DNA from: Isosphaeraceae bacterium
GTDB lineage: Bacteria; Planctomycetota; Planctomycetia; Isosphaerales; Isosphaeraceae
Length of the DNA: 64,000 bases
Assembly (NCBI GenBank): GCA_025356475.1
Contig: JANXSX010000212.1
Location: forward strand, 1 to 64,000
Reading direction: 5' to 3'
Shown here: positions 1 through 64,000 of the stretch, one piece after another
How the letters are laid out: each line of letters begins with the position of its first letter
How positions within the stretch are numbered: position 1 is the stretch's first letter
Position numbers and translations under genes: made by a program
Notes under the pieces: generated by a model
The model's database searches: none
The model's input: only the letters and a program-made list of their open reading frames with translations
What the model was told of the DNA's origin: nothing

Positions 1-1
1 C

Positions 2-3000
2 CCCTCCTCCGTCACTGAGGGAGCGGTGATCACTGCGGTTGGTGTCGGGTCGGTCTCTGAGTTCGCCGGGAATATCACGGCCGACGCCGGTACCGTCTTC
101 GGTGCCCCGGTGGTCGATGCCGGTCAGAACGCCACGATCACCGAGGGATCGACCTTTTCGACCCAGGGCTCATTCACCGACCTCGATTCCACAAGCTGGA
201 CCGCCCGCGTCAGTTACGGAGATCAACCGACCGGCCAACCCCCCGTTTATGTTCCATTGACGATCAACCCGATCACATTCACCTCGGCAGGTGACAACTA
301 CTCACCGACCGCCACCGCCACATTCAATCTTAGTCACGTCTACACGCATATGGGCGTGTTCACCGTCACGGTCGCCGTGAGAGACGACTCCGGTATCACT
401 GGATACGATTCCCAGACGGTGACAGTGGTCGGTGCACCGCCCAAGATCGACAACAATGATATCTTTTTGACACCGACCACGATTGATCAGAATCAATCGG
501 TCAGCCTCTCGGGCAGGTTCTCCGATGCGAGCCTCGGCGATAGCCATACCGTCCAAGTGATCTGGGGAGATGGCGAGGTTACCAACGCCGCTGTCAATGA
601 GGCGGCCCAGACCTTCTCAACCAACCACACCTATCTCTATTCTGGTCATGATAACTCTCAGTCAAGCCCGTTCGCTGTCCAAGTCCGTATTACCGACACC
701 TCGAATGGTGTCGGCAATTCAACTTATGGACTATTTTATGTGACAGTCAACAACGTCTTGCCTTCCAATTTAGTGATCTCACCCCAGTCGCAATCAATCA
801 CTGAAAACACCATATTCACCTTACTCGGTTCATTCGATGATCCGGGCTCGCTCGACACCCATCAAGTTCTCGTCAATTGGGGAGACGGCTCGAGTCCTTC
901 CTTGCTCTCGCTGGCACCAGGACAGACAACGTTCAATGCTTCCCACGGTTTTCTCAATAATCCGTCAGCCCCTACGATCGGATATGACGTCCAGGTCAGT
1001 GTTACCGATAACCATGAGTCGTTTCGACCGGTTTTTGCAACCACACTCGTCACAGTGACCGACGTTCCAGCCTCAGACCTATTACTCAACAGCGTCGGGG
1101 CTATCGGAACCGAGGGGGCAGTCTTCAACCTTGGTGGCTCGTTCACGGATCCAGGGACACTCGACCCCCATGTTGTGAGCGTCGATTGGGGTGATGGCAC
1201 AACCCAAACCGTGGTGACACTGCCGATGGGTGTGACGTCATTTTCAGGCGTGACTCATACTTATCTGGACAATCCAACTGGACAGCCACACGGCAGTTAT
1301 CACGTCATTGTCACCGTCGCTGACCCCACTCAGCCGGGGGGCCCTGCTCTGACTTCAACAACCAATGTCACGATCAATAACGCCAGCCCCACCGTGAACG
1401 CTCTGAATCTCACAAGATCTGATGGCTCGCCACTTGGGCTTACCGCATTCCCGGGCGCGGTTGGACAGATCAACGAGAATGATGAAGTTACACTGACGGG
1501 GAGTTACGCCGACCTTGGGCAAATCGACCGACATACCGTCTCGATCGCGTGGGGGGATGGCACCACTTCCCCAGCCACCGTGAATAGTCAGTCGCGGACT
1601 TTCAGCGCAACCCACCGATATCTCGATAATCAAATCACCGGTACACCCGTCGCCTTGACCACAATTCAGGCCACGGTGACCGACAACGACCTTGGAGCCG
1701 GCACCACAAGTCTCGGGCTTGTTGTGGCGAATGTCGCACCTTCGGTTCGGATTCTGTCCGGCGGATCAGACAGCGCGGGTAATATCACCCTTATCGCCTT
1801 GGCCACTGACCCCAGCCCAATCGACCTGCCCCTGCTCACCTATTCTTGGACCCTCACGAACTCTCAAAACTACACAACCACGGCAACAGGCCAGTCATTT
1901 ACCATCGCAATGACCCTCAGCCTGTCGTCCTACGTTGTCACGCTCACGGTGAGAGACAAGGACACAGGGGTCGGAACATCCACTTCGGTCGTGACAACTT
2001 TGACTCAGGAGTCGGACTTTTACGAAATCCCCAACCCAGGTCCGGGCGTATCATCGGTCATCGTCTTCGGCCTCGGAGGTAACGACACCATCGCGGCAGG
2101 GAAGCTAACACTCGATGGTTCAGGTCACTTCATTCTCGGGACCGACGGCCAACCCGTGATGACAAACGCTTTAACCATTCCTGTCATCCTTGACGGTGGA
2201 TCAGGTAAGGACACGTTGATTGGTGGCTCTGGAAACGACTCTCTCAAGCTGGCCCAAGGTGACGACACCGGCTACGGCATGGCTGGCAATGACCATTATA
2301 TACTCATACCAAACAGTGTACTAACCGTTGTTGATGGGAGCGGCGAGAACTCCCTGGACTTCAGTGAGGCAAACTTCGGAGTGACTTTTGACCTTAGTCA
2401 GTCGAGTGGCCAAGCGCAGAACGTCCAGCCGATCACGGCGTTGCACTACGTGTCCGCAAACGACCTGGGGACCGGTCACTTCAACGAACTCGACGGTAGC
2501 TCTTATGATGATACGCTGTCAGCCGCCAACAATAGCTCGATCTATGGTGGTGCCGGCGCTGACCAACTCAAGATCAGTGGGGTCAGCAACGTCTTTATCG
2601 ACGGCGGGGCCGACAGCGACACGCTCACCACGTCGGGCCTTGGGGTCAGTAATGTTACCTTCAATGGTGATGCAGGCGGCGACTCGCTGATCAACAATGC
2701 AGTCGTTACAGGACTTACGTTCAACGGCGGGGCCGATAACGACTCCTTCACGAACAACAACCTGGTCCTGGGTACGCTCAATTTTAATGGCGATATCGGC
2801 GCAGACTCGCTAGTGAACAACGGGGGGATCGCAGCCATCGCCTTCAACGGCGGGGCTGACAACGATACCTTCACGAACAACGCGCTCATTTCGGGAACCT
2901 TTGTCTTCAATGGCGATACAGGGGCCGACTCACTCATCAACACTGGAACACTCGCCACGGTGATGTTTAGTGGGGGTGCGGATAACGATAGCTTTACCAA

Positions 3001-6000
3001 TGCTCTTGGCGCAACTGTCGCGAATCTGATCACTTTCAACGGAGATGATGGATCTGACACATTCATCAATAGCGGAACACTCGCCGCAGTAGTGTTCAAC
3101 GGGGGCGCAGATAACGACGCATTTCTCAATAGTTTTAATTCGATCATCAGCTCGGTCGTGTTCAATGGCGATGCGGGATCAGACTCACTCATCAACGCCG
3201 GCACCCTTGATAATGTCACGTTTAGTGGCGGCGCCGACAACGATACATTCAGCAACCTTGTCAACGCGAGTATCTCCGGCCTTCTCACATTTAATGGCGA
3301 CACCGGGGCGGACTTGCTCCAAAATAGTGGGGCACTCGCCAATATCACTTTCAACGGTGGGGCCGATAACGATCAATTCGTCAACACCGTGGGCTCTTCA
3401 ATCTCGGGGCTTCTGACGTTCAATGGAGACGCAGGCGCGGATTCGCTCACAAATACAGGCACATTGACCAATGTCACGTTCAATGGTGGCTCAGATAACG
3501 ATACCTTCATAAATACAATTGGTGCGACCATCCTGGGAACTCTCGTCTTCAATGGCGACCAGGGGGCGAACTCGCTCATCAACAGTGGAAGCCTCTTGGA
3601 TGTGACGTTCCAAGGCGGTGCCGATAACGATAGCTTCGTCAACACCCTCGGCGCATCGATCACCGGAACACTGGTGTTTAACGGCGACCAGGGGGCGAAT
3701 TCGCTCGTCAATAGTGGAACGCTTGCGAATGTGACGTTCCTTGGTGGGGCTGATGGCGACACCCTGACGAACTCCACGGGGGGCCTCGTCACGGGACTGC
3801 TCACCTTCAACGGCGATAGCGGCGCGGACTCACTCATCAACGGTGGCGAGCTCACCAACCTGATCTTTAACGGCGGGGCCGATAACGACACCCTCGTCAA
3901 TCTTGCAAGCGGAATCGTTACCGTTACAATGACTTTCAACGGGGACTCTGGAGCGAACACGCTGATCAATCTGGGCTTGGTCGGTGCGCTGACTTTCATC
4001 GGTGGAGCCGATAGCGACCAGCTCAGAAATCAAGGAGTCGTCACGGGGCTACTGACGTTCAACGGAGACAATGGTGCAAATACGCTAATCAATACGTCTT
4101 CAAACCTAGGTGGTATCCTCTTCAATGGCGGAGCCGATGTCGACCAGTTCCTCAACCAAGGGTCGAACATCGCCTCAATCACATTTCAAGGTGACAACGG
4201 TGCCAATGTTCTGGTCAATGACGGCAGCGCGGTCAGTTCAATCGTTTTCACTGGCGGAGCCGATGCCGACTCATTCATCAACACCGGCACGAACGTCGGC
4301 ATTATCACCTTCAACGGGGACGCTGGGGCAAACTACTTCCTGAATACCGGAGTAGGCGTCAGCTCGATTGTGTTTATCGGTGGGGCGGACAACGACACCT
4401 TGCTGAACCGAGCCGCGAATGTCGGCACGATTACTTTCAACGGCGACTCAGGGGCCAATACACTCATCAACACTGGCGATGGCGTTGGATCCATCCTCTT
4501 CAACGGAGGGGCTGATGTCGATGCATTCCTCAACACAGGAAATACTATTGCGTCGATCACGTTCAATGGCGACCGGGGTGCCAATGTCCTCCGCAATGAT
4601 GGACTAGGTCTGGGGAACGTGATCGTGAACGGAGGATCCGATAGCGATTACCTCCAGAACAATGGTGGAATCCTCGGCACCCTCACGTTCAACGGCGATA
4701 CGGGAGCTAATGTTCTTGTGAACACCGGTATCGTGTTCGATGTGATCTTTAATGGTGGTGCTGATACCGACACACTCTATAACGCTAGTACAGGACAACT
4801 TTCGAATGTCGCGTTCGGTGCTGGTGCCGGTAATGACCAGTTCCTAAATAGTGGAACGCTGAACGGCACGATCCAGACTCTGCCTGGTGGCATACTCACG
4901 GGATCGATCACGTTCAGAGGAGACTCAGGGGCGGATTCGTTCATCAACACTGGCTCACTCTCGGGAGTGATCTTCAATGGTGGGTCCGACAACGATACGT
5001 TGACATCAACGGGAACTGCCTCAAATCTGGTCTTTAACGGCGACAGCGGAGTGGACAGCCTGGTGCTTGCCGGCCCAAGTACCAACGTCATCTTCAATGG
5101 CGGGGCGGATAACGACTCGTTGGTCATCCGCAGCTCAGCAGGGTCAGTCTCCGGGATCACCTTCAATGGCGATGCCGGGGCGGACACGCTTGTAAACCTC
5201 GACGCCGTTGCCGGAAACCTCACATTCAACGGCGGAGCGGATAATGACACATTCTGGAACCTAGCCGCCAACGTCATCGGCCTGACTTTCAACGGTGATT
5301 CGGGTAACGACCAGTTTGTCAACACAGGGGTGGGAGTCAGTGGTATCGTCTTCAACGGCGATGATGGGGCCGACTCGCTGATCAACTCCGGAAACAATGT
5401 CGGAACAATCGTGTTCAATGGCGACGATACCAATGGAGCTGTAGACAACAACACGTTGATCAACTCCGGTAACTACGTCGCGTCAATCCGCTTCATCGGT
5501 GGTGCCGGCAACGACTCACTGACCAACACTGGTAACTATGTCGGAACGATCGTCTTTCTCGGGAACGATGGGGCCGACGGGGTTGTCAATAGCGGTTCGG
5601 GTATAGCTTCGATCCAATTCGACGGAGGCAGCGGCTCCGACTCGCTTACCAGCTCGGGCAACACGATCGGCTCAATTGTGTTCACTGGCGGTGCCGGTTC
5701 CGACACCTTGGAGAACAGCGGCACAAGCCTCAGTTCAATCCTCTTCAATGGTGGTGATGGCTCTGACACCTTGATCGCGGCAGGCACGGGTGGATCAAAC
5801 TCGTCCTGGATCTTCAATGGTGGGAATGGTGACGACGTCTTCATTTTGCAAGGATCGGCGACTGCAATCTCGTTCGACGGGGGCGCGGGGAACGACCTGG
5901 CAATGATGAATAACTCTGCGGGGGGTCTCATCCTACTCGCAGGCGGCATTGGGAATGATACATATGCATTCATCGGTTCACCCATCGCATCGGTTACGAT

Positions 6001-9000
6001 CGCCGAGACTTTCACTGGTGCCACCGACACAAGTGTCGATACTTTAGATTTCTCTGGTTTCACAGCCGCCCCCTTGGTTCTCGACCTTGCCCTAACGACA
6101 CCCCAACCGCTCGGTGGTGGACTGACGCTGACCTTGACCGACTCGAACGGGATCGAGAATGTGATCGGCACAGCCTTGTCCGACACAATCTACGGCAACG
6201 ACCGACCGAATACGCTGATCGGGGCACCAATCGCTGACAGCCGGCTGCTCCTCCAGTCCCAAGGGACAGTATCCAGCCGGCTCCAGTGGGTCTATCTCGA
6301 CTTCAACACCTACACCGACTCGGCTGAACATCAATATACGCAAGTCGAACGCGATGCGATTCAGGCCCGGATCGAGAACGATTTCCACGGCCCGGACACT
6401 GCACACCCGTGGTTCAACGTATTCTTTACTCAGAGACTCTCAGACATTCCTGTCTCATTGGCGCAATCCGGACAGTACGCGACCGAATACTTCAATCGAA
6501 CCCCTTCGTTCAATCGGCCCGGGGGCGAGTCCAGTGAGGTTGACTTTGGGAACACAAATCTTGGGGGATACTCTTCAATCCAGATCAACGGCTTGGTCGG
6601 CGGCGGCGATCAGCCGGATGCGACATCGACTAACTTTGTCGTCCTGTCGACCAAAATCGCTGCACATGAACTCGCACATCTCATGGGTGTACGTCACTCC
6701 GATGCCTTCGGACCAATCGGGCTCGGCGTGCACACCCCTCCAGGGTCCGACAAGTCGAACCCTGGTTTTACCGGACCCAACGCTGCGTATGAGACATTTG
6801 ATCATTTGATCAGTTCCCCTGCGACCGTTGGTTCCGACCGGTTCAACGACACACGAGATCTCTACTTCGGACCTCGTGAAGCGATCAAGCTTGCGTTCGC
6901 CGACCATGGTTCCATCAGCAACGAACAACAGGCCGTCCACGGGACGATTGCCACTGCGCAGCCATTAGTCCTGAGCCAACTGATCGTCCCCAACACCACG
7001 CTTGCCGGGCGAGAATTGGGAATGTCGTTCCAGGTCGGGGCGGCGGCGATCGCGGGGAACTTGAGGCTTAACCCGGCGACCGGGCGGAATGAGCAGGATT
7101 TCTACGCGTTCACCGGTCGAAAAGGGGATCTCATCAACGTCGAGGTTGATTCCCAAGGGCTTGCTCGGCTCGCGGGACTTGACACGATCGATGCGATTCT
7201 CCGGGTCTACGATGCCTCCGGGAACCTCGTCCCCTACTACGGCGGAATCGCCGTTAACGACGATCAGTTCGAGGGCACGGATGCAGTACTTTATGACTTG
7301 ATTCTGCCCGCCGATGGAACTTATTACATCCAGGTTGATAGCTTTTCGCGGCCTGCAACCGACCCGGTCTTCGATCCGACGAGCTCCGCAAGCCCTCTCA
7401 ATCCCAACAATCTAACCAGCCTGCTGAATCCACTGAACCCTAATTTCAGCCAGAAGCTTTTAAATGACTTTCTTGCGACCAAGACCGGAACAGACACTGG
7501 TGGCTACGATTTGTTCATTTATCGTTATTCTACTGCGGTCACGAACCCCAAGCCCGATTACTTGAACGGACGCGCAGGAGACGACACACTCATCGGCGCG
7601 ACCGGACTCGACACTCTGATCGGCGGACCCGGTCACGATCTGCTCGTCAACGGCCCAAGCGGGGGGACCGGCTATGTCATTGTCGTCAATCCGAATCCGA
7701 ACCAGGTCACTACGACGACGATAACGCCATTGCGGTCGACTGTCTCCTTCAGCGACCCATCCGGTTCCTCGTACTGGGATGTGAACGTCAACTATGGTGA
7801 CGGTGCGACCACAACCCTACCCCGGCTCAACTCGTTGAGCTCGTTCAGCTTGAACCACACATTCACGTCCGCTGGGACATATTCCGTCATCGTAACCATC
7901 CAGAATGATGACGGAGTTAGCGGCGGAGCCTCGATTGCGGTCAACGTCCTTGTCGGTAACCACTCACCGGTTCTTGCGAACGTACCCACGTCCGTGACGA
8001 TCCCCGAGATCGCCGCTTATGTCTTCACCGCGACTGCGACCGACCCCGACATTCCGGCCCAGTCCCTCACTTACAGTCTGATCAACGCACCGATCGGCGC
8101 AGCGATCAACCCATCGACAGGTCTATTTTCGTGGACGCCGACCGAGGTCCAAGGTCCAGGGACCTATAGCTTCTCGGTCCGAGTGACCGACAATGGCACA
8201 CCAGCCCTCTTTGACCAAAAGTCGATCAATATCGCCGTGACCGAGGTCAATCTCGCCCCCACCATCGCCAACGTCCCCGCATCCGTGCTGATCCCCGCGC
8301 TGGTCCCTTATAGCTTTACCGCGACCGCGACCGACCCTGACATTCCGGTGAATATCCTCACCTTCAGCCTGCTCGCAGCACCCGCAGGAGCCACGATCAA
8401 CCCAACGACCGGCAAGTTCACTTGGACACCGACCCAAACGCAAGGTCCTCGCATCTACCTCTTCCGGGTCCGCGTGACCGACAACGGTACGCCAGTTCTC
8501 TACAACGAGAAATCAATCAGCATCAACGTGCTGAAGGCGAACCAGGCACCGACTCTCGCGAACGTTCCTCCCTCAGTCACCATCGCCGAGAACACCCCCT
8601 ACACCTTCACCGCGACCGCCACCGACCCCGACATTCCGGTCAATGCCCTCACCTTTAGTCTGGTCGGTGCCCCTGTTGGCGCTTCGATCAACCCATCGAC
8701 AGGTAAATTTACGTGGACACCAACACCAGCACAATCGCCGGGGACGTATCCTTTCAGTGTTCGCGTGACCGATAACGGTACACCTAACCTCTCAGATCAG
8801 AAGCCGATCACGATCGTTACGACCCAAATCCCGCCCACTCTCGGGGCGATTGCGAATCAGAGCGTGACGGTCGGCAACCTCTTGAAATTCACAGCCACGG
8901 CGACCGATCCCGACTTGCCCTTGCGGACTCTCAGCTTCAGTCTGATCGGTGGCCCCATTGGCACAGCGATCGTACCGGCGAGCGGGGCCTTCACCTGGAC

Positions 9001-9814
9001 ACCCGCCACAAATCAAGGTCCGATTGCAGGTCAGAGTCCGATTTCCTATCTCTTTAAGGTTCGTGTTACTGATAACTTCGGTGCTTATGATGAGAGATCT
9101 CTGACGGTTCAAGTCTCCAGCAACAGCGGACTCCCTCCACAACTGACTCAAAGAGGGGGCGGCCAACCGCTCTTGGTCGCAGCATCGGTATCGACAAACG
9201 ACACATCTAGCGTCTTGAACTACCCAGCCCTCGCCCCACTCGCCCTAGAGGCGATCAACCGCTGGAGGCTCGCTGGGCTCAATGTCGCCGGCTTGACACT
9301 CCTTTCGCAAGTTGATGTTCAAATCGCCGATCTCTCGGGTGACTTACTCGGACTCCAGCTTGGCCAGACCATCTGGATCGATACCAACGCCGCAGGGCGA
9401 GGCTGGTTCATCGACCCGACACCCCAAAGCGATCGCTCGTTCCAGTCGGGAACCAAACCGACGGGCATCGATCTGCTCACGGTCATCGAACACGAGTTTG
9501 GCCATGTGCTCGGCCTGGGAGATGAACACCTGCCCGTTGACGACGTGATGGGAGCCTCGCTGCAACCCGGAGTTCGGCTCTCTCCCAAGCGACTCGACAC
9601 ATCATTGTTCAACGCACTCCAGACCCCCTACCCCACAGTCTCCGTCATCTACGGACCGATCGTACCTGGAAGCACAACGCCGAAGATGACGACCCCAATT
9701 CCACCGATCCCAACTCCTCGCTCAAGCGCAGGGGTTATCTCACGCATGAAGCTCTCGATCTACGTTGATGACCTCGCCCGAGAACGCAACGGCAAGCTTG
9801 CCTTTGGGCACTAG
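2..9814 (+). CDS. Giant secreted PKD/repeat protein with two metalloprotease motifs (5' end outside window)
   Basis: The reading frame is open from base 2, so the true start lies upstream; a GTG at 26 is only the first start codon inside the window. Numbering from that GTG, the order is: five or six PKD-like domains (about 30-690) with the WGDG motif repeated; a short RTX-like block of GGSGNDSL type (about 690-760); the alternating FNGD/FNGG array (about 840-1985); a zinc-protease region with HELAHLMGVRH at 2214-2224; a PPC-type domain (about 2330-2500); a second RTX-like piece; another PKD; four putative Ig (He_PIG-like) repeats ending in TWTPT; and a second zinc motif, HEFGHVLGLGD, at 3156-3166. 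The domain style is that of an extracellular adhesin or protease of planctomycetes. Secretion is inferred, as the signal peptide would lie outside the window. Function and substrate are unknown. Confidence 0.85.
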   Translation, partial: PSSVTEGAVITAVGVGSVSEFAGNITADAGTVFGAPVVDAGQNATITEGSTFSTQGSFTDLDSTSWTARVSYGDQPTGQPPVYVPLTINPITFTSAGDNYSPTATATFNLSHVYTHMGVFTVTVAVRDDSGITGYDSQTVTVVGAPPKIDNNDIFLTPTTIDQNQSVSLSGRFSDASLGDSHTVQVIWGDGEVTNAAVNEAAQTFSTNHTYLYSGHDNSQSSPFAVQVRITDTSNGVGNSTYGLFYVTVNNVLPSNLVISPQSQSITENTIFTLLGSFDDPGSLDTHQVLVNWGDGSSPSLLSLAPGQTTFNASHGFLNNPSAPTIGYDVQVSVTDNHESFRPVFATTLVTVTDVPASDLLLNSVGAIGTEGAVFNLGGSFTDPGTLDPHVVSVDWGDGTTQTVVTLPMGVTSFSGVTHTYLDNPTGQPHGSYHVIVTVADPTQPGGPALTSTTNVTINNASPTVNALNLTRSDGSPLGLTAFPGAVGQINENDEVTLTGSYADLGQIDRHTVSIAWGDGTTSPATVNSQSRTFSATHRYLDNQITGTPVALTTIQATVTDNDLGAGTTSLGLVVANVAPSVRILSGGSDSAGNITLIALATDPSPIDLPLLTYSWTLTNSQNYTTTATGQSFTIAMTLSLSSYVVTLTVRDKDTGVGTSTSVVTTLTQESDFYEIPNPGPGVSSVIVFGLGGNDTIAAGKLTLDGSGHFILGTDGQPVMTNALTIPVILDGGSGKDTLIGGSGNDSLKLAQGDDTGYGMAGNDHYILIPNSVLTVVDGSGENSLDFSEANFGVTFDLSQSSGQAQNVQPITALHYVSANDLGTGHFNELDGSSYDDTLSAANNSSIYGGAGADQLKISGVSNVFIDGGADSDTLTTSGLGVSNVTFNGDAGGDSLINNAVVTGLTFNGGADNDSFTNNNLVLGTLNFNGDIGADSLVNNGGIAAIAFNGGADNDTFTNNALISGTFVFNGDTGADSLINTGTLATVMFSGGADNDSFTNALGATVANLITFNGDDGSDTFINSGTLAAVVFNGGADNDAFLNSFNSIISSVVFNGDAGSDSLINAGTLDNVTFSGGADNDTFSNLVNASISGLLTFNGDTGADLLQNSGALANITFNGGADNDQFVNTVGSSISGLLTFNGDAGADSLTNTGTLTNVTFNGGSDNDTFINTIGATILGTLVFNGDQGANSLINSGSLLDVTFQGGADNDSFVNTLGASITGTLVFNGDQGANSLVNSGTLANVTFLGGADGDTLTNSTGGLVTGLLTFNGDSGADSLINGGELTNLIFNGGADNDTLVNLASGIVTVTMTFNGDSGANTLINLGLVGALTFIGGADSDQLRNQGVVTGLLTFNGDNGANTLINTSSNLGGILFNGGADVDQFLNQGSNIASITFQGDNGANVLVNDGSAVSSIVFTGGADADSFINTGTNVGIITFNGDAGANYFLNTGVGVSSIVFIGGADNDTLLNRAANVGTITFNGDSGANTLINTGDGVGSILFNGGADVDAFLNTGNTIASITFNGDRGANVLRNDGLGLGNVIVNGGSDSDYLQNNGGILGTLTFNGDTGANVLVNTGIVFDVIFNGGADTDTLYNASTGQLSNVAFGAGAGNDQFLNSGTLNGTIQTLPGGILTGSITFRGDSGADSFINTGSLSGVIFNGGSDNDTLTSTGTASNLVFNGDSGVDSLVLAGPSTNVIFNGGADNDSLVIRSSAGSVSGITFNGDAGADTLVNLDAVAGNLTFNGGADNDTFWNLAANVIGLTFNGDSGNDQFVNTGVGVSGIVFNGDDGADSLINSGNNVGTIVFNGDDTNGAVDNNTLINSGNYVASIRFIGGAGNDSLTNTGNYVGTIVFLGNDGADGVVNSGSGIASIQFDGGSGSDSLTSSGNTIGSIVFTGGAGSDTLENSGTSLSSILFNGGDGSDTLIAAGTGGSNSSWIFNGGNGDDVFILQGSATAISFDGGAGNDLAMMNNSAGGLILLAGGIGNDTYAFIGSPIASVTIAETFTGATDTSVDTLDFSGFTAAPLVLDLALTTPQPLGGGLTLTLTDSNGIENVIGTALSDTIYGNDRPNTLIGAPIADSRLLLQSQGTVSSRLQWVYLDFNTYTDSAEHQYTQVERDAIQARIENDFHGPDTAHPWFNVFFTQRLSDIPVSLAQSGQYATEYFNRTPSFNRPGGESSEVDFGNTNLGGYSSIQINGLVGGGDQPDATSTNFVVLSTKIAAHELAHLMGVRHSDAFGPIGLGVHTPPGSDKSNPGFTGPNAAYETFDHLISSPATVGSDRFNDTRDLYFGPREAIKLAFADHGSISNEQQAVHGTIATAQPLVLSQLIVPNTTLAGRELGMSFQVGAAAIAGNLRLNPATGRNEQDFYAFTGRKGDLINVEVDSQGLARLAGLDTIDAILRVYDASGNLVPYYGGIAVNDDQFEGTDAVLYDLILPADGTYYIQVDSFSRPATDPVFDPTSSASPLNPNNLTSLLNPLNPNFSQKLLNDFLATKTGTDTGGYDLFIYRYSTAVTNPKPDYLNGRAGDDTLIGATGLDTLIGGPGHDLLVNGPSGGTGYVIVVNPNPNQVTTTTITPLRSTVSFSDPSGSSYWDVNVNYGDGATTTLPRLNSLSSFSLNHTFTSAGTYSVIVTIQNDDGVSGGASIAVNVLVGNHSPVLANVPTSVTIPEIAAYVFTATATDPDIPAQSLTYSLINAPIGAAINPSTGLFSWTPTEVQGPGTYSFSVRVTDNGTPALFDQKSINIAVTEVNLAPTIANVPASVLIPALVPYSFTATATDPDIPVNILTFSLLAAPAGATINPTTGKFTWTPTQTQGPRIYLFRVRVTDNGTPVLYNEKSISINVLKANQAPTLANVPPSVTIAENTPYTFTATATDPDIPVNALTFSLVGAPVGASINPSTGKFTWTPTPAQSPGTYPFSVRVTDNGTPNLSDQKPITIVTTQIPPTLGAIANQSVTVGNLLKFTATATDPDLPLRTLSFSLIGGPIGTAIVPASGAFTWTPATNQGPIAGQSPISYLFKVRVTDNFGAYDERSLTVQVSSNSGLPPQLTQRGGGQPLLVAASVSTNDTSSVLNYPALAPLALEAINRWRLAGLNVAGLTLLSQVDVQIADLSGDLLGLQLGQTIWIDTNAAGRGWFIDPTPQSDRSFQSGTKPTGIDLLTVIEHEFGHVLGLGDEHLPVDDVMGASLQPGVRLSPKRLDTSLFNALQTPYPTVSVIYGPIVPGSTTPKMTTPIPPIPTPRSSAGVISRMKLSIYVDDLARERNGKLAFGH
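2530..5980 (+). repeat. Alternating FNGD / FNGG coding repeat array
   Basis: Inside the giant protein, about twenty copies of a unit centred on FNGDxGADSLIN alternate with about as many copies centred on FNGGADNDTF. Each half is roughly 20-25 residues, so the super-unit is about 40-45 residues (120-135 bp). The units keep short N-rich turns and hydrophobic strands, the pattern expected of a beta-solenoid built of short strands and turns (inference). The Asp/Asn-rich GADND turns resemble RTX calcium turns but do not follow the GGxGxDxxx nonapeptide period. Units have diverged at nucleotide level. Edges are approximate. Confidence 0.85.
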
Positions 9815-9884
9815 GATTGGGACAAGAAACTCGATCGTAGCCATCAAGGTGTAGAAATATCTCGACCTTGTGAGGGGCACGTCC

Positions 9885-11306
9885 ATGTCCGAGCCACGAT
9901 GGAGCCAATTACTTTTCGGGGGAACGACCTCGCCTCGAAGTTACTTCACGATCGGGTTCTTGCTCACAGTGGTCAAGCAAGGCCTCGACCGTGTTTTGGC
10001 GACGCGGGTGTTCTTCCGGCCATGGTCACCCTTGAGTTATGCACTCACGGGCGAGATCGGTGGCCTGTTCTCACTCGACCGTGATGATCAGATTTTTTAT
10101 GCGACCATGCTGACGCTGGCCCTGCCGTTTCTCGTGATCGGTCTGGTGTTGACAACCCGCCGGCTTCGCGACGCAGGCTGGCCGCTCTGGCTGGTCGCTT
10201 TCTTCTTCGCACCCATGCCCATCAACATTGTCTTTTTCATCGTTCTGAGTTTCATGCCAGGTCGGATAAGTCAGATTCATGGCTCGTTGAGCGACATCAT
10301 CGACGTGCCCGAGTTTACAAAATCAGCGGTTCTGACCACTCGGCCACGTCTCGCATACAAGCGGGCGATCTGGGCGATTCTGATCCCCTTGCCGGTCGCC
10401 GTTGCGGTCGTTTACGTCGGTACACACGTCCTGCAAGACTACGGTTGGAGCCTGTTCCTCGGGCTTCCGTTCGTACTGCCGATGCTCTCTGTCGTGATCT
10501 ATGGCTCCGGCAGAGCGGTTACGTTCGGGCAGTGCCTCGGGATCGGCATGCTTTGGCTTCTCGTGGCGCTCGTTCTGATGGTCGCAACCGCTTTTGAAGG
10601 ATTGATCTGCATGATCATGATGCTCCCACTGAGCTTACCGATCGTGATGCTCGGCTCGATGGTTGGGTACCTCATCGTGGAGCTTGGACCCCAAAAACCT
10701 CCCGATCTCGGAAAAGTCACGCTCGTGCTGTTCGCCTTACTGCCGACGATGGTGGGTGCCGAACATTTGACAACGCCCGAGCCATTACTCTTCACCTGCG
10801 AAACCTCTGTCGTTGTCGACGCCTCACCCGAAAAAGTCTGGCCCAACGTTGTCAGTTTCTCTGAGCTTGATCCGCCGACCGACTGGTTGTTCCGCGCGGG
10901 GTTGGCCTACCCGATCCGGGCTCGGATCGAGGGGACGGGCGTGGGCGCTGTGCGGCACTGTGAGTTCTCCACCGGAGCGTTCGTCGAGCCAATCGAGGTC
11001 TGGGACGAGCCGCGCCTGCTTCGGTTTGCGGTGACGACCAACCCCGCTCCAATGAGAGAATGGAATCCTCTGTTCGAGATTCACCCACCGCATCTCGACG
11101 GCTTCCTCGTGTCGAAGCGAGGTCAATTCCTTCTGACTCCGCTGCCGGGCGGGAAGACCCTACTGAGAGGGAGCACCTTGTACCAGCACGGGCTCTGGCC
11201 GGCCTCGTACTGGAGACTCTGGTCGGACCCGATCATTCATCGTATTCACGATCGCGTACTCACGCATATCAAGACACTTACCGAACAAGATGTCTCAGGC
11301 CGATGA
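9885..11306 (+). CDS. Multi-pass membrane protein: DUF805-like N-terminus with SRPBCC-like C-terminal domain
   Basis: I chose the ATG at 9885 because GAGGGG lies 8 bases upstream; a GTG at 9870 is the alternative. The 473-residue protein has an N-terminal segment typical of DUF805 membrane proteins: SPRSYFTIG, then a hydrophobic pair, then RRLRDAGWPLW. Further membrane helices follow up to about residue 285. The C-terminal 170 residues are soluble and read like an SRPBCC/polyketide-cyclase fold (VVVDASPEKVWPNV near the start, RFAVTTNPAPMREWNPL, a long terminal helix). That fold usually binds a hydrophobic ligand. The domain combination is unusual. It lies 70 bp after the giant protein on the same strand and could be co-transcribed. 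No enzyme motif is visible, so function is unknown. Confidence 0.75.
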   Translation: MSEPRWSQLLFGGTTSPRSYFTIGFLLTVVKQGLDRVLATRVFFRPWSPLSYALTGEIGGLFSLDRDDQIFYATMLTLALPFLVIGLVLTTRRLRDAGWPLWLVAFFFAPMPINIVFFIVLSFMPGRISQIHGSLSDIIDVPEFTKSAVLTTRPRLAYKRAIWAILIPLPVAVAVVYVGTHVLQDYGWSLFLGLPFVLPMLSVVIYGSGRAVTFGQCLGIGMLWLLVALVLMVATAFEGLICMIMMLPLSLPIVMLGSMVGYLIVELGPQKPPDLGKVTLVLFALLPTMVGAEHLTTPEPLLFTCETSVVVDASPEKVWPNVVSFSELDPPTDWLFRAGLAYPIRARIEGTGVGAVRHCEFSTGAFVEPIEVWDEPRLLRFAVTTNPAPMREWNPLFEIHPPHLDGFLVSKRGQFLLTPLPGGKTLLRGSTLYQHGLWPASYWRLWSDPIIHRIHDRVLTHIKTLTEQDVSGR

Positions 11307-11514
11307 GACGCGAAAAATCCGGCCAAGATTGACCGGGGCTCTTCCGTCGAGATCTCGGCGGAGATCACGCGATACGGACGTCAAGTGCTGGGATCTCGCT
11401 CGGCCCGGATGTGGTGATTCCGATGCTTTGCCTGCAATCGAAGCCTCCCCTGGCAATCCGATACCTATCGCTTACGACAAACCTCTGCGCGAGCCAAAAT
11501 CTGCTTACGCCCTT

Positions 11515-11534
11515 TACGCTCTATATAGAGCGTA
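11515..11534. promoter_or_regulatory. 20-bp perfect palindrome in candidate origin
   Basis: TACGCTCTAT is followed directly by its exact reverse complement, giving a 20-bp palindrome with no spacer. It lies about 100 bp before the first direct repeat. It could be a binding site for a dimeric regulator or for the Rep protein. Only the symmetry is seen; the role is inferred. Confidence 0.55.
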
Positions 11535-11635
11535 GTCAAAGCTAACAATCTGGCAAGCGGCATCCTGTACGCTCCACAGCATGCGTAAGGTGCGTTTAGA
11601 GCGTCGCCCGGCGTGCGTGTTCAAGGTTAAGGACC

Positions 11636-11756
11636 CGTGGACCTGGCGTCGCAATTCGGGCCAGACTCAACGTGGACCTGACGTCGCGTTTATTGGCGTT
11701 GGTCGTGGACCTGGCGTCGCGTTTTGGGGCAAATTCGTGGACCTGACGTCGCGTTT
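11636..11756 (+). repeat. Four direct repeats, candidate iterons
   Basis: The 17-mer CGTGGACCTGRCGTCGC occurs at 11636, 11671, 11704 and 11736. The last three copies extend by GTTT. Copies 1 and 3 have G and copies 2 and 4 have A at the variable position. Starts are 35, 33 and 32 bp apart, close to three helical turns, so one protein could contact all four on the same face. They lie 164 bp beyond the stop codon of the rep gene. Iterons are known binding sites for plasmid Rep proteins; the assignment here rests on repeat structure and location. Confidence 0.7.
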
Positions 11757-11849
11757 TTGTTGCGATTTATGACGGCCAGACTCTTGTATTTGAGGGCTTT
11801 CTGAGCCTTTCTCACCGAGCGCCAAATTCTCTTGATCAAAGATCTGATT

Positions 11850-11875
11850 AATAACCAAAGGAGAAATTGGTTATT
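11850..11875. terminator. AT-rich hairpin 3' of rep (terminator or origin element)
   Basis: AATAACCAA (11850-11858) pairs exactly with TTGGTTATT (11867-11875) across an 8-base loop. It lies 45 bp beyond the rep stop codon on the minus strand. It could end rep transcription, but there is no clean T-run. It also sits in the most AT-rich part of the candidate origin, so it may instead belong to the unwinding region. Confidence 0.4.
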
Positions 11876-11919
11876 GATCCAGTGCGCAGATTCAGACAGA
11901 ACAGAGAACCAAGAGGGCT

Positions 11920-13470
11920 TTAGCGAAGCTTAAGCTTCTTCATCAATTCACCAAGCGTTTGAGGGCCTTCCACTGTGCTTGAAGGATGCTCAACGCGGAA
12001 GCGATTGCGAAGATGTGTCCGAGCAGTGGCGAAGGCCAGCAACGAAATCTCGCGTGGGTTCTTTCCAGTCATCGAGTACTGGCGGGTCAATCCTTCAATC
12101 ATCTCGATGAGTGAGGCCTTTCCCTCGCCTTGAAGGTATCGTTCGAAGGCACGATCCTCTTCTGTAGAATCTACCTCGGAACCTGAAGTTTGAGGTTCAT
12201 GTTTCGCTCCAACGATCCTCTGAGCAACGCGTTCCTGACGTTCTTCCTCCTTGCGGAATTCCAGCCACCAATCTGGAGCGCTTCGTTGTCCTGCGGCAGC
12301 CTTTCCGAGGTTATCAATAAAGTATGCTTGAGGTCCAACTTTGAAGAACCCCTGTCCCTTTCGCTCAATGGCAGCCAAGGTAATATCGGCCCACTCCTGA
12401 ATTTGATGGCACTTATAAGTACGTATCACTCGTTCGATAGCCGCGTTGTCGAGGCCGATAACCCGCAGGGGCTCGTACAATGGTGATGCTTCAAGTTGTT
12501 CAGCGGGTTGAGTGGACTTGCCTGGTGAGCGCGCATCGAAATTCAGTCCTTTTTGGAAGCGAATGGTATAGCAACCAACCGCGCGCTTTTCGAAGTGGGC
12601 CTTTCCCGAGCCACCAAAGGTGATAATACCTTCACTCTCAAGGGCATTGGCGACTCGTGTGATCTTGACTTTGAGGTCACGGACATCAAGAGTCGGTGCA
12701 AATCCCAAGATGTTAACACCGAGATGATGAAGGTCGAAAGCCGGCGATTGCGATTGCCGCCAGAAGATCTTCTTGAGCAACAAATAGAGTCGGCGACTGG
12801 CGAAGTCGAGTTTACGATAGGTCTCAAGGTCAAAAATGAGCCCGCCACCGATCGCGCGACAGAACTCAAAAAAAATCGGGTCCCAAGCAATTCGCCAGGC
12901 TCGTCGCGATCCTTTGGGAGGGAGGCTGTAACTCAAGAATCCGAACCGAACCGATCGATGCTCGCCTCGCACTGGATCGTAAAAGTGCTCACTTGTGTAT
13001 GTAACACCCGCAAGCCGGGCGAGTGCCCCCCGGAACGTCTCGTACGATTTTCCACCACGGATCGATCTCTCAACGACACCGAGTTCGGTCAAGCAATAGA
13101 TTGGGGTGGCGTAGAAATCGATCAAAGGCTCAGGTTGACGGAGGGTAAGGTGGAGCAATCCCCAAAGAAAGAACTCATCGTTGGGCGAGAGGCCGTCGAG
13201 TGCCGTCACCTCGGCTACCGCTGTCTTTTGGTGGCGGTTCTGATCTTGATAGTGGAATTCACTTCGATGTTTGATCAGCCCGGAGTGTGAGGGGCCGGCA
13301 ACCAATGGGCAGAGTGCATGTTCGACGATGGTCAATTGCGCGCGACCCGAGCCAGAACGGACCTTCGGGCCAATGCCGAGGCCCGATTCCGTCTGCTCGC
13401 TGGGGCTGCTCTGCCCACTACTCTTGGGTTGCTTATGATTCAAAGGTGCTGATTTCGCGAGTAGAGTCAA
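11920..13470 (-). CDS. Plasmid-type replication initiator protein (RepA-like)
   Basis: The ORF encodes up to 516 residues from a TTG at 13470; a second TTG at 13335, just before the first conserved stretch (LTIVEHALCPLVAG), could be the real start. The central part, about residues 60-310, reads like the replication initiators found on planctomycete and proteobacterial plasmids: LSPNDEFFLWGLLHLTL, then a helix-turn-helix-like block, RRLYLLLKKIFW, and a second winged-helix-like part around DVRDLKVKITRVANALESEG. The C-terminal 200 residues are charged and less conserved in appearance. Its neighbours support the role: direct repeats downstream, and toxin-antitoxin and parAB genes upstream. Such proteins bind iterons and open the origin. 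Recognition is by pattern and context only. Confidence 0.65.
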   Translation of the reverse strand: MTLLAKSAPLNHKQPKSSGQSSPSEQTESGLGIGPKVRSGSGRAQLTIVEHALCPLVAGPSHSGLIKHRSEFHYQDQNRHQKTAVAEVTALDGLSPNDEFFLWGLLHLTLRQPEPLIDFYATPIYCLTELGVVERSIRGGKSYETFRGALARLAGVTYTSEHFYDPVRGEHRSVRFGFLSYSLPPKGSRRAWRIAWDPIFFEFCRAIGGGLIFDLETYRKLDFASRRLYLLLKKIFWRQSQSPAFDLHHLGVNILGFAPTLDVRDLKVKITRVANALESEGIITFGGSGKAHFEKRAVGCYTIRFQKGLNFDARSPGKSTQPAEQLEASPLYEPLRVIGLDNAAIERVIRTYKCHQIQEWADITLAAIERKGQGFFKVGPQAYFIDNLGKAAAGQRSAPDWWLEFRKEEERQERVAQRIVGAKHEPQTSGSEVDSTEEDRAFERYLQGEGKASLIEMIEGLTRQYSMTGKNPREISLLAFATARTHLRNRFRVEHPSSTVEGPQTLGELMKKLKLR

Positions 13471-13640
13471 TGGGGCTCTTACGCGGCGTCACTCCACAGA
13501 AGATTGTACTAACATTCGCTGCAATGGGATGCCTGGAGCAAGATTATTCCTCGCGTCAGGACTTTCGATTGAGGCTCGAATCGGTCCTCCCCCACTCATC
13601 GTGGGCGTGAGGTAGGGATTAGCCGACCGATCCCTCGAAC

Positions 13641-13675
13641 CCTGCGGGACAGGAATCGCCGAGATTCCTGGCAGG
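13641..13675 (-). terminator. Hairpin just after the PIN-toxin gene
   Basis: AGGAATC (13651-13657) pairs with GATTCCT (13663-13669) over a 5-base loop, and an outer CCTGC/GCAGG pair (13641-13645 with 13671-13675) extends the stem. It starts a few bases past the toxin stop codon. There is no T-run, so it may stabilise the mRNA end rather than terminate it alone. Confidence 0.4.
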
Positions 13676-13681
13676 CCCGAT

Positions 13682-14104
13682 TCACGAATTCTGCCATGGG
13701 TCGATGACGAGTGCCCCGCTGGCCGCGAAGTGTCGAGTGTTGCGGGTGATGACGTGAAGGCCATGCCGCAAGGCGGTCGCGGCCAAGAGTCCATCGGTGC
13801 CTGGGATAATGATGCCCTTTTTCTGTGCATGTGCCGTCATCTCGCCCCAAATCCGAGCGGTCTCGACATCAATCGACAGAATCCGGTCGGCATAGTGGTC
13901 TTGAACCCGGGCAAGCCACGTGGTGAGCGAGGTCTTTTTCCGACCGGCTGCAAGAAGTGCAACGCCTTTGGAAATCTCACCGACGGTAAGGACGCTCAGG
14001 TAGAGGTTCACAGTTGCGATTTCTGCAACTGCGGATTTCACTGACGGGTCCCCATCTTCCTTGCCGACCTCGGTGAGGATGCAGGTGTCGAGTAGAGCCC
14101 TCAT
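13682..14104 (-). CDS. vapC: PIN-domain toxin (VapC-type ribonuclease)
   Basis: The 140-residue product is a normal-sized PIN-domain toxin. The acidic residues expected of the metal site are visible: Asp in LLDTCIL near the N-terminus, Glu in VGEISKG, Asp in GTDGLLAATA, and a polar residue in TRNTRHF near the C-terminus. VapC toxins cut RNA, usually tRNA or rRNA, when the labile antitoxin is lost. The ATG at 14104 overlaps the antitoxin stop codon as ATGA, so the two are translated as a unit. Position between rep and parAB fits a post-segregational stability module. Target RNA cannot be told from sequence. Confidence 0.85.
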   Translation of the reverse strand: MRALLDTCILTEVGKEDGDPSVKSAVAEIATVNLYLSVLTVGEISKGVALLAAGRKKTSLTTWLARVQDHYADRILSIDVETARIWGEMTAHAQKKGIIIPGTDGLLAATALRHGLHVITRNTRHFAASGALVIDPWQNS

Positions 14105-14340
14105 AGCGAGACATCCCGGCTTGGGCTCTGGTCGCGAGTCAAATCAAGCTCGTCCAAACCCACCCCTTGGAAGAGGAACTCTTTGAAGTCTGGTTTCTGT
14201 CCGATGAGCTCGGCGTATTTCTCGGCCGAGATGACGATGACGGTATCGCTCCGTCTCGTGATGGTCTGCGGGCCCTCGGAGAGTGCCAGGTTCACGACCT
14301 CCGTGAGTCGATTCTTTGCTTCGGCAAGATTCCAAGTCAT
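14101..14340 (-). CDS. Phd/YefM-type antitoxin
   Basis: I chose the ATG at 14340, giving 79 residues, because AAAGG lies upstream and because the longer ORF start at 14391 would place a 19-bp palindromic operator inside the gene. The N-terminus (MTWNLAEAKNRLTEVVNLAL) and the ISAEKYAELIG motif are typical of the Phd/YefM antitoxin family, which binds DNA as a dimer through the N-terminal half. The acidic C-terminus (LDELDLTRD) would wrap the toxin. A Phd-like antitoxin paired with a PIN toxin is a known mixed arrangement. The stop codon overlaps the toxin start. Confidence 0.85.
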   Translation of the reverse strand: MTWNLAEAKNRLTEVVNLALSEGPQTITRRSDTVIVISAEKYAELIGQKPDFKEFLFQGVGLDELDLTRDQSPSRDVSL

Positions 14341-14356
14341 GAGGATACCTTTCGGA

Positions 14357-14375
14357 TAGCTAGACTGTCTAGCTA
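14357..14375. promoter_or_regulatory. Palindromic operator of the toxin-antitoxin operon
   Basis: TAGCTAGAC, one central T, then GTCTAGCTA: a perfect 9-1-9 inverted repeat ending 17 bp before the antitoxin ATG. Phd-type antitoxins repress their own promoter through such sites. Autoregulation is inferred from position. Confidence 0.65.
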
Positions 14376-14387
14376 GATCATGACGCA

Positions 14388-14594
14388 TCAACGGAGGATT
14401 AGCAAGGTATCAACGAGTTCGATACGGGCGGCGGCTTTCAAGAATTTACACCCCGTTCCGTTTGAGAGACCGAGCTTTCCCCAAGAGGCGGGGAGGGTCA
14501 ACCCCCCTGCCAAGGCTAACGCTCCGGCCTTAAGAGTCTCCCGACGGGTGATTCCATCGCAACTATTCCACCGCCTTCCCCGCATGGGCATCAT
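14388..14594 (-). pseudogene. Remnant of a DUF1501-family gene (Tat leader only)
   Basis: From the ATG at 14594 the first 40 residues match the N-terminus of planctomycete DUF1501 proteins: a Cys in NSCDGITRRETL, the twin-arginine motif, then the hydrophobic AGALALAGGLTLP. Full-length DUF1501 proteins have some 400-500 residues; here the frame changes character after LTLPASW and stops after 68 residues. So only the Tat signal segment survives. It lies on the minus strand between the antitoxin operator and parA, and looks like debris from recombination in the replicon-maintenance region. Confidence 0.6.
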
Positions 14595-14651
14595 GACGGC
14601 CTCGCGCTTGTCGTTTGTAAAGCTATTGTTTAACAGCGTGTTCGCATAAGG

Positions 14652-14667
14652 CCCCAACGAGTTGGGG
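14652..14667 (+). other. Short hairpin upstream of parA
   Basis: CCCCAA and TTGGGG flank a CGAG tetraloop. It lies about 130 bp before parA and beside a parS-like site. It could be an end signal for the antisense transcript or part of the parA leader. Only the stem is seen. Confidence 0.3.
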
Positions 14668-14712
14668 GCTACACTAATTTTGGTGAGTGAAATGGGGAAT
14701 AGCTCCCGACCT

Positions 14713-14729
14713 GTCTGCAAATTGCAGAC
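14713..14729. promoter_or_regulatory. parS-like palindrome 1 (upstream of parA)
   Basis: GTCTGCAAATTGCAGAC is a perfect inverted repeat with one central base. The identical 17-mer recurs at 16616-16632, and a variant with the same TGCAA core lies at 16568-16590. Sites flanking a parAB pair are expected to be the centromere bound by ParB. It ends 71 bp before the parA ATG, where it may also act as an operator. Confidence 0.7.
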
Positions 14730-14800
14730 GTGCTCCAAGCTGGCCGATAAAGCTTGGTATACAGACCTGGAGTTCTCTTCATCAGGAGGATGGAAAAGTC

Positions 14801-15619
14801 ATGGATGGATTTGTCCTGACCGCGTGTCAGCGCAAGGGGGGTGTTGGTCGCTCGACACTGCTCTACAACGTGGCCGGTTCGATGGCGAAGCGTGGCTTAC
14901 GCGTCCTGCTGGTCGATCTTGATCCCCAGGCGTCGATCACTCAGATTTGCCTCTCCCCCGAGTCGACGGATAGCCTTCCGGTGGCTCGTTCGATCGTCTC
15001 GCTAATTTCTGACGATTACTTCGGGACCGTGCAATCGCTTGCTCAGCCGACCGGTATTCCCGGTGTCGACCTCGTTCCGGGCTCGAACGCCCTGGCCCGC
15101 TTCAACTTCCCTGAACCGGAAAAGACCGGGCCGTTGCAGGATACGCTCCGGGATGCATTGGTGGATGCCCGGCGCCATTACGACGCCATCCTCTGCGATA
15201 CACCCCCTTCGCTCGAAACCCTGGCATGGTTGCCGGCGGTCGCTGCTGATGTCGCCATCACGCCGACACCTCCTGAGGCACTCGCGGTTCAAGAGTTGGT
15301 CCATGCCGCCCGATTCCTTGAGCGCGTTCGTTGGTCGAAGAATCCCAGGCTGGTCTGGGCCGGCGTCGTGTTGACGATGTATCAGCCCCGATTGTCGATC
15401 CACGAGGCGTTCACCAAATCGATGCGTGACGCCTACGGCGACCTCGTTCTGTCGAACGCGATCCCGTACAACGTGGCCTTCAAGGAATGCGTGGTTGCTC
15501 GCCAGCCGCTCGCTTTCTGGAAGCCAAAAAGTGCTGCCGCAAAAGCAATCGACGCGGTTTCAGGCGAGATTCTTGATCGAGTGGCCAAACTCCGTGGACG
15601 CGGACAGGAGGCAGCATGA
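14801..15619 (+). CDS. parA: ParA-type partition ATPase with altered Walker A
   Basis: I chose the ATG at 14801 (272 residues): AGGAGG lies 11 bases upstream, the protein then begins right before the P-loop as ParA proteins do, and the parS-like site stays outside the gene. The deviant Walker A reads KGGVGRST. The signature first Lys is present, but the normal P-loop Lys is Arg. Walker A' (VLLVDLDPQAS) and Walker B (YDAILCDTPPS) are intact. ParA ATPases form gradients on the nucleoid and move ParB-parS complexes. The gene overlaps parB as ATGA. Lacking a long N-terminal HTH, it is a small (type Ib-like) or chromosomal-style ParA. Whether the Arg form hydrolyses ATP is unclear. Confidence 0.88.
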   Translation: MDGFVLTACQRKGGVGRSTLLYNVAGSMAKRGLRVLLVDLDPQASITQICLSPESTDSLPVARSIVSLISDDYFGTVQSLAQPTGIPGVDLVPGSNALARFNFPEPEKTGPLQDTLRDALVDARRHYDAILCDTPPSLETLAWLPAVAADVAITPTPPEALAVQELVHAARFLERVRWSKNPRLVWAGVVLTMYQPRLSIHEAFTKSMRDAYGDLVLSNAIPYNVAFKECVVARQPLAFWKPKSAAAKAIDAVSGEILDRVAKLRGRGQEAA

Positions 15620-16539
15620 GCAAGACATCATCCCTCTTGCAACGTTATGGTGCGAACATCAACGGGGCGGTTGCTCCCAGGGTTGGCGAACCTGCCACTT
15701 TGGGCGACGCCCCCCTGCCCGATCGTTATGCGAACGCCGTTCGGGCTCGCCAGTTTGCAGAGTTGCCGGTCGATTCTATTGCCGCCGAATCCCAGGCTCG
15801 AAGCGAGTTCGATTCGGCAGATCTGGCGCGGCTGGCTGAGAGCATCAAACGCTACGGTCAGCTCGCGCCGATCCGTGTTCGGTTCGATGAAACCCGCGCG
15901 ACCTGGATTGTCCTTGTCGGCGAACGTCGGCTTCGCGCCTGCCGTTTGGCCGGACTCGAACGGATCAGAGTCGAGTTCGTGGACCGGGCGATGAGCGAGG
16001 CCGATGTTCTCGCCGAGCAAGTCGTCGAGAACGCGGTGCGAGCCGACCTTCAGCCGGTGGAACAGGCCCGAGCCTTCCGTCGGCTGATGGATCTCAATCA
16101 CTGGACCGCTCAGCAACTTGCCGAGACCCTGAACGTTGAGCCAACTGGTGTCTATCGCTGTCTTGCTTTGCTCAAACTACCCGAGGATGTCGCCGCGCGG
16201 GTCGATTCAGGCGAGATCAAAGCGACCGCCGCGTACGAACTTACCAAATTGAATATCGCCGACGACCAGCGTGAGGTCGCCGAGCGAGTGGTCAGTGATG
16301 GGCTCGATCACAAGGCCACCGTTGCCGAGGTGACGAGACGCCGGACGCGGTCGGCTCAGGCGGGCGGAAAGGCCAAAACCAGAGCGAGGATGCCAGCCGA
16401 GCAACGTTTCAAAGGGAGTCGTGGAGTTCGCCTGACAGTTCAAGCCACAGCCAAGCATTCGATGGAAGATCTGGTCGCAGATTTGCGTGAGATCGCCGAT
16501 CGGCTCGAAGCCCATTCCCAGGCCGATCAGGCTGCGTGA
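15616..16539 (+). CDS. parB: ParB-type centromere-binding protein / CTPase
   Basis: The 307-residue product has the ParB layout: a variable N-terminal tail of about 45 residues, the ParB/Srx CTP-binding domain with LAESIKRYGQLAPI, GERRLRA and ENAVRADLQPVEQA, then a helix-turn-helix (WTAQQLAETLNVEPTGVYRCLALLKLP) that reads parS, and a C-terminal dimerisation segment (HSMEDLVADLREIADRLE). ParB loads at parS and slides as a CTP-dependent clamp. It begins inside the parA stop codon and is followed by two more parS-like palindromes within 95 bp. The site it would bind differs from the near-universal chromosomal parS, pointing to a separate replicon. Confidence 0.92.
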   Translation: MSKTSSLLQRYGANINGAVAPRVGEPATLGDAPLPDRYANAVRARQFAELPVDSIAAESQARSEFDSADLARLAESIKRYGQLAPIRVRFDETRATWIVLVGERRLRACRLAGLERIRVEFVDRAMSEADVLAEQVVENAVRADLQPVEQARAFRRLMDLNHWTAQQLAETLNVEPTGVYRCLALLKLPEDVAARVDSGEIKATAAYELTKLNIADDQREVAERVVSDGLDHKATVAEVTRRRTRSAQAGGKAKTRARMPAEQRFKGSRGVRLTVQATAKHSMEDLVADLREIADRLEAHSQADQAA

Positions 16540-16567
16540 ACGAATCACGCTCGCGTGTGCCGATCAG

Positions 16568-16590
16568 CCCGCCTGCAATTTGCAGGCGGG
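16568..16590. promoter_or_regulatory. parS-like palindrome 2 (downstream of parB)
   Basis: An 11-1-11 perfect inverted repeat with the core GCCTGCAATTTGCAGGC at 16571-16587, extended by CCC and GGG. It shares CTGCAA/TTGCAG with sites 1 and 3 but differs by one symmetrical base pair next to the core. It begins 29 bp after the parB stop, and its GC-rich stem could also act as an end-of-transcript hairpin, although no T-run follows. Confidence 0.65.
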
Positions 16591-16615
16591 CCGATCAGGG
16601 CTCTCCGCGAAGCCC

Positions 16616-16632
16616 GTCTGCAAATTGCAGAC
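16616..16632. promoter_or_regulatory. parS-like palindrome 3 (downstream of parB)
   Basis: GTCTGCAAATTGCAGAC, identical to site 1 over all 17 bases, 26 bp past site 2. The rest of the 16540-16947 gap shows no convincing gene, only a weak CCCTGG/CCAGGG hairpin at 16765-16787. Confidence 0.7.
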
Positions 16633-16947
16633 TCCCTGACTCCTGATCATCAATCAGGCACTGGTACTCGTCGGAATCCCCTTCTGAGATTCTCTCTTGA
16701 GTTGGCCGCGCGAAGGACAAATCCCGAGTCTGGGACCAATCTGGCGGTTCGAAAGCGGGTCGTCCCCTGGGAGCTACATGTCCAGGGCGAAGCAAGTCGG
16801 CTACGTTAATGGCACAACGATTGAGTCCCCTGCTCCCAACGTGCGGATCGGATGCAACCGATTCGAAGCGACCGAGACAGCCGCTGCTGAAGTAAGTCTC
16901 GACCGCAGTGACATGATCCAGGATTATCCACTTCGAGGTTGCTACCC

Positions 16948-18438
16948 ATGAGATCATTACAGCAGGACAGGGTCAGAAGGATTCATCAGCGGGCAACCGC
17001 ATGGATGTTCATCGCGATATTGTGTTCGACAAACCCCGTTGCTGCTTGGGGAAACCCGCTTGAAGCGCTGAAGTTCCAGGCTGGTGCCGCGACGAGTAAT
17101 GTCACGCCTTGGCTCGGTATGTCCATGAACGGTGGTATGTCTGATAACCCGGCGAAGTCGATTCATGACGAGCTCCATGCGCGTGCGATTGTGCTCGATG
17201 ACGGTCGGACTCGTCTTGCGTTTGTGGTTGTCGATAGCTGTATGATCGAGCGAGAGGTGATCAAGGCTGCCAAAGCACGGATTCAGGAACGATCGCAGAT
17301 CCCCGCCGATCACGTTGTGATTTCAGCCACCCACACGCATTCAGCCGCAACTGCGGGCTCAGTTTTCCAGAGCGAGCCGGATGAACAATATCTCCGCTTT
17401 CTGGCTCTCAGGATCGCCGATTCGGTGGAGCGAGCAGTTCTGAATCTTGCGCCCGCGAAGATTGGCTGGGGGATGGGTAAGAATTCCGATCAAGTCTTCA
17501 ACCGTCGTTGGAAGAAGAAGCCAGGGACCATTCCCGCCGATCCGTTCGGTCGAAAGAGCGATCAGGTTCAGATGAACCCACCCCCAGGAAGCCCCGATCT
17601 AATCGAACCGGCAGGCCCGATTGATCCCGAGATTGGCGTCATCGCAGTTCAGTCAGCAACCACGGGCCGACCGGTTGCCGTCCTTTCGGCCTATGGGCTC
17701 CATTACGTTGGTGGAGTAGGGGGGGGCCACGTCTCCGCCGATTATTATGGGGTCTTTGCCAATCGATTGCGGGAACGCCTGGGTGTCGAACAAATCGCCC
17801 CGCCCTTCGTCGCCGCGATGGCAAATGGAACAAGTGGTGACATCAACAATATTAACTTTCGCACGCCTCAACCAGCATCGGCACCCTACCAACAGATTGG
17901 CCGGGTGGCCGAGGATCTCTCGGCCGAAGTGGCGCGGGTTGTTCAGTCGCTCACGTACCACGATCACGTCACTCTTGATGCGAAAACAGTCGAGATCGAA
18001 CTCGGTGTTAGGAAGCCTTCGCCCGACGAAGTCACGCGAGCCGACGGTATTTTGGCAGCCACGCAGGGCAAGCCGTTGGTGGGTATGGATCAGGTTTATG
18101 CACGCGAAACCGTATTCTTGAACAAGTCGCCGGACACCGTGCCGGTCACTCTTCAGGCTCTCCGAGTTGGCCAGCTTGGGATCGCCGCGATCCCCTGCGA
18201 AGTCTTCGTGGAGATTGGCCTCGAGATCAAGGCTCGAAGTCGGATCAAGCCTGCCTTCACCATCGAGTTGGCCAACGGCTACAACGGATACCTGCCGACC
18301 AAAGAGCAGCATGCCCTCGGGGGTTACGAAACCTGGCGAGCCAGGTCGAGTTATCTCGAAGTCGACGCGGCTTCCAAAATCACATCGGCCATTCTTCAAC
18401 TTCTTGGCGATCTCGATGCCAAGAAGGTCCAACCGTAG
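16948..18438 (+). CDS. Secreted neutral/alkaline ceramidase-like protein
   Basis: I chose the ATG at 16948 (496 residues), with GAGG about 9 bases upstream, over a TTG at 16939. A signal peptide is visible at residues 1-35 (basic start, then TAWMFIAILCSTNPVAAW). The remainder follows the N-terminal domain of neutral/alkaline non-lysosomal ceramidases: AGAATSNVTP at the start, the histidine motif ATHTHSAATAG around residue 130, LHYVGG, and ANGTSGDINNINF. The family hydrolyses the amide bond of ceramides using zinc, but many planctomycete members have no tested substrate. It is shorter than true ceramidases (about 650-700 residues), lacking the C-terminal Ig-like domain, so a different substrate is likely. 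Probably periplasmic or surface-bound. Confidence 0.8.
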   Translation: MRSLQQDRVRRIHQRATAWMFIAILCSTNPVAAWGNPLEALKFQAGAATSNVTPWLGMSMNGGMSDNPAKSIHDELHARAIVLDDGRTRLAFVVVDSCMIEREVIKAAKARIQERSQIPADHVVISATHTHSAATAGSVFQSEPDEQYLRFLALRIADSVERAVLNLAPAKIGWGMGKNSDQVFNRRWKKKPGTIPADPFGRKSDQVQMNPPPGSPDLIEPAGPIDPEIGVIAVQSATTGRPVAVLSAYGLHYVGGVGGGHVSADYYGVFANRLRERLGVEQIAPPFVAAMANGTSGDINNINFRTPQPASAPYQQIGRVAEDLSAEVARVVQSLTYHDHVTLDAKTVEIELGVRKPSPDEVTRADGILAATQGKPLVGMDQVYARETVFLNKSPDTVPVTLQALRVGQLGIAAIPCEVFVEIGLEIKARSRIKPAFTIELANGYNGYLPTKEQHALGGYETWRARSSYLEVDAASKITSAILQLLGDLDAKKVQP

Positions 18439-18467
18439 ACTTCACCAGCTCCCAAGCTCGCGGAGTG

Positions 18468-19010
18468 TTACGACTGCATCAAGTCGTAGAGCTTATTGAC
18501 CGTTCGCCAGTTTCGACCTGTGCTCACCGTTTTGAGCTTTGAATCGAAGTAGGCGTTCGTGAGCTTCGAATCGGCAGCCCCGTTGGGAAGCAGCATAAAG
18601 ATCTCCTGGCCGCGAAGCTCGAAAACGTCTGGAGGGGATCGCTCAGGGTCGAGATTTTGAGCATGGAGGGCAGTGGGGAGATCTTTGAGGAACACGACGT
18701 GGAGCGATTCTAAAGGGGCACCGTTCTGAAGAAATGGGTTGGTGGCGAGAACCTCGCGGATCTGCTCCAACGTACGAATCACAATTGGGACCCGATATCC
18801 AAAACGTGCTTCGATCAATGAGGTGATCAAATTAGGATGCTGCGATGAAAAACTCTCGGGAGTCTGGAAGAGGACATTGCCACTCTGGATGTAAGTTCGA
18901 ACGTTCACGCACCCAGCCTCAATGAAGATCTCGATGAGATCCTTCATCAAGATCTGATTCTTTCCACCGACATTGATACCGCGAAGGAGCGCCAGGTACG
19001 TTTCTGGCAT
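18468..19010 (-). CDS. DUF1697 family protein
   Basis: The 180-residue product has the usual length and the N-terminal signature of DUF1697 proteins, YLALLRGINVGGKNQILMKDL, followed by TYIQSGNVLF. The family is widespread, cytosolic and without a known activity. The gene converges on the ceramidase-like gene with a 29-bp gap and starts 19 bp from the end of the kinase gene on the same strand, so it may be transcribed with that gene. No signal peptide or membrane segment is seen. Confidence 0.88.
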   Translation of the reverse strand: MPETYLALLRGINVGGKNQILMKDLIEIFIEAGCVNVRTYIQSGNVLFQTPESFSSQHPNLITSLIEARFGYRVPIVIRTLEQIREVLATNPFLQNGAPLESLHVVFLKDLPTALHAQNLDPERSPPDVFELRGQEIFMLLPNGAADSKLTNAYFDSKLKTVSTGRNWRTVNKLYDLMQS

Positions 19011-19029
19011 TGAGGACCTCTCCCAAGTT

Positions 19030-22000
19030 TTACTTCGGTATGGGAAGGTCGGTCATAAGGGTTTTGAAGTCTCCTCGGTCCCGAATGGAATCAAGGTCCG
19101 CCTCGACGTTGATCGAGATGCGATCCTTGTATCCCTCACGGATCGCAGTGCGAATCGTATCCACCGACTTGAGTGCGAACGCTTCGGCTTTCTCGCCTTC
19201 AGAAGCTTTCGAGCACATGGCATAGGTTCGAGCGAGGTCGTATCGCATCTCGTTATCGACGTTCGGGCCGGCGGCGATCCGGTCGGCGATCTTGGCTGCG
19301 TCGTTAACCTCTCCCAGCCGTGCAAGAGCCACCATGAGCTCAAGTTGGCGACTGTCGTTCTCAGGACTGATCTCGACAAGTTTGCGACGGACCGCCAGCG
19401 CTGCCTTGAAGGACTCGGCTGCGGCTTCCTGCTTCTTTTCGCGATCGTTGAGTATACCTATCATGTAGAGGACCACGCTGAGATCGCGCTGTTTGACCAC
19501 ATTTCGTGGGTCACTACTGGCGAGTTCCTCGCGAAGCTTCAACGATCGTTTGAGATCCTCATGCGCGAGATCGAGCTTACCGGTTCGAAGCCAGAACCAG
19601 CCTCTGAGGAAGTAGATCCCACCGAGGTCGACTTGAAGTTGTGACGCCTTGGGCAGTTTCTTGGCATTCTCCTCACGGCGATCCACGGCCAGGTTATAGG
19701 ACTCGGTCGCTGCCGCAGCGTCTCCCGTCCGGAAAGCGACCTCCGCCAATGTCGCGAGCGAAGTGCTATAAGCCCGAGTGTAGTCCAGGGTCGGCAGCTC
19801 TGGCTCTTCATTGACGAGCTTGCGATAGAGGTTGGTTGCCTTCTGGTAGTATTCGCGTGCCTTGGCGATGTCTCCCACGCGGAAGTTAAAGACGCCGATC
19901 ACATTATTGCTTTCGGCCAGGTTCGCGAGTACGAGGCTGCGCGGGGTCAGGAGGTCACCTTCTTGCGGGGCACGTGGATCTGCTTGAACATCCTCCCAGA
20001 TGGCAAGGGACTCCTCGTAATGACCGAGCGCCTCCTTGAGGTCGCGACGATACTCCTGGGCCAAGACGCCCAGTTCACGAAGATTGAGCGCCAGATTTCT
20101 CCGTGATCCGTCGCTTCGCTCTTTGATGATAATGCGTTCTCGGCAGAGTGCGACAACCTTCTCGAGCAGCTCGAAAGCCTTCTCGGTCTGACCGAGTTCC
20201 TTATAAACGCCCACCAGTTGCGACATGGCGACAATCGTTGTCGCCTCTTTACTTGTGGATTTATCATAGCCGTCGGCAACACCATCGATACGCTTCAGCG
20301 CGGAGTCGAGCAACTTGGTTTTCAACTCATAAAGATTTGGCTCGCGCAAGTTATCTCTGACCTGTGAAATCAGATCCTGAACAGCCCCCATCGACTGGAT
20401 CGCCTGGGTACTTGCCAGGATCGCGTTCCTCTCGGCTTGCTTGCGAGCGGTTTTAGCGACCTCCTCGGCGGCTCGTGCCGCTTTCTCTTCGAACTCCGCC
20501 TGAGCACGAGCGGTTTTGGCAACAACCTCGGCGGCGCGTGCCGCTTTTGCTTCGCGCATGGCCAGATCCCTCGATTCGACAGCGAGGGATCGCTGGTAGA
20601 GAGCCTCTCGCCACTGATAGGTGACGCCTGCCAACCCAAGCGTCGTCGCGAGCACGAGTGACGCTGCCAGGGTCGCCAACGCGGGATTTCGCTGGCACCA
20701 GAGGAGGACGCGGGTTGCGGTGCTGACCGGTCGAGCCAGGATCGGTTCGTGATTCAGCCAGCGGTTTAGGTCGGCCGAAACTTCCGCAGCGGATTGATAC
20801 CGTCGTTTGGGTTCTTTCTCGAGGCATTTCAAACAGATGACTTCCAGATCCCGTGGAAGCTGAACGTTTCGCCGCGTTGGAGCTTCAGGGAGGTCTTGCC
20901 GAACATGCTCGAGTGTCTCGAGAACCGAGTCCCCGCCAAAGGGAGCATGGTTTGTGAGGACCGCGTAGAGAATCGCTCCAATGCCATAAACATCCGTGGT
21001 TGTCGTGATCTGTTTCGTGCGTCCAAGAGCCTGTTCTGGAGCCATATAGGCAGGAGTGCCCATAATTGCACCCGTTACGGTGAGTCCGTCGTCGCCTTCA
21101 ATCTTTTTGGCGAGCCCGAAGTCGGTCACATGTGGTTGACCGTCGCTGTCGATCAGGATGTTCGCGGGCTTGAGATCGCGATGGAGAATTCCGCGTTGAT
21201 GGGCGTGGTGAATCGCATCGGCAACTGCAGCGACGATTTTGGCCGCATCTCGTGGATGTTTCGAGAGGTGAGCGAGCCGCTTCTCAAGGCCATCCCCCTC
21301 GATCATCTTCATGCTGAAATAGCGTTGGTCCTCAAAGCTACCCACCTCGTAGACTGGGATGATCCCAGGATGATCGAGAGTGGCAACCGCCTCCGCCTCG
21401 AGCTGAAACCGGCTAAGCTGTTCGGGCGAGGCAAACTCAATATTCTTAATTAATTTGAGTGCAACGTTCCGATTCAGGCTCACTTGTCGAGCCTTGTATA
21501 CGATCCCCATGCCCCCCTTACCGAGGATGCTCAGGATCTCGTAATCACCGATGTAGCGGATTCTCTGACCGGGCGCGAGGGGCCTCGACCCGTTCTGTGA
21601 GGCAGGCTTGGATTCGCGAACCGTGGCCTCGACAGTGGCGGCGGATGGGTCGTCGACCCCGCCAAAGAAGGGGAGGGTTGGTCCTTGACCTTGCGAGAAA
21701 CCCGTGGCAACTGTCGGGTAATCGACCTCGGTAGCCTCTTCACCGATGATGAAACCCGCCGTCATTCCGTGTCCCGCATCGCCAGCGAGACGGGGAGCGG
21801 CTGGGTCCGAGGCGACGGTCGCCCCTGTGGAGATCGCTGCGATCGAGCTGCGATCTACCCAAAGGGTTTCACCCGACGGGTTCGCACTCAACAGATCCGC
21901 GAGTTCGGGGTTCAGGTCAGGATACCGGCGGATCAGGTCGGCGGAATCGATCCTTCGCCCGCTCAATCGGTCTCGTTCAATCTCCGCGCGGACTTCACCA

Positions 22001-22044
22001 AGGAGGCGCTCACGCTCCAGTTTTGAGTCGGGATTCAGCGACAT
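19030..22044 (-). CDS. Transmembrane Ser/Thr protein kinase with TPR region
   Basis: I chose the ATG at 22044 (1004 residues), with AAGGAA just upstream, over an ORF start at 22146. Residues 1-165 hold a charged N-terminal segment (LIRRYPDLNPELADLL) common in planctomycete kinases. The kinase domain, about 168-435, has GKGGMG (glycine loop), Lys197 in NVALKLIK, HRD at 288-290, DFG at 308-310 and APEQ. One membrane helix follows (about 453-477), then an Ala/Arg/Glu-rich coiled coil and a series of TPR motifs to the end. All catalytic residues are present. The C-terminal TPR part would be on the opposite membrane side and could sense or bind partners. It is transcribed away from the MoxR operon. 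Confidence 0.92.
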   Translation of the reverse strand: MSLNPDSKLERERLLGEVRAEIERDRLSGRRIDSADLIRRYPDLNPELADLLSANPSGETLWVDRSSIAAISTGATVASDPAAPRLAGDAGHGMTAGFIIGEEATEVDYPTVATGFSQGQGPTLPFFGGVDDPSAATVEATVRESKPASQNGSRPLAPGQRIRYIGDYEILSILGKGGMGIVYKARQVSLNRNVALKLIKNIEFASPEQLSRFQLEAEAVATLDHPGIIPVYEVGSFEDQRYFSMKMIEGDGLEKRLAHLSKHPRDAAKIVAAVADAIHHAHQRGILHRDLKPANILIDSDGQPHVTDFGLAKKIEGDDGLTVTGAIMGTPAYMAPEQALGRTKQITTTTDVYGIGAILYAVLTNHAPFGGDSVLETLEHVRQDLPEAPTRRNVQLPRDLEVICLKCLEKEPKRRYQSAAEVSADLNRWLNHEPILARPVSTATRVLLWCQRNPALATLAASLVLATTLGLAGVTYQWREALYQRSLAVESRDLAMREAKAARAAEVVAKTARAQAEFEEKAARAAEEVAKTARKQAERNAILASTQAIQSMGAVQDLISQVRDNLREPNLYELKTKLLDSALKRIDGVADGYDKSTSKEATTIVAMSQLVGVYKELGQTEKAFELLEKVVALCRERIIIKERSDGSRRNLALNLRELGVLAQEYRRDLKEALGHYEESLAIWEDVQADPRAPQEGDLLTPRSLVLANLAESNNVIGVFNFRVGDIAKAREYYQKATNLYRKLVNEEPELPTLDYTRAYSTSLATLAEVAFRTGDAAAATESYNLAVDRREENAKKLPKASQLQVDLGGIYFLRGWFWLRTGKLDLAHEDLKRSLKLREELASSDPRNVVKQRDLSVVLYMIGILNDREKKQEAAAESFKAALAVRRKLVEISPENDSRQLELMVALARLGEVNDAAKIADRIAAGPNVDNEMRYDLARTYAMCSKASEGEKAEAFALKSVDTIRTAIREGYKDRISINVEADLDSIRDRGDFKTLMTDLPIPK

Positions 22045-22422
22045 TGATGGTGTTCCTTGGTAGATGAAGTCGTTACGCCTCTGCCGGGACTCACGCACCT
22101 CGATCGAACCAACGGCTCGGTATAGGTGTGAATTCTCCTCAGCCACGCGATTGATATTCAGCTTGGCTGAAAACGATCATATCGTATCTGAAATCGAGAT
22201 GAGAGGGCTAACCTCGTAAAATTCAGATCGATCCGATGGCGGTTGAACCGAGCTTTCAGATTCGCGGCCATTCACAGTTGTTCAGCCCGATAGAGTACAA
22301 AACAAATCGCCGACCCCGCCCAACACCAAGTCTTCACCCTGAAAGTGAGTGCTCGCTTGCGTGTTGGTTTGCACCCGGATAGTGTTACATGGCCAGTCGG
22401 ACAAATGAGAGAGGATGGAGGT

Positions 22423-22578
22423 ATGTCTCATTCCCTCAGTGTGACAGTCAATAGGGATCACATCGTGAGTCTGCCCATTGCTTCGCCGATCTATTTACGT
22501 CATGCACATGCCTCAGAAGTGTTTGATTCGCGAATCTTATGCCTCGCCATCCTGGTGCTGAGAAGGAACCGAGACTGA
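22423..22578 (+). CDS. Possible 51-residue leader ORF before the MoxR operon
   Basis: The ATG at 22423 has GGATGGAGG directly upstream, the best ribosome site in this 530-bp intergenic region. The ORF ends in a TGATG junction with the MoxR start, so ribosomes could re-initiate on the next gene. The peptide has a hydrophobic stretch near its end (LCLAILVL) and no known motif. It may be a leader for coupling, or a chance ORF. The rest of the gap, 22045-22422, shows nothing clear beyond space for divergent promoters. Confidence 0.3.
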   Translation: MSHSLSVTVNRDHIVSLPIASPIYLRHAHASEVFDSRILCLAILVLRRNRD

Positions 22579-23609
22579 TGCCGCAAGCTGTTGAGCCCAC
22601 CACCGAGCATCTGCCACTCAGTGATAACGACGTTGAGGCGATCGATCAGCTTCGTTCAGCCTATGCCCGGCTAAGGCAGGAACTCGCCAAGGTGATTGTC
22701 GGCCAGAATGCGGTGATCGAGCGCCTGGCGATCTGCCTCTTTGCCCGTGGGCATGGTCTTTTAATGGGGGTACCAGGGCTGGCGAAGACTCTCCTGGTGA
22801 GCAAGCTCGCCGAGACGATGTCGCTCAAATTTAGCCGCATCCAGTTCACACCTGACCTGATGCCGATGGACATCACCGGCACTGACATCTTGCAAGATGG
22901 CGAATCAGGTCGGCGCGAGTTCCAGTTCATTCATGGCCCGGTCTTCGCGAATATTGTGCTTGCCGACGAGATCAACCGCGCACCGGCCAAGACTCAGGCC
23001 GCCATGCTCGAAGCGATGCAAGAACAGAATGTCACCGTGCTCGGCAAGACGTTCAGGCTTGTAGCTCCCTTCCTGGTCCTCGCAACTCAAAACCCCGTGG
23101 AACAAGAGGGAACCTATCCACTCCCCGAGGCGCAACTTGACCGATTCATGTTCTTGATCGAGCTTGACTATCCTTCCGAGGCCGAGGAAGTTCTCATCGC
23201 CCGAACAACGACCGGCGACACGCTACCAACGCTCAATCATCTGCTAACACCTGCGGAAGTGATTCAGTTTCAGCATCTGGTTCGCAGAGTCCCTGTACCG
23301 GATCATATTTACACTTATGCGGCTCGCCTGGTGAGAAAGACCCGTCCGGGAGGAGCGACGGCTCCGGCTTGGTTGAAGCCTCTAGTCTCCTGGGGGGCAG
23401 GTCCGCGAGCGGTCCAGTATCTGATTTTGGGCGCGAAAGCCCGCGCTGCTCTACTCGGAAGTTACATGGTGCGTCTCGAAGATATCCAGGAAGTGGCCGC
23501 GCCGGTGTTGAACCACCGGATTATCACTACGTTCGCCGCTCAGGCCGAGGGGCTCGACGCCAAGCAGATCGTTCGTCGGCTGATCGAAGAGACGATGGCT
23601 GAGCGATAA
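22578..23609 (+). CDS. MoxR-family AAA+ ATPase
   Basis: I chose the ATG at 22578 (343 residues), with AAGGA upstream. Features of the MoxR branch are all present: Walker A GVPGLAKT at residues 64-71, the [12 protein letters not shown] segment, Walker B with [20 protein letters not shown], sensor 1 in [23 protein letters not shown], and the C-terminal lid domain. MoxR ATPases act as chaperones that mature or remodel VWA-domain partners, often for metal insertion or envelope stress. Here DUF58, BatA-like and VWA genes follow at once, which is the standard pairing. It is the first main gene of an operon that runs to 37958. Confidence 0.95.
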
Positions 23610-23678
23610 GACGCAACAAGACTTGCTCATACCGAGTTCGACCCAGGCCCGGAACCTGAACTCAAGGAAGTCACTTCG

Positions 23679-24590
23679 ATGTTCCCGGACCGCAAAGCCA
23701 GAAGCTTTCTCGACCTGGGCGTAATCTCTCGGCTCGCGGGATTTCCCCTCCTCGCGCGAAGACCGATGCAGGGCAATGTGTCGGGTCGGCACGCGAGCCC
23801 GCACCGGGGCTCATCTGTCGAGTTCGCCGAGTATCGCAAATATGTCCCGGGGGACGATCTGAGACGCTTGGACTGGCGCGCCTACGGTCGCTCAGACCGC
23901 TTCTACATCAAAGAGTTCGAGGCAGATACGAACCTTCGGTGTTGCTTGGTACTCGATACGAGCGGGTCGATGGATTTCGGCTCGACAGGGGTCTCGAAGA
24001 TCGAGTATGCCCGCAAGATTTCGGGCACTCTTGCCCAGATGGCCCTCCAGCAAGGCGACGCGGTCGGGCTCTCGTGTGTGGCAAACGGAGTTGTCAGCAA
24101 CATCCCTCCCAAGCGAAATCCTGCCCATTTGATGGCTCTTTTCGACCTGCTCGAACAGGCAAAACCCAAGGGTGAGACCCAGCTCGCCAGTGTGCTCCAC
24201 GAACTTGCCGAAACGATCCGTCAGCGGGCGTTGATCATCATCTTATCCGACCTCTTCGTGGAACCAGAAATCCTCCGCAGCAGTTTTCAGCACCTTCGAT
24301 TTCGGAAGCACGACGTGGCCGTTTTTCATCTGCTGGACCCTCAAGAGCTTGGCTTTCAGTTCCGCCGACCGACGCGCTTCCTTGACCTTGAGGGAGGGGC
24401 TGCCGTGTTCGCAGATCCAAGTGAAATTGCCGAACGGTATCATAAAGCTATCCATTCCTACCTAGATGCCATAATCGCGATCGTTCACGAGTCCGCTGTC
24501 GATTATCACCGGGTCTCGATTGATGAAAGCTTTGAACAAGTGCTCACCCGCTTTTTGATTGGTCGGACTCGTTCGAAGGGGGTTCGATGA
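23679..24590 (+). CDS. DUF58 protein with VWA-like fold
   Basis: The 303-residue product starts at an ATG preceded by AAGGAAG. DUF58 motifs are clear: GSSVEFAEYRKYVPGDDLRRLDWRAYGR around residues 44-71, then the MIDAS-like DTSGSMD at 93-99 and LIIILSDLF about residue 187. Family members are predicted partners of MoxR ATPases. No membrane helix is seen, so it is cytosolic. The stop codon overlaps the next start as ATGA, evidence for coupled translation. Confidence 0.93.
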   Translation: MFPDRKARSFLDLGVISRLAGFPLLARRPMQGNVSGRHASPHRGSSVEFAEYRKYVPGDDLRRLDWRAYGRSDRFYIKEFEADTNLRCCLVLDTSGSMDFGSTGVSKIEYARKISGTLAQMALQQGDAVGLSCVANGVVSNIPPKRNPAHLMALFDLLEQAKPKGETQLASVLHELAETIRQRALIIILSDLFVEPEILRSSFQHLRFRKHDVAVFHLLDPQELGFQFRRPTRFLDLEGGAAVFADPSEIAERYHKAIHSYLDAIIAIVHESAVDYHRVSIDESFEQVLTRFLIGRTRSKGVR

Positions 24591-26572
24591 ACTTCCTCCA
24601 GCCAGCGTTCTTGGCCGCTCTGCCGTTAGTCGCCCTGCCGATCATCATTCACCTGATCAACCAGCGTCGGTACCAGACCGTGCGCTGGGGGGCGATGATG
24701 TTCATTCTGGCCGCCAATCGGATGTCGCGTGGCTATGCCAGGATCAGGCAATACTTGATCATGGCGATGCGCATGGTTGCCATTGCTGGGTTGATCTTCG
24801 CGGTCTGTCGACCACTCGCCGGTGGTCTACTCGGCCTAACCGCAGGAGGGCGAGCGGACACCACGATCTTGATTCTGGACCGGTCGCCGAGCATGTTGCA
24901 GGGCGCGAGCGGGGCAGGGGGGACGAAACTTGAATCCGGTTTCCGCCAGGTCGCCGAGACCCTCAAGACCCTGGGCTCCGCGCGTTGGGTTTTGATCGAT
25001 AGTGCGACCTCAGCACCTCGAGAACTCACCACCGTCGACGCTCTCCTCAGCGCCTCTTCGGTGGGGCCAACGAGCGCCTCAAGCGACATCCCCGGTTTGC
25101 TCCAGACCGCTCTCGACTATATGAAGAGTAACAAAACAGGGCGTACTGAAGTCTGGATTTGCTCGGACCTTCGTGAGAATGATTGGAATGCGGAGGGCGG
25201 TCGCTGGACCAGTTTGCGTGAGGCATTTCTCGCCCTGACGCAACGAGTACGATTTCATCTCCTCGCCTATCCTGAGCCAGCACCCGAGAATCTCTCCGTT
25301 CGCGTCACCGACGTTCGGCGTCAAAAAACCGGTGACGCGGCTGAACTTCTCGTTTCGCTCAGGATCAATCGCGAGCGGGGTGGAGATCAAGGGAAACTCT
25401 CATTCCCGGTCCAATTTGTGATCGAAGGGGCCCGCTCAGAGTTGACGGTCGAAATGACGGGAGCCCAATTTGAACTCAAAGGGCATCGAATTCCCATCGA
25501 ACGTGGGCATGATTCCGGTTGGGGAAAGGTCTCGATTCCGGCTGATGCCAACCTCGGGGATAATGAATTCTGGTTCGCATTCTCCGCGCCCCCTGCTCGA
25601 AAAACGGTGATCGTTGCCGAAGACCCGCAAGTCGCGCAGTCGCTGCAACTCGCTGCCGAGGTCAATCCCGACCCTTCGCTGATCTCATCGGTGGAGATTC
25701 TTCCTCCCGAACAGCTTGCAGGAATTGATTGGGAATCGCTCTCGATTCTATTCTGGCAGGCACCTTTACCCGATTCCGAGCACGCACGACTCATTGAAGC
25801 CTTTGTCGAGCGTGGTGGCCAATTTATTGCCTTCCCGACCCGGTCGAATAATGAGGCCAAGCTTTTCAATGTGGAATGGACGGACTGGCTCGAGTCGCCT
25901 CAGGATATCCCCATTGAGAACTGGCGGGGTGATCAAGACCTGCTAGCCAACACACAAAGTGGCGCAGCTCTGCCGGTGGGCCAGCTCCAGATCCGCCGCT
26001 CAATGGGGCTTAAAGGGGAATTCACCCCACTTGCGACACTGAAAGGGAACATCCCGTTGCTCGTCCGAGTCACGACAGCGAGGGGAGGGGCCTACTTCTG
26101 CACGACAACCCCCGCGACCAGCGATTCGTCGTTGGCTGTGAATGGAGTGGTTCTTTATGTGATGATCCAACGGGCTCTTGCGTTGGGGGCCGAGGCCTTG
26201 AACGCCACCCGACAACTGATCGCCGGTGAGGCATCTGGAGAAACCCCCAGTACCTGGCAACGTGTCTCTGGAGACGAAGACGTGATCTCCACCGACTACT
26301 TATATCATGGCGGTATCTATTCCGCAGGCGATCGTTTGCTGGCGGTCAACCGGTCGGTACCCGAGGATACCCCCGCCGTCCTACCAGACGATAAAGTCGC
26401 GGGCCTCTTTCGTGGACTCGACTTCGCTCGAGTCGATGAGCAGGCCGGGAATTTTAGCTCATTGGTGCAGGAGGTCTGGCGTCTTTTCCTGACGTTCATG
26501 ATGATCGCAATGGTGGTGGAAGCCGCGCTTTGCTTGCCCAAACCGACACAATCGATAAGGGGTATTGCATGA
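24587..26572 (+). CDS. BatA-like membrane protein with VWA domain
   Basis: The 661-residue product opens with the BatA N-terminal double membrane segment (FLQPAFLAALPLVALPIIIHLINQRR, then a second helix at about 56-75). A VWA-like domain follows with ILDRSPSML near residue 100 and VWICSDLRENDWN. The middle part contains a domain with VIVAEDPQVAQSL and a GATase-like layout. A C-terminal helix near 633-652 anchors the end. In known aerotolerance operons BatA is membrane bound and displays its VWA domain. Both neighbouring junctions are ATGA overlaps. Confidence 0.88.
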   Translation: MNFLQPAFLAALPLVALPIIIHLINQRRYQTVRWGAMMFILAANRMSRGYARIRQYLIMAMRMVAIAGLIFAVCRPLAGGLLGLTAGGRADTTILILDRSPSMLQGASGAGGTKLESGFRQVAETLKTLGSARWVLIDSATSAPRELTTVDALLSASSVGPTSASSDIPGLLQTALDYMKSNKTGRTEVWICSDLRENDWNAEGGRWTSLREAFLALTQRVRFHLLAYPEPAPENLSVRVTDVRRQKTGDAAELLVSLRINRERGGDQGKLSFPVQFVIEGARSELTVEMTGAQFELKGHRIPIERGHDSGWGKVSIPADANLGDNEFWFAFSAPPARKTVIVAEDPQVAQSLQLAAEVNPDPSLISSVEILPPEQLAGIDWESLSILFWQAPLPDSEHARLIEAFVERGGQFIAFPTRSNNEAKLFNVEWTDWLESPQDIPIENWRGDQDLLANTQSGAALPVGQLQIRRSMGLKGEFTPLATLKGNIPLLVRVTTARGGAYFCTTTPATSDSSLAVNGVVLYVMIQRALALGAEALNATRQLIAGEASGETPSTWQRVSGDEDVISTDYLYHGGIYSAGDRLLAVNRSVPEDTPAVLPDDKVAGLFRGLDFARVDEQAGNFSSLVQEVWRLFLTFMMIAMVVEAALCLPKPTQSIRGIA

Positions 26573-28770
26573 GTGTGACTCAATCACTGACATTTCTCTG
26601 GACCACCTGGTCACTTGGCATCTCAATCGTTCTGGTCATTTTTGCAGCGTTCCTCGGTTTCTTGGCCATTCAAAGAAGCGGTTACCGCAAGAGCATCGTC
26701 ATTCTGGAATGTCTGAGAGTCTCGCTTGTGTGCGTTGCGGCCATTCTGCTCAATCAGCCGGAATGGATTGAGGAATTCAAGCCCACGGAGAAGCCCACCG
26801 TCGTGGTCCTGTACGACGACTCGCCCAGCATGGAGACTCAGGATGTGCTGAGCAAGTCAGACGAACCTTCGCTGCAAGCGAAATCACGGCGCGAGTCGAT
26901 TGCCAAGCTGGTCGATCCTGAGACCTGGGTCAAGCTCAAGGAGCGGATGGACATCCTGATCCAGCCCTTCGGGACGGGTTCAAAAGGCCGCGGGAGTGAC
27001 CTTTATGAGCCACTGGCTCGGGTCCCCGAAACCGTAAAGAACGCCCGAGCAATCGTCTTCGCATCCGACGGTGATTGGAATGAAGGCCCACCCCCCGTTC
27101 AGGCCGCGACGATGCTACGTGTGAAGGGGCTCCCGATCTATAGCGTGGCGGTCGGCAGCTCTTCGCGATTGCCCGATATCGAGTTGCTCAGCCTGGATGC
27201 GCCCACGTTTGGGGTGGCAGGCAAGTCGGTGCGAATCCCGTTCACCATCGAAAGTTCGCTGCCTCGGGAATACTCGACCAGCGTCACTTTCAAGACTTCG
27301 GACGGTGATGAGATCATCCGCGAGGTTCGCATTGCCCCCATGGGACGAACGAGTGATTCACTCGTGTGGAAGCCGAAGTCGACGGGCGAGTTCACAGTCA
27401 GCTTGAGCATCCCTAAGCATGCCGACGAAGCTTTGACCGACAACAACCAACTCACGGCACCGATCGCGATCCGCGAGGAGAAGCTCAAGGTTCTCGTGAT
27501 TGAATCCGCTCCCCGATGGGAATACCGCTACCTGCGAAACGCCCTCTCACGCGATCCGGGTGTCGATGTCTCCTGCCTGCTTTTTCACCCCGGTCTGAGT
27601 AAAGTCGGTGGTGGGAACAAAGACTACATCAAGCGATTTCCGGAAGGTCTTGATGAACTGTCCAAATATGATGTCGTCTTCCTCGGTGATGTGGGAATCG
27701 AGGACGGCCAACTGACAATTGAACAGTGTCGTCTCCTCAAAGGACTGGTTGAACAACAGGCCAGCGGACTCGTGTTCATGCCTGGTCCACAAGGAAGGCA
27801 GTTCACGCTTCTTGAGACCGACCTGGCCGACCTTTGCCCTGTGGCCCTCGACCCCAATCAGCCTGGCGGGTGGGGATCGCGGACACCAAGTCACTTTGAA
27901 CTGACGGAAACCGGACGGCGGAGTCTCCTGACCAAGCTTGCCGACACGACCGACGATAACGCCGAGGTTTGGGAAGGCTTGCCCGGCTTTCAGTGGTACG
28001 CCTCAGTACTCCGGGCCAAGGCAGGAGCCGAGGTTCTCTGCGTTCACAAGGATGCCACCAACGAATTCGGACGTCTGCCCCTCTTGGTCACGCGGACCTT
28101 TGGCGCGGGCAAGGTTCTCTTCATGGGAACCGACGGGGCATGGCGGTGGCGGAAGGGAGTTGAGGACAAATATCATTATCGGTTTTGGGGACAAGTCGTG
28201 CGCTGGATGGCCTATCAACGCAACATGGCCAAGGGCGAGACAATGCGTCTCTATTACGTTCCTGACCAACCTCAGATGAACCAAACTCTGACCTTGCACG
28301 CCAACGTGGTCGAACCGGGGGGGGAACCCCTTCACAACGGTGATGTGACCGCCCGGATCATCGAGCCATCGGGGAAAACCGAGGTCGTTCGATTCGCCTC
28401 CGCAGGGGATGAGTGGGGGGTCTTCACCGGCAGATATCAGCCCACGGAGCCTGGCAAGCATACGATTACTCTCATCTGCAAACAGACCAATGCCACCCTC
28501 GACGCATCCTTCTTTGTCCAGGGGATCGCCACAGAGCGAATCGGTCGTCCTGCGCGACCGGAAGTCCTCGAAGAACTCTCGAGAGTGACCAAAGGGCAGA
28601 TGGTCTCAGCCGATCGAATTGAAGAGGTGATCACAAAACTTGCCCAACTCCCCGATCCTCCCCCTTCGGTCCGCCGGCTCCAGTTCTGGAGCAATCCCGC
28701 GCTCGCGGCCGCTATTGTGGTCCTTCTCGGAGTTTTTTGGGTAGGTCGCAAGGCCGTTGGTTTAGTATGA
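26569..28770 (+). CDS. Membrane VWA protein with GATase1-like domain
   Basis: I chose the ATG at 26569, which overlaps the upstream stop, giving 733 residues; an earlier ORF start at 26530 lies inside the upstream gene. Two N-terminal helices (about 6-34 and 43-62) precede a VWA-like region with VVVLYDDSPSMET and IVFASDGDWNEG. A Rossmann-like block (LKVLVIESAPRWEYRYLRNAL, then SKYDVVFLGDVG and ASGLVFMPGPQG) resembles the class I glutamine-amidotransferase fold often annotated in planctomycetes, but no Cys-His-Glu triad is apparent. A C-terminal helix ends the protein. It probably works at the membrane with the MoxR and DUF58 products. Confidence 0.85.
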   Translation: MSVTQSLTFLWTTWSLGISIVLVIFAAFLGFLAIQRSGYRKSIVILECLRVSLVCVAAILLNQPEWIEEFKPTEKPTVVVLYDDSPSMETQDVLSKSDEPSLQAKSRRESIAKLVDPETWVKLKERMDILIQPFGTGSKGRGSDLYEPLARVPETVKNARAIVFASDGDWNEGPPPVQAATMLRVKGLPIYSVAVGSSSRLPDIELLSLDAPTFGVAGKSVRIPFTIESSLPREYSTSVTFKTSDGDEIIREVRIAPMGRTSDSLVWKPKSTGEFTVSLSIPKHADEALTDNNQLTAPIAIREEKLKVLVIESAPRWEYRYLRNALSRDPGVDVSCLLFHPGLSKVGGGNKDYIKRFPEGLDELSKYDVVFLGDVGIEDGQLTIEQCRLLKGLVEQQASGLVFMPGPQGRQFTLLETDLADLCPVALDPNQPGGWGSRTPSHFELTETGRRSLLTKLADTTDDNAEVWEGLPGFQWYASVLRAKAGAEVLCVHKDATNEFGRLPLLVTRTFGAGKVLFMGTDGAWRWRKGVEDKYHYRFWGQVVRWMAYQRNMAKGETMRLYYVPDQPQMNQTLTLHANVVEPGGEPLHNGDVTARIIEPSGKTEVVRFASAGDEWGVFTGRYQPTEPGKHTITLICKQTNATLDASFFVQGIATERIGRPARPEVLEELSRVTKGQMVSADRIEEVITKLAQLPDPPPSVRRLQFWSNPALAAAIVVLLGVFWVGRKAVGLV

Positions 28771-28822
28771 TCCTACCTAAGACAGACGTCGGAACCCGCG
28801 GTAACCTGTACGAGAGGTGACC

Positions 28823-31800
28823 ATGAGCGTGATCCAGAGCCGGGAACCCCTGCAACTCCCTGAGTCACTGCGAAAGCAACTCCTGAACTTCCGTCGGCAG
28901 GTTTGGTCGGCCAAGACGATCGAGGCTGTCTTTCTCGCAACCTTTGTGATTGTGCTCAGCTTTCTCACGCTGTTCGGACTGGATCGGGTCTGGGACTCAC
29001 CCTGGTGGGCACGGACCGCCCTTTTCGGCTTTTGTACTCTGGGATTCCTCAGCCTGCCGTTTTCTCTTTACCGCTGGGTCTACTCGACCAGACGACTGGA
29101 TCAGCTCGCTCATCTCTTGGGTCGGACGCTTCCCAACCTCGGCGATCAACTTCTTGGCGTGATTGAGCTTGTCCGAAGCGATTCGGAGCAAGATCGTTCG
29201 CGAGATCTCTGCGAGGCTGCGATCCTCCAGGTTGCGGATGAGTCGAAGAAGCGCAACTTCGTGGAAGCGCTCCCCAACCCTCGTCATCGGTTCTGGGGAA
29301 TGCTTGCGGCCCTGCCGGTTGCGGCGGTGGTTGCCCTCTGCCTCTTCAGTCCCAAGGCAACATCGAATACCTGGGTACGCCTGCTTCTTCCCTGGTCGAA
29401 CGTCGCACGTTACACCTTTGCGGTTGTGAGTCCTTTGCCTGACCATCTGGTTGTCGCGCATGGCGAGCCCGTCCAGATCACGGCCAACCTGGATTCGGCA
29501 TCAGTCTGGAAGCCCTCGCGCGGCAGAATTCAGCTTGGTTCTCAGCCTCCGTTGGAAGCAAGCCTCGTTGATGGCCGGTACACTTTCGAACTTCCTCCGC
29601 AGATCGAGCCGGTGTCGATTTATCTCAAGATTGGTGATGCCATTCAGCAAGTCCGTCTCGAACCGACGCTTCGGCCCGAGCTGACCTCGGTCGTCACCGA
29701 TGTCACCCTCCCGGCCTATCTCGAACGGCCAGCGACGATTCATAAAGATGTGCGAGGTGGTGCCGTGACCCTGGTCAAGGGGAGCAAGGCCAGCTTCGCC
29801 GCGACCGCCAGCCGCGACCTCCTCGCTGCCAATGTCGACGGTCAATCGCAGCCTCCCCGGGGGGCCACAATGATCAGTCCTCCTGCAAATGTTGAAGGGA
29901 AACGGACGATCGAGTTCCGCTGGGAGGACCTCTACGGGCTCGCCGGCAAGGAGCCGTTCCAACTGGCGATCAACTCCCGGGACGATGAGGCCCCATCACT
30001 ATCAACCGAGGATCTTCCTCGCCAGAAGGTCATCCTCGACACGGAACTGCTCACGTTCAAGATCCGGGCTCAGGACGATTTCGGCGTGAAACAGATCGGC
30101 CTGCAGTGGCAGGGGATCGATGACCCGATGATCAAGAATCCGGCCAAGGGCGAACGGGTCCTCGCCGCTGGAGGAGCTGAGAAGGACGACCTCGAAGTCA
30201 CAGGAACGTTCTCAGCCAAGTCGCTCGGGATCGAACCTCAGCCGATCGGCGTCCGGGTCTACGCGGAGGACTATCTCCCCGGCAGACCTCGGATTTATTC
30301 ACCGACTTACACGTTTTATGTCCTCAATGCCGAACAGCACGCGATCTGGTTGACGGAACAGTTGAGCAAGTGGCATCGGCTCTCGCTCGAAGTTCGTGAC
30401 CGAGAGATGCAACTCTTCGAAACCAATAAACAGCTCCGAGCCCTCGGTTCCGAGGAACTCGACCGGCCCGAAACCCGTCGCAAGCTCGAAAGCCAGGCGG
30501 CCGCCGAGCGTGCCAATGGAAACCGGCTCTCATCGCTGGTCGTCTCGGGTGAAGATCTGGTCAAACAGGCCAGCCGAAACCCAGAGATCGGGGTCGGCCA
30601 TCTCGAACGGTGGGCAGAGATGCTCCAGATCTTGAAGGACATCTCCGGTAACCGGATGCCTTCGGTTGCGGACCTCTTGAAGCAAGCCTCCCAAGCTCAG
30701 GTCGCATCGGCCAACCCCACCGGAAACAAGGGTGCCAAGGCCGGACTTTCGCGAGCGACCGGAGCCGGTCAAAAGACCGAACCGAGCACCGTAGCGAACA
30801 AACCTCCGACATCGATTCCCCAGGTCGCCGACGTCGAATCATCGCAGCAACCGGCCAATAAGGATCTGGGGACGGCCCCAAAGAGTGCTCCGAAATCACC
30901 CCGATTGACTTTGGCGCAGACAACCGTGATCGGTCCCGGAGCGAAGAGCAAGCCGACCGATCCCGCTCCAGAAATCGTCGATGATGCCGTCGTCCAACAG
31001 CAGGACTTGCTCGCCGAATTCGAGAAGATCTCCGAGGAACTCAACAGGGTGCTTGCCAACCTTGAAGGGAGCACCCTCGTCAAGCGTCTGAAGGCCGCAT
31101 CTCGGCTCCAATATACTATCGCCGGCCGGATCAACGATCAGGTCAATGACAGTTTTGGAGTCGCGACGAATCAGGTTGCCAAGCCTCAATCCAAGAAGCT
31201 GGCCGAGATGGCCGAACAGGAAGCGGGTGCTTCTCAAACCGTCTCCGTGATCATGGATGACATGCAAGCCTACTTTGAGCGTCGTCAGTTCATGCAATTT
31301 AAGAATGTCCTTGACGAGATGCGAAAGCAGGATGTAATTGGAAGCTTGAGGCTGCTCTCGGACGATGTGAAGAAAGAAAATGGGGTGTCGATCGCCCAAT
31401 GCGAGTTCTGGTCGGATTCACTCGACCGCTGGGCGGAAGACCTTGTCGATCCAGCGTGCAATGGATCATGCCCGGGTTCCAAGTCGCGAGGGAGTTTGCC
31501 CCCGTCGATCGTGCTGGAAGTCCTTCAGATCCTTGAGGGTGAAGTAAGCCTCCGCGAAGAAACGCGGGTTGCCGAACAGGCTCGTCCCGCACTCAAATCG
31601 CAGGAGCACCAGCTCGAGGCGAATCAGCTTTCCGAGACTCAGAAAGTTCTCAGCGAGCGGACCCAGAAAGTCATCCTGCGGATCCTGGAACTCCCCGAGG
31701 CTGAGTCCAATTTTGGGCTCGAGCTCAAACTACTCGGGCAGGTCAGCGAAGTGATGACCGAGGCGACCGCGATTCTCGCTCGCCCGGAAACCGGCTCACC

Positions 31801-32086
31801 AGCAATCGCGGTCGAGACCGAAGCCATCGAATTATTGCTCAAGTCTCGCCGAATCAATCCCAAGGGGGGTGGCGGCGGTGGCTCGAACCCCGGCGGTGGT
31901 GGCGGCGGAACAACCACTGACTCGGCGCTGGCACTGCTCGGCAAGGGACTTAACGAAAAAGAAGTACGTGAAGATCACGGTATCTCTCAGGCGACGGGAA
32001 ACACCGGCCCCGGCCTCCCTGAGGAGTTCCGGGCTGGTCTCGATGAATACTTCAACCGGATCGAACGCAAGCCTTCGGGACGTTGA
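28823..32086 (+). CDS. Large DUF4175-like membrane protein
   Basis: I chose the ATG at 28823 (1087 residues) with GAGAGG close upstream; GTG at 28817 is possible. Three helices lie at about 31-53, 62-86 and 158-176, followed by an extended region rich in beta strands (Ig-like, about 195-460) and then by long helical, coiled-coil-prone stretches with KEEL/EAxRK-like composition. The C-terminus has a Gly-rich linker (positions 31862-31911) and a short helical tail. The layout resembles DUF4175 proteins that sit next to MoxR/VWA genes. The long soluble part is probably periplasmic. No catalytic motif is visible. Confidence 0.75.
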   Translation: MSVIQSREPLQLPESLRKQLLNFRRQVWSAKTIEAVFLATFVIVLSFLTLFGLDRVWDSPWWARTALFGFCTLGFLSLPFSLYRWVYSTRRLDQLAHLLGRTLPNLGDQLLGVIELVRSDSEQDRSRDLCEAAILQVADESKKRNFVEALPNPRHRFWGMLAALPVAAVVALCLFSPKATSNTWVRLLLPWSNVARYTFAVVSPLPDHLVVAHGEPVQITANLDSASVWKPSRGRIQLGSQPPLEASLVDGRYTFELPPQIEPVSIYLKIGDAIQQVRLEPTLRPELTSVVTDVTLPAYLERPATIHKDVRGGAVTLVKGSKASFAATASRDLLAANVDGQSQPPRGATMISPPANVEGKRTIEFRWEDLYGLAGKEPFQLAINSRDDEAPSLSTEDLPRQKVILDTELLTFKIRAQDDFGVKQIGLQWQGIDDPMIKNPAKGERVLAAGGAEKDDLEVTGTFSAKSLGIEPQPIGVRVYAEDYLPGRPRIYSPTYTFYVLNAEQHAIWLTEQLSKWHRLSLEVRDREMQLFETNKQLRALGSEELDRPETRRKLESQAAAERANGNRLSSLVVSGEDLVKQASRNPEIGVGHLERWAEMLQILKDISGNRMPSVADLLKQASQAQVASANPTGNKGAKAGLSRATGAGQKTEPSTVANKPPTSIPQVADVESSQQPANKDLGTAPKSAPKSPRLTLAQTTVIGPGAKSKPTDPAPEIVDDAVVQQQDLLAEFEKISEELNRVLANLEGSTLVKRLKAASRLQYTIAGRINDQVNDSFGVATNQVAKPQSKKLAEMAEQEAGASQTVSVIMDDMQAYFERRQFMQFKNVLDEMRKQDVIGSLRLLSDDVKKENGVSIAQCEFWSDSLDRWAEDLVDPACNGSCPGSKSRGSLPPSIVLEVLQILEGEVSLREETRVAEQARPALKSQEHQLEANQLSETQKVLSERTQKVILRILELPEAESNFGLELKLLGQVSEVMTEATAILARPETGSPAIAVETEAIELLLKSRRINPKGGGGGGSNPGGGGGGTTTDSALALLGKGLNEKEVREDHGISQATGNTGPGLPEEFRAGLDEYFNRIERKPSGR

Positions 32087-32132
32087 GAGGATTCTTATCT
32101 CTGGAAACCTGAGCGAGCCAGGAGTGGACCCA

Positions 32133-33098
32133 ATGCGACGACGATTCAGCCTGATGATCATGGTTGCATTGGCATGCCCACTCGCCATATCGTCCCTGGG
32201 ACTCGCTCAGGTTCCTCCTGTGGCCGTGAAGGTCGAGGTCAAACAACTCCCTAAGAAGCAGGAAGACGTCAAGAAGGTAGAAGTCAAGAAGGAAGAGGCT
32301 GTTCCGGCGAAGGCTGCGGTGATGGTCAAAGCAATTCAACTGGGGAGACGCGCGGCCCCGGGCCCCGTCACTGAGGGTCAAATTCAGGAGATGGCACAGC
32401 AGCAAAGGCCTTGCTTGTTGGCCGAGTACCGTCTCGTTCGTGAGGTTTGCGAACTCGATCCGACTCAACGGCAGGCGATCGCCCGCGAAGGAGAGTTGGC
32501 CCTCATGGACGCTGCGACCAAGTGCGCAGAGATGCAAGCCAAGATGATGAACGGTGGTTGGAACGGACAGGAGGCTCAAGCCGACCCTGGCAAATTGATT
32601 GTCGCCGGTTTGGCCAAGGCGGTGAGCCAACATTTGCCCGCGATTCAGTCTGAAAAGTACGTCGCGGAGATCAAGAAGCGTGAGGACGATTTCAATCTCA
32701 TGACAATCCACGCGATTGTCACGAAAATCGACCGTGATCTTGTGCTCTCGGGTGACCAACGCGAATCAATCACACGCGAGATGAAAGTAAAATTTCAGGA
32801 TGCGTGGTCACTCTCGCAATCATTCCTCCAATACGGCGATGATTACCTCCCTGCGGCCCCCGACCAAGCAATCCTCCCCTTTCTCAATAGCAATCAAAAG
32901 AAAGTCTGGACCCAAGGTCAGCGGAATCATGGGATGGTTTGGGGGAACTTCGGCATGAATGGTCAACAACTTGCCGAGGAGAAGTTGGAATATCCGGAGT
33001 TGGTTGAGGCCCGGAAGGCGATCGCGTCGGAAAGGGCCCAGGCGACAGCAGAGAAAGAGAAGGAAAAAGAAAAGGCTCCTCCCGCAAAGACCAAATAA
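32133..33098 (+). CDS. Secreted protein of unknown function, paralogue A
   Basis: I chose the ATG at 32133 (321 residues): AGGAG lies 8 bases upstream and a signal peptide begins there (MRRRFSLMIMVALACPLAIS, cut after about GLAQ). The longer ORF start at 31869 overlaps the previous gene. A Lys/Val/Glu-rich linker precedes a helical domain with LDPTQRQAIAREGE and later LSGDQRESITREM and LNSNQKKVW. The same spacing of TQR/DQR/NQK-type motifs occurs in the next gene, which suggests a tandem duplication. The C-terminus is a charged tail of KEKEKEK type. I recognise no family. Its place within the MoxR operon suggests a periplasmic client or partner. Confidence 0.8.
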   Translation: MRRRFSLMIMVALACPLAISSLGLAQVPPVAVKVEVKQLPKKQEDVKKVEVKKEEAVPAKAAVMVKAIQLGRRAAPGPVTEGQIQEMAQQQRPCLLAEYRLVREVCELDPTQRQAIAREGELALMDAATKCAEMQAKMMNGGWNGQEAQADPGKLIVAGLAKAVSQHLPAIQSEKYVAEIKKREDDFNLMTIHAIVTKIDRDLVLSGDQRESITREMKVKFQDAWSLSQSFLQYGDDYLPAAPDQAILPFLNSNQKKVWTQGQRNHGMVWGNFGMNGQQLAEEKLEYPELVEARKAIASERAQATAEKEKEKEKAPPAKTK

Positions 33099-33129
33099 CA
33101 GCGCCGTTTCACCGTGAAGGACGACCACG

Positions 33130-34065
33130 ATGGCGAAAGAATTACAACGGCCAACACGACCACTAATCGTGGTATTATTTGCAATTGTTTGCATGTCTAC
33201 AAACTCAGTTTATGGCCAGTTTCCTGATGATGTCGAGGAAGGAGTTGTTCTGGCTCAACCGGGAAATAATGCTGCGATTGACGACTCGAACTTCTATTCG
33301 TGGGCCCTAGGGAATGACTTGGGGAACATGGTTTCAAGGAACGAGTCGGGACTCCGCGATCGATTTCAAACCCTGCTTTCCCTGGAGGTTGATCGCATCG
33401 ACCGAGCCTGCTCGCTCTCCACCGATCAGAAGAAAAAGCTTCAGCTCGCGGGTCTGGGTGATCTGGAACGTTTTTTTGACCAACTTGCGATCCGAAAACG
33501 AAAGTTTGACGAACTTAAACATGATCAAAATAACATAAATGAGATTTTTCAGGATCTTCAACTCATCCAGAACCGTCTCAAAGCCGGTATCTTCGGTGAG
33601 GACTCACTTCTTTATAAATCGGTCAAGCATACGCTCGATCCGCAGCGATTCGTGAAATATGAGAAAGCGGTTCACGAGCGACAGCGGTTTCGCTATCAGG
33701 TGAAGGTCGAATGGGAAGTCGCTAACCTCGACAAAGGCATCGGTCTCACCTCCAAGCAACGTCACCAATTTATCGACATCTTGGTCAACGAGACTCATCC
33801 GCCACGTCGGTTTGGTCAATACGATACTTATGTGATCCTCTACCAGGCTGCTCGACTTCCGGAAGAGAAGCTCAAACCGTTGTTTGATGATGTGCAATGG
33901 GAATTACTTACGAGACAGTTCAAAAGCGCTTTGAATATGGAACCGGTTCTTTTCAGCATGGGTGTGATCCCTGAAGGTATTCAGCCCAAGAATCCCAAGA
34001 ACTGGAAGGGGCCCAAAGAACTTCCCACCAAGGTGTTTGCCGAAGATAAGGAGCTGACTCCATGA
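33130..34065 (+). CDS. Secreted protein of unknown function, paralogue B
   Basis: A signal peptide is seen at residues 1-30 (PLIVVLFAIVCMSTNSVYG). The 311-residue product is helical and repeats the scheme of the gene before it: LSTDQKKKLQLAGLGDLE, then FVKYEKAVHERQRFRYQ, then LTSKQRHQFIDIL, then LFDDVQWELL. These match in order and spacing with the motifs in paralogue A, so the two are probably distant duplicates. The Lys/Gln-rich helical make-up resembles proteins with helical hairpins that bind other proteins (inference). The stop overlaps the next start as ATGA. Confidence 0.8.
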   Translation: MAKELQRPTRPLIVVLFAIVCMSTNSVYGQFPDDVEEGVVLAQPGNNAAIDDSNFYSWALGNDLGNMVSRNESGLRDRFQTLLSLEVDRIDRACSLSTDQKKKLQLAGLGDLERFFDQLAIRKRKFDELKHDQNNINEIFQDLQLIQNRLKAGIFGEDSLLYKSVKHTLDPQRFVKYEKAVHERQRFRYQVKVEWEVANLDKGIGLTSKQRHQFIDILVNETHPPRRFGQYDTYVILYQAARLPEEKLKPLFDDVQWELLTRQFKSALNMEPVLFSMGVIPEGIQPKNPKNWKGPKELPTKVFAEDKELTP

Positions 34066-35114
34066 TGGTACGTCGAAATCTCTTGAGTGGCTTTCTCGTA
34101 GCCCTGGTCTCATTCTCATTGTCAGGTCTTCAGGTGCTGGCCCAGCCAAGCGCAGTCCGGGTCGGTGAAGTTGTCCCCCGTGACGTGCGTGAGATGTACG
34201 ACCGGGGACTCCAGTTTCTCGCAACAACTCAGAGCGAAAACGGTGACTGGACCGAAGGAGGCATGCAGGGACCAGGGGTCACCGGCCTTGCCTTGATGTC
34301 ATTTCTGGCGTCGGGCGAGGACCCGAATTACGGGATCTATAGCAATCATATCCGAAAATCCTTACGCAATATTATCTCCTCTCAGGATGCAATAACAGGT
34401 TACCTGGGTAATAGCATGTATCATCATGGTTTTGGCATGCTCGGACTCGCGGAAGCCTATGGCGCGGTCGATGAAAGAAGCCTTTGGCCCGAAAAATCGA
34501 AGGAGAAACAGCGCTCGATCGGTCAAGCTCTTGAGCTGGCGGTCGGGGCCGCGCTTGCATCACAGAAGAAGAATTCACTGGGTGCCTGGCGATATTCCCC
34601 GAATTCGACCGACGCCGACACATCGGTGAGTGGTTCGATCATGGTCGGGTTGCTTGCCGCGAGGAACGCTGGAATCGAAGTCCCCGACGAGGCGATCGAT
34701 CGGGCGATCACCTACTACAAACAGATGACCTCTCCGTCCGGCCAGGTTGCGTACGCCGGCATCGGCGGGTTCGATGAGTCGATCGCCCGGATTTCGATTG
34801 CAACCCTTGTCTACGCGGTAGCCCGGCGCAAGGATCTGCCGGAATATAAGGCGACGCTTGATTACCTTCGCCAGCGCCTTGAGACTCCAGCTCAGCAATG
34901 GCCGGAATATGCGCGATACTACCAGGCCCAAGCCCTCTTTCAAGGAGAACTAGAGGTCTGGGAGAAATGGAATAAGCTGCTCGTGCGTCAACTCAAACAG
35001 GCTCAGTTGCCCAACGGTAGCTTTAGCGGCCAGTTTGGGCCCGCGATCACGACCTCAATGTCACTGTTGGCCCTGGCGCTAAACTATCGGTTCCTACCGA
35101 TCTATGAACGATAG
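34062..35114 (+). CDS. Secreted alpha-alpha-barrel (prenyltransferase/squalene-cyclase-like) protein
   Basis: The 350-residue product carries a signal peptide (NLLSGFLVALVSFSLSGLQVLA). Repeats of the terpene-cyclase/prenyltransferase helical type follow: FLATTQSENGDWTEGG, then SGSIMVGLLAARNAG and LPNGSFSGQFGPAITTSMSLLAL. The QxxxGxW/F pattern is of QW-repeat type. No DxDD or DCTAE acid motif of an active squalene-hopene cyclase is present, so it is likely a non-enzymatic barrel, as in complement- and macroglobulin-like folds. It is translationally coupled to the gene before it and lies 9 bp before the thioredoxin-fusion gene. Confidence 0.78.
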   Translation: MMVRRNLLSGFLVALVSFSLSGLQVLAQPSAVRVGEVVPRDVREMYDRGLQFLATTQSENGDWTEGGMQGPGVTGLALMSFLASGEDPNYGIYSNHIRKSLRNIISSQDAITGYLGNSMYHHGFGMLGLAEAYGAVDERSLWPEKSKEKQRSIGQALELAVGAALASQKKNSLGAWRYSPNSTDADTSVSGSIMVGLLAARNAGIEVPDEAIDRAITYYKQMTSPSGQVAYAGIGGFDESIARISIATLVYAVARRKDLPEYKATLDYLRQRLETPAQQWPEYARYYQAQALFQGELEVWEKWNKLLVRQLKQAQLPNGSFSGQFGPAITTSMSLLALALNYRFLPIYER

Positions 35115-35123
35115 GATACGTGA

Positions 35124-37958
35124 ATGCTAAAAACGACTACCCCAGCACTTGTTATCTTGAATCTGTTGATTAACACACTTCTCATCAGTTGTGTGCTGGC
35201 GGAAGATCCCCCGTTGGGTCCTGTCCTCTACTTCTCGAACGGCGGCTCTGTCGCTGGCGAACTGGTGGACTCAACTGACCCCAAGAATCTCAAGTTTCAA
35301 TCTCCAGCGTTCACCTCTCCGTTTGAGTTTGCGCAGATCTCGGTCAAGAGCCTCGTCTGGCCAGCGGCGAAAACAGCATCGGTCCCGACGGGTGAATATG
35401 GATTTGAGCTGGCTGGGGGTGATCTGGTCTACGGGTCGTTAATTGAGATGACCGACGAGATGGTCACAATCGAAGCCCTCCGACTCGGCAAAGTCCGATT
35501 CGCCAGAAGCCAACTGCGGGGCATGTCTCGCTCGCTCGGCGGTTCGAATGTCGTTTATCTCGGCCCGAATGGGCTGACAGGCTGGCGAGAGCCCCCTCAA
35601 ACTGTTGCGACCAATCTCAGACCTGCCATCAGGATCGCCAATCGAGCTGGTGGGGTTAAGCCCGAAACGAAAACACAACCCACAAAACCAGGGTGGCGAG
35701 ATGAGTCGGGGCATATGGTTTCTGATGTGCCAGGGGCTTCGATCATCGGTGACCTGAAGCTTCCAGCTCGCTCGATCGTCGAGATCGAACTCTCATGGAA
35801 GGCGAAGCCCAACTTTCTGCTCGCGCTCGGAGTCGATAGCGATGGTGATGCGCAACAAGCCTTTCGCTTCGAGGTCTGGGATGGACAATTGATCGTCACT
35901 CGCGAACTGGACGAGGAAGCCGATCTCGCCCAGATCGCTAAGCTGCCTCCCGGGCCTGGTCGCCTTCAATTGCAAGTGCTCCTGGACCAGGAGGCGGGTA
36001 GTATCTACGTGCTCTCACCTGATGGAGAGGCCCCAATCAAGTTAACCGTTTCCGGCCCGACCTCGCGGGCCTTCGAGGGAATTCGACTCGATAACCTTCA
36101 AGGGGATATTCGTCTCGAGCGGCTTCGGATCAGTCGTTGGAATGGGGCATTGACAGTCACATCGCAGCGTGGTCAAGATCGGATTCTCTTGACCGATGGA
36201 TCAACGATCGATGGCGTGAGTGTTCGTTATGAGCCCAAAATCAACTCGTTCCTAATCCATCAGGGAACCTCGACCACTGAGATTGCCGCCGCCCGAGTCT
36301 CCGGTGTGACCCTAGACCGCATGCCGATCGGTCCAACGCGCGTTTTGCGAGTTTTTTATCACGATGGTACCCGCATCAGCGGTTCGCTCTCCAAGGTGGA
36401 ACAGGGTCAGTTGGTACTGAATGTCCCAGGTTTTGGTGGCGAAATGCGTCTCACACAGGATGGACTCCGCTCGTTGGACTTTCTCCATGAGGAGAACCCA
36501 ACGGAGCTCGTTGTCGATCTCACCGGAACTCTGGAACTCGACCGTACGAACATGCGTGGGAGGCTCGTTGATGGACAAGAGACACCAGGTTCAAGCTGCT
36601 TGAAATGGCAACCTCTTGGAAGTTCGACCTCGAGCGCGCTTCGTCAGGGTGTCTCCGGACGAGTGATCTACCACGAAACCGCGCCGAAGCTAGCCAAGCC
36701 CTTGACCACGAATCGGCCGATGCCAGTGGCCCCTCTGCCGCTTGTCCAACGTGTTCTCAACGGCTTCACAGGGGGAACACCCAATGCTCCCCCGCTGCCA
36801 ACGAAGCCGGTTCGTCGCGCGATCTATCTCATTGATGGTGATGTCATCCCCTGCGAAGTCACGAAGATCGACGAGAACGGAGTTTGGTTCACGACCGAAC
36901 TCTCCTCAAGCACGTTCGTACCCCATGAGAAAGTGAAAGCTATTGAACTTGCGAATGCATTAACAACGCAAGTGCAACTTGACGCTTCAAAACGCGATCG
37001 TCTGTTGACATTACCACGCATGCAGCGCGAAAACCCTCCCACACATATGATCCGTTCTCGAAACGGCGATTACCTTCGAGGGCGTCTCGTTGGGCTGGAC
37101 GATAAGACCTTGAAGCTGGAGGTCCGGCTTGAGGTCAAGGATGTTCCCCGTGACCGAGTCTCAAGAATCATCTGGCTCCACCCCGAGCAACTCGACCCCA
37201 CAATGAAGATCGCTCCGAAAACCGATCACACTCAGACGAAGGTACAAGCCGTCAAGAGCGATGGTATTCGGGCGACCTTCATGGCCAAACAGGTCTCCGA
37301 GCGAACCTTAGAAGGCATCAGTGACGTCCTCGGCGACTGTAAGGTCGGCCTGGGAGAAGTTGACCAGATCCTGATCGGCGACGCGATTGGAAAGTCGGTC
37401 GAACAACTCGCGTATCAACAACTATGGAAGCTGAAGAAGGCCCCGGACCCGAAAACGGTGTCGGTCGATGGAGCCTCCACACCTGGTGGTCGTGTCGCCG
37501 GAACCGAGTCCCCGCTTGTCGGCAAGCCCGCCCCCGACTTCAAGCTCGATCTGCTCGATGGCAAGCCCTTCAAGTTGAGTGAGCAGAAGGGTCACATCAT
37601 CGTCCTCGATTTCTGGGCCACCTGGTGCGGTCCATGCCTTCAGGCGATGCCCCAGGTCGAGCGGGTCGCGAAAGAATTCAAAGATCGCGATGTGTTACTC
37701 ATCGCGGTCAACTTGCAAGAATCGCCAAAGCAAATCAAATCCATGCTTGAACGTCACAAACTCGACCCAGTTGTGGCTCTCGACATCGATGGGGTTGTTG
37801 CCGAACGCTATGCCGCCAACGCGATTCCACAGACTGTCATCATTGACAAAGAGGGCAAGATCACTCACCTGTTCATTGGTGGTGGCCCTCGGCTCGGTGA
37901 CCAGCTTCGTGACGCCCTCACATCCGTGATCACGCCAGCGGCTCCGGCCGTCCCGTAG
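35124..37958 (+). CDS. Large secreted protein with C-terminal TlpA/thioredoxin domain
   Basis: The 944-residue product begins with a signal peptide (ALVILNLLINTLLISCVLA). The first 780 residues consist of beta-rich repeats, each opening like FSNGGSVAGELV, ILLTDGSTIDGVSV, IYLIDGDVIPCEV or RSRNGDYLRGRLVGL, i.e. several copies of a small SH3/Sm-like unit, with a concanavalin-like stretch at about 170-340. The C-terminal 150 residues form a TlpA-type thioredoxin with WCGPC at 834-838 and a cis-Pro loop (NAIPQTVII). Such domains reduce or exchange disulfides outside the cytoplasm. As last gene of the operon it may serve its secreted neighbours. Confidence 0.85.
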   Translation: MLKTTTPALVILNLLINTLLISCVLAEDPPLGPVLYFSNGGSVAGELVDSTDPKNLKFQSPAFTSPFEFAQISVKSLVWPAAKTASVPTGEYGFELAGGDLVYGSLIEMTDEMVTIEALRLGKVRFARSQLRGMSRSLGGSNVVYLGPNGLTGWREPPQTVATNLRPAIRIANRAGGVKPETKTQPTKPGWRDESGHMVSDVPGASIIGDLKLPARSIVEIELSWKAKPNFLLALGVDSDGDAQQAFRFEVWDGQLIVTRELDEEADLAQIAKLPPGPGRLQLQVLLDQEAGSIYVLSPDGEAPIKLTVSGPTSRAFEGIRLDNLQGDIRLERLRISRWNGALTVTSQRGQDRILLTDGSTIDGVSVRYEPKINSFLIHQGTSTTEIAAARVSGVTLDRMPIGPTRVLRVFYHDGTRISGSLSKVEQGQLVLNVPGFGGEMRLTQDGLRSLDFLHEENPTELVVDLTGTLELDRTNMRGRLVDGQETPGSSCLKWQPLGSSTSSALRQGVSGRVIYHETAPKLAKPLTTNRPMPVAPLPLVQRVLNGFTGGTPNAPPLPTKPVRRAIYLIDGDVIPCEVTKIDENGVWFTTELSSSTFVPHEKVKAIELANALTTQVQLDASKRDRLLTLPRMQRENPPTHMIRSRNGDYLRGRLVGLDDKTLKLEVRLEVKDVPRDRVSRIIWLHPEQLDPTMKIAPKTDHTQTKVQAVKSDGIRATFMAKQVSERTLEGISDVLGDCKVGLGEVDQILIGDAIGKSVEQLAYQQLWKLKKAPDPKTVSVDGASTPGGRVAGTESPLVGKPAPDFKLDLLDGKPFKLSEQKGHIIVLDFWATWCGPCLQAMPQVERVAKEFKDRDVLLIAVNLQESPKQIKSMLERHKLDPVVALDIDGVVAERYAANAIPQTVIIDKEGKITHLFIGGGPRLGDQLRDALTSVITPAAPAVP

Positions 37959-38036
37959 TCGAAGGGGCCTCGAGTCGTTCGCAACTGCTCCCAGCGGAGG
38001 AGAATGCGATAAATCAGAACATAAGGCAGAGATTGA

Positions 38037-38435
38037 TTGGTGAAACAGGAGCTGGCCATGATGGGCGACGCTGAGTTGGCCCGCCTCTCGATCCTCGGCT
38101 TTGGTGAGATGGTCGCGGCGCTCGGACGCGTCGCCGCCAGCCGACGATTCTGGGTTGCCACACTGCTTATGGACCGTGGCCGACGCAGTGCCGGGACGGG
38201 TGTGGAGGTCGGGATCGCGATGCCGTGCCTGGGCCTTGCGCTCGACGACCCGGAGATGGAACTCGATGGCACCGCGCAGGACGTGGAGCCGCCATCGCTT
38301 GCAGTCATCGGCGAGATCAACGAACGTGCCTACGCGTTGCCACGTTGCGTGGTTATCTACGCCCGGATGTCGGCATCTCGGCACCGACCCCGGCTTCAAC
38401 GAAAACTTAAGATCAGTGTGACTAGGGCTTTATGA
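38037..38435 (+). CDS. Small unassigned ORF between two convergent units
   Basis: The ORF spans up to 132 residues from TTG/GTG codons at 38037-38042; ATG codons at 38058 and 38061 are likelier starts. Plus-strand composition looks more protein-like (LALDDPEMELDGTAQDVEPP) than either opposite frame. It overlaps the end of the histidine-kinase gene by 40 bp on the other strand. No family is recognised. It may be a small gene, a remnant, or chance. Confidence 0.25.
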   Translation: MVKQELAMMGDAELARLSILGFGEMVAALGRVAASRRFWVATLLMDRGRRSAGTGVEVGIAMPCLGLALDDPEMELDGTAQDVEPPSLAVIGEINERAYALPRCVVIYARMSASRHRPRLQRKLKISVTRAL

Positions 38436-40672
38436 TCGACAGGCTTGACCAGATAGTGGTTGAAACCCGCTTCGATAGAGCGGAGGCGGTCCTCCTCTTG
38501 CCCATAGCCGGATACGGCAATAATCACGGCGTCCGGTGCCACTTCCTGCCGGAGACGCTGTGCGACCTGAAAACCATCCATGTCGGGCAAACCAATATCG
38601 AGCAGGACGAATTCGGGCTGGAATTCAAGCGCTTCGGCGAGGGCGGTCGGACCATCATGGGCTGTGCGGATCTCGTGCCCTTTCAGCTTGAGAAGCTGCG
38701 ATAGACCTCTGGCGGTATCGACGTTGTCATCAACGATCAGGATTCGCGACGATTGATCTTTGCCTTCGCCGACCAAGAGAGGAATGGTTGTAACGACCGG
38801 CTTAGGAGTTGTCTTTGGGATAGCCGGTATCGTGACTGTGAATTCGCTCCCCTTGCTCGTCCCCTCGCTGAAGGCGATCACACTGCCTCCGTGCATCTCG
38901 GCGATACTTTTGACGATCGTTAGGCCGATCCCCAGCCCCCCTTCGGAGCGAGCGATCGTGCGATCGCCCTGGGTGAACAGCTCGAACATTTCGGGGAGTT
39001 TCTCCGGCGGAATGCCAACGCCGGTGTCATGCACCTTGAAAACGATGTTGCTACCATCATGCTTTGCGGAAAGCCGGATATGACCCCCCGTCTCGGTATA
39101 CCGCGTGGCATTGGTGAGTAGGTTGATGAGAATCTGTTCTAGCCGTGTGGGGTCGACCTCGCACCAGAGTGTACCGGGCGTGAATGAGACCTCAAAGTTT
39201 TGTTTCTTCTGGTCGATTGATGGGCGGATCGAATCCACTGACGCGTTTATGATGGTGGACGCATCGATAATTTCTTTACGTAGCTCGACCTTGCCACGCG
39301 TGATTCGGGACACGTCGAGCAGATCGTCAATGAGTCTCGCCAGGTGCTTGACCTGCCGTTCGATCACGGCTGTGGACCAGGCGGCTTGCTCGGCAGAGAC
39401 TTTGGGCATCCGCAGTAACTGGACGGCGTTGCTGACCGAAGAAAGCGGGTTCCTCAACTCATGGGCGAGCATTGCAAGGAACTCGTCTTTGCGACGATCG
39501 GCCTCTCTCAAGGCCGCCTCCATCTGGACGCGCTCAGTAATCTCGGTGTTGCTACCGAACCAATGTTTCACGCGGCCTAAGTCGTCTTTAACGGGATTGA
39601 CACGCGTCAGAAAAGGCCGAAACACACCATCGGCCCCCTTGAGCGGAAACACCATCTCGAAGGGCGCTCCGCTCGCGATCGAGCCTTTCCATTGCTCAAG
39701 AACCCGGGGCAGAACTTCGGGATCATGGACCGATTGCCAGCCCCAGCCCTCCATCTGTTCCGGACACGTACCCGTATAATCATACCACTGTTTGTTATAC
39801 CAGAAGATCCATCCCATTCCGTCTGCCATCCATGCCAGTTGCGGAATGTTTTCCGCCAGGGCACGAAACTTTTGCTCACTGTCGAGTTGTGCCGCCTCGG
39901 CCTGCTTCCGATCGGTGACGTCAGCGCTGACGCCGACCATTCGACTGGGCGATCCGTCGGGGCCGAACTCCACCCGTCCATTGAACTCGCACCAACGGGC
40001 CGCTCCATCCTTGCGGCGGAAACGACCAACGAAGTGGAATCGTCCGGATTGCATCGCTTCGGCTACGGACCTCTGAAACAGCTTCAAGTCGTCAGGGTGG
40101 ACGATCTGAGTGGCAAACTCCGCCGCGTTGATCGTACCCTCTTCGCGATTGCGACCGAACATCTCGTAGGTGCGGTCGTGTTCCCACTCGACGTGGTCAT
40201 TCCGGAGGTCCCACACGAAGACGCCCAGTTCCGCAGCGTCTGTTGCAATCCGCAATCGGACTTCCCTTTGCGCAAGGTCGTCGGCGACCTTCGACTCCTC
40301 GGTGATGTCGCGAAAGACGATAACGCAGCCGATGACTGCGCCCTGATCGTCATAGATTGGAGCTGTGCTATCCGCGATCGGCATCTGCCGACCGTCTTTC
40401 GTGACCAGAAAGGTATGGGCTGGCAACGTGACGGAATGCCCTTCCCGCAAGGCGTGGGCGGCGGGGCATTCAATCGTCTCGCCGGACCTCGGATCGATCA
40501 GAGGAAGGACATCCGATAATGGCTTGTTAGCCGCCTCAACTTCCGTCCAGCCGGTCAGTCGGCTCGCCACCGGGTTCATGAAGATGACACGTTGCTCGGC
40601 ATCGGTAGCGATCACCGCGTCGGCGATGCTCCTCAAGATTGTCGAGAACAGCCTGTCGCCTTGTGGGTTCAT
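38396..40672 (-). CDS. Hybrid sensor histidine kinase: three PAS, HisKA, HATPase, receiver
   Basis: The 758-residue product has no membrane helix and is cytosolic. Three PAS/PAC units run from about 10-128 (SIADAVIATDAEQRVIFMNP), 135-258 and 265-385. The HisKA domain has the phospho-acceptor His404 in AHELRNPL. The HATPase_c domain (about 505-615) has NLLTNATRY, DTGVGI and GGLGIGL. The C-terminal receiver (about 643-758) has acidic DD in IVDDN, phospho-acceptor Asp692 in LLDIGLPD and Lys in LVKPVD. All key residues are present. The third PAS resembles those using methanol-dehydrogenase-like WYNKQWYDYTG motifs typical of many bacterial sensors. The signal is unknown. No cognate regulator gene lies beside it. 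Confidence 0.95.
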   Translation of the reverse strand: MNPQGDRLFSTILRSIADAVIATDAEQRVIFMNPVASRLTGWTEVEAANKPLSDVLPLIDPRSGETIECPAAHALREGHSVTLPAHTFLVTKDGRQMPIADSTAPIYDDQGAVIGCVIVFRDITEESKVADDLAQREVRLRIATDAAELGVFVWDLRNDHVEWEHDRTYEMFGRNREEGTINAAEFATQIVHPDDLKLFQRSVAEAMQSGRFHFVGRFRRKDGAARWCEFNGRVEFGPDGSPSRMVGVSADVTDRKQAEAAQLDSEQKFRALAENIPQLAWMADGMGWIFWYNKQWYDYTGTCPEQMEGWGWQSVHDPEVLPRVLEQWKGSIASGAPFEMVFPLKGADGVFRPFLTRVNPVKDDLGRVKHWFGSNTEITERVQMEAALREADRRKDEFLAMLAHELRNPLSSVSNAVQLLRMPKVSAEQAAWSTAVIERQVKHLARLIDDLLDVSRITRGKVELRKEIIDASTIINASVDSIRPSIDQKKQNFEVSFTPGTLWCEVDPTRLEQILINLLTNATRYTETGGHIRLSAKHDGSNIVFKVHDTGVGIPPEKLPEMFELFTQGDRTIARSEGGLGIGLTIVKSIAEMHGGSVIAFSEGTSKGSEFTVTIPAIPKTTPKPVVTTIPLLVGEGKDQSSRILIVDDNVDTARGLSQLLKLKGHEIRTAHDGPTALAEALEFQPEFVLLDIGLPDMDGFQVAQRLRQEVAPDAVIIAVSGYGQEEDRLRSIEAGFNHYLVKPVDHKALVTLILSFR

Positions 40673-40890
40673 GAAAGCCTGTCAGACCATGCAATGGTCG
40701 AAGAGCACGATGTATTGATCAGATAGGAATCATGGATAATACGACTGGCATAGGCACCTGCTCGAGCGAGAATTGACAGAATTGATCCTACCACATTCCT
40801 TGCGTTTTTTGGACTCTCAAGCCTCGGAGCCGGTAGCCATTCTCGATCCGACTCTTACCGTTGACCGGAGAAAGGGTGTAGATCGGGGGC

Positions 40891-41160
40891 TTATGGTGTC
40901 CTGGCGGCTCGCTTCAGGGCACGGGTTGCCAGCGAGTTGACGCTCTTCGTCTCTTTCTCCGGATGCGCTCGATGGAATACAGCCCGAACTTGAGGGAATT
41001 GAAGGATCGACCTTTTGGGGAACAGGAAGTGCCGGTGGGGTAATAGGCGGTGGTTCCGACCGACGACTTTATGAATGATAGCGTCGTTTGATCGCATTAT
41101 CGGCCGAATGGGCTTCGGGTCAATGCAGCAGTCGGAGGTCGTTCCTATGCGTTCGGCCAT
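40891..41160 (-). CDS. Small unassigned ORF in a 620-bp gap
   Basis: From the ATG at 41160 the frame gives 89 residues, basic and His/Arg-rich (VGRNHRLLPHRHFLF). Codon third positions lean moderately to G/C as in real genes nearby. The ribosome site is weak. No family is recognised. The remainder of the 40673-41293 gap holds nothing else I can support, apart from a T-rich tract near 40803. Confidence 0.25.
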   Translation of the reverse strand: MAERIGTTSDCCIDPKPIRPIMRSNDAIIHKVVGRNHRLLPHRHFLFPKRSILQFPQVRAVFHRAHPEKETKSVNSLATRALKRAARTP

Positions 41161-41293
41161 GATCAGAGTCTCAGGCTTCACGCCCTCTTAACCCAGATAT
41201 CTTCTCGCAACCACCTAGAATCCCCAAAGCTTTCTTTCCAGCATGTCGATAGTAGTTACGAGAAGTGCGATGTAGCACCTTATTCACGGGATT

Positions 41294-42079
41294 ATGACGA
41301 TGACCTTGTCACCGATTGCCAGCTTCGCGGGAGCAATCCCCGCGTCCCAGATCCCCAAGCGGTCGACCCGCCAGGTGGATCTCTCCATCCAAACCGAGCG
41401 AGAATCTCTTGCCAAGTCGAAAGATCGCGCGGTGACCCAGCGGAACTGGCTGATCTTCAGAGCTGCAACGCTCTGGGACGGCGATCAGCGTGACCGGGCC
41501 GAGACCCTGGCGCTCAAGCTCAAGAAGCAACCCGGTCAGGTGGTCGCTCGCCTCAAAACGACTTATCATGGCTGCCTGTTCCTGATGGAGCGTTGGGCCT
41601 ACCTCATCAGCAAGGTCAGCTCCGATAAGTTCGGCGGGGAATTGTCCTCCGCCAATCGAGTCAAAGCCCTCTGCCTGCTGGGCATTCCGCCGGATGAGTG
41701 GGACGACGACGAGTCGGTCATTAGCACCGACATGATTTCGAGAGAGGACAAGGATTGGCATTTACAAGCACAGAATCACCTAAAAGCGATCTTCACACGT
41801 GAGAGGAACAGGCTTGTCGATCTCTCTAAGGTTCTCGAAGCCCATAACAAAGAGATCCAGGCCAAGGCCATGCTCGGTGAGTTCTTCGACTCTGAAGTGA
41901 CTCTGAACAAGGCCGAACGCGAGGTCGCTCGCGGCGAGCGGCAGCTCAAGGCCCTTGAAAAGGAGCGACTGTCGGCAGTCCACGATGAGCCCGAGGATGA
42001 GCCGGATCATCCTCAAGACCCAGCATCTTCCGAACCAACCGCCGCCGACCCAACCTTTCAGCCCAACCCGCTCCGCTAA
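41294..42079 (+). CDS. Hypothetical cytosolic helical protein
   Basis: The 261-residue product has no signal peptide or membrane helix. It begins with two start codons in a row pattern (ATG at 41294 and 41300). The middle is helical: RDRAETLALKLKKQPGQVVARLKTTYHGCLFLMERWAYL, a short LCLLGIPPDEWDD loop, then a coiled-coil-prone C-terminal half and a Pro/Asp/Glu-rich tail. Good coding composition and isolation support a real gene. I do not recognise the family. The MERWAYL motif may help a family search. Confidence 0.7.
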   Translation: MTMTLSPIASFAGAIPASQIPKRSTRQVDLSIQTERESLAKSKDRAVTQRNWLIFRAATLWDGDQRDRAETLALKLKKQPGQVVARLKTTYHGCLFLMERWAYLISKVSSDKFGGELSSANRVKALCLLGIPPDEWDDDESVISTDMISREDKDWHLQAQNHLKAIFTRERNRLVDLSKVLEAHNKEIQAKAMLGEFFDSEVTLNKAEREVARGERQLKALEKERLSAVHDEPEDEPDHPQDPASSEPTAADPTFQPNPLR

Positions 42080-42465
42080 TTCGTCAGATCGATCTTTGAC
42101 AATTCGGATGCTTGTAACGTTACCTCTCGATACGTGAGGTGGACGCCTTCCTCGTTGGTAGAGGGGATAGACGGAAATACCTTACCTTACCCATGTCTCA
42201 ACACTCATCAATCACACAACAGGACGCGGTCCTATAGATTGAGTTTCCGTCGGAGCCTTTACTGGGTGGGCGATGAGTCGGACTTTACAATCTTCCTGCA
42301 TATGCATTTTGACCATGCGATTCCCGCTCGGCTTGCCTCCCACCTCGTCATTGTTCGCTGAATTGGTCCAGGTCCAAAAGCGCCGTATGTTAGAGGGTGA
42401 GATCGTCCCGACCCTCAGAGGGAATCGCTCTGAGATTGTTGGGACTTCCAAGAATTTAGTAATCG
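42080..42465. other. Intergenic region before the polysaccharide cluster
   Basis: No gene is convincing in these 386 bp. ORFs here overlap the start of the next gene in another frame. A TTGACA-like hexamer is at 42096 but no matching -10 is clear. It probably carries the promoter of the Wzy-like gene. Confidence 0.4.
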
Positions 42466-43944
42466 ATGTTTCATATATTCACGCTGTTCTTGGTGTGTGC
42501 ATTCATCCACAAGTCGACCAAGGATGGTCCACGCGAGGGCTTCTGGGAGGCTTGGTGGCTCTCGGCGATGCTGCTTCCGGTTTGGCTCGATATCCAAATC
42601 GGCTCGCTGAAGCTCGACCTCAGGAGCGTGGGCGCTGTCCTGGGACTGGGTGCAATCTTGCTTGCCCCCTCGGTGAAGCCGAAGGGGTTTTTCCGTCCAA
42701 CACTCTCCGATTTGATCATTCTGGTGATGGTCGCCGGGCAGATCATCTCGGAGAAGACCGTTGGCAAGTTCGGTCCGTTGACTGGCCCTGAACTTGCCCG
42801 GATCTGGCTACTCCCTTATGTCGTAGGTCGGGTCTTCCTGGGCTCTGAGTCCGACATTACGCGCGTCTTGCCGTCATTCGCGCGGATGGGGTTGGTTTTG
42901 ACGGTTTATTCGATGGTCGAGTCGGTGCTGAAGTTCAACCCTTTGAACCGGATTCTGGGGAAAACCTACGGGCTTCTGGAGCAAGGGGAGGGTTACCGCA
43001 TGGGGCTGAAACGCTGCCAGGCCGGTCTGGACCATCCTATTTTCTACGGAATGATGATGATCTTGCTGCTCCCCTGGGCACTCGAAGTCGGGCGTGAGGC
43101 GAAAAGGAGTTCAAGGCCAAAGTACTGGAAATACCTGGGCTGGCTCTGGGCGGGGGCGCTCATCGGATCGGTCTCGCGAGGCCCTCAACTGTGTGGTCTG
43201 GCGACGACTGGGATTTCTGTCTTCTTCAACAAACCTCGCAGGCGGGCCGCGATTCTCGGGTTCGCACTCGTTGGCGGAGTGGGGGTTTACGCGGCTAAAG
43301 CGATCGTGATGCAACTTTCCGCGACGATTTCGGGTGAGGCTGGTGAAGAGGCACGAATTATCTTCATTGATGGCGAGGAAGAAGAATATACAGGGACGAA
43401 ACACCGCATTCTCTTGTTCAAGGTTTATCGTGATGCCATCGAAAAGGCGGGGTGGTTCGGTCATGGGTATCAGATGCAGAGTATCCAACTGGAGGAATCA
43501 CTCGCCCAGCGGTTTGGCTCGATCGATTCGGCATTCATTCTCATCTTCCTCCAACGCGGTTGGCTTGGGCTTGGCTCCTTCCTACTCTTGCTTCTCAATT
43601 CACTGGTAATGCTGGCGAGGATGGCATGGTGTGCTCAAGGGGTTAGAGCATCGTTATCCGGATCGATCTTTGGTGCGATGGTGACTGTCTCTCTGGGTTT
43701 GTTCAGTGTATGGTTCGCCCCCGATTTTGGCACAATCTGGTTGTTCACTGCCGGTCTCGCGGCGAACCTTTGGGTTTTGCCTCACGACCGCGAACTCAAA
43801 TTTGAGCCTCGAACCGAGGGCGATCGGAAGCTCGACCCGATCGTGAAGACGACATTAACTCCGAGATTAGCGACAGGTGCTGCACCGGTCAGACGCTCGT
43901 CCGGGGGAGATCTCTCCGCGAAGTATCACAAGCCTGCTTCATAA
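42466..43944 (+). CDS. O-antigen polymerase/ligase-like membrane protein (Wzy/WaaL type)
   Basis: The 492-residue product has ten or more predicted membrane helices, a periplasmic loop near residues 270-330 (GEAGEEARIIFIDGEEEEYTGTKHRILLFKVYRDAIEKAGWFGHGY) and the terminal loop motif GHGYQMQSI followed by IDSAFILIFLQRGWLGLGSF. This is the pattern of the O-antigen ligase/polymerase (Wzy_C) family, which joins lipid-linked repeat units on the outer face of the inner membrane. The Pro-rich C-terminal tail is cytosolic. It overlaps the end of rmlC by 19 bp on the opposite strand. Polymerase or ligase cannot be told apart by sequence alone. Confidence 0.85.
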   Translation: MFHIFTLFLVCAFIHKSTKDGPREGFWEAWWLSAMLLPVWLDIQIGSLKLDLRSVGAVLGLGAILLAPSVKPKGFFRPTLSDLIILVMVAGQIISEKTVGKFGPLTGPELARIWLLPYVVGRVFLGSESDITRVLPSFARMGLVLTVYSMVESVLKFNPLNRILGKTYGLLEQGEGYRMGLKRCQAGLDHPIFYGMMMILLLPWALEVGREAKRSSRPKYWKYLGWLWAGALIGSVSRGPQLCGLATTGISVFFNKPRRRAAILGFALVGGVGVYAAKAIVMQLSATISGEAGEEARIIFIDGEEEEYTGTKHRILLFKVYRDAIEKAGWFGHGYQMQSIQLEESLAQRFGSIDSAFILIFLQRGWLGLGSFLLLLLNSLVMLARMAWCAQGVRASLSGSIFGAMVTVSLGLFSVWFAPDFGTIWLFTAGLAANLWVLPHDRELKFEPRTEGDRKLDPIVKTTLTPRLATGAAPVRRSSGGDLSAKYHKPAS

Positions 43945-44555
43945 CGTGGCAGTCGGCAGCTCGCGACCTGCTCGAGAAGGGGCGCAGATCGGTCTTTCGG
44001 GGAGAGCGTGGGCGTATCTATCGGCCAAGCGATTCCAAAGGCCGGGTCATCCCAGCGTACGCTTTGTTCGCAGTTGGGATGATAATCACGAGTACACTTG
44101 TAAATCACGATCGCAACATCACTCAGAACGGCAAAGCCATGTGCGAATCCCTCTGGTATGTATAGCTGTCGACCAGTCTCGCCTGAGAGGACGACCCCCT
44201 CCCAGCGGAGAAAGGTTGGCGATCCCACACGGATGTCCACAGCGACGTCGAAGATCTCGCCTTGAAGAACTGAGACGAGCTTTCCCTGAGCGTTGGGTTC
44301 TTGAAAGTGAAGACCACGGACAACGCCTCGGGTCGATAAAGAAACATTGTCTTGGACGAATTGATCAGGCATACCCGCTGCGCTGTAGCGGTCGTGACGC
44401 CAAATCTCCAAGAAATGGCCGCGATCATCACGGAAAATCTGCGGTTCGACCACCAAGACTCCGTTGAGACTGGTCCGCACTGTCGAAACAGGTGTCGATG
44501 AAAGCTTAGGGAATGTGCTGAGCTTTGTCTTCGGTCGATAAAGAATCTGCGGCAT
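43926..44555 (-). CDS. rmlC: dTDP-4-dehydrorhamnose 3,5-epimerase
   Basis: I chose the ATG at 44555 (209 residues), since GAGG lies 9 bases upstream; the alternative at 44564 has no spacing to it. Family motifs: EPQIFRDDRGHFLEIW, QDNVSLSTRGVVRGLHFQ with the catalytic base His, VDIRVGSPTF, LYIPEGFAHGFAVL and YKCTRDYHP with the active-site Tyr. The enzyme epimerises C3 and C5 in the third step of dTDP-L-rhamnose synthesis. RmlA is encoded 16 kb away, while RmlB and RmlD are not in this window. It follows the Wzz-type gene on the same strand and ends the wecG-like to rmlC operon. Confidence 0.93.
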   Translation of the reverse strand: MPQILYRPKTKLSTFPKLSSTPVSTVRTSLNGVLVVEPQIFRDDRGHFLEIWRHDRYSAAGMPDQFVQDNVSLSTRGVVRGLHFQEPNAQGKLVSVLQGEIFDVAVDIRVGSPTFLRWEGVVLSGETGRQLYIPEGFAHGFAVLSDVAIVIYKCTRDYHPNCEQSVRWDDPAFGIAWPIDTPTLSPKDRSAPLLEQVASCRLPRYEAGL

Positions 44556-44622
44556 CGGTTGCATCCTCAAGTGACTTGGAAAGTTGGACTCGCCGTCGAG
44601 ATGAGAGTTGTCAATCCAGGGC

Positions 44623-46836
44623 TCAGATCGCCGGCTCAAGCACGATCTGCCCGAGTAACGGAGCGTCCAAACCGCGCAATTCGGTAAGGGTTTGTCGGGC
44701 TCGGGGTGTGGCGGAAACGGGCAAATCAATCACTGTGCAAATCCCCTGGGCCATCGCCGACAGAATCTGGAGGTCCACGTTGTGAGTCAGCGAGGGGCCG
44801 ATGAGCAAGATCATCGAATAACTGGTGCGCAGTTGTTCCAGGAGTTCACTCATCCGATGCGTGGCCAATGATTCTGCGGAGATATCACATCGACCAAGAG
44901 GAATCCAGTCAACGCCGTCACCGATGAGAGCGGGGTAACAGATTTCCTCTAGCCGATCTAAATCATATGCGAGGTAATCACCAAGACCCGGGCGTCCCTT
45001 GGTTCCAGGATTGGCTCGATCTGGGCCGGAGCCCTCCTCTGCAGGCTCGACCGAGGTCGGCGAGAACTGCACAGGTGCCAGATCGAATCGAGCATCTAGC
45101 AGGACGACTCGCTCGTCGCGGAGGGCGAGGCACCGGGCGATTGCCTCGACGATCGGCGCGGCGTTTCCTGCGTCCGTGTGAGTTGTGAACATGACCAGGC
45201 TTCCATACTCCGGGATGACCTGGCGCAACCTGAGGACAAATCCACGAAGGATCTGGGCTCCCTCTTTGTTGTAGTCGGGCCCGAGATGGGTGAGGATCGG
45301 CAAGCCAAGTTGGTTCGCTTTGGCGAGGCAGGTCCGAAAGTGAGCCCTTGCTTGGAGACCAAACAGTAGCCCTAGGCTGCCGACGATTCCAAGCCCTCCA
45401 ACTTCAATGAGTAAGAGCTTCTTGTTCGATGAGGCGGCGTATTCACTCGGGGTTCCCGGCGTGACGACGGTGAACTCTCCTCCTTTGAGGTCATAAAGAT
45501 GTCTGAGGGCTGCGACTCGTGACTCAAGATCCCTGCGTTCAAGGTCGTGGGCTTCAACACGTCGTTGGAGCCCCTCATATTCTCCCTTGAGCCGTTCTAG
45601 CCTCGCGACGTCGCGTATCTTCGTTTGCCGATCCTTCTCGGTCGATTCGATCCGCTGGCGGATCCCTTCGAGCTGCAGTTCCAGTTCGAGCTTATGGTAG
45701 AGGGTCTGCTGGATGATCGGCGAGCCGACGTTCTTCTTGTTTCCTTTGGGGATGACCATCTTGTCGATCCTCTCAAGCTCCTCCTGATATTTCTTGATCT
45801 GCTCGCTCTCGCGGATACGTGCAAAAAGCACTTCGATCTCGCTCCGAATCGTATCCAATTCCGAATTGCTGGCGGCTCCACGAGCGTGGAGTTTCTGGAC
45901 CCTCTCTAACTCGTGTCGCTTGGCATAGAGTTGGGCCTGGATTTCCTGGACTCGTCGTTCTTCGTCGATCAACTCCTTGAGCCGGTCCTGCCGGCGGCGA
46001 TTGTCGGCGACACTTTCGTTGGCCGCTTCAAACTGTTTTTCGATCTCGACTTCCTTGTCCTGTTGGGATTTGACGTGGTCCAGATAGTCATTGACTCCTT
46101 TCAGTTGGATCGCCCTCTCACCAACATCACGTTTTTGCTGCTCGATTGCTCCTTCCATGAGGATGATCTCGCGGCTGGCGGTAAGTAAGTCATTTTGGAA
46201 GTCGATGACGTGCTCACGCTCATGAAAGGCACGGGTTGCTTCAGAAGCCTCACTGAGTCGCAACCTGGAGCCTTCGAGGCTGGCTTCGAAGTCGGTGATG
46301 TGCCCCGCAAGCATTTCCTTGCGGAGTTGGATCACACGTTCTATGTAGATCTCTGAGAGGCGATTCAGCATACGAACGGTTGTCGGACCGTTATCCCACC
46401 GGAAACTGAGATTCATGATCTTGGTGCCGTTAGGAATCACGGCCGTCAGGTTTCGATCGAGGGCCTTGATCGGTAATTCAATCTTGAACTCTTTGCGGAT
46501 TTGCTCCAGGTTCTCGACCGAATTGACCATCGTTGCGAGCGTCTTGATATCGGGTGGATTGTAGAGACTCCGGTCTCTTTCAGATACGGGGAGCGGTGTG
46601 TAAATGAGAACACACGTGGCTTCCCAACTTTGCATTGCCAGAACCGTCGCGACCATGAGTGCGGTCGACGCGGAGAGTAAGAAGAATAGGGTCATCGCGC
46701 GCCAACGGCGGCAGATTGTTGCTTTCGTCAGATCGATCCAGAACCTGGTGATTCGTTCTGTGGAGGAGGAGCTCGGGCTTGGTTTGGAAACAGTCGGCCC
46801 TGGTGTGATGATGCGATCAGGTAAGTCGCTCGTCAT
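44623..46836 (-). CDS. Wzz/GNVR chain-length protein with degenerate BY-kinase domain
   Basis: The 737-residue product has an N-terminal helix (about 44-68), a periplasmic Wzz-like domain, a long coiled coil (about 165-465) with GNVR-like segments, a second helix (about 472-495) and a cytosolic C-terminal domain. The last resembles bacterial tyrosine kinases of the Wzc/CpsD type, but Walker A reads TTHTDAGNAAP instead of GxxGKS/T, so the essential Lys is missing. Walker A' keeps its Asp (VVLLDARFD). No C-terminal Tyr cluster is present. It probably sets chain length without kinase activity of its own. It is second last in the minus-strand operon. Confidence 0.88.
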   Translation of the reverse strand: MTSDLPDRIITPGPTVSKPSPSSSSTERITRFWIDLTKATICRRWRAMTLFFLLSASTALMVATVLAMQSWEATCVLIYTPLPVSERDRSLYNPPDIKTLATMVNSVENLEQIRKEFKIELPIKALDRNLTAVIPNGTKIMNLSFRWDNGPTTVRMLNRLSEIYIERVIQLRKEMLAGHITDFEASLEGSRLRLSEASEATRAFHEREHVIDFQNDLLTASREIILMEGAIEQQKRDVGERAIQLKGVNDYLDHVKSQQDKEVEIEKQFEAANESVADNRRRQDRLKELIDEERRVQEIQAQLYAKRHELERVQKLHARGAASNSELDTIRSEIEVLFARIRESEQIKKYQEELERIDKMVIPKGNKKNVGSPIIQQTLYHKLELELQLEGIRQRIESTEKDRQTKIRDVARLERLKGEYEGLQRRVEAHDLERRDLESRVAALRHLYDLKGGEFTVVTPGTPSEYAASSNKKLLLIEVGGLGIVGSLGLLFGLQARAHFRTCLAKANQLGLPILTHLGPDYNKEGAQILRGFVLRLRQVIPEYGSLVMFTTHTDAGNAAPIVEAIARCLALRDERVVLLDARFDLAPVQFSPTSVEPAEEGSGPDRANPGTKGRPGLGDYLAYDLDRLEEICYPALIGDGVDWIPLGRCDISAESLATHRMSELLEQLRTSYSMILLIGPSLTHNVDLQILSAMAQGICTVIDLPVSATPRARQTLTELRGLDAPLLGQIVLEPAI

Positions 46837-46908
46837 GGGAGTGTCTTCCTTCGGCTCACTGTCCGAGGCCTAATAGGCCGACTCGTGAATGGGATTCCGA
46901 CCACTCGG

Positions 46909-48258
46909 TCATCGTGAACAGAGGGACGGCCCCATTTGCGAGTGATCTGACGACTTGAACGGTGTGGCTTGACTGCCAGTGAGACACCCGGGGCCAATGC
47001 CCCAAATCCTCGTTGGTGCTAGAGGGCTTGCGCCTGCCATTTCGAGTTCACCTTGAGGAAGTCTAGTCCCACAATCAGAGAAATCGGTTTGGAACGAATG
47101 GAGAACTTCCTCAAGGACCTCTTCAACACGTTGCGCTGTTCGTTTCCAGGTAAAGTTGTCGAGGACCCAACTCCGGGCTTCGCGCCCTAGTTGATGAATT
47201 CGTTGCGGGTCTGAAAGAAGTTGATTCAACGCCACCGCCCACTCCTGCGTTTTAGTCGATTGGATGAGGACGCCGAGCCTGCCATCGTCGAGTAGGTGTG
47301 GAAGGTCGCCCTGGTCGCTCGCGACCACCGCGCAGCCGGCAGCGGCGTACTCGAGAACCTTGAGCGGACAGAAGTAGAACTCGCCCTCCAACCGCGGATG
47401 TGGCGCGACGGCAACATCAACGGTCGCGAGCAGACGACCAACTTCCTCCGAAGGTTGGCGACCGAGAAACACGACGGAACCAACTGTCGCCAACCGCTCC
47501 CGAAGTTCAGGCAATTCCGGCCCATCGCCAATCAAGAGCCACTGCGTATCACCACGCGGGGCAGTTGACTCGATTAAGTCGCCGAGTAACTTCATGCCAT
47601 GAAAAGCTTTGAACGAGCCTGCAAATCCTGCGACTCGTGGAGCTCTCAGGCCCAGCGCGTTCCGAAGAGCACGACGACGGGCCTCGGTCAGTTCCGGGAA
47701 CTGACCTGGAGTGACCCCGTTGGGGATGACATGAATCGGGGTCTCTGTGCGATAGCGGCTCAAGATCGTCGCTGCCGGATGACTTACCGTGATCACGGCC
47801 CGACTCGCAAGCAGTGTTTGTCGCTCGATCCGCTCAACCAGACCGGGCGGATGCCACCGACCATTGTCGCTCCCAAAAAGTCGGCTTTCGTACGCCACGG
47901 GGGCATCGGCATAAGTCACTAACGGAACGTTAAGGCGTCGTGCCGCCCAGGCCATCGAGGCTGAGTAGGCATCCTGGCGAGCGAGGATCAGGTCCGGCCT
48001 GAACGACCGAACCGCCTCAAGGTCGCGACGGATCATCGCCCGGTTTCGAGCGAGGGCGCGGAGGAACCAGACCTTGCTCCGGAGCACACGACCGGTGCCC
48101 GGATCGGTTGGGACTGGCGCGGATTCGCTTCCTTCCCCGGCGCTGCGATGGACCGCGACCTCGTGCCCAAGCTTGACGAGTTCTTCGGCGATGGCCTCGA
48201 CCATGCGGACAGCAGGATGGACGGCGGCGGCCAGGTAGTGACTATACAGAATCCGCAT
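46909..48258 (-). CDS. Glycosyltransferase, GT4 (GT-B) family
   Basis: The 449-residue product starts with the GT-B N-domain (RILYSHYLAAAVHPAVRMVEAIAEELVKLGHEVAV). The C-domain shows HVIPNGVTPGQF, VAGFAGSFKAFHGMKLL, LLIGDGPELPELRERL, and the CPLKVLEYAAAGCAVVASDQGDLPHL block with the glutamate that contacts the sugar nucleotide. The last 55 residues form an unrelated tail with little order. The gene starts 4 bp after the WecG-like gene and 72 bp before the Wzz-type gene, so it lies in that operon. Donor and acceptor cannot be told. Confidence 0.9.
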   Translation of the reverse strand: MRILYSHYLAAAVHPAVRMVEAIAEELVKLGHEVAVHRSAGEGSESAPVPTDPGTGRVLRSKVWFLRALARNRAMIRRDLEAVRSFRPDLILARQDAYSASMAWAARRLNVPLVTYADAPVAYESRLFGSDNGRWHPPGLVERIERQTLLASRAVITVSHPAATILSRYRTETPIHVIPNGVTPGQFPELTEARRRALRNALGLRAPRVAGFAGSFKAFHGMKLLGDLIESTAPRGDTQWLLIGDGPELPELRERLATVGSVVFLGRQPSEEVGRLLATVDVAVAPHPRLEGEFYFCPLKVLEYAAAGCAVVASDQGDLPHLLDDGRLGVLIQSTKTQEWAVALNQLLSDPQRIHQLGREARSWVLDNFTWKRTAQRVEEVLEEVLHSFQTDFSDCGTRLPQGELEMAGASPLAPTRIWGIGPGCLTGSQATPFKSSDHSQMGPSLCSR

Positions 48259-48262
48259 CGGA

Positions 48263-49081
48263 TCACTTCCCCCCGTTGTTTTGAAGGCCCCATGGGCAGA
48301 TGATCACTCGGGCCAGGAAGACCGCATTCCGCCAATAGCGACGAGCCAGCCGCTTCGGCTCCATGGCCAGTCGGTAGGCCCACTCCATCCCGAGGCGACC
48401 GACCCACCGAGGGGCTCGACGGACCCGTCCTGCTGCGAAGTCGATCGAGGCCCCGATCTGGAATGCAGCGGGAACCCCGAGCGCCCTATAGTTGTCCTTC
48501 AGCCAGATCTCACCTCGAGGTTGGCTGGCGGCAAGAAAGAGAATCTCGGGTTGGGCTGCCTGGACTGAGGCAATGAGTTCGTCGTTCTCCCTGTCTGTAA
48601 GTTCCCGAAATGGTGGGACAACAATCCCGACGACGTCGAGCTGCGGAAATCGCCGACAGAGGTTCTCAACAGCCTGCGACGCGACTCCTTCGGCTCCACC
48701 CAGAAAGAAGACCTTGTAGCCTTTCTTGGCGGCAAGCTCGCAAACAGCCGGCAGTAAATCACTACCCGCCACCCGTTCGGGGAGTGGCTGGCCCAAGAAT
48801 CGGGATGCCCAGACTAGAGGCATCCCGTCGGCGACAACAATCGAAGCTTCGGCATTGACCTGTCGAAGCTTTGGATGGTCTCGGCTGAGCATCGCATAGT
48901 TCAAATTCGCCGTCACCAGGAAATGTGGCTGGCCATTCTCGATCATCCTGTCGACTTCGTCGAGAACCTGTCTCATGGTTAGAGAAGCGAGTGGCAATCC
49001 CCAGACCTCGACCGTTCTCCGATTCGAGAGGTGTTCGTGTTCGGGGCTGACGACCTTACTTATTAGTGTCGATACGCTCAT
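48263..49081 (-). CDS. WecG/TagA/CpsF family glycosyltransferase (GT26)
   Basis: I chose the ATG at 49081 (272 residues) with GGGGAA 7 bases upstream; TTG at 49096 is weaker. Family motifs are clear: FLVTANLNYAMLSRD, VVADGMPLVWASRFLG, ERVAGSDLLPAVCELAAKKGYKVFFLGGAEGVA, and AASQPRGEIWLKDNYRALG with AFQIGASIDFAAG. The family transfers ManNAc-type sugars or glucuronic acid to lipid-linked GlcNAc, usually as the second sugar of the unit. This is the first gene of the minus operon wecG-like, GT4, Wzz, rmlC and is divergent from the GT4 at 49167. Confidence 0.92.
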   Translation of the reverse strand: MSVSTLISKVVSPEHEHLSNRRTVEVWGLPLASLTMRQVLDEVDRMIENGQPHFLVTANLNYAMLSRDHPKLRQVNAEASIVVADGMPLVWASRFLGQPLPERVAGSDLLPAVCELAAKKGYKVFFLGGAEGVASQAVENLCRRFPQLDVVGIVVPPFRELTDRENDELIASVQAAQPEILFLAASQPRGEIWLKDNYRALGVPAAFQIGASIDFAAGRVRRAPRWVGRLGMEWAYRLAMEPKRLARRYWRNAVFLARVIICPWGLQNNGGK

Positions 49082-49166
49082 TGAGACGTTCCCCAAAAGT
49101 GACTCGCTCTTCCCGAAAAATCATCACACCGCCACTCGATCCGTCCAGTGAGAGTACAGATCACTC

Positions 49167-50294
49167 ATGCCAAATCCGGTTCCGACACTGCGTGTGGCGA
49201 TGATCTTGCCCGGACTCGGTCGTGTTCAGCGCGGTGCCGAGACAGCCTTCTTGGAACTCGCCCGTAACCTCGCTCGCCTTCCGGGATTGGAGGTCGAGCT
49301 GTTCGGCTCGGGTGGTCAGGCTCTGCCGGGGATTACGCTTCATCAGATTCCTTGCCGTCATCGTGAGTCATTTGAGAAGTGGCCCAAGCTTCCTTGCCTG
49401 CGAAGCGAGTGTCACTACGAAGAGCTTAGCTTCGTTTTAGGTCTTTACCGGAGCGGACACTATCAACCTGAGCGATTTGACGTCGCCATTGCCGCGACTT
49501 ATCCCTGGACGAACTGGTTTCTCCAGCGCGCGGGTGGGAAACGCCGTGCTAAGCAGATCTTCGTCACCCAAAATGGCGATTGGATGTGTCAAGCATCGAG
49601 CAGGGAGTATCGCCTCTTCCGCTGCGATGGTCTTGTCTGCATCAACCCCGTCTATTACAAGCACCATCGTGAACGCTACCAGGCGAAGATGATTCCAAAT
49701 GGGGTGGACCCCGACGTCTTTCGCCCCAGGATCGATGGAGATCCTCCCCCCGATCCACGACTACCAAGCGACCGCCCCATTGTTCTCATGGTCAGCGCTC
49801 TGATTCCATCGAAAGGTGTTGATCTTGGGATTCAGGCGGTAGCCAAGATCCCCGATGCCTTTCTGGTAGTGGCTGGAGATGGTCCCGCGCGAGCGGAACT
49901 CGCGGAGTTGGCGGCGCGACTACTGCCGGATCGCCATCTGTTCCTTGGCAGTATTGATCGTTCGACGATGCCGGACTTGTTCCGTGGTGTGGATGTCTTT
50001 TTGCATTGTAGCCGCGACGAGCCTTTCGGAATCGTTTACCTCGAAGCAGGGGCCACAGGATTGCCGATCGTTGCTCCCGAGGCTGAGGTGCCACGTTGGA
50101 TCATGGGAGATGCAGCACTTTATGTCGACCCCACCAACTCAGAGAAGCTTGCAAACGCCCTTTGTACCGTGCTCGATCCGAGTAGGGGCGGCCAACTCGG
50201 GCGGGCAGCCCGAGCCAGAATCATCGAAGGGTGGACATGGAAAGTCCAGGCCGAACACTATCGCGACTTCATTGAGGAGGTTCTCAGAACATGA
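49167..50294 (+). CDS. Glycosyltransferase, GT4 family
   Basis: The 375-residue product begins with RVAMILPGLGRVQRGAETAFLELARNLA, a GT-B N-domain. The C-domain has MIPNGVDPDVF, VLMVSALIPSKGVDLGIQAV, FLVVAGDGPARAELAELA and the EX7E-like segment EPFGIVYLEAGATGLPIVAPE. The catalytic layout is complete. It overlaps the following GT2 gene as ATGA, so the two form an operon read away from the WecG-like gene. The sugar is unknown. Confidence 0.92.
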   Translation: MPNPVPTLRVAMILPGLGRVQRGAETAFLELARNLARLPGLEVELFGSGGQALPGITLHQIPCRHRESFEKWPKLPCLRSECHYEELSFVLGLYRSGHYQPERFDVAIAATYPWTNWFLQRAGGKRRAKQIFVTQNGDWMCQASSREYRLFRCDGLVCINPVYYKHHRERYQAKMIPNGVDPDVFRPRIDGDPPPDPRLPSDRPIVLMVSALIPSKGVDLGIQAVAKIPDAFLVVAGDGPARAELAELAARLLPDRHLFLGSIDRSTMPDLFRGVDVFLHCSRDEPFGIVYLEAGATGLPIVAPEAEVPRWIMGDAALYVDPTNSEKLANALCTVLDPSRGGQLGRAARARIIEGWTWKVQAEHYRDFIEEVLRT

Positions 50295-51289
50295 GTCAGA
50301 CCCATCATCAACCTGGGCTCAGCGTCGTTCTCGTCAGCTACAACACCCGAGAGTTGCTCCGTCAGTGCCTGGAATCGATTCGACGACACGAACCCGAAGC
50401 TCAGGTGATCGTCGTCGATAACGGAAGTCGTGACGATTCGCCAGATATGATCACAACGAACTTCCCCGAAGTGACCCTGATCCAGATGGGCTGGAACGCG
50501 GGGTTCGCTGCCGCAAACAATGCCGGTATGGCCCAATCCGTCGGCAAGACCGTGGTCCTTCTGAACTCGGACACCGTGCTCGAAGACGACACGCTTTCAC
50601 GGGCGACCGAGTGGCTGAAAACCCGGCCCGAAGTCGGGGCAACCAGCCCCAAACTTATGGGAAACGATGGCCGTCCACAGGAATGTCTTTACGAATTCCC
50701 GAGTCTGCGTGGTCTGCTGCGTAACGCAATGCGACTACCTCAATCCCCACCGACGTCCAAGGCACGCTGGTTGGCCGGGACCGCCCTAACGATCCGACGC
50801 GAGGCCCTTGAATCAATCGATAATAAACTCGATGATCAATTCTGGATGTATTGGGAAGATGCCGACCTCTCGGCCCGACTTCTCGCCAAGGCTTGGAAGG
50901 TCGAGGCCTTCGAAGGAGGTCAGATCATCCACCACGGAGGAGCCAGTGGAGGTGGAGCCGATGCAAACCGTCGGGCCGATCTTCAGGCGTGGTATGTATA
51001 TGGCAAACACCGCTGGTTCACAAAGCACCGATCGATTGCCGTGGCTTCCGCTGTCTGGTTGCTCGATTTCCTGGACGTTGCGCGGATGTGGGGACGTAGC
51101 TTGATCAGAGCGGATCAACGCAACGCACGTGTATATGCATCGGTGACAGCCCGAGTACTACTCGACCGACTCCGGGGTCTCAGACCGCCTGTGCCGGGAG
51201 GTCTCCCGAGCGATCAGGCAAGAAGCCAGACCGCCCCGAGTCCCGTCGTCATCCAGAGCAGAGTGATCCCTAGTTCGGTAAACCCGTAG
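50291..51289 (+). CDS. Glycosyltransferase, GT2 family (GT-A), rhamnosyltransferase-like
   Basis: The 332-residue product opens with LSVVLVSYNTRELLRQCLESI and has VVDNGSRDDSP, the LNSDT acidic motif for the metal, and MYWEDADLSARLLAKAW with the catalytic acid. This layout is common in rhamnosyltransferases of the GT2 family and fits dTDP-rhamnose genes in the cluster. The C-terminal tail, with Pro/Ser-rich composition, overlaps the end of the Wzx-like gene on the other strand by 76 bp. Confidence 0.92.
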   Translation: MSQTHHQPGLSVVLVSYNTRELLRQCLESIRRHEPEAQVIVVDNGSRDDSPDMITTNFPEVTLIQMGWNAGFAAANNAGMAQSVGKTVVLLNSDTVLEDDTLSRATEWLKTRPEVGATSPKLMGNDGRPQECLYEFPSLRGLLRNAMRLPQSPPTSKARWLAGTALTIRREALESIDNKLDDQFWMYWEDADLSARLLAKAWKVEAFEGGQIIHHGGASGGGADANRRADLQAWYVYGKHRWFTKHRSIAVASAVWLLDFLDVARMWGRSLIRADQRNARVYASVTARVLLDRLRGLRPPVPGGLPSDQARSQTAPSPVVIQSRVIPSSVNP

Positions 51290-52545
51290 CCGATCTTGCG
51301 GTGAAGTAGCCAGGTTTGCACCCCAGTGAGGACCGTCGTCGATCCGAGGACTGCCAATGCCAGGCCCAGTATCCCATAAGCTGGAACGAGTCGTGTGAAC
51401 AGTGCGGCTTGGACAACCAAGGCTACGAGATAGGCCTTGGTCGCCAGGTTCACCTCGGCTCGGGCCAGGAGGTACTGGAACTGAACTTGCCCGAGTCCGC
51501 GGATCAGCAATCGGGCGATCAGGACCGCAAAGATCGGTCGAGCATCTGCATAGCGGGAGTCGTATAAGGTGCGGATCACCAGCGGGGCGACGATGATTGC
51601 CACCGCTCCACAAGGCATGAGGAAGAGGGTGATCCGTCGACAGGTGACCCGGTGCCACTCCGCTTGAGCGGTAGGGTCGCCACGCCTGGCAAGCACTGAG
51701 AAGTAGACGTCGCAACCACGAGCCATCAAGACTTCTGCAACAGTGGCAAGATTCCAAGCGACTGCGTAACAGCCCATCTCAGTCACCGAGATGAACCGCA
51801 ATCCGAGCAGACGATCCATGTTCATCCAAAGGGCCATGACAAGTGTATTGAGTAACACTTGACGTCCAAGATGACCGATATCATGGGCCGCTATACGGTC
51901 CCAGTGCCATCGGGGCCGCATCGGGCATAAGATATAAGAGATCGCCACTGCGGCGATCGTGCCGCAAATCGTCCCACCGACAATCGACCAGACCGAGTGC
52001 GTCGCCATCGCCAGAGCGAGACTCACCGCTGTCCCTGTGGCGGTCTGAATGATTTCATCAATACAGAGTGCCCGATAGTTAAGCTCGCGGCGGAGTATCG
52101 GCATGCCAGGGCTACGGAACGCAAACAAAATCGGTCGGAGCGCAAGCCCCATCAACACGCCGACAAGTTCAGGTTGACCCCAAAAGACCGAGAGCGGCCC
52201 AGCGATTAGCATCGCACACGCGCCTACACATGTGCCGCGAATGACCGTCAACCACCAGCCCGTTAGGAGGTAGTTTGCCTCCGATCCACGGGGATGGCGG
52301 ACTAATGCCGGCTGGATTCCCAGGTCCGATAGCCATTCCAGAGTCGTGAGCACCGCCATTGCTGAGCTGAGCAATCCGTACGCCTGTGGCATCAGAATGC
52401 GGGCCAAGAGCACGTTGCTGACGAGACGAATTGATAGACCAATGAGCTGAGCCAGCCCCGACCAGCCGAGGCTGAATAGGCCCGCACGTGAGTCGCCACT
52501 TAGCCAAACGCTCACTCGATTCGTTCTATCCAGTATTGCAGTCAT
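51214..52545 (-). CDS. Lipid-linked oligosaccharide flippase (Wzx-like)
   Basis: I chose the ATG at 52545 (443 residues); GTG 52551 and TTG 52557 are alternatives right after the upstream stop. About twelve membrane helices in the polysaccharide_synt (MATE-like) pattern are seen, with LIGLSIRLVSNVLLARILMPQAYGLL near the start, EWLSDLGIQPALVRHP and ALWMNMDRLLGLRFI. Such proteins move undecaprenyl-linked units to the outer face. The gene is third in a minus operon after GT4 and GT2, with 13 bp to the GT2. Substrate is unknown. Confidence 0.88.
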   Translation of the reverse strand: MTAILDRTNRVSVWLSGDSRAGLFSLGWSGLAQLIGLSIRLVSNVLLARILMPQAYGLLSSAMAVLTTLEWLSDLGIQPALVRHPRGSEANYLLTGWWLTVIRGTCVGACAMLIAGPLSVFWGQPELVGVLMGLALRPILFAFRSPGMPILRRELNYRALCIDEIIQTATGTAVSLALAMATHSVWSIVGGTICGTIAAVAISYILCPMRPRWHWDRIAAHDIGHLGRQVLLNTLVMALWMNMDRLLGLRFISVTEMGCYAVAWNLATVAEVLMARGCDVYFSVLARRGDPTAQAEWHRVTCRRITLFLMPCGAVAIIVAPLVIRTLYDSRYADARPIFAVLIARLLIRGLGQVQFQYLLARAEVNLATKAYLVALVVQAALFTRLVPAYGILGLALAVLGSTTVLTGVQTWLLHRKIGYGFTELGITLLWMTTGLGAVWLLA

Positions 52546-52558
52546 TGTCACATTCAAC

Positions 52559-53491
52559 TCACTGAGAATATGGAGAATCGCTCACAAAAAGACGCCTCAG
52601 CTCGCGAAACTGCCAGCGGCGGAGATATCCACGGAACTCGCTATCGTCGTACCGAGGTTGGCGAGAAATCGCTGCCTGGAGGTAGCCGATGAGGATGCAA
52701 ATTCCACCGAGAACCCAGGGACGTTCGGCCATTCGATAGGTTGAGATGGCGAGAAGGTAGAGCGGGTGAGTCCCCATGAAATGCTGACCACGACCCCAGC
52801 GCATTCGACCGTGGTAAACGCTCTTGAATGAAGAACCCATCAGCCGGAGATGCTTGATCTGAAGGTCGGGCTTGTCCACGCTCTTGGCGGACCAGCCAAA
52901 CATCCGGCAGCGGTGGCAGTCGATACCGTCCCACATCACTTGCCGAACGAATCCACCGATCTCCTCGAAGCAGGTACGACGGTAGAGCTTGGCAACTCCG
53001 TGCGAGAATTGATCTCCCGTCCGTTCGAGCACGAATCGATCACCGGCAGGAATGTAAGCCTTGCCACTGATCGTGCCCAAGTGGGGATCGGCCTCGAAAT
53101 AGGCGATCATCCGCTCAAAGTAATTGGCTTTGAATTCGAGGTCACCATCAAGTTTGCAGACATAGTCATAATCCTCAATATGGGCTCGCTTCAGTCCGTC
53201 ATAAAAGGCTTCGACCACACCGGGCCCAACTCTCCTGGCCGTTCCTAATTTTCGATGGAGCACTAAAATCCAGGGGTAGGCGTGAGCAGCCTCGTCGGCG
53301 ATTGCGCCAGTGGCATCACTGCTTCCGTCGTCGACGATCACCCATAGAGCCGGCTTCAGAGTCTGGGCCGTCATCGAACGGATCGTCCGTTCGAGGTACT
53401 TCGCCTCGTCCTTGACGGGGGAGATGATCAGGATTCTCGGGCCTGTCGTCGACTTCGAAAGAGGGGGGGGCTTGAGCGTTGCTGTCGTCAT
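52559..53491 (-). CDS. Glycosyltransferase, GT2 family
   Basis: I chose the ATG at 53491 (310 residues), with AAGGAG 8 bases upstream, over an ORF start at 53545. Motifs of GT-A transferases: ILIISPVKDEAKYLERTIRSM, VIVDDGSSDATG, and CKLDGDLEFK with the DxD-like acid pair. A C-terminal hydrophobic stretch (WVLGGICILIGYLQAA) could lie on the membrane. The stop codon nearly touches the Wzx-like start, and it follows the GT4 gene at 53565 on the same strand with 73 bp between. Donor unknown. Confidence 0.9.
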   Translation of the reverse strand: MTTATLKPPPLSKSTTGPRILIISPVKDEAKYLERTIRSMTAQTLKPALWVIVDDGSSDATGAIADEAAHAYPWILVLHRKLGTARRVGPGVVEAFYDGLKRAHIEDYDYVCKLDGDLEFKANYFERMIAYFEADPHLGTISGKAYIPAGDRFVLERTGDQFSHGVAKLYRRTCFEEIGGFVRQVMWDGIDCHRCRMFGWSAKSVDKPDLQIKHLRLMGSSFKSVYHGRMRWGRGQHFMGTHPLYLLAISTYRMAERPWVLGGICILIGYLQAAISRQPRYDDSEFRGYLRRWQFRELRRLFVSDSPYSQ

Positions 53492-53564
53492 GTGCGAACT
53501 CCTTGATGTGATTGCACACGTTGGGGAACGTCCAACCCTGGACAATTACACCTCCCGAGCCAGA

Positions 53565-54902
53565 TTAGATTGAGGCGGTCACTAAACGATTGGCTTGCCG
53601 GTTCGGGGCATACTCGGCCTCCGCACCAGGAGCCGCCGTCGGATGATAGGTCAGCGGTGAGCGGCCATCGGTCGCGCTCGCCTCGGCGAAGAGCGTTGCC
53701 ATCCGACGAACAGCGACGTCGCGTCCAAAGTGCTCGCGCGACCACTCCGCACCTGCGGCGGCCAACCTCGCGGCGAGTTCGTCATCATCGAGCAAAATCT
53801 CGATCGCATCGGCCAGAGCACTCGTATCACCAGGTGTTACAAGAAAGCCTGTCTCATCATCGCGAATCAAGTCAGGAATTCCCACGAGCCTCGTAGAGAC
53901 AGAGGGAACCCCCTGAAGCAGGGATTCGATCAATACCTGAGGCAAACCATCCATGTCCCCATCACGATCTTGCACACAAGCGAGAGCGAACACCCGTGCC
54001 GAGTCGAGAAGTGCGGGAAGGCCTTCCTGAAGGACTGTTTCACCGGTCAGTCGCACCACATTCTCTAGGCCAAGTTCGGTGACCTGCTGGCGAAGTCGTC
54101 CCAGATCAGGGCCGCTACCGGCGATCACGCAGTTGAGCTCAACTCCACGGTCACGCAACAGCCCGCATGCCTCGATCAGATCGGCGAACCCCTTCTTCTC
54201 CACGAGGCGTCCCACCGAGAGCACCCGGCGCGTTTTGCGGGTCAGATCCCCACTGCCTGGGGCGAACCTCGCCAGATCAATTCCGCAGTAGACGACCACG
54301 AGCCGAGCGGCGTCCGCCCCAAGATCGAGATAGAACCGGCGGTGATATTCGGAGATACATACGATGAACCGAGCCCTGCGAATCTTGGCGATTAACCCCA
54401 CCCGGTGAACGAACAAATCATTCGCGTGCCCAGTGAAACTGAACCCGACGCCGAGCAGTTCGGCAGTATGCATGGCTATTGACGTGGCTGTATGTGCCCA
54501 ATGTGCATGGATGTGACCGATATTCTTGTGTCGCCACCTCAATGCCAGAACAACTGACGGGAGAACTTGATAGATGATCCGAGCGCGTTGTTTCCAACCT
54601 TCTACAGGGCCAAAGATCGCCTTGGTGAGCATTGTCCAAAATCGAATGCCAAACACCCAGGGGGCGAAGAATAGAGCCCAAAGAGGGCGGAAGATACCCA
54701 GCGGGTAGATCGACCAAATCGTGCTGCGGAGCGAGGCCAGCGAGTCGTCCTGATAATACGTCGCCTTGTCGTGGCGATAGACTGTCACGACGTCGAGCAA
54801 CACTCCGGCATCCAGTAGGCCCGTCGCTTCGTTGCAGATCGTTGCATTGTTGAGGACATCGACCCCGATGTAGCCGATCTTCGTGCCGACACCCTTCACC
54901 AT
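53565..54902 (-). CDS. Glycosyltransferase, GT4 family
   Basis: I chose the ATG at 54902 (445 residues) with AAAGG upstream; the longer ORF to 55061 lacks a clear site. The N-domain starts KIGYIGVDVLNNATICNEATGLL. The C-domain contains VVYCGIDLARF, VLSVGRLVEKKGFADLIEACGLL, VIAGSGPDLGRLRQQV and DGLPQVLIESLLQGVPSVSTRLVGIPDLI with the expected Glu. A hydrophobic membrane-touching stretch is seen around residues 75-110. It is first in a minus operon of GT4, GT2, Wzx. The 291-bp gap to the next gene shows no other gene, only space for divergent promoters. Confidence 0.92.
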   Translation of the reverse strand: MVKGVGTKIGYIGVDVLNNATICNEATGLLDAGVLLDVVTVYRHDKATYYQDDSLASLRSTIWSIYPLGIFRPLWALFFAPWVFGIRFWTMLTKAIFGPVEGWKQRARIIYQVLPSVVLALRWRHKNIGHIHAHWAHTATSIAMHTAELLGVGFSFTGHANDLFVHRVGLIAKIRRARFIVCISEYHRRFYLDLGADAARLVVVYCGIDLARFAPGSGDLTRKTRRVLSVGRLVEKKGFADLIEACGLLRDRGVELNCVIAGSGPDLGRLRQQVTELGLENVVRLTGETVLQEGLPALLDSARVFALACVQDRDGDMDGLPQVLIESLLQGVPSVSTRLVGIPDLIRDDETGFLVTPGDTSALADAIEILLDDDELAARLAAAGAEWSREHFGRDVAVRRMATLFAEASATDGRSPLTYHPTAAPGAEAEYAPNRQANRLVTASI

Positions 54903-55193
54903 GTCATCAAGCCTTTCGAGAGATACGAGGATCGACGATTGTACACAGTCGCCAGAAATCAGACATCCGCCCGGCAACCCTACGCCCGAACTGAGCATTT
55001 GTCTGGGAATTACCAAAAAATGATCACGCCACAGATCCAGATAGGGCGACTCGGTCGCCACATCGTGCCTCGCAGAATGTGGCGAACTTCAAGAAAACCG
55101 GCTTCTACGGGATTTCTGGTTGAGGTCCGTAAGAATTCTGAGCGGGATGACCTATGTTCCTTGGGTGGAGTTCGCAATCTGGAGAGCCTCGCG

Positions 55194-56546
55194 ATGATGC
55201 TGATCGATCGAAGTCCCACTCCAGGCCAGACTCCGAACTGGCCAAGCGCTCGCGCTGAGCACAGGAATCGTCCTCTTCGGGTTATGATCCTCGCGGAGGC
55301 CTGCAACCCGTCTTGGTCGAGTGTTCCGCTGGTGGGCTATAACATGGCGAGAGCGCTCGCCAATCGCGATGACTTGAACATTACCGTCGTGACTCACGTC
55401 CGTAATCGCCCCGCTCTTGAAGGGGATCCGCTCGCGCAACTTGCATCGATCGAGTTCATTGATAACGACAAATTTGCCGGACCTGCCTATAAGTTGGGTC
55501 GCTTTCTCCGTGGAGGTCAATCGTCGGGCTGGTCGATCAACACAGCTTTCGCCTGGCCGTCATACATCGCCTTCGAACGAATGGTATATCGCAGATTCTC
55601 CTCCGCGTTTCGCGAAGGTCAATTTGACCTGATCCATCGTGTGACGCCCGTCTCGCCGGTGATGGGCAGTCCCCTCGCGAAGTGGGCCGGTGTGCCCATG
55701 ATTCTAGGTCCGCTGAATGGCGGGCTCCCTTGGCCTCGTGAGTATAGCGAACTTCGTCGGACCGAGAAGGAATGGCTGATTCCTTTTCGGGGCTTGCACA
55801 GGATGCTGCCGTTTTACAAGTCGACGTACCAGGCTGCTGCTGGGGTGATCGCCGCGAGCGAGCACACCAGCGCGGAGATCCCTCGCGGGAAGGGCAAACG
55901 TTTTTTCATGGCCGAGAATGGGGTCGACCCCACTCGGTTTCCGATCTCCGAGACCTGGCATGCTCCTGAAGGCCCGTTTCGATTCATATTCGTGGGTCGC
56001 CTTGCGGCAGGTAAAGGATGTGAATTGATCCTTCGGGCGATCGGTTCATCATCGCTGCTCAGATCCTGTCGACTAACCTTGATCGGTGATGGGGTGGAAC
56101 GGTCGAAGCTCGAGTCGATCGTCGAAGAACATGAGTTGGCGGATGTGGTCGAGTTCACCGGCTGGCTCGATCAACCGAGCATTTCTGCCCGATTGCGAGC
56201 ATCCCAAGCCTTCGTTTTCCCCAGCCTAAAGGAGTTTGGAGGCGGGGCGGTCATGGAGGCAATGTCGGCCGCGCTGCCTTCGATTGTGGTCGATTACGGA
56301 GGGCCAGGCGAAATTATCAGCCCCAGCACCGGCATCCGCCTGCCGATTGTCGCCAAAGATGAGCTGATCGCCAATCTGCGGGTGGCGATGGAGCAACTCG
56401 CAACCAATCATTCTCTCTGCCGCTCGATGGGTGAGGCTGCCGCCGATCGCGTCCGGACGGAGTTTGTCTGGAGTGCTAAGGCTGAGAAGATCGTGAAGAT
56501 GTATCACGATGTTGTTGACGTTCATTCACCATCGAGTTCGACATAA
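55194..56546 (+). CDS. Glycosyltransferase, GT4 family
   Basis: I chose the ATG at 55194 (450 residues), with GGAGAG 8 bases upstream; the longer ORF from 54939 has poor coding character in its first part. N-domain: RVMILAEACNPSWSSVPLVGYNMARAL. C-domain: FMAENGVDPTRF, FIFVGRLAAGKGCELILRAI, LTLIGDGVERSKLESIV, and KEFGGGAVMEAMSAALPSIVVDYGGPGEI with the catalytic Glu. It is followed 16 bp later by the PIG-L gene and then a methyltransferase, forming a plus-strand modification operon. Confidence 0.92.
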   Translation: MMLIDRSPTPGQTPNWPSARAEHRNRPLRVMILAEACNPSWSSVPLVGYNMARALANRDDLNITVVTHVRNRPALEGDPLAQLASIEFIDNDKFAGPAYKLGRFLRGGQSSGWSINTAFAWPSYIAFERMVYRRFSSAFREGQFDLIHRVTPVSPVMGSPLAKWAGVPMILGPLNGGLPWPREYSELRRTEKEWLIPFRGLHRMLPFYKSTYQAAAGVIAASEHTSAEIPRGKGKRFFMAENGVDPTRFPISETWHAPEGPFRFIFVGRLAAGKGCELILRAIGSSSLLRSCRLTLIGDGVERSKLESIVEEHELADVVEFTGWLDQPSISARLRASQAFVFPSLKEFGGGAVMEAMSAALPSIVVDYGGPGEIISPSTGIRLPIVAKDELIANLRVAMEQLATNHSLCRSMGEAAADRVRTEFVWSAKAEKIVKMYHDVVDVHSPSSST

Positions 56547-56562
56547 GCAAAAAGGACGGGTC

Positions 56563-57348
56563 ATGTCGATCACCATTCAGAGCGTTCGTACTTCGGCGTT
56601 TCAGTGTGTGAAAACGTGGGCATCCCGCAGATTCCTTGCTCGGATCCAGCGCATCACGCACCGAATGCCGGTCGAACTCCGTCGAGTCGAGCCAGGACGG
56701 ATCATGGTTCTCGCTCCCCACATGGATGACGAGGTGATCGGCGCTGGTGGGACTCTGGCCCTCCACAAGCAAGTCGGCAGTGATGTCGGCATCGTGTTCA
56801 CGACCGACAGCGGAGGTCAACGATCAACGTCTGGTCAGCCTCCAATTCGAAAGATCCGTCAGGCAGAGGCGCGGCAGGTCGCCGATCGATTTGGATATGA
56901 GATTATCGATGTACTTTCTCATCCTGATGGAATGCTTTCGCACCACGAAGTCGCTCTGGGCAAAGATCTGGCAGGACTCATTGCATCGTGGAAGCCCGAC
57001 GAGATTTTCGTGCCGTTCCCTTCCGATCACCATCGCGATCACCAGGCAACCGCAGCCGCGCTCGCGATTGCGATCGAGGCCAGAGGGTACGGCGGAACCA
57101 TTTGGTGCTACGAAATCTGGTCGACGCTCTGGCCTAACGTCGAAATCGATATCACCGATGTTGTTGATCTCAAGCGTGAGGCGATCGAACTCTACGTGTC
57201 CCAGGTCTCCGGCATGAGCTATGCCGAGTCGGCATTGGGGCTAAACCGTTACCGCGGGTTGAAAGTGCGTGTCCCGTTCGCTGAGGGATTTTACGTGGCG
57301 AATAGTGCGGATTACCTCCGCCTCGCCGAGATGCTCTGCGAAATCTGA
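56563..57348 (+). CDS. PIG-L family zinc deacetylase
   Basis: I chose the ATG at 56563 (261 residues), with AAAGGACGGG upstream. The metal-binding motif APHMDDEVIGAGG (His53, Asp55, Asp56) and the second His cluster PFPSDHHRDHQAT define the GlcNAc-PI de-N-acetylase (LmbE/PIG-L) fold. These zinc enzymes remove N-acetyl groups from amino sugars. In a polysaccharide cluster it may deacetylate a sugar of the repeat unit or its precursor. Length is normal for the family. Confidence 0.93.
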   Translation: MSITIQSVRTSAFQCVKTWASRRFLARIQRITHRMPVELRRVEPGRIMVLAPHMDDEVIGAGGTLALHKQVGSDVGIVFTTDSGGQRSTSGQPPIRKIRQAEARQVADRFGYEIIDVLSHPDGMLSHHEVALGKDLAGLIASWKPDEIFVPFPSDHHRDHQATAAALAIAIEARGYGGTIWCYEIWSTLWPNVEIDITDVVDLKREAIELYVSQVSGMSYAESALGLNRYRGLKVRVPFAEGFYVANSADYLRLAEMLCEI

Positions 57349-57376
57349 ACCATCAAGGGAGACCAGTCCATTGGAA

Positions 57377-58246
57377 ATGATCACGACAACAAGTAGACGC
57401 TCCTTGTTCGCATTCTGGGCAGGTTCGTCGCGTTATCGTCATTGTGGCGACTCGCTTGGTCTGGAACATTCGCCGCACCGGATTGAGTTGCCGCGACTTC
57501 TTCAGGGATGTAAGAGGGTACTCGATCTCGCTTGTGGTGATGGCGCGAACCTTGCATTTCTTCCCGAAGGGATTGACTATACAGGCTGCGATTACTCGGC
57601 GTATGCACTCGAAACACTCATGTCCAAGACCGATCATTTGTCCATGGCGAAGAGAGTCTTTGCCGGCGACGTTCGCCAGCTCCCTGTCGAGACCGGCAGT
57701 CAGGATGCAGTGATCAGCTCGTATAGCTTTGAACACTTTCTCGAAGTTCCGACCATTCTCAACGAGTGCGACAGAGTGCTCCGACCTGGCGGGCTGCTCG
57801 TCATTTTCGGACCCGATTACACAGCGCCCAACGCGTTCTCCCCACCCCAGGCCGCAATAATCAAGGGAAATCGCGTCCGACTGCTGACCTACACCTTGGG
57901 GCGACTCGCACGACGACTTCGCCATGCCCGAGGTCGTGATCGTGTTCTCTTTGAGTACGTCGAACCTTTGGTCCTTTCCGAGGCCACGTTTCAGCCGGAC
58001 CATGACCTGACCCACCTGACCAATCATGGCATGATAGGTAAATACATGAAATCACTCGTCTATCAACAAGTCGAGCTTGTGACCACAGCGCCATCGCCTG
58101 ACTCGCTCCTGAAGAAGGCGTTCGCTACCCTCGGGCTTTGGGGTAAGTTTGGTGATGCCCGCGTCGTTCTGAAGAAGCCCATCGAACCGGTCAAACCTCG
58201 TAAGATCCAGGTGACAGAACGGCTGGTTCATCGCCAACCGGATTGA
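57377..58246 (+). CDS. SAM-dependent class I methyltransferase
   Basis: The ATG at 57377 gives 289 residues; a TTG at 57371 fits the AAGGGAG site slightly better and adds two residues. Motif I is RVLDLACGDGANLAFL, followed by GCDYSAYALETL, DVRQLPVETGSQDAVISSYSFEHFLE and LRPGGLLVIFGPDYTAP, as in Methyltransf_11 enzymes. The C-terminal part carries a basic patch. It lies 28 bp behind the PIG-L gene, so a role in methylating the polysaccharide is likely but not shown. Substrate unknown. Confidence 0.9.
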   Translation: MITTTSRRSLFAFWAGSSRYRHCGDSLGLEHSPHRIELPRLLQGCKRVLDLACGDGANLAFLPEGIDYTGCDYSAYALETLMSKTDHLSMAKRVFAGDVRQLPVETGSQDAVISSYSFEHFLEVPTILNECDRVLRPGGLLVIFGPDYTAPNAFSPPQAAIIKGNRVRLLTYTLGRLARRLRHARGRDRVLFEYVEPLVLSEATFQPDHDLTHLTNHGMIGKYMKSLVYQQVELVTTAPSPDSLLKKAFATLGLWGKFGDARVVLKKPIEPVKPRKIQVTERLVHRQPD

Positions 58247-58291
58247 GACCTCGCGGCGTTCAATAATCTCCATTTGCCGATTGCAACCACG

Positions 58292-58471
58292 ATGAATGAC
58301 GATCAGTGCGTGCTATTCAGAGCGTTCGATCTCGTGTGTACCCCGATTGTCTTGCTGGACAGTTGGGACGTCGTCGTTGGAGTGAACAAGGCATGTTGTG
58401 AGCAGTTTGGCTATCCAAGATCGCAACTCCAGGGGCACGATTGGGCCGAACTCCCCTGGATATGTGAATAA
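58292..58471 (+). pseudogene. N-terminal half of a PAS domain, cut off by TAA TAG
   Basis: This 59-residue piece (from the ATG at 58292) has the first half of a PAS domain, VLFRAFDLVCTPIVLLDSWD followed by NKACCEQFGYPRSQLQGHDW. It stops at TAA (58469), directly followed by TAG. The same reading frame continues after 27 bases into the histidine kinase at 58499, whose first residues hold the second half of a PAS domain (RRTIRWSDTPY...VRTGVDVSEQ). The two parts together look like one PAS domain, so this is best read as the 5' part of a broken gene. Confidence 0.6.
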
Positions 58472-58498
58472 TAGTCAGACATATCAAGAGTTACATGT

Positions 58499-60217
58499 GT
58501 GAGGAAATCCCAAATTGGACATGTCCGAACTGAGGCTGGTTTGCGCCGAACGATTCGTTGGAGTGACACTCCTTACTCGGAAGGAATGATGATTGTCCGC
58601 ACGGGGGTTGATGTCTCGGAGCAGATTCAGCCGAGCATGAACGAAAGTCGCCCTCTCTTCACTTCCTGGATGCCTGAGATCACCAAGAGAAAGCCGGATG
58701 AACTTGACGATGAGACCGCTCTTAAGGCGAACGATTACGTGCTGGCGAATATGGGGCACGAACTCCGAACTCCCCTGACAGCGATCCTTGGCTATGCCGA
58801 TATGCTTCGTCAGACGAGGCTTACTGAAGACCATTCCGCCAAGCTCCTTGACGCTATTCGTCAGAACGGTGAAGAGTTGCTCCAGATCGTTGGGAATGTC
58901 CTGGATCTCGCAGAGAGCAACACCGACTCGGCAGAGATCAAACTCGCTCTGGTCTCCCCGTGGGCTGTGGTTGCTCAGGTCGTTGCCGATCATAAGGGCA
59001 GAGCCAAAGAGAAAGCTTTGCAGCTCATTGCGACTTGTGATGGTCCCTTCCCGGCGAACGTTCAAACCAGTCTGGTCCGGCTTCGGCAGATTCTCTCCAG
59101 CCTGATTTCGAATGCCATCAAGTTTTCAACGAGTGGTCGCGTCTCGATCCGTATGTGGATTGAGTTAAGTCAATCGGAGGTACTGGACACGCTTTGTTTC
59201 GAGGTTAACGACGACGGCATCGGCATGTTGCCGGAAGAGATTGAGTGTGTGTTTACTCCATTTTACCAGGCGGATTCGTCGCACACCCGAGCTCAAGGAG
59301 GAGTCGGCCTTGGGCTCTGGGTCGCCAGGCGGCAAGCTGAACCACTTAAGGGTGAAATCAAGCTCGAGAGCCGGGCAGGGAAGGGCAGCAGAATCACAGT
59401 GCACCTACCAGTCCGATTCGATCGCTCAACCTTGATTGACCAATCCGAATGCTCGGGTGTGGTCTCCTCGGCATTCGAAATGGATCAGGTGGACCACTTC
59501 GGCATACCTCGGGGCCATGTGCTTCTTGCCGAGGATAACTGTGACACCCAACGCGTTCTTACCTACGATCTCCAGAGAATTGGCCTCACCCTTGAGATCG
59601 CTGAGAACGGGCGAATCGCGATCGAGAAAGGCCTTCGAGGGGAATTTGATGCAGTCTTGATGGACATCCAGATGCCCGAGATCGACGGCTATGCCGCAAC
59701 CCGGGCACTCAGGCGAGGCGGGTTTACCAAGCCGATTATTGCGATTACCACGCACGCGTTTGCTGGCGACGCGGAGAAGTGTCTTCTTGCCGGCTGTGAC
59801 GACTATCTTCGCAAACCGATCGAACTCAAAAATCTTCATCAGAAGCTATGTAAACAGTTGAAGGCGTCGACCGCTTCGGGAGATTCGATCATTGCCAGCG
59901 AACTGGATTTGCCACCTGAGTTTCGAGAGGACCCGGCCTACCTCGAACTCGTCGATGACTATGTCCAGAGTCTCCCCGAGCAGATCGCGGAACTTGATCA
60001 GGCCGTGCGGGGCCGCGATGGTGAACGGTCGGCGAAGCTCGCGCATGTGCTGCGAGGTGCAGGGGGGATGTATGGCCTGGCCAACCTCAGCCTGGCCGCC
60101 GGGCGAATTGAAGATGGAGTGCGACTCTTCCATGACTGGGACAGAATCGCCGACCATCTGGCTGAAGTTTTTGCGATCCTCAACCGGCTCCATCGCGAAC
60201 TTGCTTATGCGTCTTAA
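58499..60217 (+). CDS. Hybrid histidine kinase with receiver and HPt domains (5' end broken)
   Basis: The frame from GTG 58499 gives 572 residues: a partial PAS/PAC end (1-45), HisKA with GHELRTPLTAILGY (His87), HATPase_c with ISNAIKFS, NDDGIGMLP and GGVGLGLWVARR, a receiver with LLAEDNCDTQ, LMDIQMPEIDG and LRKPI, and a C-terminal HPt domain with LAHVLRGAGGMYG (His near 516). All phosphorelay residues are present, so an active core could still be made from an internal start such as ATG 58637. The full ancestral gene began upstream, at about 58292. Sitting inside the polysaccharide cluster, it may regulate it. Confidence 0.85.
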   Translation: MRKSQIGHVRTEAGLRRTIRWSDTPYSEGMMIVRTGVDVSEQIQPSMNESRPLFTSWMPEITKRKPDELDDETALKANDYVLANMGHELRTPLTAILGYADMLRQTRLTEDHSAKLLDAIRQNGEELLQIVGNVLDLAESNTDSAEIKLALVSPWAVVAQVVADHKGRAKEKALQLIATCDGPFPANVQTSLVRLRQILSSLISNAIKFSTSGRVSIRMWIELSQSEVLDTLCFEVNDDGIGMLPEEIECVFTPFYQADSSHTRAQGGVGLGLWVARRQAEPLKGEIKLESRAGKGSRITVHLPVRFDRSTLIDQSECSGVVSSAFEMDQVDHFGIPRGHVLLAEDNCDTQRVLTYDLQRIGLTLEIAENGRIAIEKGLRGEFDAVLMDIQMPEIDGYAATRALRRGGFTKPIIAITTHAFAGDAEKCLLAGCDDYLRKPIELKNLHQKLCKQLKASTASGDSIIASELDLPPEFREDPAYLELVDDYVQSLPEQIAELDQAVRGRDGERSAKLAHVLRGAGGMYGLANLSLAAGRIEDGVRLFHDWDRIADHLAEVFAILNRLHRELAYAS

Positions 60218-60253
60218 GTGCATGTTGCGACGCACTCGGTCATCGAGTTCCAT

Positions 60254-61147
60254 TTAAATCTTGATGAATTCACTCTCGCAGGGGGCCTCGTTTGCAATCT
60301 TTCGGAGATAGTTGCCGTAGTCGTTTTTCAACGAGTCTGCGACGTGGAGAACTTGCCAAGCTTCGATATATCCCATGCGATAGGCGACTTCTTCAAGGCA
60401 GGCAACCTTGAGCCCCTGACGTGTCTCCACGGATTGGATGAAGCTCCCTGCCTGCTGGAGCGAGTCCGGTGTGCCGGTGTCGAGCCATGCGATACCACGG
60501 CCCAGGATATCGAGCCGGAGCTGCTCACGGCGGAGATACTCGCGATTGACGTCGGTGATCTCCAACTCGCCACGAGGAGACGGGATTAGATCCTCCGCGA
60601 TGTCCAGAACCTGGTTGTCATAGAAGTAAAGTCCCGTCACCGCGTACTGGGACTTCGGACGTTCCGGTTTCTCTTCCAGCTCAATCACAGCACCGTTCCG
60701 GTCAAACTCGGCGACTCCGTAGCGTTCTGGATCTTGAACGTGGTAGCCGAAAATCGTGGCCCCTTCAATTCGCGCTGCGGCTGTTTGAAGAATTCGGCTC
60801 AGGCCGTGTCCATAAAAGACATTATCGCCAAGAACCAACGCGACCCGGTCTCCAGCGACAAACTCCCGACCGATGATGAACGCCTGGGCCAGGCCTTCCG
60901 GTCGCGGTTGCACGGCATATTGGAGGTGAATCCCCCACTCTTCGCCCGAGCCGAGCAGTTCTTCATAACGTTTGATGTCGGAAGGTGTAGAAATGACAAG
61001 TATGTCGCGAATCCCGGCAAGCATCAAGGTACTCAAGGGATAGTAGATCATTGGCTTGTCATAGATCGGCAGGAGCTGTTTGCTGACGACCCGCGTCAAC
61101 GGGTAGAGCCGAGTTCCGGATCCCCCCGCGAGAATGATCCCCTTCAT
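60254..61147 (-). CDS. rmlA: Glucose-1-phosphate thymidylyltransferase
   Basis: The 297-residue product has the RmlA signature [13 protein letters not shown], then [35 protein letters not shown] with the metal-binding Asp, [21 protein letters not shown] and TDVNREYL. It couples glucose-1-phosphate with dTTP to give dTDP-glucose, the first step of dTDP-rhamnose and related sugars. Length and motifs are typical. It lies at the 3' end of the minus operon that begins with the STAS gene at 63985, 78 bp after the fusion gene. Confidence 0.95.
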
Positions 61148-61225
61148 GGAACAGACCCCAAGACTGAGGCGATCGCCTCGAAAAGAGAATGTGTCGGTGC
61201 TGACCGCATCTTCAATACCCTGATC

Positions 61226-62833
61226 TTAGTACATCTTTGGCAACGTTTCCCCGGACTCCTCACTCGGGGTGAAGGAAGCTTGGGCCTTGCGGTTCTTCAG
61301 GTGAGGTCTTCGAGCAAAAAACGGCGTGCTCGGCTCCGTGCGCGTTGCGGCGTGGTTGTGACCAAAGAGAGCCCGGCCAACATATGCGACCGAGAGTCGC
61401 AGGTCATGTCTCAATCCGCCGGCGGCAACGTAGTAGAAATCCGAGACGCGATGGTCGTCATCGCTCAATGACGAAGCGGGGACCAAGCTTGTCTCGGTGA
61501 TCAGTCCCGACCGTGCGCGGAGGTAAGAAGGCCGCCAATCCTGCGGTAGACCTTCAACTTCCTCTGGAGCACGGGGGGGGACTCCCACGAGTCTGAGATC
61601 TCCTTTGACCACGTTGAAAAGCCCCGGTAGAAAGCGCAGTAAGACGTCGTCGAGACCGGAAAGCTCCTGGGTCTTTCCTTCAGTAAATCGCCAGAGCCGG
61701 TAGGTCTTCCATCTCGAATTGTCCGATGAGGCCGGTAGCCGTAATGCCTCGGTCGAGACTAGAACTTGCCCTCCTCGAACGAGCTTGAGGGTTATTGCCG
61801 TTGCTAGCAGCAAGGGCGCGACGATCACCAGTCCGACCAACGCGAAGAATCTCGTGAGGAACCCAACAAGGTGAGACTTCAAACCACGCGCCGAGACTGC
61901 CGAGAGGAGTAGGTCGTCTTCAAGCGTCATCTCGACTCCGAGCGAGACTTCGACCAGATGGCTCTTCGAAACAATTGCGTGGTGGAGTTCTGTCCCCTGC
62001 CCAACATAGGTCAAAGGGAGAAGGACCGAATCGGTGATCGAGCACCGGCTGTCGAGAATACATCCATGGCCGACTACGGCATTAGGGCCGATTTCGGCTC
62101 CAGCCCCGACCTGACAGTCTTCGCCGATATAAACGGGCGGCAAGATCTGCGCTTTGGGATGGACCACGACATTGCGAGAGAGCCAGACTCCGGGCTCAAC
62201 CTCAACCGCCCCAAACAGCAATCCTGACACCTTTCCGTCGATAGCCGCACGGTTGCTATCGAGATATGAGCCGAAATAGCGAACGTCGAAGACAACATTA
62301 TCAAGATCAATGATCCGCTTACTCGTAGATTGAAATCGAGCGGTCAGTACACGCTCATCCGCATCGGTCGGCAGATGCTCGACATCCCGGCGTGAGATCC
62401 ACGCCCAGCCCGTCCAAACCGAATCCTCGCCTGTTCGCCTCGAAAAAAGGGTCAGTTCTTGGCAGAGTAGTGGATGTTCGAGCACCCCTAAGATCGGCAA
62501 TCGGTCTGCATGGCCTAGAAGAACAGGGGAGTCATCGAGCGGCGGACCCATTGTCAGTAACGTGCGGTAGGGTTGATCCGGATCACGTGCCAAGTGGTAG
62601 CGGATTCTGACTCCCCAGCGCGTTCCATCCCCAAAGTGTTCTTCGATTTGATAGGCTTGATGACTCACGACGATGTCGAACTGATCGAAACCTGATATCG
62701 ACAAGGATTCGATAATGTGTTGAAGGATGGGACGGTCGGCGATCGGCATCATCGCGGACGCGAATTGTTCGCTGAGCGCACCATCCCCCGGACAGGATCC
62801 AGCGGCCATCAAGATCGCTCGCATTGACATCAT
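61226..62833 (-). CDS. Fusion: nucleotidyltransferase-like, hexapeptide beta-helix, degenerate PGT
   Basis: Three ATG codons (62833, 62830, 62824) follow GGAG closely; the start is not settled. The N-terminal part, about residues 4-215, follows the sugar-nucleotide transferase fold (MRAILMAAG), but the GGxGTRL loop is replaced by GSCPGDGALSEQF, so activity is doubtful. Residues about 215-320 form left-handed hexapeptide repeats (VYIGEDCQVGAGAEIGPNAVVGHGCIL). A membrane helix follows (about 327-350) and then a PGT-like domain ending NVVKGDLRLVGVPPRAPEE. In active enzymes Asp-Glu-Leu-Pro precedes this; here it is Arg-Phe-Leu-Pro. The gene lies next to a canonical PGT and rmlA. Confidence 0.82.
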   Translation of the reverse strand: MMSMRAILMAAGSCPGDGALSEQFASAMMPIADRPILQHIIESLSISGFDQFDIVVSHQAYQIEEHFGDGTRWGVRIRYHLARDPDQPYRTLLTMGPPLDDSPVLLGHADRLPILGVLEHPLLCQELTLFSRRTGEDSVWTGWAWISRRDVEHLPTDADERVLTARFQSTSKRIIDLDNVVFDVRYFGSYLDSNRAAIDGKVSGLLFGAVEVEPGVWLSRNVVVHPKAQILPPVYIGEDCQVGAGAEIGPNAVVGHGCILDSRCSITDSVLLPLTYVGQGTELHHAIVSKSHLVEVSLGVEMTLEDDLLLSAVSARGLKSHLVGFLTRFFALVGLVIVAPLLLATAITLKLVRGGQVLVSTEALRLPASSDNSRWKTYRLWRFTEGKTQELSGLDDVLLRFLPGLFNVVKGDLRLVGVPPRAPEEVEGLPQDWRPSYLRARSGLITETSLVPASSLSDDDHRVSDFYYVAAGGLRHDLRLSVAYVGRALFGHNHAATRTEPSTPFFARRPHLKNRKAQASFTPSEESGETLPKMY

Positions 62834-62860
62834 TCTCCAATCAGGGGAGGTCTCAACGTG

Positions 62861-63604
62861 TCAGTAGGCGCCCCGACCAGTCAGGACCGCTGGGATCGTC
62901 TTAAGGATCAACATCAGATCGAAGCGGAGGCTGTGGCTCTGGATGTACTGGACGTCCAACGCAACCTGGCGATCGAAAGGAATGTCTCCACGACCGCTGA
63001 CTTGCCAGATGCAGGTCAGCCCTGGCGTGACATCCAGGCGACGCCGGTCAGCCAGGGTGTAGCTTGCAACCTCACGCGGAACAGGGGGACGCGGCCCTAC
63101 CAGCGACATCTCACCCTTCAAGACACACAAGAGTTGCGGCAACTCATCAATGCTTACTTTTCGAATGAATCTCCCGATGGGAGTAACCCGAGGGTCACGC
63201 TTCATCTTGAAGGTCAGACTGCTCTTAGCGTGATCGTTTTGGGTGATCAAGGCATCTTTCAGGGCCTCAGCATCAACTCGCATTGATCGGAACTTGGGGA
63301 AATCGAACTCGCGACCCCATCGGCCTACTCGTTTTTGCCAGAACAGAATTGGCCCTTGATCGTGCCGCCGGATCAGCGCGGCCACCAACAAGAACAAGGG
63401 GGCAAGAGCGATCAATGCTGCGGCTGAAGTGGAGACATCCACCAGCCGTTTCGCCAGTTTCGCCCCTCCGATCGCGAACGACCAGGAATAGAGCTTCCAG
63501 GAAAGTCGGATCTGTCGGACCAATCCGGCTTCCTTGTGGAGTCGGAGTAATTCGTCGCGGAGTTGGACGCGTCGAGCCCGATCGGCTGTGAATGCTGTCG
63601 ACAT
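62861..63604 (-). CDS. Undecaprenyl-phosphate sugar phosphotransferase (monotopic PGT)
   Basis: The 247-residue product has a charged N-terminal helix, one membrane-touching helix (STSAAALIALAPLFLLVAALI), FWQKRVGRWGREFDFPKFRSM, the catalytic Asp-Glu pair in SIDELPQLLCVLKGEMSLVGPRPPVP, and VTPGLTCIWQVSGR. This is the catalytic module of the bacterial sugar transferase family, lacking the four-helix N-terminus of WbaP/WcaJ. It moves a sugar-1-phosphate from a nucleotide sugar to the lipid carrier, the first step in making a repeat unit. It is the second gene of the minus operon, three bases from the STAS gene. Confidence 0.95.
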   Translation of the reverse strand: MSTAFTADRARRVQLRDELLRLHKEAGLVRQIRLSWKLYSWSFAIGGAKLAKRLVDVSTSAAALIALAPLFLLVAALIRRHDQGPILFWQKRVGRWGREFDFPKFRSMRVDAEALKDALITQNDHAKSSLTFKMKRDPRVTPIGRFIRKVSIDELPQLLCVLKGEMSLVGPRPPVPREVASYTLADRRRLDVTPGLTCIWQVSGRGDIPFDRQVALDVQYIQSHSLRFDLMLILKTIPAVLTGRGAY

Positions 63605-63607
63605 TGA

Positions 63608-63985
63608 TTAGCTCCCCGCCAGAACGGTCGTGGCGGTCTCGGCCTCGAAGGCGCGGATGGCCTCATCTCGGGTGTTGTAAATGTCGAGAACCTTGTGGAT
63701 CCGGACCATCTCGAAGACGAGCCTGACCTGCTTGGTTGCACCACAAATTTTCAAGTCGCCCGGGCCCTGCCCCGTGCTGTTCACGCGGCGTGCGCAGGTC
63801 AGGATGGCCCCGCAGCCCGAACTGTCGATGAAACGTACCGCGCTCAGATCCAGGATCACCAATCCGCCTGCGGGGAGCCGATCAATCAAGTCGCGATGCA
63901 AGTCTTTCGACAAACCCGCATCAAGATGAGTGATGTCAGGGGTCACGACCGTGAACGGACCATAGGATTCGATGCTGACATTCAT
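63608..63985 (-). CDS. STAS-domain protein (anti-sigma factor antagonist-like)
   Basis: I chose the ATG at 63985 (125 residues); a GTG at 63988 also exists. The layout matches SpoIIAA-type STAS proteins: TVVTPDITHLDAGLSKDLHRDLIDRL, VILDLSAVRFIDSSGCGAIL with the phosphorylatable Ser in DSSG, and LKICGATKQVRLVFEMVRIHKVLDIY. Such proteins are phosphorylated by an anti-sigma kinase and switch partners. It lies 3 bp before the PGT gene and is the first gene of that operon in view, so it may control polysaccharide synthesis. No partner kinase or phosphatase gene is in the window. Confidence 0.92.
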   Translation of the reverse strand: MNVSIESYGPFTVVTPDITHLDAGLSKDLHRDLIDRLPAGGLVILDLSAVRFIDSSGCGAILTCARRVNSTGQGPGDLKICGATKQVRLVFEMVRIHKVLDIYNTRDEAIRAFEAETATTVLAGS

Positions 63986-64000
63986 CACGAATTTGACCTC

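Follow-up and report, generated by a model that had tools for sequence, protein, structure and literature searches.

In the GMPPA/GMPPB system, an inactive subunit composed of a nucleotidyltransferase (NT) domain and a left-handed beta-helix (LbH) regulates its active paralogue. Bifunctional monotopic phosphoglycosyl transferases (PGTs) reportedly carry extra domains that are functional. The start of a glycan commits scarce undecaprenyl phosphate, and an understanding of how this step is gated is only now emerging. The accessory domain of the PGT WbaP senses nucleotides and dimerises (PMC10942596), while the PGT EpsZ is activated by EpsW, probably by direct contact, and small PGTs have been described as functional monomers (PMC12802240). 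For the polysaccharide-linked STAS proteins SypA and HmpV, no target is known (PMC8256260).

Here, a window of 64,000 nucleotides from an Isosphaeraceae bacterium was analyzed, where an NT-LbH-PGT fusion lies beside an active small PGT (Table 1).

Table 1. Features of the fusion locus and its surroundings (window positions, unless a contig or another locus is named)
Feature	Position	Strand	Evidence or remark
NT-LbH-PGT fusion pseudoenzyme, 535 aa	61226..62833	(-)	ORF, Pfam, 18 homologues
Shortened nucleotidyltransferase-like domain, residues 4-204	62222..62824	(-)	Retains GDGxRWG; lacks the GGxGTRL loop, the EKP segment and the catalytic Lys
Site of lost GGxGTRL loop, residues 11-20	62774..62803	(-)
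LbH with hexapeptide repeats, residues 205-318	61880..62221	(-)	Hexapep in 16/16 members
PGT-type re-entrant membrane helix including Pro, residues 320-350	61784..61876	(-)	Pro shared by active and dead PGTs
Degenerate PGT catalytic domain, residues 363-490	61364..61747	(-)	Pfam, alignment, structure-profile match
Arg400-Phe401 codons at the PGT Asp-Glu position	61631..61636	(-)	Alignment, PglC structure match
Active small PGT, 247 aa	62861..63604	(-)	Bac_transf E=3e-62; SIDELPQL and KFRSM intact
STAS-domain-only protein, DSSG phospho-serine motif	63608..63988	(-)	Pfam, locus comparison
GAF-SpoIIE phosphatase and HATPase kinase, one polypeptide	contig 64001-66106 = L040:4001-6106	(-)	Just outside the window
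RmlA, intact	60254..61147	(-)	Downstream of fusion, same orientation; also adjacent in a single other genome
Wzy-like O-antigen ligase/polymerase domain protein	42466..43944	(+)	Same polysaccharide region
WecG/TagA glycosyltransferase	48263..49096	(-)	Stand-alone in window; fused to dead PGT in other loci
Wzx-like flippase	51214..52557	(-)
WecG/TagA-dead PGT fusions	L035:9039-10490(-), L066:8341-9597(-), L067:4942-6198(+)		Beside active PGT

Domain Architecture and Lost Active Sites

The initial annotation had proposed a fusion of nucleotidyltransferase, LbH, and PGT parts, and an open reading frame was present at the corresponding coordinates with Pfam matches above the gathering score for all three: NTP_transferase (residues 6-86), Hexapep (217-249), and Bac_transf (329-483). 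The Bac_transf (PF02397) match, at 33.4 bits against a curated cut-off of 27, identifies the C-terminal part as a PGT homologue. Most homologues start where residue 4 (Met) of the window copy lies, and the C-terminal ~45 residues are mostly private to the window copy. A structure prediction of the window sequences reached a pLDDT of 37, a confidence too low for use.

A profile was built from the C-terminal parts of ten family members and run against solved structures, where it matched PglC and WbaP, with PglC 8e37 as the best match (E=1e-9). The profile pairs the LLLRFLPGL of the fusion (lrflPgL in the family) with the LSLDELPQL of PglC, and R400-F401 therefore occupy the columns of the Asp-Glu dyad of monotopic PGTs. 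This agrees with the earlier reading of Arg-Phe from codons near 61625-61660, which are now placed at 61636-61631. When active and dead domains were aligned together, all 18 active PGTs of the family loci showed D-E, and none of the 13 members with a complete PGT domain had kept the pair. The residues at the pair in these 13 fusions were RF, RF, RF, LF, RV, RV, EL, EL, TR, RR, RR, DK, and DK, so that two retain the Asp and no fusion among them retains the Glu. KFRSM, another PGT motif, was likewise lost from the fusion, and the helix-breaking Pro of the re-entrant helix was kept in the window copy and in nearly all members.

In the N-terminal part, the loop that had been noted as lacking GGxGTRL reads A-A-G-S-C-P-G-D, and the KP motif has lost the catalytic Lys that, like this loop, is expected in PF00483. 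The EKP sugar-binding segment was absent from all 17 aligned members, and ~30 residues separate the metal Asp from the TGxY strand in the fusion, versus ~60 in the neighboring RmlA. Neither this segment nor KFRSM had been named among the losses in the initial annotation. The metal-binding Asp of PF00483 is retained as D110 and was kept in 12 of the 17 aligned members, among which the GDGxRWG motif (G-x-R-W-G) is nearly invariant. Judged by these motifs, the fusion appears to have kept its fold and membrane anchor and to have lost its chemistry.

Family Distribution and Selection

Members of the family were sought in the phylum of the host, covering its order, a class sample, two families, and a phylum sample, and 19 were found. 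Their distribution is patchy, with occurrences in 2 of 45 genomes of the host's order and in 7 of 95 and 3 of 170 genomes of two other families. A search for this domain order in other genomes had been suggested at the outset, together with the view that homologues keeping both motifs would mark the window copy as decayed. No such homologue was found: among these members, the loss of Asp-Glu is common to all 13 complete ones, and the GGxGTRL loop was seen in no aligned homologue of the same architecture. The dead PGT domain was missing from five members (G205, G297, G235, G070, and G413), of which G205 retains a hydrophobic PGT-like helix and the other four largely do not. Some candidates were set aside during the search. 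The LpxD/LpxA-like match in a Desulfomicrobiaceae contig, found by exact peptide patterns, was a match to the LbH only, G585 and G420 were ordinary nucleotidyltransferases, and the membership of G496 was doubtful, as it carries a long insert and its surroundings yielded no PGT.

The reading frame was open in all 19 genomes, with one (G291) interrupted by a contig end. For the closest pair, G703 and G686 (dS 0.85), the dN/dS was 0.033 for the fusion, 0.042 for its NT domain, 0 for the LbH, and 0.046 for the dead PGT domain, next to 0.035 for the active PGT. The fusion is under strong purifying selection and is not a decaying copy.

Genomic Coupling to an Active PGT

The active PGT was located directly upstream of the fusion and on the same strand in 13 loci. 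A STAS gene lies between the two in G413, G703, and G686, a single gene separates them in G499, and the PGT is ~4 kb off in G487. No PGT was found for G678 on its 4.7-kb contig. As a control for this coupling, a profile of the PGTs from family loci was run against the class sample. All of the 11 top-scoring matches, with E values between 2e-116 and 5e-110, came from fusion loci, and the next match followed only at 1.3e-98. Fourteen control PGTs, comprising the next-best class matches (E of 1.3e-98 and weaker) and two further PGTs, had no fusion, STAS, HATPase, or SpoIIE gene within 1.5 kb at any of their loci (0/14). Likewise, in the host's order a closely similar PGT was present only in the two fusion genomes (100 and 77%), the next best being at 52-57%. 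The coupling of fusion and PGT is strict and involves one PGT subfamily only.

The adjacent gene had been described as having both motifs intact. This holds for its PGT motifs, SIDELPQL and KFRSM. The protein is without a nucleotidyltransferase domain, and the intact GGxGTRL of the locus belongs to RmlA. Of the suggestion that the fusion is a scaffold or regulator working with the active PGT or with RmlA, the link to the PGT is borne out by the strict coupling, and the role itself is one that we infer. RmlA adjoins the fusion in 2 of 19 loci, and it was rejected as a partner since this adjacency is not conserved. By its motifs and its gene neighborhood, the fusion is well supported as catalytically dead and as tied to an active PGT.

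Besides the Wzx-like, Wzy-like, and WecG/TagA genes, the window includes several glycosyltransferase genes, and the active PGT therefore probably initiates a Wzx/Wzy-type polysaccharide. The same region encodes a 737-aa protein without a Pfam match (44623-46836(-)). At 58499-60217(+), converging on the RmlA end of the operon, lies a gene for a hybrid histidine kinase, whose domains are HisKA, HATPase, receiver, and Hpt. Beyond the window, upstream of the operon and in the same orientation, a 3492-aa protein rich in DUF11 and SdrD_B repeats is encoded (L040:6766-17244(-)). A plasmid search gave no match, nor did Rfam within the window.

In G499, G703, and G686, the same locus encodes a further PGT domain without Asp-Glu (HR, SS, and SS, respectively), fused to WecG/TagA. 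This suggests that dead PGT domains may be membrane docking modules in such pathways.

A Partner-Switching Module in the Locus

The operon of the host runs in the order SpoIIE-phosphatase/HATPase-kinase, STAS, active PGT, dead fusion, and RmlA, with gaps of 12, 3, and 27 bases between the first four genes. All three elements of a partner-switching module, namely a SpoIIE phosphatase, a HATPase kinase, and a STAS protein, were found in this locus. The module had gone unnamed in the initial annotation, and its larger part is encoded outside the window. Across the family, a STAS gene was present beside 14 of the 19 loci, and SpoIIE or HATPase in about 10. By chance, ~0.15 STAS loci within 3 kb would be expected across 16 genomes, an estimate that rests on 2 to 38 STAS matches per genome, versus 13 of 16 observed. 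G703 and G686 have only two STAS matches per genome, one of which is between PGT and fusion.

Any control by STAS would not be universal, because four loci (G205, G297, G235, and G070) have PGT and fusion without STAS. The presence of the dead PGT domain was associated with that of STAS (Fisher p 0.002-0.008). On the tree, this association comes down to about two independent losses (sign test p ~0.5), and it is therefore only suggestive. In G112, the phospho-serine motif of the STAS protein (L029:6564-7103(+)) is degraded to DAAG, and its close relative G205 has lost STAS as well as the dead PGT domain, a pattern in which the switch may have been lost step by step.

Proposed Role and Alternatives

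Taken by domain content and gene order, the fusion probably scaffolds or regulates polysaccharide initiation rather than catalysing it. The explanation that we lean toward, with some reserve, is that of a membrane-anchored double pseudoenzyme acting as a dedicated non-catalytic partner of the adjacent active PGT, probably under control by STAS phosphorylation. Both the contact between fusion and PGT and the control by STAS would be as the gene arrangement suggests. At the membrane, the active PGT would be paired with the dead PGT part and its re-entrant helix; the LbH would render the assembly oligomeric, and the nucleotidyltransferase-like domain would serve for binding or sensing. With less certainty, the HATPase kinase may phosphorylate the STAS protein and the SpoIIE phosphatase dephosphorylate it, and the STAS protein may bind the PGT-fusion complex and act as an on/off switch for polysaccharide initiation. 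Undecaprenyl phosphate would then be committed on signal only. It is a tentative suggestion that the dead PGT domain is the direct STAS effector, where the unphosphorylated STAS protein would bind the fusion and so gate the active PGT. Since small PGTs have been described as functional monomers (PMC12802240), a partner would not be required in principle, which counts against the gated-partner explanation.

Several alternatives were weighed against it. The fusion could be a scaffold without any part in signaling that brings the PGT together with the source of sugar nucleotides or with the glycosyltransferase of the following step. STAS would then have a different target, such as a sigma factor controlling the operon. 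The coupling of PGT and fusion is indeed tighter than that of STAS, and the WecG/TagA proteins fused to a second dead PGT would fit such docking. However, STAS is found between PGT and fusion in three genomes and close by in others, control PGTs are unaccompanied by it, and the adjacency to RmlA is not conserved; we regard this scaffold as rather unlikely. Further down in probability is a changed chemistry, in which the NT or LbH part has an unrecognised activity such as acyl transfer. LbH domains are often acyltransferases, and the metal-binding Asp and GDGxRWG motif have been retained as described above, but the NT domain lacks the GGxGTRL loop, the Lys, and the sugar-binding segment, no invariant His was found in the LbH across the family alignment, and the LbH domains of eIF2B and GMPPB-type proteins are among its best Pfam matches.

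That the fusion is a pseudogene, decayed from an NT-LbH-PGT enzyme that once had both functions, has been largely refuted and is now very improbable. Such decay would account for the loss of both active sites and for the faster divergence of the fusion, which shares 51% identity between the window and G007 versus 81% for the adjacent PGT. Against it stand the open frames across the family, the dN/dS of 0.03 to 0.05 in the close pair, the losses shared by all members, and the strict gene coupling to the PGT.

Comparison with Known Systems

A dead PGT with an active PGT, usually accompanied by a STAS phospho-switch, offers a compact four-protein system for testing the control of glycan initiation. 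The locus points to the initiating transferase complex as a target of polysaccharide-linked STAS proteins. If true, gating by STAS and a dead PGT would be a so far undescribed control of the first committed step of polysaccharide synthesis, as well as a candidate answer to what such STAS proteins target. In the literature searched, the scope of which did not extend to O'Toole et al. (2021) on PGT fusions, no described system of this kind was found, nor any paper pairing 'phosphoglycosyl transferase' with 'pseudoenzyme'. Single steps have precedents in EpsW-EpsZ, WbaP, and the polysaccharide-linked STAS proteins, and no paper joining them was found in that literature.

The likeness to GMPPA/GMPPB lies in the NT-like and LbH architecture and in an inactive copy that goes with an active enzyme, a pairing here indicated by genomic coupling. 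The regulated enzyme there is a nucleotidyltransferase, whereas here it would be a PGT, and a dead PGT domain is fused in addition. Bifunctional monotopic PGTs also have extra domains fused to the PGT domain; these are reportedly functional (O'Toole et al. 2021, cited in PMC12802240 and PMC10942596), while the PGT and NT parts of the fusion are both inactive by motif. In SypA/SypE of Vibrio fischeri, a STAS phospho-switch controls a polysaccharide, as is proposed here, with no known downstream target, although no dead PGT fusion was seen reported there (PMC4517449, PMC8256260). EpsW-EpsZ of Myxococcus xanthus resembles the proposed arrangement in that a signaling protein controls an initiating PGT post-translationally, but its input is a response regulator, its target is a large PGT, and no pseudoenzyme is involved (PMC12802240). 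Large monotopic PGTs such as WbaP share a sugar-nucleotide-enzyme-like domain placed by a PGT and thought to sense nucleotides and dimerise (PMC10942596). In WbaP, this domain is in cis on the active PGT, whereas in the present family it is on a separate protein, together with a dead PGT.
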